Source: Desulfobacteraceae bacterium (GTDB lineage: Bacteria; Desulfobacterota; Desulfobacteria; Desulfobacterales; SKZT01). From it: a stretch of DNA of 52,381 nt. The stretch lies in the NCBI GenBank assembly GCA_011389745.1, contig JAABTQ010000021.1:1-52381 (forward strand), written 5' to 3'. Position numbers and translations under genes: made by a program. The notes below the pieces were generated by a model, which saw only the letters and a list, made by a program, of their open reading frames with translations, did no database searches and was not told where the DNA came from. This document shows positions 1 to 52,381 of this stretch, one piece after another (position 1 is the stretch's first letter; each line of letters opens with the position of its first letter).

Positions 1-304
1 ATCAATGGTGGAAGATTTTCTTTGACGGTTTTCCAGATAACTGTGTAATCAATATCAAAATACACATGAATTAAGCGGTTGCGCATTCCAATTATTTTTC
101 CCCAGGGTACATCAGAATGTTGCTTGCGCAATTTCATCGATACTTTTGAAGCTGCTTCTCCGATTACTTCTATTGAGCGAAAAACTGCCCGTGCAGTTTG
201 CCGTCTTTAACAAATTCATCAAATGCAAGGCCCTCCACAAAATTACAGGCCTCAACTGCTTCATCTATGATGTGCCAAAAGCGTATTCTGTCTTCAGGCA
301 GCAT
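1..304 (-). pseudogene. HepT-like (DUF86) toxin gene, frameshifted and cut by window edge
   Basis: Read on the minus strand from ATG 304, the first 35 or so codons ([21 protein letters not shown]) match the start of HepT/DUF86 proteins, the toxin half of MntA-HepT modules. The frame then hits a stop. The rest of the family signature (ARAVFRSIEVIGEAAS, then MRNRLIHVYFDIDY, the RNase-like R-x4-6-H region) continues in another frame. The switch lies near 190-200 and is explained by loss of one base. The gene runs off the left edge. Its start overlaps the end of an mntA-like remnant by 11 bases, the normal arrangement of these modules. The family is firmly recognised; that the gene is dead is inferred from the frameshift and could instead be a sequencing error. 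Confidence 0.8.
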
Positions 305-395
305 ATTCTACCCTTGCTTTTTGCATTACATCACCTCTGAAATATCGGCTCAGTTCGGCAGGTGTACGTAAATCCACTTTTCTGCCGATTACTTC
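294..395 (-). pseudogene. 3' end of an MntA-like nucleotidyltransferase antitoxin gene
   Basis: About 33 codons on the minus strand, ending at TGA 296-294, read as the typical C-terminus of MNT-domain antitoxins ([14 protein letters not shown], then EYAA at the end). The active-site part of the protein is absent: immediately upstream the frame is closed by a stop and the sequence is that of vapC. The fragment is therefore what remains of mntA after a deletion joined it to the middle of vapC. The hepT-like gene follows with an 11-base overlap. Confidence 0.75.
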
Positions 396-675
396 CTATA
401 ATTTGCCCCTTTTTCTCAAGTGCGGATCGCACATTTCCATACGCAATTGCGGCCTTTTTATCAAAAGGCATGATTTTCAGCAGTTTAGCCAGTTCGTTTA
501 ACTTTGCAATATTTTCTTCAACATGACGACTTTTCTTTGCACCATTCATTAATTCAGCAAAAGTTATGGCGGACATGGATAGTTCCCCGGGTTGAAGCCG
601 CTGAAAATATTTCAAAACACCTGTCGGCTTTCTCTTGATGATGTAAATACTTATATCGGTGTCCAATATGTACAT
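331..675 (-). pseudogene. vapC: VapC PIN-domain toxin, 3' end replaced by deletion
   Basis: The open frame gives 114 residues, of which the first 92 or so are a VapC ribonuclease. It starts MYILDTDISIYIIKRKP with the first conserved Asp, and carries the ITFAELMNG region with the conserved Glu and the PFDKKAA region. Where VapC should continue with the PMDLLIAAHA segment and the last acidic residues, the sequence switches after EKKGQIIG into the out-of-frame tail of an mntA-like gene. The missing part holds a catalytic Asp, so the product should be inactive. ATG 675 overlaps the vapB stop by one base, as in intact vapBC operons. Confidence 0.8.
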
Positions 676-905
676 TAAAATGCTTCCCGCTCCTGCACAC
701 TGAGTTGCTCATGACCCTTTTCCATAAAATCATCAGATAATTCGGTCAAAAGCTCATACACACGCACCAGATTTCGTGGTCGCTGTTTTAGTACTACTTC
801 ATCACCTCTTCGAAAAATCTGAACCTATGATGCATCGAATTGAAATTCTTTCGGCAATCGCACTGCCTGCGAATTTCCGCTTTTAAAAATTTTCGCAGTG
901 TTCAT
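675..905 (-). pseudogene. vapB: VapB antitoxin gene with an in-frame stop
   Basis: From ATG 905 the minus strand reads MNTAKIFKSGNSQAVRLPKE, the textbook AbrB/SpoVT-type N-terminus of VapB. Codon 27 (827-825) is TAG where the family has a Glu (DAS-stop-VQIFRRGDEVVL). After it the frame stays open to TAA 677-675, giving the toxin-binding C-terminal half. Total length would be 76 residues, normal for VapB. The truncated 26-residue product would lack most of the DNA-binding fold. One G-to-T change in a GAG or GAA codon explains the stop. Confidence 0.8.
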
Positions 906-917
906 ATCCTCTCCTTA

Positions 918-938
918 TTGTATATCTCGTATATACAA
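918..938. promoter_or_regulatory. Inverted-repeat operator upstream of vapBC
   Basis: A perfect 8-base inverted repeat, TTGTATAT-CTCGT-ATATACAA, lies 13 bases upstream of the vapB start. VapBC complexes repress their own promoters by binding such palindromes next to vapB, so this is the likely autoregulatory operator. It is still intact although both genes are broken. The binding role is inferred from position and symmetry. Confidence 0.6.
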
Positions 939-1130
939 TCTTATATATACAGCAAAGAACTGTTGTCAAGGTTCCATTTCGAAGCACCAATAAGAAAATT
1001 CGAAGCTCGAAATCCGAAACCCCGGTGAAACGTAAAAATTACACAGGTTTCACAGGGCAGGTAAATTAAACCGCATAATTATATCCATTCCAAACCTCGC
1101 TGCTCTGTCCTCCCAAATCATCTTTAATTT

Positions 1131-1375
1131 TCAATCATTCAAATTTTCCCTTGTCGTGAAACCCCCGGTATTGACTGTTTCACCATAGATTCGAATCCGA
1201 ATATCGAAATCAGTATTTTTTCTTTGCGAATTGGCAGGCCAGGTTTCCCATAAAAGATTCACGTCGAGGGAAATAACATTTGTATCTTCCACGATTTCCT
1301 GAATTGCTTTCAGGATCACATGATTGGGAATTTGATGTTTTATCAAAACACTTGCAAATTCATTCAAAACTTGTA
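1131..1375 (-). pseudogene. Fragment of a PIN-domain protein
   Basis: The minus-strand frame from about 1375 reads ISVQVLNEFASVLIKHQIP and then a helical stretch ending near NVISLDVNLLWET. This matches the middle of PIN-domain toxins (the SVQVLNEF motif with the conserved Glu). An in-frame stop lies just upstream, so the N-terminal Asp region is missing. After LLWET the similarity ends, so the C-terminal acidic residues are missing too. The remaining codons to 1131 show no recognisable domain. It is a third toxin scrap in the first 1.4 kb. A 78-residue start at 1367 is possible but unlikely to be functional. Confidence 0.5.
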
Positions 1376-1544
1376 CGCTGATTACCGTCTAATTTGTTGA
1401 ATGAGAGCGATTGCGATGTCCCTTTTCCGTATGTAAATTTGGATACTGTCGATAAACTTGAAATCTTTTAGGTTGTAAGTGTTCCACTCAGCTTACTGGG
1501 CCCAAACCGGCAGGTAACATGTTTTTAGGATTTAGAAAGTTCCT

Positions 1545-2609
1545 TTAAAAAGCGCTTTTTGTATTCAACGTTCCACATTTTGTTAAAGATGAACAATACC
1601 ATTTCGCTGCCCGCTTAAGCCCCTGTCCGACAGAAAAGACCGGGACATAAAAAATCATTTTTTGGGCTTTGCCTATATCCGCCAGGGAATGCCTGACATC
1701 CCCAGGCCGGAAATCCCGATAAACGGGTTTGATCTCCGCAACTTCCGGACTGACTTCGGCCACTAAATCTCTGATCATTCTAAAAAGCTCGTTTAATGTG
1801 GTGCGCTCGCCAAAGGCCACATTATACACCTGGTTGACGGCATCAGGGTTTAATGTTGTTGCGGCCAGAATATTGGCCTGAATGCAATTGTCGATGTAAC
1901 AAAAATCCCGGCTGGTTTCACCATCGCCGTTGATATAAACAGGCTCATTTCGCAGCAGCCCGGCAAACCATTTGGGAATCACTGCGGCATAAGCACCGTC
2001 CGGGTCCTGTCGGGGTCCGAATACATTGAAATAGCGAAGACCAATGGTGCCAAACCCGTAACTTCGGGCAAAAACATCCGCATACAGTTCGTTGACATAT
2101 TTGGTAACCGCATAAGGAGAAAGAGGGTTACCGATTTTATTTTCCTGCTTGGGCAATCCCGGATGATCCCCATACGTCGAACTGGATGCGGCATAAACAA
2201 AACTTTTCACTCCGCAATCCCGGGCCGCTACCAGCATGTTCAAAAACCCGCTGATATTGTTTTCATTGGTGCGGATCGGATCTTCAAGCGATCGGGGCAC
2301 CGATCCTAAAGCCGCCTGGTGCAACACATAATCGATTTCGGCACAGACCCTGCGGCAGGTGGGAAGATCACGGATATCCCCTTCGAAAAACTTAAACCGC
2401 AACCATTTCTCAGGACCCACCAAATCACGGGCTTGGTCAAGATTGCGACGGTAGCCGGTGGAAAAATTATCCAGGCCCACAACATGCTGATCTTGGTTTA
2501 AAAGAGTCTCCAGAAGATTGGAGCCGATAAAACCGGCCACACCGGTGATAAGCCAGGTTTTGGGGTTTTGTTGAATTTCAGTTAATACTTTTTGGTAGGG
2601 AGTGGGCAT
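1545..2609 (-). CDS. wbpP: UDP-N-acetylglucosamine 4-epimerase family protein (WbpP/TviC-like)
   Basis: A 354-residue short-chain dehydrogenase of the extended NAD-dependent epimerase family. It shows the nucleotide-binding GVAGFIGSN motif near residues 23-31, the [14 protein letters not shown] segment with the conserved Ser/Thr, the YAVTK catalytic Tyr-Lys pair, and the [13 protein letters not shown] and SRDFCYIDN substrate-site motifs. These closely follow Pseudomonas WbpP and Salmonella TviC, which interconvert UDP-GlcNAc and UDP-GalNAc or the uronic acids for O-antigen or Vi capsule. The last 25 or so residues ([16 protein letters not shown]) do not resemble the family end and may come from a rearrangement. 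It stands alone between toxin remnants and the integrase scar, suggesting it arrived with an island. Exact sugar is uncertain. Confidence 0.85.
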
Positions 2610-3296
2610 TGGGGGCTCGTTATCGGTTAGGTATTAGGTATTAGCCATTTTTTTTAAAAAAAGTTACACCTTAGCCTTGTTAACCTGCCGAGGATCAAGG
2701 GCAAAGGGCCAAGGTGTAAGGGCAAGGGAATAAGGGTTAATTTCTATAGCTCCGCAGGGTAAGTTACAGGCACAATTTTCTGCAACCACTTTAAATAATG
2801 ACCCCTTTCTTAAAAATGAAGGCTGTTTATGCACTGCTATTTACAAAAAAGCAGTGGCCTGAAAGCCGCCTTTTTTATATCCGACACAGAATTTGAAAAG
2901 ATTTTATGCTTAAAATCGAAAGTTTACCAAGATGATGCAAAAAGTTTGAGCCTTTTTTTAAAGAATATCCTCTCGCACTGAGTCAATTCAAATGCAGCAT
3001 CCGGGTTAAATTTGTTTAGAAAAATAAGAGTTCCGGGTACCGATGGTCATCGTTTCACCCGATGTATCTTATTTACCCTCGTTTTTTCTATTTCATTGAA
3101 AACATTAGAACAGATTGTTGTGGCGTTGCCTTCAGGAGGGTTTGTATAGCAGGTTTATAAATTTTCGACAAGTTATAAAATTGTTATGCGACCTTTCTTA
3201 GTGCTTTGCCTGCCGGAGCGTTGTATTCAAAAGGTTTTTTTCAACCATGTATCAGGATCGCTTTCAGGTGTTACCAATCCCACATGGGGGTTATTG
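2610..3296. other. Intergenic stretch without a recognisable gene
   Basis: About 690 bases with no convincing reading frame. It contains short purine-rich runs, an inverted repeat (CACTGCT at 2832-2838 with AGCAGTG at 2850-2856) without a U-tract, and no tRNA. Its position between the epimerase and the integrase scrap suggests leftover island DNA. Confidence 0.5.
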
Positions 3297-3510
3297 ATAA
3301 CGCGCCGGGTTGAAATATCGATCCATGTATCATACTCGCCATACGTTTGCGACATTGATGATGTCGGCTGGAGAAAGTGTGGGATGGGTACAGTCGATGA
3401 TGGGACATGCGAGCCTAAGTTATTACCAATTAATGGTGGAGGCGGCGGGAGTTGAACCCGCGTCCGAAAATATTCCACACTGGCGTCTACATACTTATCC
3501 CGGATTTTAA
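3297..3510 (+). pseudogene. C-terminal remnant of a tyrosine recombinase (integrase)
   Basis: The plus strand reads LKYRSMYHTRHTFATLMMSA followed by WVQSMMGHASLS. This is the end of the catalytic domain of phage/ICE integrases, with the conserved R-H-x-x box (TRHTFAT) and the GH pair (MMGHAS). Stops (TGA TAA) lie just upstream of the match and the rest of the catalytic domain is absent. The nucleophile Tyr region is replaced where the frame enters the 3' end of ssrA on the opposite strand, and the frame ends at 3510 inside ssrA. Integrases lying beside their attachment site in ssrA are common, so this is read as the scar of an element that used ssrA as attB. Confidence 0.7.
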
Positions 3511-3785
3511 ATTTCGCTTTTCAAGGCTCCTCCAAGCCGGATCCGTTGAAAGGCTATTCTGTTAAAGTTTCGCGGATTCCGTCACAGACATCCGGATTCC
3601 CCTATCCTGCTAGTCGACGCCCTTTCCGAAACCGCAGGAAAATCGCGGAAGGACGTTAGCCTAAGCGGCTAAGGCGTAGTTATAATCGTCTGCGATTATT
3701 TTAATAATCCGCCTGTTTAACGAGTCGGCAGAATCTCGGTATGCAACCAGAGCTTCCATATCCCCGTCGAAGCCGTTTCGCCCCC
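3434..3785 (-). ncRNA. ssrA: tmRNA (transfer-messenger RNA)
   Basis: The minus strand begins GGGGGCGAAACGGCTTCGAC and ends with the TTCAACTCCCGCC T-arm, an acceptor strand pairing with the 5' GGGGGCG, and an encoded CCA. Length is 352 nt, normal for one-piece tmRNA. The tag reading frame is clear: resume codon GCA then the peptide ADDYNYALAA and TAG (around 3672-3701). It rescues stalled ribosomes together with SmpB, whose gene lies 236 bases upstream on the same strand. The 3' end is also the attachment site beside the integrase remnant. Confidence 0.95.
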
Positions 3786-3833
3786 TTAAATGACAGGAAT
3801 GAATCACTGTATTTTAAAGATCATTCGTATAAT

Positions 3834-3861
3834 AAAATAAACAAGTTGCGTGATTTGTCAA
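3834..3861 (-). promoter_or_regulatory. Putative ssrA promoter
   Basis: On the minus strand TTGACA (3861-3856) is followed after 16 bases by TATTTT (3839-3834). It lies about 50 bases upstream of the mature tmRNA 5' end, which would leave a short 5' leader to be processed. This would give ssrA its own promoter in addition to any readthrough from smpB. Confidence 0.45.
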
Positions 3862-4021
3862 TATGATCTCATTGATTATATGAGAGTAATTTTACATTTT
3901 TTTTTCACACGCCATTGGCGATTTCGGATCAAAATCAATATTTTTCGCAACTTTTGGTATTATACTTGAATTTTGAGGAAAAGCAACAGTATTGAATAAG
4001 TTGTTAGGAAAGGCTGATTTT

Positions 4022-4480
4022 TCAGGTATCTTTTAAAGATCTTTCCATGTCTCTTTTTTCGTCACGGTTGCGAATGGATTCCCGTTTGTCGTATTTTCGT
4101 TTTCCCCTTGCCAGAGCCAGGCTCATTTTGACTTTGCCGTTTTTAAAATAAACCCTGACTGGTATCAGCGAATACCCTTTTTCCTGTACCTTCCCGATAA
4201 GTTTTTTGATTTCGTGATTGTGCAAAAGAAGCTTTCGGGGCCTCAGTGGATCATGATTATCATAATGGGCAAACGGATACCGGCCGATGTGCATCTGATG
4301 AACAAACACTTCGCCGTTTTTGATTTTCGCGTATGAGTCTTTCAGGTTGACACGCCCGATACGAAGCGATTTGACTTCGGTGCCCACAAGTACCATGCCT
4401 GCTTCATATTCATCATCAATGAAATAATTATGGCGGGCTTTACGATTTTCAGTGAGTATTTTTTTATGTTCAGAGGTCAA
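4022..4480 (-). CDS. smpB: SsrA-binding protein SmpB
   Basis: A 152-residue protein of normal SmpB length. It shows the oligonucleotide-binding core (ARHNYFIDDEYEAGMVLVGTE, EVKSLRIGRVNLKDSY, HNHEIKKLIGK, LIPVRVYFKNGKVKMSLALA) and the basic C-terminal tail (RGKRKYDKRESIRNRDEKRD) that inserts into the ribosome. It binds tmRNA and delivers it to stalled ribosomes. It is seven bases downstream of ptsI and directly upstream of ssrA, so the two partners are genetically adjacent and probably partly co-transcribed with the ptsHI genes. Confidence 0.97.
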   Translation of the reverse strand: MTSEHKKILTENRKARHNYFIDDEYEAGMVLVGTEVKSLRIGRVNLKDSYAKIKNGEVFVHQMHIGRYPFAHYDNHDPLRPRKLLLHNHEIKKLIGKVQEKGYSLIPVRVYFKNGKVKMSLALARGKRKYDKRESIRNRDEKRDMERSLKDT

Positions 4481-4486
4481 AATATT

Positions 4487-6259
4487 CTACTCCGAATAAA
4501 TTTTTTGCGATAAAAGCTTTCCGTACTTTTCTTGCACCATATCATTGATTATGGCTATCTCTGTCGGTTTCAGCACCTGTTTCAGAAATTGTTTACAATC
4601 TTCCAGGCTAATGGAACGAACCATCCTTTTGACTATGGGAATGGATTGCGGATTCATGCTCAACTCACCGAAACCCATTGCCAGCAGCAGCGGTACATAC
4701 AACGGTTCCGAAGCCATTTCGCCGCAGATGTAAAGCTTGAGATGATTTTTTTGTGCAATGTCAGCAACATGTTTCAACATGCGTAAAATCGCCGGATGCA
4801 GAGGTTGATACATGTGGGCGACTTCAAAATTTCCCCGATCGATGGCCAGTGAATACTGGATGAGATCATTGGTACCGATACTGAAAAAGTCCACTTCTTT
4901 GGCCAAAGTATCAGCCATTATGACCGCAGAGGGGACTTCGATCATCACACCCACTTCAAAATCTTTATTGAAGACAACGCCATCACGGTGCAATGATTCA
5001 GCAGCCTCACATAACAATCGTTTGGCCTCCATAATTTCTTCCACACCGGATATGAGTGGAAACAGTATACGCACATTTCCATAAGCAGCCACTCTGAGGA
5101 TGGCGCGAAGCTGTGTCATGAAAATATCGGGTTTTTTCAAGCAGTAGCGAATGGCTCTCAAACCGAGCGCCGGGTTGATTTCAATGGTTCCGTTGCCCTG
5201 AGAAATCGCTTTATCCCCATTGATATCCAGGGTGCGGATAGTAATGGGTTTGCCTCCCATCACATCGACCACATCCTTATATTTTTCAAAAAGCTCCATT
5301 TCGGTTGGAAATTCAGGTTTACTTAAATATTGAAATTCTGTCCGATAAAGTCCGATACCGTCTCCTCCGTAATCCAGTACCGATACCACTTCTTCCGGCA
5401 GCTCAATATTACCCATAATGTTTAGCGTGATATTGTCCAGGGTTATTGCTGGAAGATGGGCTTCTCGGGTAAGATTCGCTTTATGGGTCTCGTATTGTTC
5501 GATTTTTTCTTCATATCGGATAAGTGTTTCATCGGATGGACTAACAATGACGGCGCCTTCCGAGCCATCCACAATGATGATATCATCGTGCTGAATGATA
5601 CCGAATTGCTTTCCAAGGCCCAATACAGCCGGGATTTCAAGTGTTTGGGCAATAATACCCGTATGAGAGGCTTTTCCTCCGCGTTCCGTAATAAAGCCCA
5701 TGATTCTTTCCAACTGAATCTGACTGGTTTGGGCCGGAGATAAATCATGTGCCACTAAGATGACGCGTTTGTTGATTCCTCCGATATTCACCTGTTCCTG
5801 TCCCACCAGATTTCTCATGATCCGGTCTGAAACATGGACGATATCTGAGCCTCGCTCCCGGAAATAATCATCCGACATGCCTTCAAACATCATCTTGATT
5901 TTTGAAACCACCATTTTCAAAGCCCATTCGGCATTAACCCTCTCATTTTCAATGGTTTCAATAGTACTTCCGTAAAGCATCTTGTCTTTCAGGAGCAGCG
6001 CGTGGGTCTCCAGAATATTTGCATTCTGGCGAAAATCCTCCGGGGAATTCTCAATGATACCGTGAAGTTCATCTTTTGTTTTTTTTACCGCTAATTTGAA
6101 TCGTTTTATTTCTTTATCAAGATTTTTCCCCGAAATGGAATATTTTTTGATAACATCGACTCCCTCACGCCCGACAAGATAAGCTTTGCCGATGCAAATC
6201 CCGGGAGACGCACTGATTCCAACCAATTTAATTTCCTTGGATTCCTCCATATACCTCAT
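4487..6259 (-). CDS. ptsI: Phosphoenolpyruvate-protein phosphotransferase (PTS Enzyme I)
   Basis: A 590-residue cytoplasmic Enzyme I, which takes phosphate from PEP and passes it to HPr. The phosphorylated histidine is H199 in GGKASHTGIIAQ. The PEP-binding barrel follows, with LYRTEFQYLS, PITIRTLDINGDK, NPALGLRAIRYCL, EVGVMIEVPSA, DFFSIGTNDLIQYSLAIDRG and the active-site Cys in YICGEMA. Length is typical. It begins seven bases after ptsH. ATG 6259 is taken as the start because GGAG lies 12 bases ahead of it; the ATG three codons later is too close to GAGG. No sugar-specific EII gene is seen in this window, so the role may be regulatory or feed a PTS encoded elsewhere. Confidence 0.96.
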   Translation of the reverse strand: MRYMEESKEIKLVGISASPGICIGKAYLVGREGVDVIKKYSISGKNLDKEIKRFKLAVKKTKDELHGIIENSPEDFRQNANILETHALLLKDKMLYGSTIETIENERVNAEWALKMVVSKIKMMFEGMSDDYFRERGSDIVHVSDRIMRNLVGQEQVNIGGINKRVILVAHDLSPAQTSQIQLERIMGFITERGGKASHTGIIAQTLEIPAVLGLGKQFGIIQHDDIIIVDGSEGAVIVSPSDETLIRYEEKIEQYETHKANLTREAHLPAITLDNITLNIMGNIELPEEVVSVLDYGGDGIGLYRTEFQYLSKPEFPTEMELFEKYKDVVDVMGGKPITIRTLDINGDKAISQGNGTIEINPALGLRAIRYCLKKPDIFMTQLRAILRVAAYGNVRILFPLISGVEEIMEAKRLLCEAAESLHRDGVVFNKDFEVGVMIEVPSAVIMADTLAKEVDFFSIGTNDLIQYSLAIDRGNFEVAHMYQPLHPAILRMLKHVADIAQKNHLKLYICGEMASEPLYVPLLLAMGFGELSMNPQSIPIVKRMVRSISLEDCKQFLKQVLKPTEIAIINDMVQEKYGKLLSQKIYSE

Positions 6260-6265
6260 TAAAGC

Positions 6266-6538
6266 TTATTCTCCAAAACCGCTCTCGACCAGTTTAATAA
6301 TATCATCCAGAATGGTTGCATCCGATTGGTTTTCAACGGTAAACGTGACCCGGCTTCCTTTACCGCAGGCAAGTGATAAAATATCGATGATACTGGAAGC
6401 ATCGACTTTTTCGCCATCCTTTATAATCCATATTCCTGAACTGGCATTTTGTGCAAGTTTTGCAATCTGGGCTGCTGTTCTTGCATGAAAACCCAACTCA
6501 TTGACAACCATAACATCTTTTGTAAGTTCGACGTCCAA
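6266..6538 (-). CDS. ptsH: HPr phosphocarrier protein
   Basis: A 90-residue HPr. The phosphate-accepting histidine is H18 in NELGFHARTAAQ. The serine used by HPr kinase in other bacteria aligns with S49 in VDASSIIDIL. The CGKGSRVTF segment completes the fold. It receives phosphate from Enzyme I, whose gene follows directly. It heads the ptsH-ptsI-smpB run. No HPr kinase gene is visible next to it, so regulatory phosphorylation at S49 cannot be judged from this window. Confidence 0.95.
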   Translation of the reverse strand: MDVELTKDVMVVNELGFHARTAAQIAKLAQNASSGIWIIKDGEKVDASSIIDILSLACGKGSRVTFTVENQSDATILDDIIKLVESGFGE

Positions 6539-6777
6539 TGTCCCTCAATTTAAAAAGGCTAAACTAATTATTTAAAATCTGTTTGCAATCTAAACCTTAA
6601 ATTTTTAACATATATACTGCCTATGTCAATGAGTATTCACACTTAACTTTCAAAACATTTTCCCTTGCAAATAACGAAAATTTCGGTAAGGATTTGCTGT
6701 CGGTATCATTGTCGACAAAAAGAAGCCGTATTGGCTTATAAAAAATTTGATCCCAAAACCATCTCAGGTGGATAAAA

Positions 6778-6939
6778 TTGGAAAAACAATTTCTCATAGA
6801 CGAATTTAAACTTGAAGAATCCTGGAGAATTTTCAAAATCATCGGAGAATTTGTTGAAGGTGTAGAATCCCTTTATGATATTGGTCCGGCCGTCAGTATT
6901 TTTGGATCTGCCTCAAGCCGCTTCCAATCATTCTCGTAG
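6778..6939 (+). pseudogene. N-terminal fragment of a LOG-family (TIGR00730-like) gene
   Basis: From TTG 6778, preceded by AGGTGG seven bases away, 53 codons read QFLIDEFKLEESWRIFKIIG, EFVEGVESLYDIGPAV and SIFGSASSR, then stop. This matches the first 50 or so residues of the lysine decarboxylase-like LOG family, up to the first Rossmann strand (SIFGSA). Full members run some 200-260 residues more, including the PGGxGTxxE motif. That part is missing: the stop is 13 bases from the 3' end of map, which is transcribed towards it. It looks like a gene whose 3' part was deleted. Confidence 0.65.
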
Positions 6940-6952
6940 GGTCGGATTACTG

Positions 6953-7846
6953 CTATAGCTCGTAAGGTGTCAGGCTCTCACAACCATTTTCGGTAACCAG
7001 TATTGTCTGCTCAAATTGAGCGGATAAGGAATTGTCTCTGGTAACCGCGGTCCATTTGTCTGGTAGTATGCGAAGGTCCTTTCTGCCCAGATTGATCATT
7101 GGTTCGATGGTAAATACCATGCCGGGCACTAATTTGATTCCGTTGCCCTTTTGACCGTAGTGGGGGACCTGCGGAGCCTCGTGAAAATCAAACCCGACAC
7201 CGTGGCCGACAAATTCTCTGACCACGGAACATCGCTGTTTTTCCGCATAGCTTTGAATGGCCCAACCAATGTCACCAAGGGTATTTCCAGGCTGAACTTT
7301 TTTTATCCCTTTTTTCAGGCATTCCCTGGCCACACTGACGATTTTCAGCGCATCCTGCCCTGCCTCACCCACCAGATAGGTTTTGCTGGCATCCGCATAA
7401 TAGCCGTCAAGGATGGATGTTACATCCACATTGACAATATCGCCATCAACCAGGAACCGCTCTCCGGGAATACCATGACAAATCACTTCGTTGATACTGA
7501 CACAGACGCTTTTGGGAAACCCCCGATAATTTAAAGGCGCGGGGATCGCACTGTGTGAGATGGTATAGTCGTGAACAAGCGTGTTAATTTCATCGGTTTT
7601 CATGCCTGCATGTATTTTTTTTTCGACCATATCAAGTGTATCAATAACCAGTTTTCCAACCCGACGGAGTTTTTCGATATCTTTTGATTCCTTTAGCTGG
7701 ATTTTATATTGTTTGTAGTATAGATTCCTCATACTTTCAAAATCATACAGGTCCTTATCCATGCAGCATTTTTTAAATTTTTTTCCACTTCCGCACGGAC
7801 ATGGACCGTTACGTCCGACTTTTACCCTGTCCGAACTTTGAAACAT
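6953..7846 (-). CDS. map: Methionine aminopeptidase, type I, with N-terminal SEC-C domain
   Basis: A 297-residue enzyme that removes the initiator Met from new proteins. Residues 10-30 form a SEC-C zinc motif (GRNGPCPCGSGKKFKKCC), also found at the end of SecA and suggesting ribosome or translocon contact. The peptidase follows with metal ligands in NVDVTSILDGYYADAS (two Asp), GHGVGFDFHE (His), TIEPMI (Glu) and QFEQTILV (Glu), plus the substrate histidine in ICHGIPG. The SEC-C-extended form is known in several bacterial groups. ATG 7846 fits because the SEC-C domain starts right after it. Confidence 0.95.
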   Translation of the reverse strand: MFQSSDRVKVGRNGPCPCGSGKKFKKCCMDKDLYDFESMRNLYYKQYKIQLKESKDIEKLRRVGKLVIDTLDMVEKKIHAGMKTDEINTLVHDYTISHSAIPAPLNYRGFPKSVCVSINEVICHGIPGERFLVDGDIVNVDVTSILDGYYADASKTYLVGEAGQDALKIVSVARECLKKGIKKVQPGNTLGDIGWAIQSYAEKQRCSVVREFVGHGVGFDFHEAPQVPHYGQKGNGIKLVPGMVFTIEPMINLGRKDLRILPDKWTAVTRDNSLSAQFEQTILVTENGCESLTPYEL

Positions 7847-8009
7847 AAAACTACTCCAATTAAATAATTACGGTTAAATTTGGCCGGAAACCATATTATA
7901 AATACTATTACCGCCCATTTTTCAATAAATCACTTTGATTTTATATGCATTTGTCAATATTTAGCAAGCCGAAATACAGATAAATTTTACCTTTTCCGCC
8001 AATGTTTTT

Positions 8010-8984
8010 TCAAGATTTAATGATTAAAAACACAAGATATGCTCCATATAAGCTGAGAAGAAAGATTCCGTGGGCCCGGCTTATTTTGTAACTCACCCTC
8101 ATCATTATCCAGGGAAGAAAACTAATAAAAATCATTACCATATAATCGAAAAACAAACCACTTTGAATAAATCCTCCGGGAATAATGATGGGCCTCACTA
8201 CGGACGCGACGCCTAAGACACACAGAATATTAAAGACATTACTTCCTACCAGATTTCCAAGGCTGATATCCATTTCTTTTTTCCAGGCAGCCACAACAGA
8301 GGTGGCCAGCTCTGGTAAAGAAGTACCAAAAGCCACTATGGTTAAACCAATAAATTTTTCACTGACACCCAGAACACTCATGATTTTTATGGCTGAGTCA
8401 ATCATCAATTCTGCCCCGGCAACTACCCCTGCAATACCGAGTGAAACCTGTCCTGTTTGCCAAAGCGATGAGCCGGTTTTTTTAGAGTCAATTTTTTGTT
8501 TGGAAATGTTGACCTTTCCCGTCAGTTTTTTGAACTCCCGACGGGCCATGGTGTAATTTAAAAAGGTGTATAATATAATGCCTGCGAGCAGCGTGGCACC
8601 TTCCAGACGCCCAATAACCGAATTATATGAGATCACCAGAAGATACAAGGAGACCCCCAGCATGACAGGAATATCTCTTCTGATGACCGAAGGCTGGCCG
8701 GGGATGGGCAGGAACAAAGCTGCAAGTCCCAGAACCAGAGCTATATTGCAAATGTTGCTTCCAATGACGTTTCCCACTGCAAGCATGCTTTTTCCTTTTA
8801 AGGAGGAAACAACACTGACAAAAATTTCAGGAGTAGAAGTGCCGAATGCCACAACCGTAAGGCCGATCACCATGGGAGACATTCCCAGGCTTTGGGCTAG
8901 CCCGGAGGCTCCTTTTACCAAAAACTCCGCGCCATAATAAATGATGATCAACCCTATAATGAAAAAAGCGAGGCTGAGTGTCAA
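8010..8984 (-). CDS. Sodium/calcium exchanger family membrane protein (YrbG/CaxA-like)
   Basis: A 324-residue inner-membrane antiporter with about ten membrane segments and the two inverted alpha-repeats of the Ca2+:cation antiporter family. The first has GLTVVAFGTSTPEIFVSVV and GNVIGSNICNIALVLG; the second has GLTIVAFGTSLPELATSVV and GNLVGSNVFNILCVLG. The Glu in each TPE/LPE motif binds the cation. The start is a TTG with AAGGAG six bases ahead. Direction and ions (Ca2+ against Na+, K+ or H+) cannot be fixed from sequence. Confidence 0.92.
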   Translation of the reverse strand: MTLSLAFFIIGLIIIYYGAEFLVKGASGLAQSLGMSPMVIGLTVVAFGTSTPEIFVSVVSSLKGKSMLAVGNVIGSNICNIALVLGLAALFLPIPGQPSVIRRDIPVMLGVSLYLLVISYNSVIGRLEGATLLAGIILYTFLNYTMARREFKKLTGKVNISKQKIDSKKTGSSLWQTGQVSLGIAGVVAGAELMIDSAIKIMSVLGVSEKFIGLTIVAFGTSLPELATSVVAAWKKEMDISLGNLVGSNVFNILCVLGVASVVRPIIIPGGFIQSGLFFDYMVMIFISFLPWIMMRVSYKISRAHGIFLLSLYGAYLVFLIIKS

Positions 8985-9011
8985 AGTTCTCCTTTCTTTT
9001 TGCGGTAAAGC

Positions 9012-11342
9012 CTATGCGATCCCGATAAATTCGAAGTTCATTTTGGACTGAAATTTTTCGATACGTTTGAAAATTTCCTTGAGCATTGACTGTTCCACAT
9101 GGGTCAGTCGCTTGGGATTGATAAAATTATCGGGACCGCTTTCATTTTCGGCAGCGGAAATCACTTGGCGCGAAAACCTGAGCTGCATTAAATAGCTGTA
9201 AGCTTTTACCAATTCTTCATGTTCTTCCTTGGTCAGCGCTTTTTTCAAATGCAGTTCGTGAAGCCGGTCAAAGGTGTTGGTAGCTTCCACCTGGTGTTTT
9301 AAGGCATATATCCGGGCAAAATCGACAATCGGCATCATAGCACCTTTAATATCAAAAGAGTCTCGGTGTTTGCCCTTGGATTCAACTACAAAATTTCTGA
9401 AAAAACCGAGGGGTGGTTTAAAATGAAGTGCATTTTCGGTCATATGTCTCAAAAAGCCTGCCCAGTTTGCAATGGCGCTATTGAGGTGTTCCTGTAAATT
9501 ATTGATGAAATATTTTTCGCCATATCCACTGCGAAAATCAAAAAAAATACTGGCCTTAAGCAAATCTTCGCCCTCGGCTTTGTGAATCCATTCTGAAAAA
9601 TAATTTTTCCACACACTAAAAGGCTGACACCAATCGGGATTTTTTGCCATAATACCGCCATCACAAAACTTGTAACCCGCCTGATCCAGCATGTTGCATA
9701 CTTTTTCACCCAAACGCAAAAAGTAGTCTTTTATTTCAGGAAGATCTTTTTCAGGAACATCCTCGAAAATGATCGCATTGTCCTGGTCAGTTTTCAGGGT
9801 TTGCTCATTGCGGCCCTCGCTTCCCAAAATCATAAAGGCAAAGGGTTTTGGGGAGGAACCCATTTCCTGAAGGGCAAAGGCCATCACCTTTTTCAAAATT
9901 GCCTCCGAGACAGTGGTGATCATGCGGTTAATATTTCTAGCCGTCACATTGCTGTTGATCAAGCTTTTTACCAAAGCAGGCATCCGTTTGTGCTTATCGG
10001 TGATATCATTGAAAGATTCCGCTTTGGAAATCTCACGAAGTAAAAAAAGGGGAGATTGTCCCTGGGATGAAACAAGTTCCCGGTTGGAGACGATACCCAC
10101 CAGGCGTTCCTGATTGTTGGTAACGGGAAGATGTTTTATATCACGCTCCATCATTTTCATTAATGCTTCAAAAACAATAGCATGATCCTTAATGGTTATC
10201 AGAGGACTTGTCATAAATTCCACGGCAGGTTTCTGATAATCAATACCATTGGCTATAACCTTATGGGCCAGATCGCTGGTGGTGATAATTCCTGCCTGAA
10301 AACTTCCCGCTTTCGGCATAATCAGATAGCTGGCTTTTTCTTTGCTCATTTTTTGCGCCACTTGCTGTATCGTCATATCATGGCTTCCTATGACAGGGTT
10401 GGCGTCGTAGACGTGTCGCAACGGCTGATTAAAATACTGCTGGCTTTCCTCCACCGGGGCTGAAGCGCGCGCAATAACCGATGCATAAGTTCTATCCAGC
10501 ATTCTTTTACCGAAGATATCGGTGAAATATTCTGTAAATTCTTCAAATTGGTCTGCCAGCTTCAGGAATTCCTTTTTGGGGAGAAGATAAAAAAAAGAAT
10601 CTTCTAAAACATGCAGCGTTCTGATGGGAATACCGTCGTTTAAAAGAATGGATATTCCGCCATAAATGTCACCTTCGTCGAGTAAGGCCCGCAGGGTCTG
10701 TTTACTCTCTTCTTCGAAATACCTTTCTGCCTGGCCTTTTTGCAGAATATACAGATGACCTAATCGGGAACGTCCTTGTACCTGGATAATAGTCCTTTTG
10801 GGATAGTAAACCATGGATAAGTGTTTGGATGCTCTTTCGATGTTCTTTTCAGGAAGAAAAGAAAAAGGAACGATATCGGATAGAAATGATTTGGCCTGGC
10901 CGGATTCGATAAGATTTTTCAAGGCCGGATCAAAGACATGTTTACTATAATTTTCCACGAAATATTCGTAAAATTTTTTGGAGCCTTCGCACAGGTCGAA
11001 AAAAATCTCTTTGGGTACCCTGTAAAATTCCGAATCCCGGTCGACAAAAACAGTCCTTATAGAGATTCCTCCATTCATTAAAAGCGAAATACCTCCGAAT
11101 ACTTCGCCGGGTTTTATGTGCCCTTTAAGCTTGCGCTGACCGTCTTCTTCCTTATAAATTGATATCTGCCCTTTTTTGACGACATAAATATGATCAATTT
11201 TTGTCTCGCCTTGTATGGCCAGGCGTTTTTCCTGGGAATAAACCTTAAGCTCTGCGCTTTTGGCGATCTTTTCTATTTCATCTTCGGGTAAAAAGGAAAA
11301 ATGCGGCATGTTGGATAAAAAAGTTTTGACCTCCAGGCTCAT
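9012..11342 (-). CDS. Double cyclic-nucleotide-binding, CBS and DUF294 nucleotidyltransferase protein
   Basis: A 776-residue soluble multidomain protein. Two cyclic-nucleotide-binding folds come first: residues ~10-125 with PGEVFGGISLLMNGG and ~150-270 with EGDIYGGISILLNDG. Next is a CBS pair (~315-440), then a DUF294 nucleotidyltransferase-like domain with GSEGRNEQTLKTDQDNA (the G-S...D-x-D pattern of GlnD-type enzymes), and a DUF294 C-terminal helical domain. The family has one sensor of this kind; two here is unusual. Neither CNBD clearly shows the Arg of a cAMP-binding cassette, so the ligand is unknown. ATG 11342 is preferred to the upstream TTG because AAGGA lies six bases ahead of it. 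It is probably a nucleotide- or energy-sensing regulator. Confidence 0.85.
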   Translation of the reverse strand: MSLEVKTFLSNMPHFSFLPEDEIEKIAKSAELKVYSQEKRLAIQGETKIDHIYVVKKGQISIYKEEDGQRKLKGHIKPGEVFGGISLLMNGGISIRTVFVDRDSEFYRVPKEIFFDLCEGSKKFYEYFVENYSKHVFDPALKNLIESGQAKSFLSDIVPFSFLPEKNIERASKHLSMVYYPKRTIIQVQGRSRLGHLYILQKGQAERYFEEESKQTLRALLDEGDIYGGISILLNDGIPIRTLHVLEDSFFYLLPKKEFLKLADQFEEFTEYFTDIFGKRMLDRTYASVIARASAPVEESQQYFNQPLRHVYDANPVIGSHDMTIQQVAQKMSKEKASYLIMPKAGSFQAGIITTSDLAHKVIANGIDYQKPAVEFMTSPLITIKDHAIVFEALMKMMERDIKHLPVTNNQERLVGIVSNRELVSSQGQSPLFLLREISKAESFNDITDKHKRMPALVKSLINSNVTARNINRMITTVSEAILKKVMAFALQEMGSSPKPFAFMILGSEGRNEQTLKTDQDNAIIFEDVPEKDLPEIKDYFLRLGEKVCNMLDQAGYKFCDGGIMAKNPDWCQPFSVWKNYFSEWIHKAEGEDLLKASIFFDFRSGYGEKYFINNLQEHLNSAIANWAGFLRHMTENALHFKPPLGFFRNFVVESKGKHRDSFDIKGAMMPIVDFARIYALKHQVEATNTFDRLHELHLKKALTKEEHEELVKAYSYLMQLRFSRQVISAAENESGPDNFINPKRLTHVEQSMLKEIFKRIEKFQSKMNFEFIGIA

Positions 11343-11578
11343 GGACAATCCTTTCAATTTTTCGGTTTATATTTTTACCGGCCTCATTGAGGTCCAATAA
11401 TCTGTTGGGATTTTTTTGAATTCGATGCTTGTTTTCAATTTGATTGTAAGTTAAAAATGCAACAAGATCAAATCCGATTAAAAAAAACATATTGATAAAA
11501 AAGATTCAGGAAAAGCTTCGCCAAAAAACAGGATGATAAAATAAATTCAAGTCTAATGCTAAAAAGGATATGGTCAAA

Positions 11579-12304
11579 ATGAAAAAGAGCCTATTGTCCG
11601 GTATCCAGTATAACTTAAAGGGACTCAAGCTTGGCTTAAAAACGCCGAAACTTCTGTTTTTGGGACTTATCCGCTTTGTGCTGACAGGTGTTTTGGCAAT
11701 TGTTTCCGCAATTCTGGTATGGCACTTTTATCAGGACATTTTTTCAATGATCTGGAGTAGGCCCGACAGTCGATGGATTGTCTGGCTCTGGCATTTTTCG
11801 TCCTGGCTTGTGGGATTACTGCTGTTTTGCATGACGGCGATGGTTTCGTATCTTGCAGGTCAGATTGTGTTTGGCATATGGATCATGGACTTGATGGCAC
11901 AAGTTACAGAACGTCTTATAACAGGTACTTCCGTACAACCGGCGCATTCTTCCTTTTTTCTTCAGTTATTTCATCTGATCAAACAGGAAACTCCCAGGGC
12001 CATATTTCCGATTGCCCTGACCACCATATTGCTGCTTGCCGGTTGGATGACGCCTTTAGGGCCGATTTTAACTATTTTATTGCCACTGGTCACCGCCCTT
12101 TTTCTGGCCTGGGACAATACGGATCTGATTCCGGCAAGGCAGCTGATACCGTTTAAAACGCGATTTGATTTTCTTAAAAAAAATCTCTTATTTCATATCG
12201 GTTTTGGTTTTTGGTTTCTGATTCCATTAGCCAATGTGCTGTTTCTTTCGTTTGCACCTGTGGGAGGGGCTCTATATTGTATTGATTTAAAAAAAAATGA
12301 ATAA
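11579..12304 (+). CDS. EI24/CysZ-like integral membrane protein
   Basis: About 241 residues with four to five strongly hydrophobic segments (around residues 25-47, 70-95, 140-185 and 208-230). It has the spacing and short basic N-terminus (KKSLLSGIQYNLKGLKLGLK) of the EI24 domain family, which includes the sulfate permease CysZ. The family name rests on overall pattern rather than a signature motif. An in-frame ATG at 11570 sits only two bases after AAGGA, so ATG 11579 is preferred. It is convergent with the superoxide dismutase gene, and the 56 bases between them contain a long-range AAAACTT/AAGTTTT pairing. Confidence 0.7.
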   Translation: MKKSLLSGIQYNLKGLKLGLKTPKLLFLGLIRFVLTGVLAIVSAILVWHFYQDIFSMIWSRPDSRWIVWLWHFSSWLVGLLLFCMTAMVSYLAGQIVFGIWIMDLMAQVTERLITGTSVQPAHSSFFLQLFHLIKQETPRAIFPIALTTILLLAGWMTPLGPILTILLPLVTALFLAWDNTDLIPARQLIPFKTRFDFLKKNLLFHIGFGFWFLIPLANVLFLSFAPVGGALYCIDLKKNE

Positions 12305-12360
12305 AAACTTTTAATGGTTCAATAGGCTGTGCACCCCATTTGTCGGATAGCGGAAGTTTT

Positions 12361-13095
12361 TCAGGAAACCCCACCCGTGACTTCTTTGAGGTTTCGGGCG
12401 GCAAATTCCCAGTTGATCAGCTTGTCTATGACCGCGCTAACATAGTCGGCGCGCTTGTTTTGATAATCCAGGTAATAGGCATGTTCCCACACATCAATGG
12501 TCAAAAGGGGTCGTAACCCTTGAGTCATCGGGTTATCTGCATCACCTGTTTGCATTACCTCTATTGTTTCGCCATTATAGGCAAGCCATGCCCATCCGCT
12601 TCCAAATTGAGTAATCGCAGCATCGGCCAGTTCTTTTTTGCAAACTCTCAAACTTCCAAAAGACTTCGCAATCAAATTTTTAAGTTCCCCGGTTGGTTCT
12701 CCTCCACCTTCCGGTTTCAAACTATTCCAGTAAAAGGTGTGATTCCATGTTTGTGCTGCGTTGTTAAATACGGCAATCCTTTCCGGTTTGCCTGCGGTTT
12801 CTATGATAATTGTTTCCAGAGGCATTTTGGCAAATGCTGTCCCCGATATGAACTTATTGACATTATCAACGTATCCCTGATGGTGTTTTCTATAATGAAA
12901 CCCGATCGTATTTGATGAAATGACTGGCTCCAGGGCAGTTTCAGGATAAGGAAGCGCGGGCAATTGAAATTTTTGATTTTTGGGGGAACAGGAAATGCCA
13001 CCAAAGGCAAAAAAAGCGGCCGCTCCTGTTGCAGCCACGAGAAATTCACGACGTGAAAATCCCTCAATCGCCTTCTTGCTGTTTTCAATGTTCAT
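12361..13095 (-). CDS. sodB: Fe-type superoxide dismutase with Tat signal, probably exported
   Basis: A 244-residue Fe/Mn superoxide dismutase. The metal ligands are present: His in [11 protein letters not shown], His in [10 protein letters not shown], and Asp and His in [11 protein letters not shown]. The [11 protein letters not shown] segment has the Gln typical of Fe enzymes, and [10 protein letters not shown] is present. Ahead of the enzyme is a twin-arginine signal, S14-R-R-E-F-L19, then a hydrophobic stretch ending GGISC36, which could be a lipobox. ATG 13095 has AGGAGG six bases upstream; the longer GTG frame includes the Shine-Dalgarno and is rejected. It would detoxify superoxide outside the cytoplasm. 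Lipid anchoring is inferred and less certain than export. Confidence 0.9.
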
Positions 13096-13241
13096 ATATC
13101 CTCCTGTCACAGTATCCTCACTAAGGTTAATAAATAAAATGGATTGCTTTAATTTTTCCCGGAATGTTACCCTTTTGTCAATGAAAAAACATTCATTATT
13201 TCATGTGCTAATTTTTTTTATGAAATTTATTCAGATTTTTA

Positions 13242-13270
13242 TTGCACCTTTAATCGACAGGTTATATATA
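13242..13270 (+). promoter_or_regulatory. Putative acs promoter
   Basis: TTGCAC (13242-13247), a 17-base spacer and TATATA (13265-13270) form a good sigma-70-like promoter about 130 bases before the acs start. The leader between them shows no riboswitch that can be recognised. Confidence 0.5.
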
Positions 13271-13403
13271 GTTTCTCTTAAAAGGATCCTTTGCTTCCGA
13301 AAAAATGGCTCGGAGGCGGAACTGAACCCGCTCAGTTCTTTATCCTGAAGACCATTGGAAGTCTTTCTTTTAACCTTAACTCACTAAATTTCGGAGGATT
13401 TAC

Positions 13404-15386
13404 ATGACAGACGTTACTTTAAAAGAAATTTACCCCGTTCCTGAAAATTTCAGAAAAACTGCTCACATCAAAAGTTTCGATGAGTACCAAAAGATGTGGA
13501 AAGAATCATTGGATAACCCTGATGCTTTCTGGAGTAAAGTCGCTGAAGAGTATGTAACCTGGTTCAAAAAATGGGACAAAGTGGTGGATTCCAATTACGG
13601 TAAAACCGCCGACGATCTTTATGTCAGATGGTTTACCAACGCCAAGCTCAACATTTCTTATAACTGCCTTGACAGACATCTTGAAAAAAGAGGCGATCAG
13701 ATAGCCCTGATTTTTGAGGCTAATGATACTGAGGAGAGCAAGAAGTTTACCTATAAGCAGTTGCACGAAGAAGTTTGTAAGTTTGCCAATGTTTTAAAGA
13801 AAAATGGCGTCAAAAAAGGTGACAGGGTTAGTTTTTACCTTCCGATGATTCCCGAACTGGCCATCGGTATTCTGGCATGCTCAAGAATCGGCGCAATTCA
13901 TTCCGTTGTATTCGGCGGTTTTTCCGCTGACGCTCTTGCCAGCAGAATTCAGGACTGCGAAACCAAGTTGCTTGTTTCCTGCGATGGTACTTTCAGAGGT
14001 GCAAAAGCCATTCCGCAAAAAGCCAACGCCGACAAAGCACTCAAAGATTGCCCGACCGTCAAGACCCACCTGGTCGTTGAAAGGGTTGGAGACAAAATCA
14101 AATGTGACTGGAACGATTCAATCGACAAATGGTATCATGACGAAGTTGCCACAGTAGATGCCAATTGTGCACCTGAAGAAATGGATTCCGAAGATCCTTT
14201 GTTCATTCTTTACACTTCCGGTTCAACAGGCAAACCCAAAGGCGTTATGCACACCACCGGCGGTTATCTTACCTATGTTGCCTTTACCCATAAACTGGTA
14301 TTTGATTACCACGAGGGGGATATTTATTGGTGTACGGCAGATATCGGATGGGTAACCGGTCATTCCTATATCGTATATGGTCCGCTTTGCAATGGCGCCA
14401 CAACCGTCATGTTTGAAGGTGTTCCCAACTATCCTGATTTTGGTAGATTCTGGGCGGTTGTTGAAAAGTATAAAGTCAACATTTTCTACACCGCACCTAC
14501 GGCTATCAGGGCTCTGGCCAAAGAGGGCAATTCATGGGTGGAAAAACACGATATTTCATCCCTCAGACTTTTAGGGTCAGTGGGCGAGCCGTTGAACCCC
14601 GAAGCATGGAACTGGTATTATAATAAAATCGGAAGAGGCGAATGTCCCATCGTCGATACCTGGTGGCAGACAGAGACCGGCGGTATTCTGATTACCCCGC
14701 TTCCGGGTGCGATCGACATCAAGCCGGCCATGGCAACTGTGCCCTTTTTCGGTCTGGAGCCGGCCATTTTGGATGATGAGGGCAAAGAGCTGGAAGGCGT
14801 ATGCGAAGGCAACCTGGTCATTAAAAGATCATGGCCCGGGCAGATGAGAGGCGTTTTTAGAGATCCGCAGAGATTTTTTGATACTTACTTTGTCCAGTTT
14901 CCGGGCGTTTACACCACAGGTGACGGATGCAGAAGGGATAAAGACGGTTATTACCAGATTACCGGTCGTGTGGATGACGTTATTAACGTTTCCGGTCACA
15001 GAATGGGGACCGCCGAAGTTGAATCCGCTCTGGTATCTCATCCCAGCGTAGCTGAATCCGCCGTTGTCGGTTATCCGCATCCGATCAAAGGGCAGTCGAT
15101 TTACGCATTTGTCACACTCAACACCGGAGTTGAAAAAACAGATGCTCTGAAAAAAGAACTCGTGGGTCACGTGAGAAAAGAGATTGGCCCCATCGCAACT
15201 CCTGAAATGATCCAATGGTCTGATTTTCTGCCAAAGACCCGCTCAGGTAAAATCATGAGAAGGATTTTGAAAAAAGTCGCCGCCGGCGATTTTGATCCCA
15301 AATCCCTGGGAGATACCTCAACATTGGCTGATCCCACCGTAGTTGAGGGGATCATTCAAACTGCCAAAAACCTTCAGAAAAAATAA
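13404..15386 (+). CDS. acs: Acetyl-CoA synthetase (AMP-forming)
   Basis: A 660-residue enzyme making acetyl-CoA from acetate, ATP and CoA through acetyl-adenylate. The adenylation P-loop is [19 protein letters not shown]. The WWQTETGG motif shapes the acetate pocket, and the C-terminal domain carries [18 protein letters not shown] (hinge) and [11 protein letters not shown], whose Lys (K616) is the site of regulatory acetylation in other Acs. Length is normal. GGAGG lies five bases before ATG 13404. It is a single-gene unit ended by a strong terminator. In a sulfate reducer it fits acetate activation for assimilation or complete oxidation. Confidence 0.97.
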
Positions 15387-15447
15387 GCTTATTCTGAAAT
15401 TTGTATTAAGCCTTGCGATGATATAAACGTGAGGTAACGGTAAAAAT

Positions 15448-15498
15448 AAAGGGTTGGAGATTTAATTACAATAGTCTCCAGCCCTTTAATTTTTTTTT
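15448..15498 (+). terminator. Rho-independent terminator of acs
   Basis: A 13-base-pair stem, AAAGGGTTGGAGA pairing with TCTCCAGCCCTTT (one G-U pair), with a 14-base loop, followed by AA and nine Ts. It starts 62 bases after the acs stop. Confidence 0.92.
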
Positions 15499-16185
15499 CA
15501 AAACGTTTTTTTTGAAGAGATTATTGAATCCAAATTGGATAGCTTCACAAAAAGCCATGAATATCATAACTTGGGCAGAGGCTGAAATTCGGAAGCGCTT
15601 GCCAATATGAACGTATGGATGAATGAAATGACCAAGAAAGCAGCGAGATTCCAGTCTTACCGGGGGAAGCGGAATGAGGCTGGAATCTCTGTCCTCATTA
15701 TGTTAACAAGGACTGCTACCTTCTCGATTTTGCCAGTACAGGAAGGCGAGTTGGTACAGGCAGAAAAAGTTTGCTTTAACACCCCCGGAAAAGAAATGTG
15801 GCCGCTTCGGGATCCGTAAGTCAACCACCGTCCGACAGCGGGGCAATGAAATTTCTATAGTACAACCTCTTACAAACAAACACATATCTTAAATGAATTC
15901 ACTAAAATATAAGCAAATAATGTACCAATCAAATGGATATAGGCATAACCTGTTAAAATAATATATGGATTCACATAAATACCATAATTAAAACAAATAT
16001 AAACCCATACAATTTATATTGTAGATAAAAATTTTAATAGTTCATTACCCGTTGAAATAGTTAACTTTTACTAATGGTTACAAAATAAGTTGTAAACACA
16101 ATGGTTGTTGTATGGGAAATTATGAACAGTCAGGTGTTTACAATCTTTTAAACCTGTTTTTTTTTACAAGACCGAAATATGTCGA
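15499..16185. other. Non-coding stretch between acs and the purine genes
   Basis: About 690 bases lying downstream of both flanking genes. No reading frame has family features; a 70-codon frame at 15607-15819 looks random. It contains the 15645-15689 inverted repeat, and a very AT-rich part from about 15890 to 16180 with no tRNA or clear promoter. Confidence 0.5.
15645..15689. repeat. Inverted-repeat element (REP/MITE-like)
   Basis: A perfect 10-base inverted repeat, GAGATTCCAG (15645-15654) and CTGGAATCTC (15680-15689), around a 25-base GC-rich centre containing GGAATGA. Its form resembles short intergenic repeats with a GGAATGAC core that are frequent in this group. Similar GGAATGAC or GAATGACAG strings occur at about 26812 and 26893, but without clear stems. 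Copy number cannot be assessed here. Confidence 0.4.
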
Positions 16186-17436
16186 TTAATGCTTGAAACT
16201 TCTCTGTCCCGTGAAGACCATAGCGACATTTGCCTCGTTACAGGCTTCGATCGATTGGTAGTCGTTTGTGGACCCGCCTGGTTGGACCACTGAGGAAATA
16301 CCTTCTCTGATACCCACATCCACACCATCTCTGAACGGAAAGAAGGCATCGCTGACCATGGCTGCTCCAATGAGTCCGCCTTTTTCCCCGGCTACCCGCT
16401 GATCTATTTCTTGAAGCTTATCAGGTTCTTTCAAATCGTTATATGCAACTTCCCATGTTTCATAGCAGTAACGGTCTGCGAGTTTTCTGTAGGCTTTATC
16501 TCTGGCGATTTCGGCTACACCTACACGATCCTGTTCTCCGGTTCCGATTCCAACGGTTACCAGGTCTTTGACATAGAGCACTGAGTTTGAGGTCACTCCG
16601 GCTTCCACGAGCCATCCGAAAATTAAATCATCGTACTCTTTTTCGGCGGGTTGACGATTGACACGATAAATTTTCCCCTGATATTCACATTCAGCCGGTT
16701 TCAGCCCCTGTTTGTTCCGAACCTGAGGTACAAAACTCCATTGGACAACAAGACCACCATCGATGAGGCTTTTGAAATCGATATACTGCTGTCCCACAAA
16801 ATTTTGAAGTCTGTGCATATTGTCAATTCTGATCACCCTCAAATTTTTTTTCTTTGCCAAAATATCCATGACGCCTTCTTCATAATCAGGAGCAACCACA
16901 ACTTCTGCATACTGCCGATAGATTCCTTCCGCCGTAGTTTTGTCAACAGAGTTGTTCAGAGCGATGCAACCACCAAAGGCAGCCACTCTGTCAGCCATAT
17001 ATGCTTTGTTGTAGGCATCCGCCAAACTGTCCGACTGGGCTACACCACAGGGATTATTGTGTTTAACAATGACAACTGTGGGTTTTGCGGTAAAATATCT
17101 GAGAATGTTAAGAGCATTATCGGCATCGGTAATATTGATTTTCCCGGGGTGTTTTCCTGACTGGAGCAGTTCGATATCGGATGTCAGGTACTGACCGGAT
17201 TGAATGGTTTGTGTATTTCCCAAAACGAGATTTCCATTCACCAGCCGAAACAAAGCAGCCTCCTGACCTGGATTTTCCCCATATCGCAACCCTTTTTTTT
17301 TGCCTCCTATGTCCCAGGATACTCTTTCATAAAAAAGGGTTTGTCTTTGTTTTTCATCGGCAAAAGTAATTTCCATTCTGGGGGGAAAGTGGTCCTCAAC
17401 GATAGTCCGGTACATCTTTTTGAGATCTTCAGCCAT
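16186..17436 (-). CDS. purH: AICAR transformylase (C-terminal half of split PurH)
   Basis: A 416-residue stand-alone phosphoribosylaminoimidazolecarboxamide formyltransferase, catalysing the next-to-last purine step with 10-formyl-THF. It contains LRYGENPGQEAALF, the catalytic Lys-His pair in VVIVKHNNPCGVA, AFGGCIALN, and the C-terminal GLIGAAMVSDAFFPFRDGVD and STNDYQSIEACNEANVAMVFTG segments. In most bacteria this domain is fused behind IMP cyclohydrolase. Here the cyclohydrolase is a separate gene ending 107 bases upstream. The N-terminal 35 residues look like the linker region. A good GGGGAG precedes ATG 17436, so it is translated on its own. Confidence 0.92.
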   Translation of the reverse strand: MAEDLKKMYRTIVEDHFPPRMEITFADEKQRQTLFYERVSWDIGGKKKGLRYGENPGQEAALFRLVNGNLVLGNTQTIQSGQYLTSDIELLQSGKHPGKINITDADNALNILRYFTAKPTVVIVKHNNPCGVAQSDSLADAYNKAYMADRVAAFGGCIALNNSVDKTTAEGIYRQYAEVVVAPDYEEGVMDILAKKKNLRVIRIDNMHRLQNFVGQQYIDFKSLIDGGLVVQWSFVPQVRNKQGLKPAECEYQGKIYRVNRQPAEKEYDDLIFGWLVEAGVTSNSVLYVKDLVTVGIGTGEQDRVGVAEIARDKAYRKLADRYCYETWEVAYNDLKEPDKLQEIDQRVAGEKGGLIGAAMVSDAFFPFRDGVDVGIREGISSVVQPGGSTNDYQSIEACNEANVAMVFTGQRSFKH

Positions 17437-17543
17437 TTTTTTGTCTCCCCTTTTTTTTCAGATTTGCTGGATATCAACGATTCAACATCTCTTTATTTCC
17501 TATACTTACTTTCAGGATCAAGAGAATGATTAATTGAGTTTCT

Positions 17544-18221
17544 TTAATTATTGTAACAGCCTTGAACCACATCAAGACTTTTTTGCTGGAAAAAGTCGGC
17601 AATTTGACGATCGTAGATTGCGGTGTGAGTAAAGGCTTTCTGGGCCAGGCGGTAGCGAAGCTCCAAAGATGTTGCACCGTGATTTTTTTCCAGTTCAGTG
17701 ATTATGGAGTTGTAGTCGGACGGATCCACCACGGATGCCACACGCAAAAAGTTTTTAGCAGCAGCCCTGATCATGCAAGGACCGCCGATATCGATATTTC
17801 CTCTGGCCTCTTCAATTGTAACACCGGGTTTTGAAATTGTTTCCGCAAAGGGATAAAGGTTGACCACGACCATGTCAATACTGACTGCTGAAGTTCTGGC
17901 TAAATCTCCTTGATGAGCGTCATTATAAGTTTCAGTTAAAAGCCCCAGATAAATTTTAAAATCAAGGGTTTTTACCAGTCCTCCCTGGGTTTCGGGTTGG
18001 CCTGTGTAAGCGGAGACCTGATTAAGGCATTGATCTGCCTGGTTTCCTAAAATACTTTCCAATCGCGCGAAGGTTCCTCCGGTGGAAAATATTTTCACAT
18101 TAGGATTGATTTTTAGAAGCCGGGGAATAAATCCTTCCAGACCTTTTTTATCCGAAACACTCACCAGAACATGTTTGACTTTTGTTAAGTCATCAATTTT
18201 TTTTACAATATTAATTGACAT
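17544..18221 (-). CDS. purH: IMP cyclohydrolase (N-terminal half of split PurH)
   Basis: A 225-residue MGS-fold IMP cyclohydrolase that closes the purine ring. The fold begins HVLVSVSDKKGLEGF and FSTGGTFARL. Catalytic residues of the family are kept: Lys in GLVKTLDF, Tyr in VVNLYPFAET, Asp in GNIDIGGPC and Lys in RAAAKNF. The normally invariant PEMxxGRVKTLHPKxHGG block reads PETQGGLVKTLDFKIYLG, an odd divergence. It is five bases after the HD-domain gene and 107 bases before the transformylase gene, so the two PurH activities sit in order but as separate proteins. Confidence 0.88.
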   Translation of the reverse strand: MSINIVKKIDDLTKVKHVLVSVSDKKGLEGFIPRLLKINPNVKIFSTGGTFARLESILGNQADQCLNQVSAYTGQPETQGGLVKTLDFKIYLGLLTETYNDAHQGDLARTSAVSIDMVVVNLYPFAETISKPGVTIEEARGNIDIGGPCMIRAAAKNFLRVASVVDPSDYNSIITELEKNHGATSLELRYRLAQKAFTHTAIYDRQIADFFQQKSLDVVQGCYNN

Positions 18222-18226
18222 TAAAA

Positions 18227-18892
18227 TTACCTCTTTCCTTCGTATTCCTCTAAAAACCGTTTAAAAAAAGTTTCCATAAATTCATGACGTTCTTTTGCCA
18301 ATCGACGTCCCTCAGTGGTCAGGATCCGATCTTTGATCTTCGTGAGTTTGAGTTTAAACTCACGATATCCGGTATCATCCTTTGAATAAGGGTGTGTGTT
18401 TTCAATATTGATATCAGGATTATGAAGTTTTGCCCCCACCTCTCCTGCAAAAAGAAAAGCTCTGGCCACGCCCACCGCACCAATGGAATCAAGTTTGTCG
18501 GCATCAAAAAGCACTTTGGCCTCGAGGGTTTTCGGTTCATGATTTCCCCTAAAACGATGGCTGCGCACACAGTGAATAATATTGTCTTTTTGAAAATCGG
18601 AAAGCGGAAGCTGTCCAACAATTTCGCGTGTCAATTTTGCCCCCTCCGCAGCATGACAAATTTTGCCGGCTGTTTGGTCCTGAACGCTCCGACCGATATC
18701 ATGAAGATAGGCGGCAATTTTTACCACCTCCATATCCGCACCTTCGACCTGTCCAATTCGTTCACAAAGTTCATAGACCCGCAACGTGTGATCCCAGTCA
18801 TGGCTTCCCGTTGCCTTTTCAAACATTTTACGGGATAGGGATTTTATGTGCTCAAGCCAAATCTCCGGTAAATCTTTCCGGTCGTCATTCAT
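18227..18892 (-). CDS. HD-domain phosphohydrolase (YedJ-like)
   Basis: A 221-residue protein with a full HD metal site: HDWDHTLRVYELC, then AAYLHDIGRS, CHAAEGAKLTREIV, IIHCVRSHRF and FDADKLDSIGAVG. This layout matches the uncharacterised YedJ/PF01966 group of phosphohydrolases. Substrate is unknown. ATG 18892 is chosen because the family starts shortly before the SHDWDH motif; an upstream TTG at 18925 has no better ribosome site. It lies between a rhomboid gene and purH in what seems to be one minus-strand operon. Confidence 0.82.
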   Translation of the reverse strand: MNDDRKDLPEIWLEHIKSLSRKMFEKATGSHDWDHTLRVYELCERIGQVEGADMEVVKIAAYLHDIGRSVQDQTAGKICHAAEGAKLTREIVGQLPLSDFQKDNIIHCVRSHRFRGNHEPKTLEAKVLFDADKLDSIGAVGVARAFLFAGEVGAKLHNPDINIENTHPYSKDDTGYREFKLKLTKIKDRILTTEGRRLAKERHEFMETFFKRFLEEYEGKR

Positions 18893-18943
18893 TCGATACC
18901 GTTTCGTGTATTTTTGGAAAATCAACAGGTGCGCAATGGGATG

Positions 18944-19789
18944 CTATCCTGCTATCCTGAAAATCAGACCGGTAATAATTGCCCAGGCCAGGATCAAAAT
19001 AGTAATAGCGACACAGACTTGAGCCAGCATTTTATGAGTGATGTTTTCCATTTTTGTTTCATGATATCCCATTGCCATTCCCAAAAGTGCCCCGCCGATT
19101 AAACCACCGCCATGGCCCCAGTTATTTATTCCGGGTATCAGCAGACCGAATATAAACAGGCCGATGACCCATCCGCCCACTTGACGAAAGACAGCCTGGC
19201 CGTAAACACCACCTCGACTTTTACCGTAAAACAGTGCCGCACCGATCAGGCCGCAAACTGCTGCCGAGGCTCCAATAGTAACTCTGACCCCGGCCAGGTA
19301 AGACAACAAAAAACCCAATGTACCTCCAACGATATAGATGATCAACATCCGATAGGTTCCGAATTCACGAGTAATCAGTGGTGCGATTTGTTTGAAAGCC
19401 ATCATGTTAAACAAAATGTGAAGGATACCCCCGTGCAGGAAATTAGCAGAAACCAATGACCACCATCTTCCAAGCTGGTCGATAGGGTATGTGCCGGTAG
19501 CGCCCAGCAGGATAAGACTGCTGCCGGATGGTGATAGCATGGTCAGAGGGTTCATGGACATGCTCATCCCCTGGGGATACAGAACTAATGAAAGTATATA
19601 AATTGCAGCGTTTATGGCAATTATGGTCCGGATTAACATCCCTTCGTCGGAAATACCTTTTGTCCACGGGTTATTTTTCCATTTAGAAGTTGGGCTGGAG
19701 AGCCCGCAATGAGGACAGGTAGTCTCGGATGAACTTATAAGCTTACCACAATTGGGGCAGAGAACCGCACGTTTGTTTTCTTCGGTCAT
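18944..19789 (-). CDS. Rhomboid intramembrane serine protease with zinc ribbon
   Basis: A 281-residue membrane protein. The N-terminus is a zinc ribbon (CPNCGKL at 11-17 and CPHCGLS), a soluble domain before the first membrane helix near residue 52. The rhomboid core shows HGGILHILFNMMAF, the catalytic Ser in GASAAVCGLIGA and the catalytic His in NNWGHGGGLIGG. About six to seven membrane segments. It should cleave transmembrane proteins inside the membrane; targets are unknown. It is 51 bases upstream of the HD gene. Confidence 0.9.
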   Translation of the reverse strand: MTEENKRAVLCPNCGKLISSSETTCPHCGLSSPTSKWKNNPWTKGISDEGMLIRTIIAINAAIYILSLVLYPQGMSMSMNPLTMLSPSGSSLILLGATGTYPIDQLGRWWSLVSANFLHGGILHILFNMMAFKQIAPLITREFGTYRMLIIYIVGGTLGFLLSYLAGVRVTIGASAAVCGLIGAALFYGKSRGGVYGQAVFRQVGGWVIGLFIFGLLIPGINNWGHGGGLIGGALLGMAMGYHETKMENITHKMLAQVCVAITILILAWAIITGLIFRIAG

Positions 19790-19809
19790 GGGTTTTGGAT
19801 TCCTTTGTG

Positions 19810-20199
19810 CTATTTGATCAGCAAAGCAGCTCTGGCTTTTTCAAGCCTTTTAAAAGCCAGGTTACTATCATGGACATTTACAAGATCTATCAAATGCTTT
19901 GCGGCCTCATGAGGTGACTCTCGCCTACGACTGAGAACAATTTTGTACCATACGGGAATTTCGTGATCATAGCAATCGCTTAAGTCGAGAATATTCTTTC
20001 GCACCTTTTGAAGGCGTTTTTTCTTTTCAGTTTTCCACATGTTTTCGGAAATAGAAGTGTTATAGTATTTAACATCCGCTTTAATTAGTGCTTTAAGCCG
20101 ACGGTATTCCCGAATGGGCAACAGCCAGAACTTAAAAATGATATATCCAATGACTCCAACAACGAAACCAATCAAGGCTCCTGCTATTCTCATGTCCAT
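19810..20199 (-). CDS. Small membrane-anchored protein of unknown function
   Basis: A 129-residue protein with one N-terminal membrane helix (GALIGFVVGVIGYIIFKFWL) and a strongly basic, helical cytoplasmic part (REYRRLKALIKADV, KTEKKKRLQKVRKN). No family is recognised. It is 20 bases upstream of the rhomboid gene and probably co-transcribed with it. Confidence 0.7.
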   Translation of the reverse strand: MDMRIAGALIGFVVGVIGYIIFKFWLLPIREYRRLKALIKADVKYYNTSISENMWKTEKKKRLQKVRKNILDLSDCYDHEIPVWYKIVLSRRRESPHEAAKHLIDLVNVHDSNLAFKRLEKARAALLIK

Positions 20200-20249
20200 T
20201 TTTAAAACCTTTTAAGTGATTCGTACAAACGCCTTACGCCAAAATACAA

Positions 20250-21035
20250 TTATTTTTCCAGATAAAAAGAAAACTCAAGATGGATCATATTAGAAATTTC
20301 CCGGCCGATATCAAGCCCGATATCAATAATTTCAGGCCCATAAAGTTTACCTGTCCGACTGCGAAATGTCGGTTTGATACTCTTGATCAGTGCCATCCCT
20401 TTTGGGTAGAGATCCAAAAACCTGGGGATCGGTGTTTGAAAATGACGGACCATTGCCCATACCGTATCCGCAAAATTGTCAGGACCCCATCTGAATTTGT
20501 CAGCGTCGTATAGGCAATCAGAAATAAGTGCTCCCTCGGTTGTATTGATATTCACCAAAGCCTTGAAAGCTTCATGGTTTTGAATGGCACAGGCCACATC
20601 TTCAATTTCGCTGGGGCAAAGAGGAAATTCTTTTAAAAGCACACGGGCATATTCAGCCCCTCGGATTGCATGATCTTTTTCCTTGCGTTTGGCATCATGA
20701 AGCATGCCCGCACATTGGGCAAGAAGCAAACGGCGCCTGAGATATGTTTTGTTATACCCAGCCCTTTTGCCTTCAATAAGCATCAGAGCACCAGCATCCA
20801 CAGTTACCTTGGCTGCATGCTTTTGACCATGCCCCATATTACCTTTGAGATCATCCGCCAATCTGTGACGAATTTCGGAAATAATCGGGTCTGTTTCGAA
20901 CATGGACTCCGAACACTTCATTTCCTCTCTGAAAACCCTGTAAAATGATGGTTCCGGGAATTGGGCAATAATCCGCCTTGCACGATATCTAATGCGGAGA
21001 TAAATAAAATCGAGGTTTTCGGAAAAATTCTGCAC
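20250..21035 (-). CDS. HD-superfamily hydrolase
   Basis: A 261-residue soluble protein with an HD-type site: GHGQKHAAKVT, MLHDAKRKEKDHAIRGAEYA, IQNHEAFKAL and LYDADKFRWGPDN. The order H...HD...H...D matches metal phosphohydrolases, but the LHDAKR motif and the WGPDNFADT segment set it apart from the HD protein at 18,227-18,892. Substrate is unknown. It follows a terminator, so it likely begins the minus-strand operon leading to purH. Confidence 0.75.
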   Translation of the reverse strand: MQNFSENLDFIYLRIRYRARRIIAQFPEPSFYRVFREEMKCSESMFETDPIISEIRHRLADDLKGNMGHGQKHAAKVTVDAGALMLIEGKRAGYNKTYLRRRLLLAQCAGMLHDAKRKEKDHAIRGAEYARVLLKEFPLCPSEIEDVACAIQNHEAFKALVNINTTEGALISDCLYDADKFRWGPDNFADTVWAMVRHFQTPIPRFLDLYPKGMALIKSIKPTFRSRTGKLYGPEIIDIGLDIGREISNMIHLEFSFYLEK

Positions 21036-21043
21036 AGGTATTT

Positions 21044-21096
21044 GAAAAAATAAGGCGGCCGATTCCAGAGCAATTAGTCATTCGGCTCGCCTTTTT
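21044..21096 (-). terminator. Terminator between exported protein gene and HD gene
   Basis: On the minus strand AAGGCGAGCCGA pairs with TCGGCCGCCTT (11 pairs, one bulged A) and is followed by ATTTTTT. The plus strand also ends in TTTTT, so it may work both ways. It lies just after the gene ending at 21138. Confidence 0.75.
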
Positions 21097-21137
21097 CTTA
21101 GTTGGTATGATATATAATTTTTTTTTACTTTATGAAA

Positions 21138-21758
21138 TCAGACATTCCCGGACTTTCCTATATCATCGGACTCTTCTAAATCTTTTTCTTCATTGTTGTT
21201 TTCTTCCATGTCATCCGGACCTTCTATGTCCTCTATGTCTTTAATCACCTCGGGTTTTTTCACATCTACCACTTCTTTCACGTTACCGGTTCCCGAAATG
21301 AGAAACGGATTGCCGCAGACTTTCCATTTGCCATCTTCTTTGATCATTTCGAACTTATGATATACCTCAAATGTATCACCGGTAAAAAAAGTCCGAAGGG
21401 CATATTTGCTTTTGGCTTTCAGTTCAATGGTTGCATTGTTTTCATCACTTGCTAAAGTATTTGTTTTGATATCTTTCAGCCCGGTTTTTAAATAACTCAG
21501 GTTATATCCCAGATCTGTCGCCCGCATGGAACTTTCATAGATATAAATTGCGACATAGTCTTGTTCCTGGCCGTCGCATAGCTTGCTGCAAAGCATATGT
21601 TTCATTGCCGGGTCGAATTTGTAGTAAGCTTCGGCAAATTCCACGGCAACCTTGTTGGGGGATTCTTTTGCCTCTGCAAAAACAAATACGACCTGAAGGG
21701 CAATCCCCAATAAAATGACCAACGCTATGCTTATTGCACTTTTGTACTTATAAGCCAT
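21138..21758 (-). CDS. Exported protein with NTF2-like fold, unknown function
   Basis: A 206-residue protein with a signal peptide (SAISIALVILLGIALQVVFVFAEA) and a compact domain of about 120 residues. The FAEAYYKFD start, KAKSKYALRTFF and KFEMIKEDGKWKVCGNPFLI pattern resembles NTF2/SnoaL-type lipoprotein domains, but no precise family is recognised. Two cysteines near LCSKLCDG could form a disulfide. The last 45 residues are very acidic and low-complexity (DIEDIEGPDDMEENNNEEKD). It is divergent from tmcD across 480 bases. Confidence 0.7.
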   Translation of the reverse strand: MAYKYKSAISIALVILLGIALQVVFVFAEAKESPNKVAVEFAEAYYKFDPAMKHMLCSKLCDGQEQDYVAIYIYESSMRATDLGYNLSYLKTGLKDIKTNTLASDENNATIELKAKSKYALRTFFTGDTFEVYHKFEMIKEDGKWKVCGNPFLISGTGNVKEVVDVKKPEVIKDIEDIEGPDDMEENNNEEKDLEESDDIGKSGNV

Positions 21759-22240
21759 GTATCGATCCTCCTTTTAAATTTTTTCAAAAAAATTGATAAC
21801 CTTTGTGCCTAACCCCAAATACCCGAGCATGCGTTCAGATAAATATTTTAAGCATATGCCCATAATTAATTCTCGATTTATTTTTTGCCTTGCCTTAGGG
21901 TAACCCTTCGACATGTTTTTATAGAAAAGTTTAGATAGCATGGAATATTTTTGAAAACAAGAAATTTTAATCTTTTTCCAGCAAGTCTACGATTTTTATT
22001 AATGATGTTTTAAGAGAAGATCTTGGTGAAAAATCAGGGATGAGAAAAACAGTGAAACGGTATCTGTGTTTTTAGAAAAATTATTTTCTTATGAGGCAAT
22101 TCTTTGACAATAAGCAATTGACTTGTAGGAATTCCATAAAAGACTTTACATTTTCAAATCTCAACTATATAAAATATAAGGTAATTCAGAAAAAAAGGCA
22201 GAAGACTAATAAGAATCCTAACCACAAGGAGATGATGGTA
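21759..22240. other. Divergent intergenic region upstream of tmcD
   Basis: About 480 AT-rich bases that must hold the promoters of the exported protein gene and of the tmc operon. No sigma-54 pattern or clear operator was found. A longer frame from 22091 reaches tmcD, but the part before 22241 shows no protein-like features. Confidence 0.45.
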
Positions 22241-23518
22241 ATGGTCGATTTAGATGCCTGGGACTGGGAAGTAGACAAACGCATGATTGCGGATCTTCGT
22301 CAGTGGAAAGAGCAATTCGAGCACATTGAGGAACCGTGCGTTAGCCCGGACGGGGAAAAAATCGCCGCAGTGGTCCAATCTGGGGAAATGGAATTTTCTG
22401 TTTGTGAAAATGGCACTGTTTGGGAAAGCCCGTTCGATAAAGTCTGGTATTTGCGCTATACTCCCGATGGTCGCCTGGTCGGATTGGTGTCCGACACGGG
22501 GACATGGACTGTGGCAGTCGATGGAGAGGCCTGGGAAGAGACTTACGATTTTGTGTGGAACACACAATTTTCCGAGGATGGAAAAAATATCACCGTGGCG
22601 GCTCAGTCAGGCATGGAATATTTTGCGGTGACCAACGGTACTCCCTGGGAAAACAAATTTTCTTTTATGACCAACCTTGCCATCAGCCGTGATGGTAATC
22701 ATAGCGCCGCATCGGTTCAAACAATATCCATTTCAGAAGGTGATATCTGGTCTTTTCGAAAGGGCTGTTTTTCTGTGGCAGTCGATGGAGAACCCTGGGA
22801 TACGAATTTTGTCAATGTCTGGGAGATGGATATCAGTGCAGACGGCCGGCATGTGGCGGCTGAAGTCAGAACTACCATTTATGATTTCACTATTGCCGTT
22901 GACGGAAAAACATGGCCTGAAACTTTCCAGGCGGTATGGAAACCGAAGTTTTCACCGGTAACGACTTCGGTTACGGCTTCTGTGAGAAAAAACGGCGTCT
23001 GGGTGCTGATGAGAGATGGTCGTCAAATCTGGGACCGGAGTTTTGTTCAGCTTTGGCATCATGTGTATAACGCCGACGGCACAAAAATTGCCGCGATCGT
23101 TGCCCCTAAGTATGGCAGATGGACCATGGCTTTAGATGGTGTTCCCTGGTCTTTGACATTCGGGGATCTGGTCACCGACGCTGTGATTAGCGCGGATGGC
23201 CGCCGTGTCGGATGTGTGGGTAAAGAAAACGGAGTTTATTTTATTGCTGTGGACGGCATTCGATGGAATGATACTTTTGATATGGCCTGGAAACCGGTTT
23301 TCAGCTCCGACAGTGCATATGTGGCCGCAAAGGTGGAAAAAAACGGTCGATATTTTTTGGCATTGAACGGGAAATTTTTAGGACACGGGTTTAAGTCACT
23401 TTGGGATCCCGTGTTTAGTCCCGATGGTAAAAAGCTTCTTGTTCGAGGTATTGAGGACGGACCTGATAAGGAACAATACCACCGAAAAGTGATCAAGGTA
23501 TCAGATATCCTCGGATGA
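22241..23518 (+). CDS. tmcD: Tmc redox complex subunit TmcD (beta-propeller-like)
   Basis: A 425-residue cytoplasmic protein of about ten repeats of some 40 residues. Each has a pattern like VW-x4-S-x-DG-x-x-VAA-x-V, then VAVDGEPW; examples are YTPDGRLVGLV, FSEDGKNITVA, ISADGRHVAAEV and FSPDGKKLLVRG. This tryptophan-rich propeller form and its place beside tmcC, tmcB and tmcA identify TmcD, whose biochemical role is unknown. ATG 22241 is chosen because AAGGAG lies nine bases ahead; two earlier ATGs are too close to it. Here tmcD is first in the operon, whereas in Desulfovibrio it is last. Confidence 0.85.
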   Translation: MVDLDAWDWEVDKRMIADLRQWKEQFEHIEEPCVSPDGEKIAAVVQSGEMEFSVCENGTVWESPFDKVWYLRYTPDGRLVGLVSDTGTWTVAVDGEAWEETYDFVWNTQFSEDGKNITVAAQSGMEYFAVTNGTPWENKFSFMTNLAISRDGNHSAASVQTISISEGDIWSFRKGCFSVAVDGEPWDTNFVNVWEMDISADGRHVAAEVRTTIYDFTIAVDGKTWPETFQAVWKPKFSPVTTSVTASVRKNGVWVLMRDGRQIWDRSFVQLWHHVYNADGTKIAAIVAPKYGRWTMALDGVPWSLTFGDLVTDAVISADGRRVGCVGKENGVYFIAVDGIRWNDTFDMAWKPVFSSDSAYVAAKVEKNGRYFLALNGKFLGHGFKSLWDPVFSPDGKKLLVRGIEDGPDKEQYHRKVIKVSDILG

Positions 23519-23534
23519 AAGGAGGAAAAGGATT

Positions 23535-24194
23535 ATGCATGACCTCTATGCTTTTGTCAGCGGCCCTCTTGTGTGGGTTGCCTTTATCATTTTTTTCGGT
23601 GGCAGTATTTACCGCCTGGTTTCCATGGCGATCCTGGCAAAGAAAAAAGATGGTGTTGTTTTTGAATATTTCAATTTCAAATACGCGTTACGTTCCATAT
23701 TTCATTGGATAATTCCGTTTGCATCCACCAACTGGCGGCTGCACCCCTGGATGACTATCGTCACTTTTGCTTTTCATATTGGTCTGATATTCACGCCTGT
23801 TTTTTTATTTGCACACATCATCCTCATCAAGGAATCCTGGGATATCAGCTGGTGGGCCATGCCTGACGGTCTTGCGGATATTTTGACCCTGGTCGTGATC
23901 GCATCATGTGTATTTTTTTTCGTCAGAAGACAAGTGCTTCCCGAAGTAAAGTATCTGACTTCGACTTCCGATTATGTAATCCTGGTGCTGGTTGCGCTGC
24001 CTTTTATTACAGGATTCTGGACATATCATCAATGGCCTGAAAGCACGTTTATGGGGATTTTGCACATCTTGTCGGGTGAAGTCATGCTTGCCGTTATCCC
24101 GTTTACAAAATTGAGCCATATGTTGTTTTTTCCGATTACCAGAGGCTATATGGGCTCTGAATTCGGTGGAGTCAGACAAGCAAAAGACTGGTAA
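23535..24194 (+). CDS. tmcC: Tmc redox complex cytochrome b subunit TmcC
   Basis: A 219-residue integral membrane protein of the NarI/DsrM type with five to six membrane helices. Histidines positioned inside or at the ends of helices (IFHWIIP, FAFHIGLIF, ILHILSGEV, LSHMLFFP) are candidate b-heme ligands. In the complex it moves electrons between the periplasmic cytochrome and the cytoplasmic TmcB through the menaquinone region of the membrane. It follows tmcD by 16 bases with a strong AGGAGG in between, so the two are co-transcribed. Confidence 0.88.
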   Translation: MHDLYAFVSGPLVWVAFIIFFGGSIYRLVSMAILAKKKDGVVFEYFNFKYALRSIFHWIIPFASTNWRLHPWMTIVTFAFHIGLIFTPVFLFAHIILIKESWDISWWAMPDGLADILTLVVIASCVFFFVRRQVLPEVKYLTSTSDYVILVLVALPFITGFWTYHQWPESTFMGILHILSGEVMLAVIPFTKLSHMLFFPITRGYMGSEFGGVRQAKDW

Positions 24195-24374
24195 TTTTCA
24201 ATCAAGGTCATTTTCAAATCTATCGGCAACGCTGATTGATGCAATTATTGAATTTTATAACAAAATTAGATGAAGTTTCCTTTACCATTTTAAATCAGGG
24301 CTCAAATAATGGGATCCGCCATTTAATATTTTCGAAGACACTGAACGGATCTCAAGTTTCAAGGAGGCAAATTC

Positions 24375-25721
24375 ATGACTGAATCCGCGGAAAAAATAAA
24401 AAAGCAATTTATTGATAAGGGAATTGAGAAAGGGGTGGAAGAATTAACACCCGAAAAAATCGAAAAAACCATAAACAAAATTTTAAAAAGCGAGACCGGT
24501 GCACGGTTCAAAGCATATGTGGAAACCTGTGTACATTGTGGACTTTGCAGTGAAGGCTGCCATTACTATTTATCACATGATAAAGATCCTGCATTTTCAC
24601 CGGCCGGAAAGGTCAAGCAAACAATTTGGGAAATTGTAAAAACTAAAGGCAAGGTAAGCCCCGAGTTTATAAAACAGGCATGTGAAATTGCCTTTACCGA
24701 GTGCAATCTATGCAAACGATGCGCCATGTACTGCCCGTTTGGAATCGATGTCGCCTATTTAATGCTTACCATGAGGCGCATATGCCACATGCTTGGCGTC
24801 GTCCCCCAATATATCTGTGATACTGCCCATAGTCACGCCTCAACGATGAATCAGATGTGGGTCAAGGATGACGAGTGGATAGACAGTCTCATCTGGCAGG
24901 AAGAAGAAGCCCGGGAGGAAATCCCGGATCTGCGGATTCCTCTTGAAAAAGAAGGTGCCGATATTTTCTATTCGGTAATCGGTCCCGAACCCAAGTTCAG
25001 AGCGCAACTCATATATCAGGCGGCCGTCATTATGAATGTCGCCGGTGCAGATTGGACCATGCCCGCCACACCCGGATGGGACAACAGCGACATGTGCATG
25101 TTTATTGGTGAAAATGAAATGATGGGACGCTTAAAAAAATCCCATTTTGAAGCCGCCATGCGCTTAAAAGTCAAACGGATTGTTATGGGCGAATGCGGCC
25201 ATGCATTTCGGAGTGTGTATGATATGGGCAACCGCTGGCTTGGTTGGAAAATGCCCCCGATTCCGGTCATCCATGCTCTCGAATTTTATCATGAGTTATT
25301 GACCCAGGGAAAAATCAAAGTCGCCAAAAAGTTTGACAAAGCAGTCACGTTCCATGATCCCTGCAATGTGGTTCGTGGAAGAGGACTTCATGAAATGGGC
25401 AGGGAAGTGACCAGAGCCTTTACCAACGAACTGATCGAGATGCACCCCAACCGCGAGCAAAATCTTTGTTGCTGCGCAGGAGGAGGCGTAATCAACTGTG
25501 GTCCGCCTTTTAAAATGAAACGGATCGATGGAGACCGAATTAAAGCAGAACAGTTATTCAATGCCAAATCCCGAGGGGCATCAACGATTATCGCTCCCTG
25601 TCACAATTGCCACGGCGGACTGGAGGATATTGTCCACCATTATGGTCTGGGCATGGATATCAAGTTTCTGGGTGATATTATTTACGAGTGCATGGAAAAG
25701 CCAGGAGCATCCGAAGGGTAG
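24375..25721 (+). CDS. tmcB: Tmc redox complex iron-sulfur subunit TmcB (HdrD-like)
   Basis: A 448-residue cytoplasmic iron-sulfur protein. The two [4Fe-4S] ferredoxin motifs are CVHCGLCSEGC and CNLCKRCAMYCPFG. The C-terminal CCG domain (FHDPCNVVRGRG, then NLCCCAGGG and APCHNCHGG) can bind a special [4Fe-4S] cluster as in heterodisulfide reductase HdrD. The first CCG domain is reduced to GECGHAFRS. GGAGG precedes ATG 24375. The 180 bases after tmcC hold no gene. It is the likely cytoplasmic end of the electron path. Confidence 0.9.
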   Translation: MTESAEKIKKQFIDKGIEKGVEELTPEKIEKTINKILKSETGARFKAYVETCVHCGLCSEGCHYYLSHDKDPAFSPAGKVKQTIWEIVKTKGKVSPEFIKQACEIAFTECNLCKRCAMYCPFGIDVAYLMLTMRRICHMLGVVPQYICDTAHSHASTMNQMWVKDDEWIDSLIWQEEEAREEIPDLRIPLEKEGADIFYSVIGPEPKFRAQLIYQAAVIMNVAGADWTMPATPGWDNSDMCMFIGENEMMGRLKKSHFEAAMRLKVKRIVMGECGHAFRSVYDMGNRWLGWKMPPIPVIHALEFYHELLTQGKIKVAKKFDKAVTFHDPCNVVRGRGLHEMGREVTRAFTNELIEMHPNREQNLCCCAGGGVINCGPPFKMKRIDGDRIKAEQLFNAKSRGASTIIAPCHNCHGGLEDIVHHYGLGMDIKFLGDIIYECMEKPGASEG

Positions 25722-25798
25722 CAATTGTATCACCAAATTTTAAGATATTTATAAATACCTGACGAAAAAACAACTCAAACAGGGGAAGGGGAAACCTG

Positions 25799-26185
25799 AT
25801 GAGAAAAACTTTAGGCTTACTTTTTTTGTTTAGTTTTCTGGCAGCCTCATTGGTGGGTTTTTCCGCTTACTGCCAGGAAGACATCAGTTTCGTTGGCGAC
25901 AGCGCCTTTACCGAGCGGATGAGACCATCGGTGCCTTTTTTGCATGATGACCATAATGAAATGGCCAATATTGAAGATTGCAATGAGTGTCATCATGTCT
26001 GGGAAGACGGTAAGAAACTGGAGTGGGATTCATCTGAAGATAAAGAATGTTCCGAATGTCATCTATCTCAGGAATCCGGCGATTCTGACATGGATTTGAT
26101 CAAAGCATACCATAATATGTGCAAAGAATGTCACATTGGCCAAAAAGCAGGACCGGTTCAGTGCAGTGAATGTCACATTAAGTAG
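25799..26185 (+). CDS. tmcA: Tetraheme cytochrome c3 TmcA
   Basis: A 128-residue periplasmic cytochrome with a signal peptide (LFLFSFLAASLVGFSAYC) and four CxxCH heme sites: CNECHH, CSECHL, CKECHI and CSECHI. Additional histidines (FLHDDHNEM, YHNM) can serve as distal ligands. This is the type II cytochrome c3 that accepts electrons from periplasmic hydrogenase or formate dehydrogenase cytochromes and delivers them to TmcBCD. It is the last tmc gene here. Confidence 0.92.
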   Translation: MRKTLGLLFLFSFLAASLVGFSAYCQEDISFVGDSAFTERMRPSVPFLHDDHNEMANIEDCNECHHVWEDGKKLEWDSSEDKECSECHLSQESGDSDMDLIKAYHNMCKECHIGQKAGPVQCSECHIK

Positions 26186-26254
26186 GTAAAGTTTTTACTC
26201 AAAGGATCATCAGCAATATTTGTCTTAAAACACAGGTAAAAAGAGAGGTTTTTT

Positions 26255-26605
26255 ATGGCGAAAAAAATACTGATCGTCGATGACGATCCCATCATCGTCA
26301 AATACATTCAAAATGTGTTGGAAGATAACGGCTACGAAACCTGCACGGCCAACAATTCGGACGAAGCTTATAATCAATTGGAAAATGAAAACCCAGACAT
26401 GATCACATTGGACCTGGAAATGCCGGGAGAATGGGGACCACGATTTTACCGAAAAATGGCAAAAGATTCCAAATTTCAAGATATTCCGGTGCTTGTTATC
26501 AGCGGAATGGCGGGCAAACATGCGGTAAAAAAAGCAGTGGCTTATTTGGCTAAACCTTTTGACCCGGATAAACTTTTGGCGATTGTAAAAAAGACCATCG
26601 GTTAA
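26255..26605 (+). CDS. Single-domain response regulator
   Basis: A 116-residue CheY-like receiver with no output domain. The acidic pocket is D9-D10-D11, the phosphorylation site is D53 in TLDLEMPG, the switch residue is S83 in LVISGM and the lysine is K100 in LAKPFDPD. It lies 69 bases after tmcA on the same strand, so it may be transcribed with the Tmc genes, though a link to them is only positional. No histidine kinase is in the window. Confidence 0.88.
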   Translation: MAKKILIVDDDPIIVKYIQNVLEDNGYETCTANNSDEAYNQLENENPDMITLDLEMPGEWGPRFYRKMAKDSKFQDIPVLVISGMAGKHAVKKAVAYLAKPFDPDKLLAIVKKTIG

Positions 26606-27106
26606 CTTTTTGTCGGCCATGCTCCCATGGCCCATAATATTCCCAGCAAGTTTTTTACATACAAATTTGACGCTGAAAAAAAGAACCGGTCAAATTAATT
26701 TACCCGTTCCGGCTTGAAACCGAAGATTCTTCGGTCGCTGTGGTTTTAATCAACGTATGCGAAAATATTTTCCTCTCAGCTAACAAGCTGCTGCGAGTCG
26801 CTCCCTCAGAATGACAGGCAAAAGGTTATACATTTAATCTTGAAGCCCAGTTTCGAAAGGCCCTTAAATTTACCGCTAATGCGCCTTTGCCGGAATGACG
26901 AAATACTTAATATCGGCGCTTATACCCTCCCGACTGCCATATTCTGAAAACTATTCAAAAACACTTCATACTCTATTTGACAATAAATGTTTTGTTCAGG
27001 TAAATTGAAAACTTATTTTATTTCAATCCGATGCATTTGCAAATCTGCCTTTACTAAAGATGAATTTTCTGACAGGTGAAGGCTTTATGTTAATTGGAAA
27101 AATCAA
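26606..27106. other. Intergenic region before the ABC-F gene
   Basis: About 500 bases with no gene-like frame. A GGCCATG/CATGGCC hairpin (26615-26632) follows the response regulator but has no U-tract. The middle contains GAATGACAG and GGAATGACG strings like short dispersed repeats. Confidence 0.45.
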
Positions 27107-28978
27107 ATGATCAGTATTGAAAATCTTGACAAAGGCTTTGGGGAGCAGGTTCTTTTCGACGGGATCAGTTTTAAGGTGAACCCCAAAGAACGGGTCGGTT
27201 TGGTAGGGCGAAACGGACATGGCAAAACCACTCTTTTTAGAATTATCATCGGAGAAGACTTTTCTGAAAACGGCAAGGTGATCAGTCCTAAAAATTACCG
27301 TCTTGGATACGTTCAACAAACGATTGAATTTACAGAGGAAACAGTCCTGAAAGAAGGAATGCGTGCACTTCCGGAGGCAGAGTCAAGCCACCACTGGAAA
27401 GTAGAGAAAATATTGACTGGTCTGGGATTTTCTCAATCAGACATGCAACGGCATCCAAGTGTGTTTTCCGGCGGCTTTCAGGTTCGGTTGAACCTGGCCA
27501 AAATCCTTGTATCCGAACCGGACATGCTTCTTTTGGATGAGCCCACCAACTATCTGGATATTGCTTCCATCCGATGGATTGAACAATTTCTTCTTTCGTG
27601 GCCTCATGAATTGATGGTGATTACCCACGATCGTGGTTTCATGGATAAAATTGTAACCCATATCGTTGGGATACATCGAAAAAAAGCACGAAAAATTGAA
27701 GGAAACACCGAAAAATATTATGCACAAATGGCTCAGGAGGAAGAAATATTCGAAAAAACCCGTCTTAATGAAGAACGAAAGGGAAAGGAAATAGAGCTAT
27801 TTATCTCAAGATTTCGTGCCAAGGCTCGCCTTGCCAATCTTGTTCAATCAAGAATAAAATCCCTTTCAAAAATGGAAAAATCAGATAAGCTTCAAAAAAT
27901 AAAAACCCTGGACTTTTCTTTTCGAAATAAACCGTTCGGGGCAAAATATGTCATGAGCACCAAAAACCTTTCTTTTTCCTATCATTCGGATAAAAAACTC
28001 ATAGATAATTTTGATATCACGATTGCGGCAGGCGAGCGGGTCTGTGTGGTCGGAAAAAACGGCAAAGGAAAAACCACCCTTCTTAAACTTCTGGCGGGAA
28101 AACTCAAACCCTTATCCGGAGAAATTGTCTATAATCCGCAGGTAGAAAAGGGATTTTATGAACAAACCAATATTCGCAGCCTTGTGGATTCCCGGACCGT
28201 TGAAGAAGAAATCCTCTATTCTCATGAAGACGTCGAACGCCAGTTGGCTCGAAACATTAGCGGTGCCATGATGTTTGAAGGAGATTCGGCCCTGAAAAAA
28301 ATTGCCGTTCTCTCAGGTGGTGAAAAAAGTCGAGTAATGTTAGGAAAACTCCTGGTCACTCCAGTCAATCTACTGCTTCTCGACGAACCAACCAACCATC
28401 TGGACATGGAATCCTCAGATGCTCTTCTGGCCGCTATTGACAGCTTTGAGGGGACGGTGGTCATGGTTACCCATAATGAAATGTTTCTTCATGCACTGGC
28501 CGATCGTCTCATAGTATTCAACGATAATGGGATAGAAATCTTCGAAGGCGGATATGGTGAATTTCTTGAAAAAGGGGGGTGGCATGATGAAGACGACAAG
28601 CTACGTTTACGGGAAAAATTCGACAGACAGTCAAAAGCATCTGAAAAAATTAATAAAAAAGAAATTCGAAAACTTCGGTCCGAAATTATCACTGAACGTT
28701 CCAGGGCATTGAAACCTCTGGAAGAGCGCATCCGGAAAATGGAAAATAACATCGATGCCCACGAAAAAGAACTCGAAAGGCTCAACCACGAAATGATAGA
28801 GGCTTCTCAAAATCGCAACGGTGAAAAAATCGGAGAAATTTCACGCGCTATCCATGCATGCCAAACAGCTATAGACGAAAACTTTGATCATTTGGAATCT
28901 TTGACCGAAACTTTAGATACCCAAAGTGCTGAATTTCAAAGGCGCCTGGAAGAACTTGCGTCTGCCGAAGGGCTTTAG
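27107..28978 (+). CDS. ABC-F family ATPase (Uup/EttA/YheS-like)
   Basis: A 623-residue soluble protein with two ABC ATPase domains and no membrane part. Walker A motifs are GRNGHGKTTLF and GKNGKGKTTLL; signatures are FSGGFQVRLNLA and LSGGEKSRVMLG; Walker B motifs are LLLDEPTNYLD and LLLDEPTNHLD. A basic linker (FISRFRAKARLANLVQSRIK) joins them, as in ABC-F ribosome-binding factors. The end (from ~540) is a long charged coiled coil of the Uup/YheS kind. It likely acts on the ribosome. Its stop overlaps the stop of the convergent HdrD-like gene by three bases. Confidence 0.92.
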   Translation: MISIENLDKGFGEQVLFDGISFKVNPKERVGLVGRNGHGKTTLFRIIIGEDFSENGKVISPKNYRLGYVQQTIEFTEETVLKEGMRALPEAESSHHWKVEKILTGLGFSQSDMQRHPSVFSGGFQVRLNLAKILVSEPDMLLLDEPTNYLDIASIRWIEQFLLSWPHELMVITHDRGFMDKIVTHIVGIHRKKARKIEGNTEKYYAQMAQEEEIFEKTRLNEERKGKEIELFISRFRAKARLANLVQSRIKSLSKMEKSDKLQKIKTLDFSFRNKPFGAKYVMSTKNLSFSYHSDKKLIDNFDITIAAGERVCVVGKNGKGKTTLLKLLAGKLKPLSGEIVYNPQVEKGFYEQTNIRSLVDSRTVEEEILYSHEDVERQLARNISGAMMFEGDSALKKIAVLSGGEKSRVMLGKLLVTPVNLLLLDEPTNHLDMESSDALLAAIDSFEGTVVMVTHNEMFLHALADRLIVFNDNGIEIFEGGYGEFLEKGGWHDEDDKLRLREKFDRQSKASEKINKKEIRKLRSEIITERSRALKPLEERIRKMENNIDAHEKELERLNHEMIEASQNRNGEKIGEISRAIHACQTAIDENFDHLESLTETLDTQSAEFQRRLEELASAEGL

Positions 28979-30186
28979 TTTGTCACCAGCGCTTCCACAG
29001 CCAATGATACAACTGTGTGAACCTGGACACCAAGATCATAATGTTTGACAAGTTCTCCAAGCTGTCTGTCGCATGAAAGGCATGCTGTGACCAAATGCTT
29101 GACACTAGCTGCTCTGATTTGATCGGCTTTGGGTTTTCCGGAAATCATTCTCCGTTTGTGGCTGCTACTGTCTTGAAGAATCCCACCACCACCTCCACAA
29201 CACACACCATGCTCCCGGTTGGGAGTTAGTTCCACAATTTCTTTGCAGCAAAAAGCCAGAAGTTTTCTCGGAATATCGTACACACCCGATTTTCTTCCCA
29301 GATTGCAGGGATCATGATACGCCACCGGCTCATCAAGGGTCGCCGGATTAAGTTTGATAATGCCCTTTTCCACCATGTCGAGGGTCAATTCAGGCATGGC
29401 AACCACGTTAAATTTTGTTTTTCGGCCAATCAGTTTTTCAAGAAGTGTTTTCAGTACAAAATACCCATGGCCGCATTCGGATAAAACCAATGTCTCAGCC
29501 TCTAAATCTTCCGTAGCCTCCACGATTTGAAGAGCCATTTTACGGGATATATCGTCATTGCCGATAAAATATCCCCAATTGGTAACATCCGTATGGCGGC
29601 TGGACATGGTCCAGGGTTCTTTAAAGGAATAAAAAAGCCTGGCCATGGCGGTCAGGTGCATCAGATTGATTCCCAGTTCCCGGGGGTTGGGAAGGTATAA
29701 GAATCGTGCCCCTTTCTGATCATAGGGAATAACGGCATCGGGATCACCGACTTCATCGGTGAATTCTTCGCTAAGCCATTCGATGGTTTCAACAAACTCC
29801 TCCTGGGTCAAGCCATTGACATCCCCGAGATCCAAACGATTTTTCACACCTGCTTTGAGATCCTCAGGCATAATTTTATCTGCTGCCTGGAGCGACCTGG
29901 CTTGTCGAACTACCTGATCCATATTGATGCCCACGGGGCATTCCTCGGTACATCGGTTACATAACATACAGTCCCATAGCATTCCGCTTTCAATTAAAAG
30001 ATCATCCAGCCCAAGTTGTGCCATCCGAACGATTTGGCGGGGGACCGGTCCGCCTTCACCGTCGTACCAGGAGCATCTGGAGCTGCAAACGCCGCATGTC
30101 AGACATTCGGAGATGTTGTCTCCTGTTTGATGTTTGTTCAAACCTGAAAGAAGCGGGGCATCATTTATTAATGTTGCCTCATTCAT
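28975..30186 (-). CDS. HdrD-like iron-sulfur protein, partner of HdrA
   Basis: A 403-residue soluble protein with two [4Fe-4S] motifs (CLTCGVCSSRC, CMLCNRCTEECPVG), a degenerate first CCG domain (SECGHGYF) and a complete C-terminal CCG domain (YHDPCNLGRKSG, GVCCGGGGG, ACLSCDRQL). This is the catalytic layout of heterodisulfide reductase HdrD, and its architecture is nearly the same as TmcB at 24,375-25,721. ATG 30186 has AAAGGA nine bases ahead and lies 14 bases after the hdrA stop. With HdrA it likely forms a soluble complex reducing a disulfide or passing electrons onward; the substrate is unknown. Confidence 0.85.
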   Translation of the reverse strand: MNEATLINDAPLLSGLNKHQTGDNISECLTCGVCSSRCSWYDGEGGPVPRQIVRMAQLGLDDLLIESGMLWDCMLCNRCTEECPVGINMDQVVRQARSLQAADKIMPEDLKAGVKNRLDLGDVNGLTQEEFVETIEWLSEEFTDEVGDPDAVIPYDQKGARFLYLPNPRELGINLMHLTAMARLFYSFKEPWTMSSRHTDVTNWGYFIGNDDISRKMALQIVEATEDLEAETLVLSECGHGYFVLKTLLEKLIGRKTKFNVVAMPELTLDMVEKGIIKLNPATLDEPVAYHDPCNLGRKSGVYDIPRKLLAFCCKEIVELTPNREHGVCCGGGGGILQDSSSHKRRMISGKPKADQIRAASVKHLVTACLSCDRQLGELVKHYDLGVQVHTVVSLAVEALVTN

Positions 30187-30200
30187 TGTTTTATATCCTT

Positions 30201-32699
30201 TCATTCGGTATCAGACGTGATCTTTTTGAATTTATCAGGCTCATTGGCCGCAACAGGGTAAAAGCTCAGTTTGTTGGAGTCAATGCCAAGATCTGCGATA
30301 GTATGTTCAATGCGTCTTTTGGCAAAAGCACCACTTTCCATGGACCGGCAGTTGCCTTCGTAGCAGCCTGCCACAATCACTCGATCGGCACCTTTTAGAA
30401 TGGGTGCGAACATGTTTTCGATTCCGATTCTACCCGTACACCTGACCGTTTGAATGTGAACCTTTTCATTCATCTCCATGCCCAGGCGTCGAGCTTCATT
30501 TCTTGCCAGAAATGCGGACCGCTCGCATGCAAAAATGAAAGTATCCGTTTCCTTAGCCATCTCTACCAGATTCTCGTCCAAAAATGCTTCCTGTCTGATG
30601 GCCTTGGCTGGGCAATTGGACACACACAGACCGCACTCAAAACAGGCTTCCGGAATAATTTCCGGCTTGTTTGAACTTAATAGAACTACTGCCCCATGAG
30701 GACAAATTCTCAAGCAGGTCAAACACTTTATGCACTCATTTTCAATGACCCGTGCAGCCTGTCCCTGAGGCGATCCATTTCTCCCGAGATACCCAAGACC
30801 GGCTAAAATTGCTGAGATTTCGGTTGTCAGATCATCCTCATCAATTTCATCGTGGCAGTTTCCGGCAAAAAAAATGCCTTTCCTCGGGCTTGCAACAGGC
30901 CGATACCTGGAATTCGGCGATTGAATAAAACCCTCGGTATCTAATGCCTGGTTTAAAACCTGTGCAAACAATGACGTATCTTTGGAAGGCACTATCTTTT
31001 CAGGAATTACCAGTATATCGCAGTACACAAAAATTTTCATTCCCGGCAAGGTTGTATCTTCATAAGCCAGTTTAACTTGCCCACCCTCGATGGAAAAATC
31101 ACCAGAGGTCCTGTCGGAAATCCTCAAAAATTTTACTCCGGATTTCCTGGCGGCATCATATGATACTTGCCCCATCAACCCGTGTACCAGCATTTTTTCC
31201 ATCAGCACATGGACAATTTTCCCTTTTCCAGCCAAAGAAGTGGCCATCTCAAGAATTTTTCGGGAATTATTCTTGTTTTCAGGGCCGGAATAATCCATCC
31301 AGAAAGCTACTTTGGAAGGGATTTTTCCTTCAGGATAATCTTTAAAGTCTTCGAGTGTAACAACCCTGTCTGAATGAAGATTTGTTTCCGGTTGGAGCCG
31401 TTCAACACCATTTGCCACCACAACAGCACCGACAATCTCTTTTTGATTCCCTTCAGCGCCGGCAATACCAAGGGTGAAATTACCCACGGTACCTTCCACG
31501 GAAACCAACCTGGCATTGGAAAAGTGTTTAATGTATTCATCTTTTAAAAAAATATTTTTTCCGGAATCAATCAATACCACCGGGTAGCCTTCTTTTGACA
31601 ATGCATCCGAAACTAAAACCGCTTCATTTCCAGCTCCCACCACTGCAACCTGAAACTTTTTTTCAGTATCGGCAGCAATATTTAAATCATTTGTAATTCG
31701 GGATGCGGTAATGCGCCCTTCCGAAATAGCATTTAAAATATTCATGGGTCCGCGCGCAGTTCCCGCCGCGTAAATCCCTTTGGGAAAATCGGACCGGCTT
31801 AGGCTTAAAAAACCCCAAGGATCAGGTTTTACACCTAATTTGAGTGCCAGTTCCCCGAAATTTTCAGATGGTCCCAATCCTACGGACAAAACAATCAGGT
31901 CGAAATGGAGAGCAGTCCTCACACCGATGGTTTCATCCTCGTGAAAGATCGTTAGTTTACCTTCCTGTCTGTCGGATACTATCTCTGCAGCAACTCCCTG
32001 CACAAGTTTGATACGATTGGACAGTTTTTCGGTAAAGGTTCGAAACTCTTTTCCGATGACCTGCAGATCCATGTGCAGGACTGTAATGTCGGCTTCAGGG
32101 TATAGGTGAATAAGTTTGTTGGCATGGCGAAGGGATATCTTGCAGCAGACTTGCGAGCAGTAGTTTCGATCCAGCTTGCGATTTCTGGAGCCCACGCACT
32201 GAATAAAAGCAATTTTCGGAGAACTGTGCTCAGGCAACAATTTTGAAATCTGACCCATCTTCAGCAGGTCATTAAGCTCAACGGTAGTAATCACCTTTTC
32301 ATGGGAGCCATACCCAAGGGACTTTAGTGCGGAAGGATCAAACGGTGAAAAACCCGTTGCCATAAGTACGGCATCCACCACCACCCTGCCGGAATATTCT
32401 CCTGTTAAAACAGCTTCAAACCCCTGATTATTTCTGTCAAGACCGGAAAGCTCAGTTTGTGTGTAAATGGTTGTGTTCGCTTGATGAGAGACTTGGTCTA
32501 CCAATTCGGCGGTCAGGCATGCGCCGCAGTTTTCGCAGGTCTTGGTGGCCATGCAGGCCCAGTTCATTGCTTTTCCGCCCAGATGGTCATCTTTTTCCAC
32601 CAAATTGACCGCCACTCCTCTTTCATACATAGTTCTGGCCGCCGAAAGCCCTGCTACGCCACCTCCGAGGATCAGAACGCTTTTCTGAGAATCCGACAT
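30201..32699 (-). CDS. hdrA: HdrA-like flavoprotein with C-terminal MvhD domain
   Basis: An 832-residue fusion. It begins with an FAD site (LILGGGVAGLSAARTM), the HdrA cysteine cluster (TCENCGACL) and the HdrA signature CVGSRNRKLDRNYCSQVCC. A second nucleotide-binding fold follows (VAVVGAGNEAVLV). Two ferredoxin motifs (CIKCLTCLRICPHG, CFECGLCVSNCPAK) come next, and the C-terminal ~120 residues are an MvhD-type [2Fe-2S] domain (VRCTGRIG, VAGCYEGNC). This layout matches the QmoB/HdrA-MvhD type. HdrA proteins can bifurcate electrons through FAD. It pairs with the HdrD-like gene 14 bases downstream. GGAGG precedes ATG 32699. Confidence 0.9.
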   Translation of the reverse strand: MSDSQKSVLILGGGVAGLSAARTMYERGVAVNLVEKDDHLGGKAMNWACMATKTCENCGACLTAELVDQVSHQANTTIYTQTELSGLDRNNQGFEAVLTGEYSGRVVVDAVLMATGFSPFDPSALKSLGYGSHEKVITTVELNDLLKMGQISKLLPEHSSPKIAFIQCVGSRNRKLDRNYCSQVCCKISLRHANKLIHLYPEADITVLHMDLQVIGKEFRTFTEKLSNRIKLVQGVAAEIVSDRQEGKLTIFHEDETIGVRTALHFDLIVLSVGLGPSENFGELALKLGVKPDPWGFLSLSRSDFPKGIYAAGTARGPMNILNAISEGRITASRITNDLNIAADTEKKFQVAVVGAGNEAVLVSDALSKEGYPVVLIDSGKNIFLKDEYIKHFSNARLVSVEGTVGNFTLGIAGAEGNQKEIVGAVVVANGVERLQPETNLHSDRVVTLEDFKDYPEGKIPSKVAFWMDYSGPENKNNSRKILEMATSLAGKGKIVHVLMEKMLVHGLMGQVSYDAARKSGVKFLRISDRTSGDFSIEGGQVKLAYEDTTLPGMKIFVYCDILVIPEKIVPSKDTSLFAQVLNQALDTEGFIQSPNSRYRPVASPRKGIFFAGNCHDEIDEDDLTTEISAILAGLGYLGRNGSPQGQAARVIENECIKCLTCLRICPHGAVVLLSSNKPEIIPEACFECGLCVSNCPAKAIRQEAFLDENLVEMAKETDTFIFACERSAFLARNEARRLGMEMNEKVHIQTVRCTGRIGIENMFAPILKGADRVIVAGCYEGNCRSMESGAFAKRRIEHTIADLGIDSNKLSFYPVAANEPDKFKKITSDTE

Positions 32700-32763
32700 G
32701 TTTGCCTCCGCAAATCTCTATGTCTATAAGTCATTATCCATTATGTTTTTTGAAGGAATTTAC

Positions 32764-32790
32764 ATTATAAGAATTCTCTCATTATTGCAA
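32764..32790 (-). promoter_or_regulatory. Putative hdrA promoter
   Basis: On the minus strand TTGCAA (32790-32785), a 15-base spacer and TATAAT (32769-32764) lie about 65 bases before the hdrA start. The -10 match is perfect; the spacer is on the short side. Confidence 0.4.
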
Positions 32791-32819
32791 GAGTCAAATC
32801 CGCACTCCTATTTTTCTAA

Positions 32820-33051
32820 ACTAAAGGATGAATACCCCCTGCATGCTCGTGTTGTGACACTCGGTGGTTTCAGCGCCCATGGCGACCGCAATGAGATGAC
32901 CCGATGGCTGAAAGAATCCAACATTAAAATCAAACGCATTGCGGTGGTAAACGGTGAAGAGGACCAGTCACTGGAATTTGCGGATCATCTCATCCGGGAA
33001 AAGTTTAATGCATTTGTCCCCAGGGCAGGCGAAACCATTCCCGTAAATTGA
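32820..33051 (+). pseudogene. C-terminal remnant of a beta-CASP metallo-beta-lactamase RNase-like gene
   Basis: About 77 codons read KDEYPLHARVVTLGGFSAHG, then EMTRWLKESN, IAVVNGEEDQSLEFADHL and FVPRAGETI. This is the RMMBL end of beta-CASP RNases or hydrolases, with the SAHxD metal motif as FSAHGD. The N-terminal metal site (HxHxDH), normally some 350 residues earlier, is missing. The frame upstream runs into the hdrA promoter and shows no similarity. It is a deletion remnant. Confidence 0.7.
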
Positions 33052-33296
33052 GAAAACACAGGTTGTGTCCCCCCTCCCCCTTTTCAAGGGGAGAGCAGTT
33101 ATTTGCCGGTTTGGACTCAGCATGGAACGCTTCTAAAGAAAAACCATTAACAAAGAATGGAAAGGTTCTGAAGATATAGGGGAGCGGAACGAGGTGATTT
33201 TTCATTACGTTTTTTATTTAAGCTTGTAAATAATACGAACAGATGGAAATTCTGTCAAACCCGCAATTTGTTTTCATCTGTAAAAAAATTAACTGG

Positions 33297-33776
33297 TTAA
33301 TTTTGGACATCCAGAAGACCTGTGAGAATGCTCAGCACTTTTAATATCCTGTATAGCTCCTGGCGATTGAGTTTTTTCAAACCATCATGCAGCTTTAACT
33401 GTATTGGCGGTGGAGTGCATGAGGCCAGCATACGTCCGGAGTCTGTCAGTTCAATAAAAATTTTTCTCCGGTCCTGCGAACTTCGAATTCTTTTTACAAA
33501 ACCTTTTTGTTCCAACCGATCAATGATTCCGGTCACGGTGCTGGATTCTACTAAAATATGCCGGGCAATTTGCGACGGCGGCAAAGGCCCGTTTTTAAAC
33601 AGTGCCATAAGACAGTTAAGTTGAGGAGCACTGACCTGATATTCTTTGTTCAATGCTTTGGTGTGATATTCCTCCGCCTGTATTAACCTTTTGATCTGAA
33701 ATACGATTTCATCAATGACCTCCTTGGTTTCATCGGGCAGGGGGGCCAAACCAATATTTTCGCCAATGGGGACCAT
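33297..33776 (-). CDS. MarR-family transcriptional regulator
   Basis: A 159-residue winged-helix regulator. The DNA-binding part is QLNCLMALFKNGPLPPSQIA, VESSTVTGIIDRLEQKGFV and the wing RSSQDRRKIFIELTDSG. Flanking helices form the dimer interface. Some archaeal and bacterial relatives sit next to metabolic operons and sense small molecules; the ligand here is unknown. It is divergent from the his operon across 380 bases, so it may control itself and that operon. GGAGG lies 12 bases before ATG 33776. Confidence 0.88.
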   Translation of the reverse strand: MVPIGENIGLAPLPDETKEVIDEIVFQIKRLIQAEEYHTKALNKEYQVSAPQLNCLMALFKNGPLPPSQIARHILVESSTVTGIIDRLEQKGFVKRIRSSQDRRKIFIELTDSGRMLASCTPPPIQLKLHDGLKKLNRQELYRILKVLSILTGLLDVQN

Positions 33777-34156
33777 CTCGATTTTTTACCTCCGATATTA
33801 ATTTTTAGCTAAAACAATTACAGGTGTAAATATATCACTAAAAACATTATTCTGGCAAGGCTTATTAAGCAGAATCACACCATTTTATTATTCATCATAA
33901 AATCAAAAATATATCTTTAAAATTTAACATAGTATACATTGGTCGGTTTTTATATCACATGTTTTATTAAGCGTTTATAAAAATTGATGCTTTTTTATTT
34001 TTCAACGCCACAGGGGTTACCTTGTTTTTAAAATCTTGATGTCAAACAGAATCCATGTTAAAAATCCATATTTGTAACACCCGGACTTTCGGGAATTAAA
34101 AAATTAAAACAACAAAAATCAAAAAATTTATAAACCCGGAGAGTTAACTCAAATTG
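33777..34156. other. Divergent control region between marR-like gene and his operon
   Basis: About 380 very AT-rich bases with no gene. It should hold the promoters for both directions. The palindrome at 33803-33814 is the only clear symmetric site. No T-box, riboswitch or his leader peptide was recognised. Confidence 0.45.
33803..33814. promoter_or_regulatory. Palindrome upstream of the marR-like gene
   Basis: TTTTAGCTAAAA is a perfect 12-base palindrome, 27 bases before the MarR-like start. MarR dimers bind short palindromes near their own promoters, so this is a candidate operator. The link is positional only. Confidence 0.35.
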
Positions 34157-36076
34157 ATGGCGCTCGCGAATCGTATCAATCTTGCCGACAATACAAAGGC
34201 TGTTTTGTGGGATATGGATGGCGTATTATTGGATACCCTGGGGCTGGACGTTATTGTATGCAACGATCTTGTTCAAAAATATTTCGGGGAAAAAGTCCTA
34301 TTATCAAGGGAATTTATCAGGTCCATATTTGCTTACCATCCTCCTGAATTCTGGCGAATGATCCTTGCATTTGTGGAAAAAAATTACGGGATTTCCGAAG
34401 CATTGAAATCTCTGGATGAAATTTTCCCGCAATACAATGAGATACGCAACAACACGGTATTCAAGCCCAATCCGGGGATCATTGAAATTTTAGAAGACGC
34501 AAAAAAACAAGCAATCAAGTGTGCCGTGGTTTCCAATAATCCAACAAAGGATGTAAAACAAATTATTGCACAGGCAGGTCTGATTGACTATTTCGATCAC
34601 ATTGTCGGAAATGACATTAAAAAGCTTCAAAAAAAGCCTGCCCCGGACACCTATCTTTTGGCATCCGAACTGCTCGGAGTTGCTCCCGGCAATTGTGCGG
34701 TTGTGGAAGACTCTCTTCTTGGCGCCGAAGCTGGTCATGCAGCAGGTTGCTTTACGATAGGGGTTTGTACAGGCAGCGCTGATTTTGTCGAATTGGAGTC
34801 ATGTCCATGGACTGATTGTGTTTATACGTCATTCGAACCCAACAGGATTGTGCTGAATTTTGGACAGGTAACAAAAAAAAGGGTTGTCACGCCTAACGAT
34901 TTTGTCAGCCATATGATTGAGCATATTGCATGGCGTTTGGGGTGTGAGATTGATCTGTTCTGGAACAGCAACGATTGGAGAGCCCTTGGATACTTTGCAG
35001 GAAAAGAAATAAGCCGGTTTAAACCCGTTCGGACAAAAGGAGCAGCCCTTGGAATGATCGATGATGGCAGCGCCGAGGTTCTTATAGATCTGTCGGTTTC
35101 TTCCGAACTTGAATTTCAATCCGTTGCAGCAATCGATCTTGCCTGGTTTTTGTCATTGCGATGTGAGCAACTGTCAAGCGGCACACCTTTGGTTGAAATG
35201 CTTGATGGTTTTGCAAAAGGTCTTGATGGGCTGTTTACGATCAGGGTTTGCAATCTTGAAGACCCCCATCATACCTGGGAAGGAATTTTTCGGGCTGTAG
35301 GAATTGCATTGAGCAGGATTTTTTCCGGTAAAATAGAAGACCACTCTTTAATAGTTCCCCCTGGCCCGGAAGAAAATTTCACCAGCGGTGATATCAGCAT
35401 AATGGCGCGATCCGTGGATTTTTGCAAAATAGTTCGCAAAACAGCCGAAAGTCAGGTATCGCTTGTCGTGGATTTCAGTAAAAAAGCACCTTTCAAGTGC
35501 CGTTTCAACGTATCGGATACCATTCGGATGGAGAAATTCTGCGAGCTTCTCCATTTATTTTCCGAAGCCGCCGGTTGTTCAATCGACGTGGATTTCAACG
35601 CTACAGTGTTGTCTTCGAGCCACGTGGCCGTTGAAGATACAGCTCTTGTGATCGGTCGGGCGTTGAAAGAAATACTTGTTCTCAGGATGCAGATATACGG
35701 TGTGAATGCTGCGGGAAGCAGCATTGAAATACCTGAAGATTTTTTCTCACAACCTATCAGGGTTGGTGTAAGTGTCGAGGGTCGGAAAATCTGGAAAATG
35801 ATCCCATTTGACGGTAATTTTACATTGCTGCGAAAAAATTTCATTATTGGTCAAAATGTATCGGGAGACCTTTTTTCAGAAGATCTGGATGATTTTATCG
35901 ATGGGCTTTCAGGAGGTCTGGGATGCAGCATCGTAATCCATTTCAAGGAAAAGCCGGACCCGGATACCGGTTGGAAAATGATTTTCCAGCACCTGGGCAA
36001 AGCTGTTAATATGGCGTTCGAAGTCAATCCCTATCGAAAAGGTGTGCCACCGGGTGTCAAGGCGACCCTGGCATAG
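34157..36076 (+). CDS. HAD phosphatase fused to two HisB (IGPD)-like domains
   Basis: A 639-residue three-part protein. Residues ~14-222 are a HAD phosphatase of the beta-phosphoglucomutase type with a helical cap: DMDGVLLDT (D19, D21), VVSNN, KKPAPD and VVEDSLLGAEAG. Residues ~235-415 and ~435-639 each resemble imidazoleglycerol-phosphate dehydratase. Copy 1 keeps SHMIEHIA (H252) and HHTWE (H371, H372, E375), but the first HHxxED site is replaced by NDWRA near 272-276. Copy 2 keeps SSHVAVEDTALVIGRALKE (H489, E493, D494), while its second site reads DTGWK (603-607). As the operon leader before hisC and hisD, the HAD part may be the histidinol-phosphate phosphatase. Dehydratase activity is doubtful. 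Confidence 0.85.
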   Translation: MALANRINLADNTKAVLWDMDGVLLDTLGLDVIVCNDLVQKYFGEKVLLSREFIRSIFAYHPPEFWRMILAFVEKNYGISEALKSLDEIFPQYNEIRNNTVFKPNPGIIEILEDAKKQAIKCAVVSNNPTKDVKQIIAQAGLIDYFDHIVGNDIKKLQKKPAPDTYLLASELLGVAPGNCAVVEDSLLGAEAGHAAGCFTIGVCTGSADFVELESCPWTDCVYTSFEPNRIVLNFGQVTKKRVVTPNDFVSHMIEHIAWRLGCEIDLFWNSNDWRALGYFAGKEISRFKPVRTKGAALGMIDDGSAEVLIDLSVSSELEFQSVAAIDLAWFLSLRCEQLSSGTPLVEMLDGFAKGLDGLFTIRVCNLEDPHHTWEGIFRAVGIALSRIFSGKIEDHSLIVPPGPEENFTSGDISIMARSVDFCKIVRKTAESQVSLVVDFSKKAPFKCRFNVSDTIRMEKFCELLHLFSEAAGCSIDVDFNATVLSSSHVAVEDTALVIGRALKEILVLRMQIYGVNAAGSSIEIPEDFFSQPIRVGVSVEGRKIWKMIPFDGNFTLLRKNFIIGQNVSGDLFSEDLDDFIDGLSGGLGCSIVIHFKEKPDPDTGWKMIFQHLGKAVNMAFEVNPYRKGVPPGVKATLA

Positions 36077-36104
36077 AAATTGATTCTGAATACAAGAGGA
36101 ATAA

Positions 36105-37172
36105 ATGATAAAAGTAAAATCCCACATTGCCGCTATGGGTCCTTACAAGCCACCTTGGACAGGACTGGATCGCAGCGGATACTTACGATTGGACCTTAAC
36201 GAAAACACTCTTGATCCGCCTGATCATGTCAAAGAGGCTTTAAAAAGTTATATCGACAGCAACCGGATTCAGATGTACCCGGAATATGAACAGTTCATGC
36301 TCAAACTGAGCGATTATGCGCAAACCGATTCCAATCAGCTTATCTTGAGCAACGGGTCGGATCAGGGCATCGAGTTGATTCTTCATGCTTTTCTGGGTGA
36401 TGGTGACATTATGATGATCGCCCGTCCGGAATTTCCCATTTTTACACAAGTTGCCGGAGTATTGAACGCAAAAGTCCGGGAGGTTTCCTTTGATGAAAAC
36501 ATGGACTTTCCTTTTAACGCTTTTATGGATGCCATAACATCCGATGTCAGGCTCATCGTGCTGATCAACCCTAACAATCCGACGGGCACGCCATTGGAAC
36601 CGGAAAAAATTGAAACAATTCTCAAAAAGTATTCCCATATACCCGTTCTTTTAGATGAAGCATATTATGAGTATACCCAGGCGACATCTATCGGACTTTT
36701 GAAAACCTATCCCAACCTTGTCATTACCAGAACTTTTTCAAAAGCCTTTGCCATGGCGGGCTTGAGATTAGGCTATATCATTGCAAACCCGGAAATTATC
36801 TCGCAGCTTTACAAAATCCGCGGTCCCTTCGATGTGAACTCGTGCGCCATAGCGGCAGCACAATCTCAGTTGGATTCCCCGGGGATCTGGAAAGCTTATA
36901 TCAAAGAAACCATGACACGTTCCAAACCGTTTCTTGAAAATTTTTTTGAAGAAAAAAAGGTGCGGTATTTCCCTGGGGCTGCCCATTTTATGCTGGTTCA
37001 ACCTCAAAACCGGGATCATGTAGTAAGCTATCTCAAAGATCACGGTATTCTGGTCCGACCGATGTTTGCGCCTCTGATTGAAAAAACTTTCAGGATGTGT
37101 GTCGGAAGCATGGAACAGACAAAAAGGTTTGCAACCGTTTATGAAAAATATTTACAGGAGTTCTATCCATGA
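36105..37172 (+). CDS. hisC: Histidinol-phosphate aminotransferase
   Basis: A 355-residue PLP enzyme of aminotransferase class I/II that makes histidinol phosphate from imidazole acetol phosphate. It shows RLDLNENTLDPP at the start, LSNGSDQGIE, INPNNPTG, VLLDEAYYEY, the PLP lysine in TRTFSKAFAMAGLRLGY, and the C-terminal FRMCVGSMEQ with the substrate-binding Arg. It begins 28 bases after the fusion gene and overlaps hisD by four bases (ATGA), so translation is coupled. A broader aminotransferase role is possible, but its neighbours support histidine synthesis. Confidence 0.93.
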   Translation: MIKVKSHIAAMGPYKPPWTGLDRSGYLRLDLNENTLDPPDHVKEALKSYIDSNRIQMYPEYEQFMLKLSDYAQTDSNQLILSNGSDQGIELILHAFLGDGDIMMIARPEFPIFTQVAGVLNAKVREVSFDENMDFPFNAFMDAITSDVRLIVLINPNNPTGTPLEPEKIETILKKYSHIPVLLDEAYYEYTQATSIGLLKTYPNLVITRTFSKAFAMAGLRLGYIIANPEIISQLYKIRGPFDVNSCAIAAAQSQLDSPGIWKAYIKETMTRSKPFLENFFEEKKVRYFPGAAHFMLVQPQNRDHVVSYLKDHGILVRPMFAPLIEKTFRMCVGSMEQTKRFATVYEKYLQEFYP

Positions 37173-38479
37173 AAATAAATATCTATGAGTTTGAAAAAAT
37201 GACCGCCGATCAAATCGAAAAAGTATTGAGGCGGTCGGAGATCGACATCGAACAGTACCAGGAGGCCATCAGGCCGGTCATCAATGATGTTGCCCAAAAA
37301 GGCGATGCGGCCCTGGTGGAGTATTGCTCTAAATTCGATAAGGTGACATTGTCCATTGCCGATTTGAAAGTGAGCGAGGATGAATTTGCAGAAGCAGAAA
37401 AAAATCTGGAACCGGAGATTAAGGAAGTCATTCGGATTTCTTATGAAAACATCAAAAAATTCCATGAAGCCCAAATGCCTGAAGACATGTGGTTTACCAA
37501 TATCGATGACGGTATTATGGCCGGTGAGAAAATTACACCGATCACTTCGGTGGGTATCTATGTACCAAGAGGCAAGGGATCTTTTCCCTCTGTAATGCTG
37601 ATGCTTTGCATTCCGGCGATGATTGCAAAGGTACCGCAAGTGATCGTTTGTACACCGCCAACTCCTGAAGGCGGCGTGGATGACGCCTCTTTGTACACGG
37701 CAAAACTTTGCGGCATTAGCGATGTTTACAAAGTCGGTGGTTCCCAGGCCATTGCAGCCATGGCTTTTGGCACCGAAACCGTCCCCAAGGTTAATAAGGT
37801 ACTTGGTCCTGGAAATATATATGTCTCGGCGGCAAAACGACTTTTGTATGGAAAAATCGATGTTGGAACCCCTGCGGGCCCCAGCGAATCCATCATTCTT
37901 TGTGACAGCAATACGGATCCAATGATCGCGGCACTGGACCTGCTGATCGAAGCCGAACACGGCCCAGATTCCACGGCCCTTCTGGTAACCCACTCAAAAA
38001 AACTTGCCGATGAAGTCAAAAACCTTCTACCCGGGCTTATCGATGACCTTCCGGAAGAGCGCCGGAATTTTTGCAAGGCCGTGTTTTCAAACTACGGCGG
38101 CATAATGCTCACATCCGATCTTGATGCTTCCATCAGATTTGTCAATGATTTCGCGCCGGAACATTTGGAGGTTCTGGTTGATGACGCCATGGGTGCGCTT
38201 CAGAAAATCAACAATGCAGGAGAAATTCTTTTAGGCCGGCATACACCTATCACACTTGGAAATTTTTCCCTTGGGGTTAACGCCATTCTTCCTACAGGGG
38301 GCTTTGCCAAAACATTTTCCTGTGTCACCGTTTTTGATTTTCTCAAACGAAGTTCAATTGGATATGCCACCGCTGAGGGATACGAAAAATTAAAGGACGT
38401 GGCCAGAAAATTTGCTCAGTACGAGGGGTTTTCAGCCCATGCTAACGCCGTTTTAAAGCGCAAATTCAAAGGAGAATAA
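37169..38479 (+). CDS. hisD: Histidinol dehydrogenase
   Basis: A 436-residue zinc enzyme that oxidises histidinol twice with NAD+ to histidine, the last step of the pathway. Typical segments are SVGIYVPRGKGSFPSVMLM, VVCTPPTPEG, GGSQAIAAMAFGT, GPGNIYVSAAKR, PAGPSESIILCD, DLLIEAEHGPDSTALLVT and NAGEILLGRHTPITLGNF. The zinc-binding Gln/His and the catalytic Glu-His (APEHLEVLV) are present. Length is normal. It follows hisC with a four-base overlap. Confidence 0.96.
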   Translation: MKINIYEFEKMTADQIEKVLRRSEIDIEQYQEAIRPVINDVAQKGDAALVEYCSKFDKVTLSIADLKVSEDEFAEAEKNLEPEIKEVIRISYENIKKFHEAQMPEDMWFTNIDDGIMAGEKITPITSVGIYVPRGKGSFPSVMLMLCIPAMIAKVPQVIVCTPPTPEGGVDDASLYTAKLCGISDVYKVGGSQAIAAMAFGTETVPKVNKVLGPGNIYVSAAKRLLYGKIDVGTPAGPSESIILCDSNTDPMIAALDLLIEAEHGPDSTALLVTHSKKLADEVKNLLPGLIDDLPEERRNFCKAVFSNYGGIMLTSDLDASIRFVNDFAPEHLEVLVDDAMGALQKINNAGEILLGRHTPITLGNFSLGVNAILPTGGFAKTFSCVTVFDFLKRSSIGYATAEGYEKLKDVARKFAQYEGFSAHANAVLKRKFKGE

Positions 38480-38483
38480 AGCA

Positions 38484-39875
38484 TTGGTGGAAACAATTGT
38501 AAAACCCGAACGCCCGGGAGGATTTCTTGACTTTCTCCCTGCAGATTATCTGGCTAGGGAAGATATGCTGAAAAAAATCGAAGGGGTTTATCGTTCTTTT
38601 GGTTTTGATCCCATTGAAACCCCTCGGATTGAATTTTTAAAAACCCTGGCCGGTGAAACCAGTGATACCGGGAAGAATATTTTCCACATCAAAAGCTCTC
38701 AGGATGACGAACCTCTGGCCATGCCTTTTGATCACACGGTCCCTTTTGCAAGGCTTCTGGCGGCTAATCCCTATGATGCCAAAAAGAGAACCGGAATTCG
38801 CCTTCCCTGGCGAAGAATGGTGGTAGGCCCCGTATTTCGGTCAGATACACCACAGAGTGGTCGTTACCGTCAGTTTTACCAGTTTGATGTCGATATTGCC
38901 GGGACTGCGAGTATGATTGCCGATGCCGAGATTGTTGCACTTATGTATCTGACCATGAAAGCCTTGGGCGTGGAAAATTTCAGGATTAAAGTCAACAATC
39001 GCAAGGTTTTAAACGGCCTGGCCATGCTGGCGGGGATCCGCAACCGGGACAGGATTTCGGCAGATGATATCACCAAGGAAATGATGCGGATTTTAGACAA
39101 ACTGGATAAAATCGGGATAGATCAGGTTTTGAAAGAACTTCAGGCAATTCCGGAGAATCCTGAGTTTCCCGCTCCGGGGCTTACTGCGGAAGCTGCTGAA
39201 AAAATAAGATCTTTTCTATCTCTCAGAGGAGATAATATCCAAAAAATTGGCCGGTGCGGGGAGCTGTTCCATGGGGTAAACATTGCACAGGAGGGGCTTG
39301 AGGAGTTGAGCCGGATCTTAAATTATCTTCGCAGTATGGATATCCCGGAAGCATATGTAGAAATAGACTTTTCAATTGCAAGAGGACTGGATTACTATAC
39401 AGGCCCGGTTTTTGAGACGGTACTTTCAGACGCTCCCGGGTTCGGAAGTGTTTTTTCCGGAGGCCGATATAACGATCTGGTGAAACGCTTTACCGGAAAA
39501 AGCCTTCCGGCAACAGGAACTTCCATAGGGGTAGACAGGCTCTTTGCAGCCCTGTCTCATCTTGGTCTATTAGACAAAAGCAGACAAACCGTCACGGAAG
39601 TGATGATTCTTCGGCTTGAAAAAGACCGTGATCATCAATATCTCGAAATTGCCTCACAACTTCGACGGATAGGAATCAATACCGAGATATCCATGGTGGA
39701 AGACAACAGTTTCAAAGGTCAATTTAACTATGCCATCAGCCGTGGCATTAAATTTATAGTCATCTGCGGGGCTTTGGAATTCGAAAAAGAAACGGTTCAG
39801 GTGAAAAATCTCGAAACCCGGAAACAAGAAGAAATTTCCAGGGCTGATTTAGAAACGTATTTCATAAAAAAATAA
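38484..39875 (+). CDS. hisS: Histidyl-tRNA synthetase
   Basis: A 463-residue class II synthetase. Motif 2 is RSDTPQSGRYRQFYQFDVDI, the histidine-specific motif is RGLDYYTGPVFE, and motif 3 contains GTSIGVDRLFAAL. A C-terminal anticodon-binding domain is present (TEVMILRLEK to the end), which favours a true HisRS over the truncated HisZ regulator. The RSDTPQ/FDVDI type is closer to the archaeal/eukaryotic form than to the E. coli form. The start is TTG 38484 or GTG 38487, with GGAG nine or twelve bases ahead. It follows hisD by four bases, tying charging of tRNA-His to histidine synthesis genes. Confidence 0.92.
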   Translation: MVETIVKPERPGGFLDFLPADYLAREDMLKKIEGVYRSFGFDPIETPRIEFLKTLAGETSDTGKNIFHIKSSQDDEPLAMPFDHTVPFARLLAANPYDAKKRTGIRLPWRRMVVGPVFRSDTPQSGRYRQFYQFDVDIAGTASMIADAEIVALMYLTMKALGVENFRIKVNNRKVLNGLAMLAGIRNRDRISADDITKEMMRILDKLDKIGIDQVLKELQAIPENPEFPAPGLTAEAAEKIRSFLSLRGDNIQKIGRCGELFHGVNIAQEGLEELSRILNYLRSMDIPEAYVEIDFSIARGLDYYTGPVFETVLSDAPGFGSVFSGGRYNDLVKRFTGKSLPATGTSIGVDRLFAALSHLGLLDKSRQTVTEVMILRLEKDRDHQYLEIASQLRRIGINTEISMVEDNSFKGQFNYAISRGIKFIVICGALEFEKETVQVKNLETRKQEEISRADLETYFIKK

Positions 39876-39903
39876 TTTTATCCGCAAACAGAAGAGGTTT
39901 GAG

Positions 39904-41496
39904 ATGTTTAAAGTCATGGTCAGAGACAACATGTCCCCGGTGGCAAAGAAGATTCTGGAAGCAACAGGAAAAATCCAGGTGGTGGTAGACAACGATAAGG
40001 CCAATGCCGAACCGGAAGTTTTATCCGAAATCATTCGTGGTTTTGATGGGCTGGCAATCCGGAGCGGTACAAAGGTAACCGACAGGGTTCTGGAAAATCC
40101 GGGCAAGCTCAAAGTGATCGGCAGGGCTGGTGTGGGCGTTGACAATATTGATATCAAGGAAGCCACCCGGCACGGAATTGTGGTGATGAATGCCCCGGGG
40201 GGAAATACCGTGACCACCGGCGAACATGCCATTTCATTGCTCCTTTCCCTTGCCCGGAATATTCCCCAGGCCACGGCATCTTTGCGTGGGGGGAAATGGG
40301 AAAAAAAACAGCTTTCAGGCGTCGAAATTACCGGAAAAGTTTTGGGGATTATCGGCCTGGGGCATATTGGTCGCGTGGTGGCCGACAGAGCCATCGGGCT
40401 TAGAATGAAAGTCATTGCCTCAGACCCTTTTGTAAGTCAGGATGCTGCAAAAAAACTAAATATCGAACTTGTATCCATAGACGAACTTCTCGCGCGATCC
40501 GATTTTATTACCCTTCATGTGCCGAAACTTCCCGAGACCGAGAATATGATCGGATCGGCAATGATAGCCAAAATGAAACCCGGTGTGAGAATTGTCAATG
40601 CTTCACGCGGTGAGGTTGTTAATCTTGACAATCTTTATGAGGCGGTGAAAAGCGGTCATGTAGCCGGTGCGGCTCTGGATGTATTCCCAAAAGAACCTCC
40701 GGATTACTCGCATCCTGTTTTTGGCCATCCAGGCATCATTTTTACACCTCACCTTGGTGCAAGCACTGGTGAAGCCCAAAATAAAGTGGCGGAAATGATT
40801 GCCGAGCAGATGGCCGCATATTTATTAAATGGTGTGATTATCAATGCGGTCAATTTTCCTTCGTTGCCCAAAGAAGCTCTGGAGCAAATCAGCCCTTATC
40901 TGATCCTTGCTGAACGGATGGGTTCATTGATGGGCCAGATGGTTCGGAAAGTTCATGACATCACCATCAGTTATTGCGGCAATGTCGCTCATTTGAATAC
41001 CCGTCCGTTGACCCACGCCGCACTAAAGGGAATCCTGAGTTCATTCACCCACAACCCCGTCAATTATGTGAGTGCCCCGGAAATTGCCAAAGATAAAGGA
41101 ATCGAGGTCCATGAAGTCATCAGCGAATCAAAGGATGACTTTGCGGGATCTATTCGACTCAAACTGATCGGCCATGATAACGGCCCCGGAGAAATATGGG
41201 GAACTATTTTTGGTAACAAAATTCCAAGAATTGTCCGGCTAGGAGAGATTTATATGGATGCCATACCCGAAGGCTACATGATTATTGTGCAAAACTATGA
41301 CAAACCCGGAGTCATTGGAAACCTGGGGACTTCCCTGGGGCGGCACAACATCAATATCGGCCGGTTTCAACTGGGAAGACTCAAGGAACGGGCGCTGTGC
41401 ATGATCAATATTGATACACCTGCAAATGAAGATGTTTTAGAAGAAATCAGAAAGCTTCCCAACATTATCTCCGCCCGGCTGGTACACCTGGACTAA
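39904..41496 (+). CDS. serA: D-3-phosphoglycerate dehydrogenase
   Basis: A 530-residue enzyme for the first step of serine synthesis. The catalytic domain shows NAPGGNTVTTGEHAISLLL, the NAD-binding GIIGLGHIGRVVA, the active-site Arg in NASRGEVVN and the Glu/His pair ending in FTPHLGAST. An allosteric substrate-binding domain and a C-terminal ACT domain (MIIVQNYDKPGVIGNLGTSL) follow, so this is the long, serine-regulated form. It lies 28 bases after hisS with GAGGTTTGAG ahead of ATG 39904. Confidence 0.95.
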   Translation: MFKVMVRDNMSPVAKKILEATGKIQVVVDNDKANAEPEVLSEIIRGFDGLAIRSGTKVTDRVLENPGKLKVIGRAGVGVDNIDIKEATRHGIVVMNAPGGNTVTTGEHAISLLLSLARNIPQATASLRGGKWEKKQLSGVEITGKVLGIIGLGHIGRVVADRAIGLRMKVIASDPFVSQDAAKKLNIELVSIDELLARSDFITLHVPKLPETENMIGSAMIAKMKPGVRIVNASRGEVVNLDNLYEAVKSGHVAGAALDVFPKEPPDYSHPVFGHPGIIFTPHLGASTGEAQNKVAEMIAEQMAAYLLNGVIINAVNFPSLPKEALEQISPYLILAERMGSLMGQMVRKVHDITISYCGNVAHLNTRPLTHAALKGILSSFTHNPVNYVSAPEIAKDKGIEVHEVISESKDDFAGSIRLKLIGHDNGPGEIWGTIFGNKIPRIVRLGEIYMDAIPEGYMIIVQNYDKPGVIGNLGTSLGRHNINIGRFQLGRLKERALCMINIDTPANEDVLEEIRKLPNIISARLVHLD

Positions 41497-41512
41497 ACCA
41501 CCATGATGAAAC

Positions 41513-42292
41513 ATGATTGATCTGCATTGTCACATATTACCAGGCATTGATGATGGGCCGACAACACTGGAACAGAGTTTGGAGTTGGCGGTTTTGTATC
41601 AGAAGGCCGGATTTATCAAAATTGTCGCTACCCCGCATTGGGTCCCGGGGACATCCTGGACACCTTCCATAGAACAAATCCATCATCGTATTGCATTGCT
41701 CAGAGATTCTTTTAAAAGCAGACAAATTGATATCCAAATTTATTCCGGCATGGAAATTGCTCTAGATATCAATCTTGGTGACTTATTGCTTAGTAAGGAC
41801 TTGGTAACCCTTGCCGGCAGTTCTTACGTACTTATAGAATCGCCTTTTCAAAGGCTACCGCTGGGTTGGGATCAAATGTTTTTCGCCATCATGGCTAAAG
41901 GATATCGAATTGTCCTGGCCCATCCTGAACGATGCCTGCAATTATTTTCAACCCCTGAACTCTATGATGATATCATTGAAGCAGGAGTTTACTTTCAGGT
42001 AAATTATGATTCTTTTTTGGGCCACTATGGTAAAAAGGAGTCTGAAACAGCATTTTACCTTCTTAAAAAAGGATATATTCATTTCCTGGCTACAGACAGC
42101 CATGACCCTCTGCTTCGTCATCCAGGCAATGCCCTGGAGGCTGTAAAGGTTTTGAAAAAAACAATTGATTCCAAAACAATTGAAATTTTGACCAGGATCA
42201 ATCCTGAAAATGTAATAAACGATTTTCCATTAGAGACAATGGCTTCAGCTGATTTTTTACCTAAAGACAGGAAACGATGGCGGTGGTTTTAA
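41513..42292 (+). CDS. PHP-domain tyrosine phosphatase (CpsB/CapC-like)
   Basis: A 259-residue PHP-fold metal phosphatase of the CpsB/YwqE group. Signature motifs are MIDLHCHILPGIDDGP, ATPHWVPG, YSGMEIALD, IVLAHPERC and FLATDSHDP, which supply the metal ligands. Such enzymes remove phosphate from the tyrosine cluster of capsule kinases. The kinase encoded 1.2 kb downstream is the expected partner. It starts 16 bases after serA, so it may be reached by readthrough from the his operon, and overlaps the next gene by 16 bases. Confidence 0.9.
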   Translation: MIDLHCHILPGIDDGPTTLEQSLELAVLYQKAGFIKIVATPHWVPGTSWTPSIEQIHHRIALLRDSFKSRQIDIQIYSGMEIALDINLGDLLLSKDLVTLAGSSYVLIESPFQRLPLGWDQMFFAIMAKGYRIVLAHPERCLQLFSTPELYDDIIEAGVYFQVNYDSFLGHYGKKESETAFYLLKKGYIHFLATDSHDPLLRHPGNALEAVKVLKKTIDSKTIEILTRINPENVINDFPLETMASADFLPKDRKRWRWF

Positions 42293-43497
42293 TAAAAAAG
42301 GCTTTGCTGACGTTCACTATGTTGGTTTTGTCTTTATGGGTTATACATTATGCAATATTATGGCGCGTGGCGAACAATCCAAAGTATGCACACAGCAAAT
42401 CTGAAACCGATACTATTGAATATTTTGCCGATGCCGGGTATAATTATGGTCTCAAAGCCTGGTATGAACATGATTTGAAGTTAGCTTCCGATTATTTTCG
42501 TAAGGCACTTTCTATCAATTTATTGCACGTAGATTCCTGGCTGAAGCTGGCACAAGCGGAAACAGGCACTGGAAATACTGTGGCGGCCGCGGACATTCTT
42601 AAATTTACCAACGATCTGACCCGGAAAGTGGTACAATGGAAATGGCCTCAACTTTTGCTTGCCCGGGGATTAAAACTTGATAATATTTTTTGGGAAAATA
42701 TTAATTTTGTTATTCCTTACCGACAATTTCAGGATAACGCCCTGCATCTTTCAGACATGCATCTGGGCAGCGATACCACAGCAACATTGAATTTTCTTGA
42801 AATCGGGAACTTTCCAATCTATCTTCGCTGGCTGATGAAATGGAACAGGACCGAAGATACCTTTCGGGTATGGCGCGCCATTGAAGAGAAACAAATCGTG
42901 GATGATGATTTATATGATCGGTATATTCAGTTTTTGATATTGCAAAAAGAGTTCCGACGGGCGACGGAGATCCGGGAAAAATACACTGGGATTGATGGTA
43001 TGACCAACCCGGGATTTGAATTATCATTATCGAACAAAGGATTTGGGTGGCGAAGTCGAACCGGGGCTCACTGGGATATCCAAAGGATCGGGTCCGGGGT
43101 AATCCATGGCAATAATGCACTTCAGGTGGTTTTTTCCGGAGAAGAAAACATTAATTTTCAGCATTTGAGCCAAATTGTGCCGGTTTTGCCTGGAAAAACC
43201 TACAGCATTACCTATTGGTGGCGCAGTAAAGATCTGACCACCGATCAGCGGCCTTATATTGAAATCCGGGGCCTTGAGTGTGTCGACAGTCATTGGAAAA
43301 GTGAGATGGTGCCTCCGGAAACCGGTTGGAAACAGGAAATTTTTGTTTTTTCCATACCTGAATCATGTTATGCAGTAACCGTAAATCTTCGACGAAATCC
43401 AAGCCACAGATTCGATAGTAAAATCAGAGGAATATTATGGCTGGATCATTTTCAAATGAAAATCGTGGAAAATCTCTCCATATTGAGTGAAAACTAA
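42277..43497 (+). CDS. Membrane-anchored TPR protein of an exopolysaccharide locus
   Basis: A 406-residue protein with one N-terminal membrane helix (LLTFTMLVLSLWVIHYAIL). A TPR-like helical region follows (YNYGLKAWYEHDLKLASDYF, DSWLKLAQAETGTGN), then a C-terminal ~150-residue domain (MTNPGFELSLSNKGFGWR, NALQVVFSG, YSITYWWRSKDL, ILWLDHFQMKI) that resembles carbohydrate-binding jelly-roll modules. Position and form suggest a periplasmic scaffold or ligand-binding part of EPS assembly. No precise family is recognised. It overlaps the phosphatase gene by 16 bases and is nine bases before the kinase gene. Confidence 0.75.
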   Translation: MAVVLIKKALLTFTMLVLSLWVIHYAILWRVANNPKYAHSKSETDTIEYFADAGYNYGLKAWYEHDLKLASDYFRKALSINLLHVDSWLKLAQAETGTGNTVAAADILKFTNDLTRKVVQWKWPQLLLARGLKLDNIFWENINFVIPYRQFQDNALHLSDMHLGSDTTATLNFLEIGNFPIYLRWLMKWNRTEDTFRVWRAIEEKQIVDDDLYDRYIQFLILQKEFRRATEIREKYTGIDGMTNPGFELSLSNKGFGWRSRTGAHWDIQRIGSGVIHGNNALQVVFSGEENINFQHLSQIVPVLPGKTYSITYWWRSKDLTTDQRPYIEIRGLECVDSHWKSEMVPPETGWKQEIFVFSIPESCYAVTVNLRRNPSHRFDSKIRGILWLDHFQMKIVENLSILSEN

Positions 43498-43506
43498 GGA
43501 GTTTTA

Positions 43507-45816
43507 ATGGCTAAAGACAAAAGCAATCTACCTGTTAGGTTTGATCAGGAAAATATGGGAAGTCATCTTCCATCAACAGAATTCAGGGAAAGTATCCCGA
43601 ACGATTTGGAGGAAGAAATCGACCTTCGTGATTATATCGAGGTGATCCTCCGGCGAAAATGGCTGGTGGTGGGAGTACTCTTTTTTATTTTTATGTCTAC
43701 CCTGATTTTCAGTCTGTCGGCAAAAAAGTTGTATCGGGCCACCGGCACCATCGAGGTGAGCACCGAATCCCAGAAAGTGACTAAATTCGAGGATGTGGTC
43801 ACTGAAGGATTGCGGTCGCAGGAATTTATTGCCACGCAGGTTTCCCTGCTCAAAAGCACCGCCGTAGCAGATCGCGTTATCCATGGCATAAACTTGAAGG
43901 ATCATCCGATTATTTCAGGTGATGATAATCATGATGACTCTTTTAGCATAGGAAAAATCACGGCCGATATCAAAGCATCGATTCGTTCGATTTTCCAAAA
44001 AGACAGCGAAAATGTGGCGACCAGCACCTTAATTACCGAACGTATCGAAGACAAAAAGCTGATGGATTTTTTTCAAAGAAATCTTGAGGTTACACCCAAT
44101 CGAAATTCCATGATCATCAATGTCTCTTTTATTTCGCCCGACCGTCAATTGTCTCAGGATGCGGTAAATCAGTTAATGGAAGAGTTTGTTGCGTGGAAAA
44201 TGGATCAGCGAATGGATTCTTCCGGAAAAGCACGTCAATACCTCATGAAACAAATCGACCGGGCTAAGATTCACCTGGAGGAAGCTGAGGAAAAGCAGCA
44301 CCAGTTTGCCAGGCAGGCCGGAATCGTTTCCATGGATTCGCGACTGAACAATGTTTTCCGGCAACTTGAGGATATCAATGCTGCGTTGGGCCAGGCCGAA
44401 GCCGATCTTATCACAAAAGAGACTTTATATGAGCAGGCAGTGATAGACGGCCCTGAAAGCCTTCCACAGGTTTTAAACAGTGAGATGATCAATGATCTCA
44501 AAAAAGAGCATGCAACGCTTCAGTCTGAATATGAAAACCTGATCGAAATTTTCCATGAGGATTATCCGGATGTTAAAGCCATCACAAGCCGAATGAACAG
44601 CATTAATGAACGTATTACAAGCGAGTCGGTAAAGATATTCAATTCCATCAGACATGAGTTCCTTTCTGCCAGAAACCGTTTTGAGGTTCTTCAGAAAAAC
44701 ATGGAGGAGAAAAAACAGCTTGCCCTTGAACTCAATGAGCGAGCGACCCAGTACACGATCATGTCACGTGAGGTGGAAACCAACAAGGCCATTTATCAAA
44801 GCCTTCTTGAGCGGGCCAAGGAAATTGAGTCCATGGCAGGAATTTCTCCCTCCAATATTCAGGTGGTGGATAAGGCATCCCTTCCGATTTTTCCGGCCAA
44901 ACCCAATGTGAAGCGCAATCTGCTTCTGGCTATTGTGGTGGGACTCATGGCAGGTCTTGGAGTGGCATTTTTGATAGAGTACTTCTCCGACACGATCACC
45001 AACCCGGACCAGATTATGGATCGGTTTCAAATTCCGATTCTGGGAGTGCTCCCACTGGAAACAATTTCAAAGGACTATCCGGTGGAGCAAATTTTTATCA
45101 ACGACCCTAGATCATCCATTTCCGAGGCATTTCGAACATCAAGAGTGTCCATACAGTTATCCGGTTCAGGTTCCAATGCCCGTTGTATCGGAATCACCAG
45201 CACGACTCAGGGTGAAGGCAAAACCACCACGGCTTCCAACCTGGCCCAGACATTTGCCGGGGCCGGAGAAAGAGTTTTACTCATTGACGCTGATTTGCGT
45301 AAACCCCGTTTGCATAAGGTTTTTAACACCACAACAAGTAGTGGAAATGGGCTGTCAAGTTTTCTGGCCGGAGTGGTTCATAAAGATTTTATCGTTAAAA
45401 CCAATGTAGACAATCTGTATCTGATTCCATCCGGGCCGATTCCCCCAAACCCGGTTGAGTTGCTTGCTTCCGACCGATTTTCACAATTGCTGAAAAAGTC
45501 AGCCAGGATGTTCGACCGTATCATTATTGATGGTCCCCCGCATCTTGGTTTTGCGGATGTGCTGGTTCTGTCACGAAAAGTGGGGGGTATGATTTTGGTC
45601 TGCGCTATTGGTGAAACCACCCGGGATGGTTTGCGCCATTTCAAAAAATCCATGCATAATGTCCAGGGAACGATCCTGGGGTGTATCGTCAATAAGATCA
45701 ACCTGTCACAGCGATACGGATATAGATCATATTACAAGTATTACAAAGCGTATCATTATGATTATGGTCGGGAAAAGAAAGTCGATGAAACTCAACCTAA
45801 GGAGTTAAGTGCGTAG
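43507..45816 (+). CDS. Polysaccharide co-polymerase and BY-type tyrosine autokinase (Wzc-like)
   Basis: A 769-residue inner-membrane protein. It starts with a Wzz domain (membrane helix near residues 55-73, a long periplasmic coiled coil from ~200 to 460, second helix near 470-490). The cytoplasmic kinase follows, with Walker A QGEGKTTTASNLA (G569 on), Walker A' LLIDADLRKPRLH and Walker B IIIDGPP. The C-terminus has a tyrosine cluster (RYGYRSYYKYYKAYHYDYG) that the kinase phosphorylates in trans. It sets polymer length and export in Wzy-type pathways, opposed by the PHP phosphatase upstream. Confidence 0.94.
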   Translation: MAKDKSNLPVRFDQENMGSHLPSTEFRESIPNDLEEEIDLRDYIEVILRRKWLVVGVLFFIFMSTLIFSLSAKKLYRATGTIEVSTESQKVTKFEDVVTEGLRSQEFIATQVSLLKSTAVADRVIHGINLKDHPIISGDDNHDDSFSIGKITADIKASIRSIFQKDSENVATSTLITERIEDKKLMDFFQRNLEVTPNRNSMIINVSFISPDRQLSQDAVNQLMEEFVAWKMDQRMDSSGKARQYLMKQIDRAKIHLEEAEEKQHQFARQAGIVSMDSRLNNVFRQLEDINAALGQAEADLITKETLYEQAVIDGPESLPQVLNSEMINDLKKEHATLQSEYENLIEIFHEDYPDVKAITSRMNSINERITSESVKIFNSIRHEFLSARNRFEVLQKNMEEKKQLALELNERATQYTIMSREVETNKAIYQSLLERAKEIESMAGISPSNIQVVDKASLPIFPAKPNVKRNLLLAIVVGLMAGLGVAFLIEYFSDTITNPDQIMDRFQIPILGVLPLETISKDYPVEQIFINDPRSSISEAFRTSRVSIQLSGSGSNARCIGITSTTQGEGKTTTASNLAQTFAGAGERVLLIDADLRKPRLHKVFNTTTSSGNGLSSFLAGVVHKDFIVKTNVDNLYLIPSGPIPPNPVELLASDRFSQLLKKSARMFDRIIIDGPPHLGFADVLVLSRKVGGMILVCAIGETTRDGLRHFKKSMHNVQGTILGCIVNKINLSQRYGYRSYYKYYKAYHYDYGREKKVDETQPKELSA

Positions 45817-45918
45817 CATAAAAAAGGTTTCAGCTCAGTGTTCAGAGAAAAGATTCATATGACCGGGAACTTCTATGCTTAATTTAGAATAGAAATACCT
45901 GATGCAGGATTTTTGGAA

Positions 45919-47640
45919 ATGCAGACAAAAAATGCTGATACTATAAAATTGGTACATAGATTTGTTCGGCTTGTCATAACCATTAATGACACTCCTACAC
46001 TTATCCGACAGGTCGCTGAACATAAACAGTTTATAAGATACTGTTCTGTGGCGATAAATGAAGGTAAAAATACCGATCTTGAAGATTTAAGGTTGTACCG
46101 TGATTTAAAGCAGGAAACCTACCGGCAAGGGTTTTCTATGGATAAATTAAAAGAGAAACTGAAAACTATTGCCGATGCAATAGGATTGCGCGTTCAAACG
46201 GTCCGATCGATCCATGGTGATTATTATCAAATCCTGGGAGTCTCTGAGAATGCCGGTGCTGAGACCATTAAAAAAGCCTTTCGGGCCAAAGCACGCGAAA
46301 CACACCCTGACACAGCCTCCGGAGGTAACGATCGATTCCCCGATGTCCTTGAAGCATACAAAAATTTATCGGATCCATCCCTTCGGCGCAGTTATAATTT
46401 GAGCCAAAAGCAGGAAGGTCAACGCCAATGGTCGGAAGATCCCAGGAAACATAAGGATGATACCTTGAAAAAACCTATGGTTCCTAAATATGGGGTTCAT
46501 CTCGCACTTATCCTTTTTCTCCTTGTGGGTACCGCCATGATCGCCGATTTTGTGACACAGCAACTTGCTCTCATGGACAGTCCTCAAAAGGTTGTAAAAG
46601 TCAATAATTCTTTACCGGAGAATCAAACCGGTCATCAGCATAGTGAACCTGATATTGAAGAACAACCGGCAGCTATTAATGAGGATAAACCATTAACTGA
46701 AGAGCAATGGATATCTAAGGCGGATAAACCAACAAATAAATTGGAGGAAATCCAGACAAATGGAATAGTCCCGGAGTCCCAAAATATTCAATCCGCAACC
46801 GGAAAGGAGGTTTTAAAGGAATCTCCGGGAAAACAAAATGTTAAGGAGGATCAAAACGGTCATGAGCATAGTGAATCTAATATTGAAGAACAACCGGTAG
46901 CTATTAATGCGAATAAACCATTAACTGAAGAGCAATGGATATCTAAGGCGGATAAACCAGTTCATAAAAATGTCGCAAGCGATGAATCGTTGAAAATTAA
47001 AGTTAAAAAATTTGAAAAACAACCTGATGAGTATTATTCTCCTGATTTAAAAATCGAAAAAGCAAATAACAAGGATTCCGGTTTGGATAAAGTTTCGGAT
47101 CCGCCGGCACCTTCGGTTTTAATAAATTTTCCTCAATCAACTGGTAAGGATGATTCCGGTTTGGCCATAACACCTATTTCGGAACTTCCTGATCTGAAGT
47201 CAGTGAACAAAACCGGGGATACGGCTTCGGAAACCGTGGTTTTGAAGGAAACCTCGCAGATTAACAATGAACTGGAGCAATTTCTCTCAAACTATTGCCA
47301 AGCATATGAAAGTCGGGATCTTACAAAACTCATGGCGTTTTTTACAGAAAATGCCATGGAAAACGGAACGCCGTTGAACCAGCTTCTACCCAAATACAGT
47401 AAAAACTTTCAGAATCTGGCATCCATTCATTACCGGATAAATATGGTAAATTATATAGTGGACCCGGAATCAGGACGGATTCAAGTCAATGGGCAGTTTT
47501 TTTTGCGATGGCGAAAAAATCAGGATAAACAGTGGTACCATTATAACGGCAGTATTCGCATGGACCTGGTCTCAATTGATGAATCCTTTATCAATAATTC
47601 CTTTTCCATTCGGGAATTGTCTTATCGGTTCATAGATTAA
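45919..47640 (+). CDS. Membrane J-domain protein with periplasmic NTF2-like domain
   Basis: A 573-residue protein of unusual build. Residues ~1-95 are a helical part of unknown type. A DnaJ J-domain follows (YYQILGVSENAGAETIKKAF, with HPD at 129-131, and AYKNLSDPSLRRSYN). One membrane helix (~192-212) leads to a ~230-residue low-complexity, probably periplasmic stretch. That stretch holds two copies of a 34-residue segment ending KPLTEEQWISKADKP. The last ~120 residues are NTF2-like (FLSNYCQAYESRDLTKLMAFF, WRKNQDKQWYHYNGSIRMDL). The J-domain should stimulate a DnaK on the cytoplasmic face. ATG 45919 has AGGA eight bases ahead. Confidence 0.8.
   Translation: MQTKNADTIKLVHRFVRLVITINDTPTLIRQVAEHKQFIRYCSVAINEGKNTDLEDLRLYRDLKQETYRQGFSMDKLKEKLKTIADAIGLRVQTVRSIHGDYYQILGVSENAGAETIKKAFRAKARETHPDTASGGNDRFPDVLEAYKNLSDPSLRRSYNLSQKQEGQRQWSEDPRKHKDDTLKKPMVPKYGVHLALILFLLVGTAMIADFVTQQLALMDSPQKVVKVNNSLPENQTGHQHSEPDIEEQPAAINEDKPLTEEQWISKADKPTNKLEEIQTNGIVPESQNIQSATGKEVLKESPGKQNVKEDQNGHEHSESNIEEQPVAINANKPLTEEQWISKADKPVHKNVASDESLKIKVKKFEKQPDEYYSPDLKIEKANNKDSGLDKVSDPPAPSVLINFPQSTGKDDSGLAITPISELPDLKSVNKTGDTASETVVLKETSQINNELEQFLSNYCQAYESRDLTKLMAFFTENAMENGTPLNQLLPKYSKNFQNLASIHYRINMVNYIVDPESGRIQVNGQFFLRWRKNQDKQWYHYNGSIRMDLVSIDESFINNSFSIRELSYRFID
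46630..46731 (+). repeat. 102-base direct repeat, copy 1
   Basis: First copy of a repeat inside the J-protein gene. It matches 46858-46959 at 96 of 102 positions, with the last 50 or so identical. Both copies are in frame, so the protein carries the segment twice. Confidence 0.9.
46858..46959 (+). repeat. 102-base direct repeat, copy 2
   Basis: Second copy of the in-frame repeat, separated from copy 1 by 126 bases (a multiple of three). Six substitutions separate the copies, all in the first half. Confidence 0.9.
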
Positions 47641-47664
47641 TTTGCTTACTGTGGAAGTGAAGAG

Positions 47665-48696
47665 TTACCTTTCGGGATCACGATAACTGTAACCAAGCCC
47701 TGGAATTCCAATATTGACGCCGCCTCCGTAGAAGAATTTTCCCCAAAAGCTGGCATTGACAAAAATAATATCCCCGTCTTTGATGATCGTTTCTTCCGCA
47801 GTTTTGATATCATTTTGCAGGTCGATTTTTATTTCCTCCCGGTTGCCGTTTTTTTCGGTTTTACGCATCAGAACCAGGTCTTTTTTATCTGCATAGGTAG
47901 CCAAGCCGCCTGCACTCAGGAGCGCTTTTCTTACAGAAAGGTTTTCTTTGATATGGTATTCTCCGGGTTTTCTTACAGCACCATCAACATAGTACAAGCC
48001 GGCTTCAGGAACAAAAATGACATCACCGCCATTGATACCGATATTTAATTCGATTTTACCCTCATTGATCAGTTCATCCAGGTTTATCAGGAAAGTTTGT
48101 GAAGAGTCTTGTGAAGAGTCCTCTGAAACATTGCTAAGCCTTCTTATATGAACAATCTGTCCTGCACTTTCGGTGAGACCGCCGGCAATTGCAAGCGCGT
48201 CAACCAAGCGCTGTCTTGAGGGATAATCATAGGTGCCGGGTTTTTCTACCTCTCCGACGACCGTTACCTTTTGACTGTGATGTTCTTTGACAAAAACACT
48301 GACATGGGGATTTTTAATATAATTATTTTTATACTTGTTTTCGATCAATATTTCGGCTTCGTGAGCGGTTTTTCCTTTCAAATTTACCTCACCGAGCAGC
48401 GGCAGCGACACATAACCCCGTGAACTGACCCGAACAATGGTGTTCAATTTGTCGGATTCGAACACTTTAACTTCGATCAAATCGCCCGGGCCTAAAAGAT
48501 AATCACTTCGATCCACCGATATATTTGCGTCGGCAAACAATTTTTGATTTAATTCTGTAATCTGTTCCGAGGTTTCGATAAAACTTGAGGCCCTGAATTC
48601 TTCAGTCGGGTGTACTTTTTTCCCGCATCCGCCGGTAATGGAAAGAATAAAAATACAAACTATAACAATAATAAATATTGAGCCTTTTAAATTCAT
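47665..48696 (-). CDS. Polysaccharide export outer-membrane lipoprotein (Wza-like)
   Basis: A 343-residue lipoprotein. The signal ends in a lipobox with C24 (LSITGGC). A PES domain follows (YLLGPGDLIEVKVFE, VSSRGYVSLPLLGEV), then two SLBB domains (VTVVGEVEKPGTYDY with IAGGLTESAG, and YYVDGAVRKPGEYHI with SAGGLATYADKKD). This is the layout of Wza-type export channels. The final segment (FFYGGGVNIGIPGLGYSYRD) may form the outer-membrane helix or strand. It is convergent with the J-protein gene, 24 bases apart, and is preceded by a terminator. Confidence 0.93.
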   Translation of the reverse strand: MNLKGSIFIIVIVCIFILSITGGCGKKVHPTEEFRASSFIETSEQITELNQKLFADANISVDRSDYLLGPGDLIEVKVFESDKLNTIVRVSSRGYVSLPLLGEVNLKGKTAHEAEILIENKYKNNYIKNPHVSVFVKEHHSQKVTVVGEVEKPGTYDYPSRQRLVDALAIAGGLTESAGQIVHIRRLSNVSEDSSQDSSQTFLINLDELINEGKIELNIGINGGDVIFVPEAGLYYVDGAVRKPGEYHIKENLSVRKALLSAGGLATYADKKDLVLMRKTEKNGNREEIKIDLQNDIKTAEETIIKDGDIIFVNASFWGKFFYGGGVNIGIPGLGYSYRDPER

Positions 48697-48726
48697 TTTT
48701 TTTCGTCTTTGTTCAATTCATGTTAC

Positions 48727-48768
48727 AAATAAAAACAGCGGCATCACAAACTACGTGTGCCGCCGTTT
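48727..48768 (-). terminator. Terminator after the FecR-like gene
   Basis: On the minus strand AAACGGCGGCA pairs with TGCCGCTGTTT (11 pairs, one G-U) followed by TTATTT. It lies between the FecR-like stop and the wza-like start, so the two minus-strand genes are probably separate units. Confidence 0.75.
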
Positions 48769-48801
48769 ATCAAATATGTTTGATTTAAAAAAAATACTAT
48801 G

Positions 48802-49563
48802 TCACTCTTGAGGCTGAAATTGACTTGCGTCACTTGGTTCGTCTTTGTCATGTAAAACGGCACCCATTAATGATACCCCTCCGGCGATAATAGCAGTCGT
48901 TCCAAAGGCCAGTTGCCCGCTGGTGAGATTTCCGAGAAAGCCGACCCCACTACCGGAAGTACCGCCACCAAAAACACCTGACGTTTCACCGCCAAAATCA
49001 TCTGAAGTACCATCACCGATATCTGCCTGAGCCAGTATGAATCGCTGCCCCGGTTTAATCATCTGCTGGCCGTCTTCAGTCAAAATCTGCAAGGAACCGC
49101 CTTCAATGACACCGACTTCACTAAAATCTTCAGTTACCTTGATGTAACCTTCCAGCATCCTATTATTGGAAGACGCATCAATAAACACCTGGTTGACTGA
49201 AACCGATCCCTTGGGGGTCATAAATACAATTTTGCGGGGCATTGTAGATAAACCGAAATAGACAGTGCCTTTTTCCACCCCCAGGTACCTGCTGTTGTGC
49301 TCTGAATCGATCAAAAACCGACTTTGATCCTCCCCCACCAGTGAAATATCATCCAGTTTTACCCCACATTTCCCATTACAGGACAATATTGCACTTTCAG
49401 GTACCGGCATTTCCTGGGTGTATTCTGCAACTTTTTCCCCATCCTTGAACACCGTCACCTTATCGGTGGGCACAAGTCGTGAAACCTCTCCAGCGCCGGC
49501 AGTAACTGTAAAAAACAATGCCAGCAATAGTGATATGGAAACACAAATTGTCGTTCCCTTCAT
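48802..49563 (-). CDS. Exported FecR-like protein
   Basis: A 253-residue protein with a signal peptide (ICVSISLLLALFFTVTAGA). A FecR-like beta domain follows (YLGVEKGTVYFGL, IVFMTPKGSVSVNQVFID, VGVIEGGSLQILTEDGQQMI, KPGQRFIL). After it comes a Gly/Ser/Thr-rich stretch (DDFGGETSGVFGGGTSGSG) and a hydrophobic segment (LAFGTTAIIAGGVSLMGAVL). FecR-domain proteins outside siderophore signalling often sit in polysaccharide loci. The FecR call is from pattern, and function is unknown. Confidence 0.7.
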   Translation of the reverse strand: MKGTTICVSISLLLALFFTVTAGAGEVSRLVPTDKVTVFKDGEKVAEYTQEMPVPESAILSCNGKCGVKLDDISLVGEDQSRFLIDSEHNSRYLGVEKGTVYFGLSTMPRKIVFMTPKGSVSVNQVFIDASSNNRMLEGYIKVTEDFSEVGVIEGGSLQILTEDGQQMIKPGQRFILAQADIGDGTSDDFGGETSGVFGGGTSGSGVGFLGNLTSGQLAFGTTAIIAGGVSLMGAVLHDKDEPSDASQFQPQE

Positions 49564-49759
49564 ACATCCCCCTTTGCTTTTTATTTCAGTTTTTGACCAA
49601 AAAGTTTAGTATTTGTCGATATTTCAACTATCCAGAACTTGGCCAATATTTAGGTACTCATGGTCTGATCTTAAAATACATATTACTTCTAACTTTAATA
49701 TTAAAAATGTTCAATGTCAATAAAAAAACAGAAAACAACAAGACCAAATCATATCTTTT

Positions 49760-50230
49760 TCAGTTAATGATGCAAATTGAAGCATCCTTTGCAAGGCTGA
49801 TGACTTTCTGGGAAATACTTCCAAGAAACATTTCCTTTATTCCCGACAAACCTCTTCTTCCGATAACTATGGAGTCATAACCCTCTTTGGATTCGGTAAC
49901 AATATCTCTTGCAATCCCACTTTTTTTAGGAACAATTTTGGTTGTAATTTTGCTTTCATCAAAACCGGATTCCACCAGTGTTTTCTTGGCATTTTGCATG
50001 GCTATAGACAGCAGGTCTTTCTTTTTTTCCTCAAGTGTGCAAAAGGCAGACTTCTGTGATTTAAAATAAGGGATCAGTTCCTTGCTATCCATCTGGCAAA
50101 TGTCGGCAGTATCAGGAACAACACCAAACAAAGTGATTTCAGTATCTGTTTTGAATGTTTCCGCGATGTATTTCACACCGCGAAATGCGTTCTCCGAATC
50201 ATCAAAAGCGATTAAAACTTTTTTAGCCAT
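49760..50230 (-). CDS. Universal stress protein (UspA family)
   Basis: A 156-residue single-domain Usp. It begins KKVLIAFDDSENAFRGVKYI and ends with the nucleotide-binding loop GRRGLSGIKEMFLGSISQKV, which matches the ATP-binding pattern G-2x-G-9x-G-(S/T). It is therefore probably an ATP-binding member. A GGAG precedes ATG 50230. It appears to be a single-gene unit. Confidence 0.93.
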   Translation of the reverse strand: MAKKVLIAFDDSENAFRGVKYIAETFKTDTEITLFGVVPDTADICQMDSKELIPYFKSQKSAFCTLEEKKKDLLSIAMQNAKKTLVESGFDESKITTKIVPKKSGIARDIVTESKEGYDSIVIGRRGLSGIKEMFLGSISQKVISLAKDASICIIN

Positions 50231-50572
50231 TTTTTTCTCCTTTATGAATCACAATTCTCCGCTTATCCTTATCGGAATTTATTTAATGAGATGTTTCAAG
50301 CGGTTTCCATTATTCTAGATTTTTAAGTAAATGACAAGATTTAAATGGTGTCTGATAATTAAGATTTGTTCAGCAGCCTTGCAGATCATCTTCGTTTTTA
50401 AAAAAGGGATGATTTGGGGGATTTTTAAACGGTAGATTGACTTCCTGAGTCGTATAATTTATGTTTTTTGTAAAATCTTTTTTCTGATGATTATGAATTT
50501 GGGATGATTGTTTCGGACTCGGGACTGCACCGGCGTGACGAAGCTTATTACTTTTAAACCAGAGGAACAGCC
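50231..50572. other. Divergent region between usp and aminopeptidase genes
   Basis: About 340 bases without a gene. TTGACT (50437) and TATAAT (50453) are both good boxes but only 10 bases apart, so they do not form a standard promoter. Confidence 0.45.
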
Positions 50573-52381
50573 ATGAATGTTATTAAACCGGAAAATTACA
50601 CGCTTCAGATAAGGCCAGACCTTTCAAATTTTTCTTTTTCCGCTCAGGTGACGATTCGGTTAACCGCATCGGACCCGGTATCGGATCTGACATTAAATGC
50701 TAAAGAACTTGCTGTATGGAGTTGCCGGGTGTTAACCAACGGCCAAGCTGAAGAGTGCCGATTTTTGCAGGATCCTTCCGGAGAAATTTTGCGTATTGAT
50801 TTTCCGGAAAAAATGCATGGAGCCATTACTGTCGAGATTAATTACGACGGAAAAATAAATGACCTTATGGCGGGTTTTTACCGGAGTCGATATGTTGAGA
50901 CCGAAGCGGATAAATATATCGCCATAACCCAGTTTCAGGAAAGCGATGCCAGAAGAGTGATACCATGCATGGACAACCCTTTGCACAAAGCGACATTCGA
51001 TATCGAGATGATCGTCGATGAAAAGCTAAAGGCCATATCCAATGAGATATCCATCGAGGAAAAAAAGGTCGGCAACGGTAAAAAACTGGTGAGATTTCGC
51101 CGGACGCCAAAGATGTCGACTTATCTGGTATTTATGGGTGCAGGAGATTTTGAGTATGTTCGAAACACTCATGATCCAAGGGTTTCGGTGGTGACCCTTC
51201 CGAACCAAACCCAATATGGGGATTTTGGGGTGAGATTCGGCCGGAAGGCACTGGATTACTGCGAGCAATATTTTCAAATTCCTTATCCGCTTCCCAAGAT
51301 GGATCTGATTGCAGTCCCGGATTTCGCATTCGGAGCCATGGAAAACTGGGGGGCGATCACATTTCGGGAAAATCTTTTGTTATTTTATCCCGGGACCACG
51401 TCAAAAGCCGGAGAGCAGCGCATCTGTGAAGTCATTGCCCACGAAATTGTTCATCAGTGGTTCGGAAATTTGGTGACTCCGTCTGATTGGAAATACCTCT
51501 GGTTAAATGAAAGCTTTGCCACATATTTTGCCTATCGCGTGGTAGATCATTATTATCCCCATTGGGATACCTGGGGGCAGTTTTTGACGGGACAAACCGA
51601 CATTGCACTCTCCAGGGACCAGCTGAGAGACACCCAGTCCATTGAAATTCCCGGGGGAGAGCAGGTGATGATCAATGTGAGCACCGCGCCTATTATTTAC
51701 AGTAAAGGCGGAAGTATTTTAAGGCAGGTGGAAGGGTATATCGGCGGGGAGGCTTTTCAAACAGGGCTGAACCATTACCTTACGCATTTTTCATATTCAA
51801 ATGCGGCAAGCCGGGACCTTTGGAAAGCCTTTGAAACGGTGTCTGAAAAGCCGGTGGTGGACTTGATGAAAAACTGGGTCGAACAGCCCGGTTATCCTTT
51901 GGTGGAGGTTAAAAGAGATGGTAATGAGCTGGTGTTGACTCAGGATCGGTTCACATGCCTCCCCGGATTTTTTGATCAGACCTGGCTTATTCCCATTTTG
52001 GTTCTGCTTTTCGATAAAGACGGCAATTCAAGGCGGATTGAAATACTCATGGACCAAAAAACCGCTCGTATCGAACTTGATGATTGTGTGGAGGCTTATA
52101 AGATCAACGATGGGCAAACCGGATTTTATCGTGTCAAATATCTTGATGATGAAAATATTCACAAGCTGGGAGAAATGATCAGTCGGAAAAAATTATCTTC
52201 TCAGGACCGCTGGGGTATTCAAAATGATATGTTTGCGATGGTAAAAGCCGGTCATATCAACAGTACGGAATATGTAAGGTATTTAGGAAGATTTAATGAT
52301 GAAAATGAATTTCTTCCGCTGACAAGTATTGCCTCAAATCTTTATCAGGCGTTCATTATTCTGAAAGAATCAAAAAGAGAG
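50573..52381 (+). CDS. M1 family aminopeptidase, incomplete at window end
   Basis: 603 codons without a stop, running off the right edge. It is a zinc aminopeptidase of the gluzincin M1 family: substrate motif GAMENWGAI, zinc site HEIVHQWFGN, and the third ligand Glu in WLNESFATYF eighteen residues on. The N-terminal beta domain (YTLQIRPDLSNF) starts at once, with no signal peptide, so it is cytoplasmic. Full members have about 830-870 residues, so roughly a quarter is missing. AGAGGAA lies ahead of ATG 50573. PepN or the tricorn-factor/APN type cannot be told apart here. Confidence 0.93.
   Translation, partial: MNVIKPENYTLQIRPDLSNFSFSAQVTIRLTASDPVSDLTLNAKELAVWSCRVLTNGQAEECRFLQDPSGEILRIDFPEKMHGAITVEINYDGKINDLMAGFYRSRYVETEADKYIAITQFQESDARRVIPCMDNPLHKATFDIEMIVDEKLKAISNEISIEEKKVGNGKKLVRFRRTPKMSTYLVFMGAGDFEYVRNTHDPRVSVVTLPNQTQYGDFGVRFGRKALDYCEQYFQIPYPLPKMDLIAVPDFAFGAMENWGAITFRENLLLFYPGTTSKAGEQRICEVIAHEIVHQWFGNLVTPSDWKYLWLNESFATYFAYRVVDHYYPHWDTWGQFLTGQTDIALSRDQLRDTQSIEIPGGEQVMINVSTAPIIYSKGGSILRQVEGYIGGEAFQTGLNHYLTHFSYSNAASRDLWKAFETVSEKPVVDLMKNWVEQPGYPLVEVKRDGNELVLTQDRFTCLPGFFDQTWLIPILVLLFDKDGNSRRIEILMDQKTARIELDDCVEAYKINDGQTGFYRVKYLDDENIHKLGEMISRKKLSSQDRWGIQNDMFAMVKAGHINSTEYVRYLGRFNDENEFLPLTSIASNLYQAFIILKESKRE

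Follow-up and report, generated by a model that had tools for sequence, protein, structure and literature searches.

In a 52,381-nucleotide contig of a Desulfobacteraceae bacterium (hereafter the window), we describe a membrane-bound J protein whose family has had no name until now and occurs almost exclusively next to EPS-export genes in Desulfobacterota. Its outer, NTF2-like domain is shared with an ExeA-type ATPase of sister loci, and the mobility of that domain is the part of this work that is new. We tentatively read the protein as a dedicated, envelope-anchored DnaK co-chaperone that would help to assemble or remodel the Wzc/Wza export machine, a reading that we prefer while placing it somewhat short of probable.

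Domain build and topology of the J protein

The gene is a complete and real open reading frame on the forward strand (45919–47640, 573 residues), with its ATG at 45919, its stop codon at 47638–47640 and a TTG at 45913 as an alternative start. DnaJ is the sole Pfam family above its cut-off (PF00226, E = 2e-16, residues 101–160, bases 46219–46398), and the HPD motif occupies residues 129–131 (bases 46303–46311). The zinc finger and C-terminal substrate-binding domains of DnaJ are absent, and TIGR02349 matches no more than the J-domain, scoring 60 bits where its cut-off is 377, so that, judged from sequence, the protein is by build a class C J-domain protein, one with a J-domain and no other DnaJ parts. 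A DnaK gene is present in the same genome. A further Pfam match, to V-SNARE (0.068), was judged to be chance.

Ahead of the J-domain lies a conserved helical domain of about 85 residues, delimited by alignments of relatives (approximately residues 10–95, bases 45946–46206, forward strand), which we name JNT and which is specific to the J-protein family of EPS loci. It is absent from an earlier note made on this DNA by eye. The model of JNT has five predicted helices with pLDDT of about 83–93; the domain has no family match in Pfam or the PDB, and structure comparison found no known fold, the best Z of 4.6 being uninformative for a helical bundle. For the J half as a whole (JNT, J-domain and helix), the structure model has a pTM of 0.41, and J-domains head its list of solved folds, weakly.

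After the J-domain comes one clear hydrophobic segment (approximately residues 191–213, bases 46489–46557, forward strand), with a Kyte–Doolittle peak of 2.32 against 0.92 for the highest value elsewhere in the protein, and a predicted helix at 190–219 in the structure model covers it. It is followed by a charged, flexible and presumably periplasmic linker, recognized by its composition (46558–47253, forward strand; about 230 residues rich in K, E, S, P and N). Within the linker, a 102-base stretch (GHQHSEPDIEEQPAAINEDKPLTEEQWISKADKP) occurs in two copies with few changes, at 46630–46731 and 46858–46959; this repeat is a recent in-frame duplication. The chain ends in an NTF2-like domain of about 130 residues (47254–47637, forward strand), delimited by an alignment of 22 relatives, by AlphaFold and by PDB matches. 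Pfam alone gives weak matches here, to SnoaL_4/DUF4440. The AlphaFold model, built from an alignment of 13 sequences, reaches a pLDDT of 89.6 and has the cone fold of the superfamily, with helices wrapped on a curved antiparallel sheet; Foldseek matched it to 186 PDB chains at E ≤ 0.001, the best of them of NTF2/SnoaL type, and structural matches include 3rob (Z 16.9), 3ef8 (Z 16.0), 7o21 (Z 15.2), 4xzz (Z 14.7) and the CaMKII hub. The earlier note had described an HPD-bearing J-domain, a single membrane helix, a long flexible linker and an NTF2-like end, and this description holds in every part.

Several observations bear on which side of the membrane each end faces. In 39 proteins the J side of the helix has more basic residues than the other side, with 7 ties and none reversed; ExeA-type proteins and a few short secreted proteins are also part of this set. 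Solo NTF2-like genes with signal-like N-termini occur in the same loci (L162, L163, L165 and L171), the same NTF2-like domain follows a SPOR domain in a fusion protein of L062, and two relatives from one genome carry an SH3-like insert in the same linker (L117 and L118; for L118, E = 0.0035, below Pfam's cut-off). Together, the charge bias, the signal-bearing solo copies, the SPOR fusion and the SH3-like insert support, at the level of sequence, an arrangement with the J-domain inside and the NTF2-like domain outside. The earlier note had named a segment that fails to span the membrane as a result that would undo its reading; the helix looks membrane-spanning, and the J-domain is placed inside in every relative with a clear charge bias. 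A cytoplasmic NTF2-like domain was rejected on the charge bias and the secreted copies. The short NTF2-like genes of L162, L163, L165 and L171 adjoin the genes for the J protein and the CpsB phosphatase.

An unnamed family of EPS loci

The J gene lies between kinase and export genes, as the earlier note had it. Upstream on the forward strand are a CpsB/CapC-type tyrosine phosphatase (41513–42292; PF19567, 5.8e-50), a conserved TPR-like protein (42277–43497) and, as the immediate neighbour, a Wzc-type polysaccharide co-polymerase and tyrosine kinase with a Tyr-rich tail (43507–45816). Downstream on the reverse strand are a Wza/EpsE-type outer-membrane export lipoprotein (47665–48696; PF02563 and SLBB, and TIGR03028 at 8.6e-49, below the cut-off of that model) and a conserved secreted protein that looks FecR-like by eye (48802–49563). 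The TPR-like and FecR-like genes have no Pfam family, yet relatives of both stand in nearly every related locus; the TPR-like protein turned up in 22 of 282 genomes from the order. In most relatives wzc adjoins the J gene, and a locus from the same genus (L008) keeps wzc, the J gene and the FecR-like gene in order.

Because the whole protein mostly drew ordinary J-domains when used as a query, JNT and the NTF2-like domain were searched apart; a single-protein scan of genome contigs gave no relative. As a query by itself, JNT had matches in 15 of 291 genomes from the order and in 5 of 297 from a phylum-wide sample; of these five, one (G395, 2e-4) was a false positive that we discarded, as it has no J-domain and its reading frame resembles a NuoE-type protein by eye. 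The NTF2-like domain by itself had matches in 18 of 345 genomes, again from a phylum-wide sample. These two queries, both free of the J-domain itself, brought up 32 proteins across the phylum that combine a J-domain with a membrane helix, and 29 of them keep the HPD motif.

All 29 HPD-bearing proteins have an EPS-locus gene (Wzc, Wza, TPR, CpsB or FecR-like) within 1.5 kb, and this is usually wzc or the TPR gene itself. By contrast, 34 ordinary J-protein loci (6 from this genome and 28 from relatives) all lack such genes in their 1.5-kb flanks, and none of the 34 proteins carries JNT or the NTF2-like domain. We give these counts without a probability because related genomes are non-independent samples; chance placement in EPS loci was rejected on the 29 of 29 against 0 of 34. 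Homologues unlinked to EPS genes, which the earlier note had said would tell against it, are thus not what the HPD-bearing proteins show. Outside the order, the linkage is kept in other classes despite a different gene order, in which the J gene follows the TPR gene, and it is therefore not one inherited stretch of synteny. That no named family has this build, another statement of the earlier note, is borne out in Pfam and NCBIfam, and the build was not named in the titles and abstracts covered by a partial literature search.

The HPD motif is lost in three relatives, which we count against a co-chaperone role. One of them (L170) is still within an EPS locus; the other two are the only J proteins not seen near EPS genes. 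In L159 and L168, second J-like/NTF2 copies that have lost HPD have no EPS gene near them in the stretch read, and HPD loss in such copies fits relaxed constraint after leaving the locus. L159 also has two NTF2-like domains in tandem.

Mobility of the outer domain

The outer domain is not confined to J proteins. In Desulfosarcina-type loci (L108/G188, L109, L111 from D. widdelii and L114/G166), the J protein stops just past its helix, and in L108, L109, L111 and L114 it is an ExeA-type ATPase of the same locus that bears a helix, a linker and the NTF2-like domain. In L074, L075, L078 and L119, such an ExeA–NTF2 protein comes directly after wzc, and no J protein was seen. The ATPases of the EPS loci are TIGR03015-like, at 189–264 bits against a cut-off of 324.5; the AAA domain is absent from the window protein and present only in these sister-locus relatives. 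One locus (L071) has a J–NTF2 protein together with an ExeA protein whose end is cut by the contig, and for this reason we do not claim strict exclusivity of the NTF2-like domain between J and ExeA proteins within a locus.

A tree of 53 NTF2-like domains needs eight changes of the J label and four of the ExeA label. Support is low at most deep forks, and the well-supported branches force at least three (J) and at least two (ExeA) changes. These label changes indicate that the domain has swapped heads more than once. In another genome, a protein joins a MerR-type DNA-binding head, a putative membrane segment and a long linker to the same NTF2-like domain (L068, 2486–4984), and the same build is split over two frames in L066 (2550–4423); this MerR–NTF2 protein is possibly a one-component transmembrane regulator.

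The J-domain, which would recruit DnaK, and the ExeA-type AAA ATPase are ATP-linked devices unrelated to each other, and they could be interchangeable cytoplasmic heads of one periplasmic NTF2-like anchor, driving the assembly or remodelling of Wzc/Wza through the wall. We regard this broader proposal as possible but doubtful. The outer domain is missing in six relatives, which counts against the co-chaperone reading, and one of these (G072) has a tail-anchored J protein and no NTF2 match in its genome; the outer domain is thus not strictly required. Also counted against us is G114, where Wzc and Wza occur together with the FecR-like gene and the stretch read holds neither a J protein nor an ExeA protein.

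ExeA itself, an AAA ATPase of the inner membrane, is required to assemble secretins and binds peptidoglycan through its outer part (PMC4098917). ExeA/GspA and the EPS-associated ATPases of model TIGR03015 resemble the window protein in having a cytoplasmic ATP-linked head, one helix, a long linker and a periplasmic domain; they differ in carrying an AAA ATPase where the window protein has a J-domain, and the peptidoglycan-binding outer part of ExeA is not of the NTF2-like kind. Accessory C-terminal NTF2 domains in the periplasm are also known from the peptidoglycan LD-carboxypeptidases Pgp2, Csd6 and Bd1075, where they are joined to an enzyme rather than to a J-domain. In Pgp2 and Bd1075, the closest functional precedents, they bind the cell wall or direct the protein to it (PMC8038945, PMC8938487). 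The matches 7o21 and 4xzz given above are to NTF2 domains of this carboxypeptidase group and are good ones structurally.

Proposed role in EPS export

We envision the following arrangement. JNT and the J-domain would sit in the cytoplasm beside the Wzc kinase ring, the single helix would span the inner membrane, and the long linker would let the NTF2-like domain extend into the periplasm and there, most likely, tether the protein to the cell wall or the export complex. DnaK would thereby be recruited and stimulated at the site, spending ATP to build the trans-envelope complex, open it or take it apart, and in sister loci the ExeA-type ATPase with the same outer domain appears to do an equivalent job. 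As the ligand of the NTF2-like domain, peptidoglycan is a guess that we make by analogy, from kinship of fold, in preference to polymer or a partner protein. Two results temper it, and we count both against the co-chaperone reading: many unrelated NTF2 folds score level with the wall-binding ones, and the profile match to 7o21 is not significant (E 0.23).

Mitochondria offer a partial parallel in their import motor, where the membrane J protein Tim14/Pam18 works with an NTF2-like partner, Tim44. There the two are separate proteins that both act on the matrix side, whereas the window protein is one chain with its NTF2-like domain across the membrane from the J-domain.

Another comparison is with DjlA, and with it comes the strongest alternative, that the outer domain senses the state of the envelope or polymer and DnaK in turn shifts the balance of the Wzc autokinase against the CpsB phosphatase, altering how much EPS is made instead of building the exporter. 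DjlA and the window protein share a cytoplasmic HPD J-domain, one inner-membrane helix, an adjacent helical domain and a link to capsule, and overproduced DjlA raises capsule synthesis via Rcs, an effect that needs DnaK and the J-domain and in which IgaA–RcsD contacts are loosened (PMC11709261). The kinase and phosphatase genes are both in the locus, and the MerR-type head on the same NTF2-like domain in other genomes (L068) is a regulatory arrangement. We nevertheless think such sensing unlikely, since the exchange with an ExeA-type ATPase favours assembly over signalling and tail-anchored relatives lack the outer domain altogether. Peptidoglycan-anchored assembly is at least as likely as sensing because the precedents Pgp2 and Bd1075 use their NTF2 domains to bind or target peptidoglycan and the same domain as in the window protein is found on an ExeA-type ATPase. 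In build, too, the proteins part ways: DjlA of E. coli, which is encoded outside EPS loci, has the order helix–TerB–J and hardly any outer part, whereas the window protein, encoded within such a locus, runs helical domain–J–helix–linker–NTF2. The DjlA equivalog model PRK09430 gives 21 bits over residues 96–131 only (cut-off 162), and no TerB lies between helix and J-domain, the helix coming after the J-domain and JNT having no Pfam TerB match. The window protein is thus a variant of the class C membrane J proteins and is neither DjlA nor ExeA.

Simple local quality control, in which membrane-tethered DnaK folds or clears Wzc and its partners and the NTF2-like domain merely oligomerizes or positions the protein, would suit the intact J-domain and the six relatives that dispense with the outer domain, and many NTF2-like domains only oligomerize; the CaMKII hub is among the structural matches. 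It would, however, leave unexplained why the outer domain is retained and transferred to an ATPase of the same locus and why extra secreted NTF2 copies lie nearby, and we hold it to be improbable. That the J-domain has become a structural interaction module with its DnaK function gone, as three relatives without HPD might hint, is very improbable given that HPD is kept in 29 of 32 proteins and that both copies not seen near EPS genes are HPD-less.

To our knowledge, the building of Wzc octamers and the outer-membrane Wza portal across the wall, and their cycling during export, are poorly understood. The near-exclusive EPS linkage of this family suggests an export machine with its own ATP-driven helper, and a locus-bound co-chaperone family with an apparent ATPase substitute would give exporter assembly a named ATP-driven factor. 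The protein would further be a case of a J protein that ties Hsp70 action inside, by way of its outer part, to position or ligand outside, and the family provides a named place to seek DnaK clients in EPS export.
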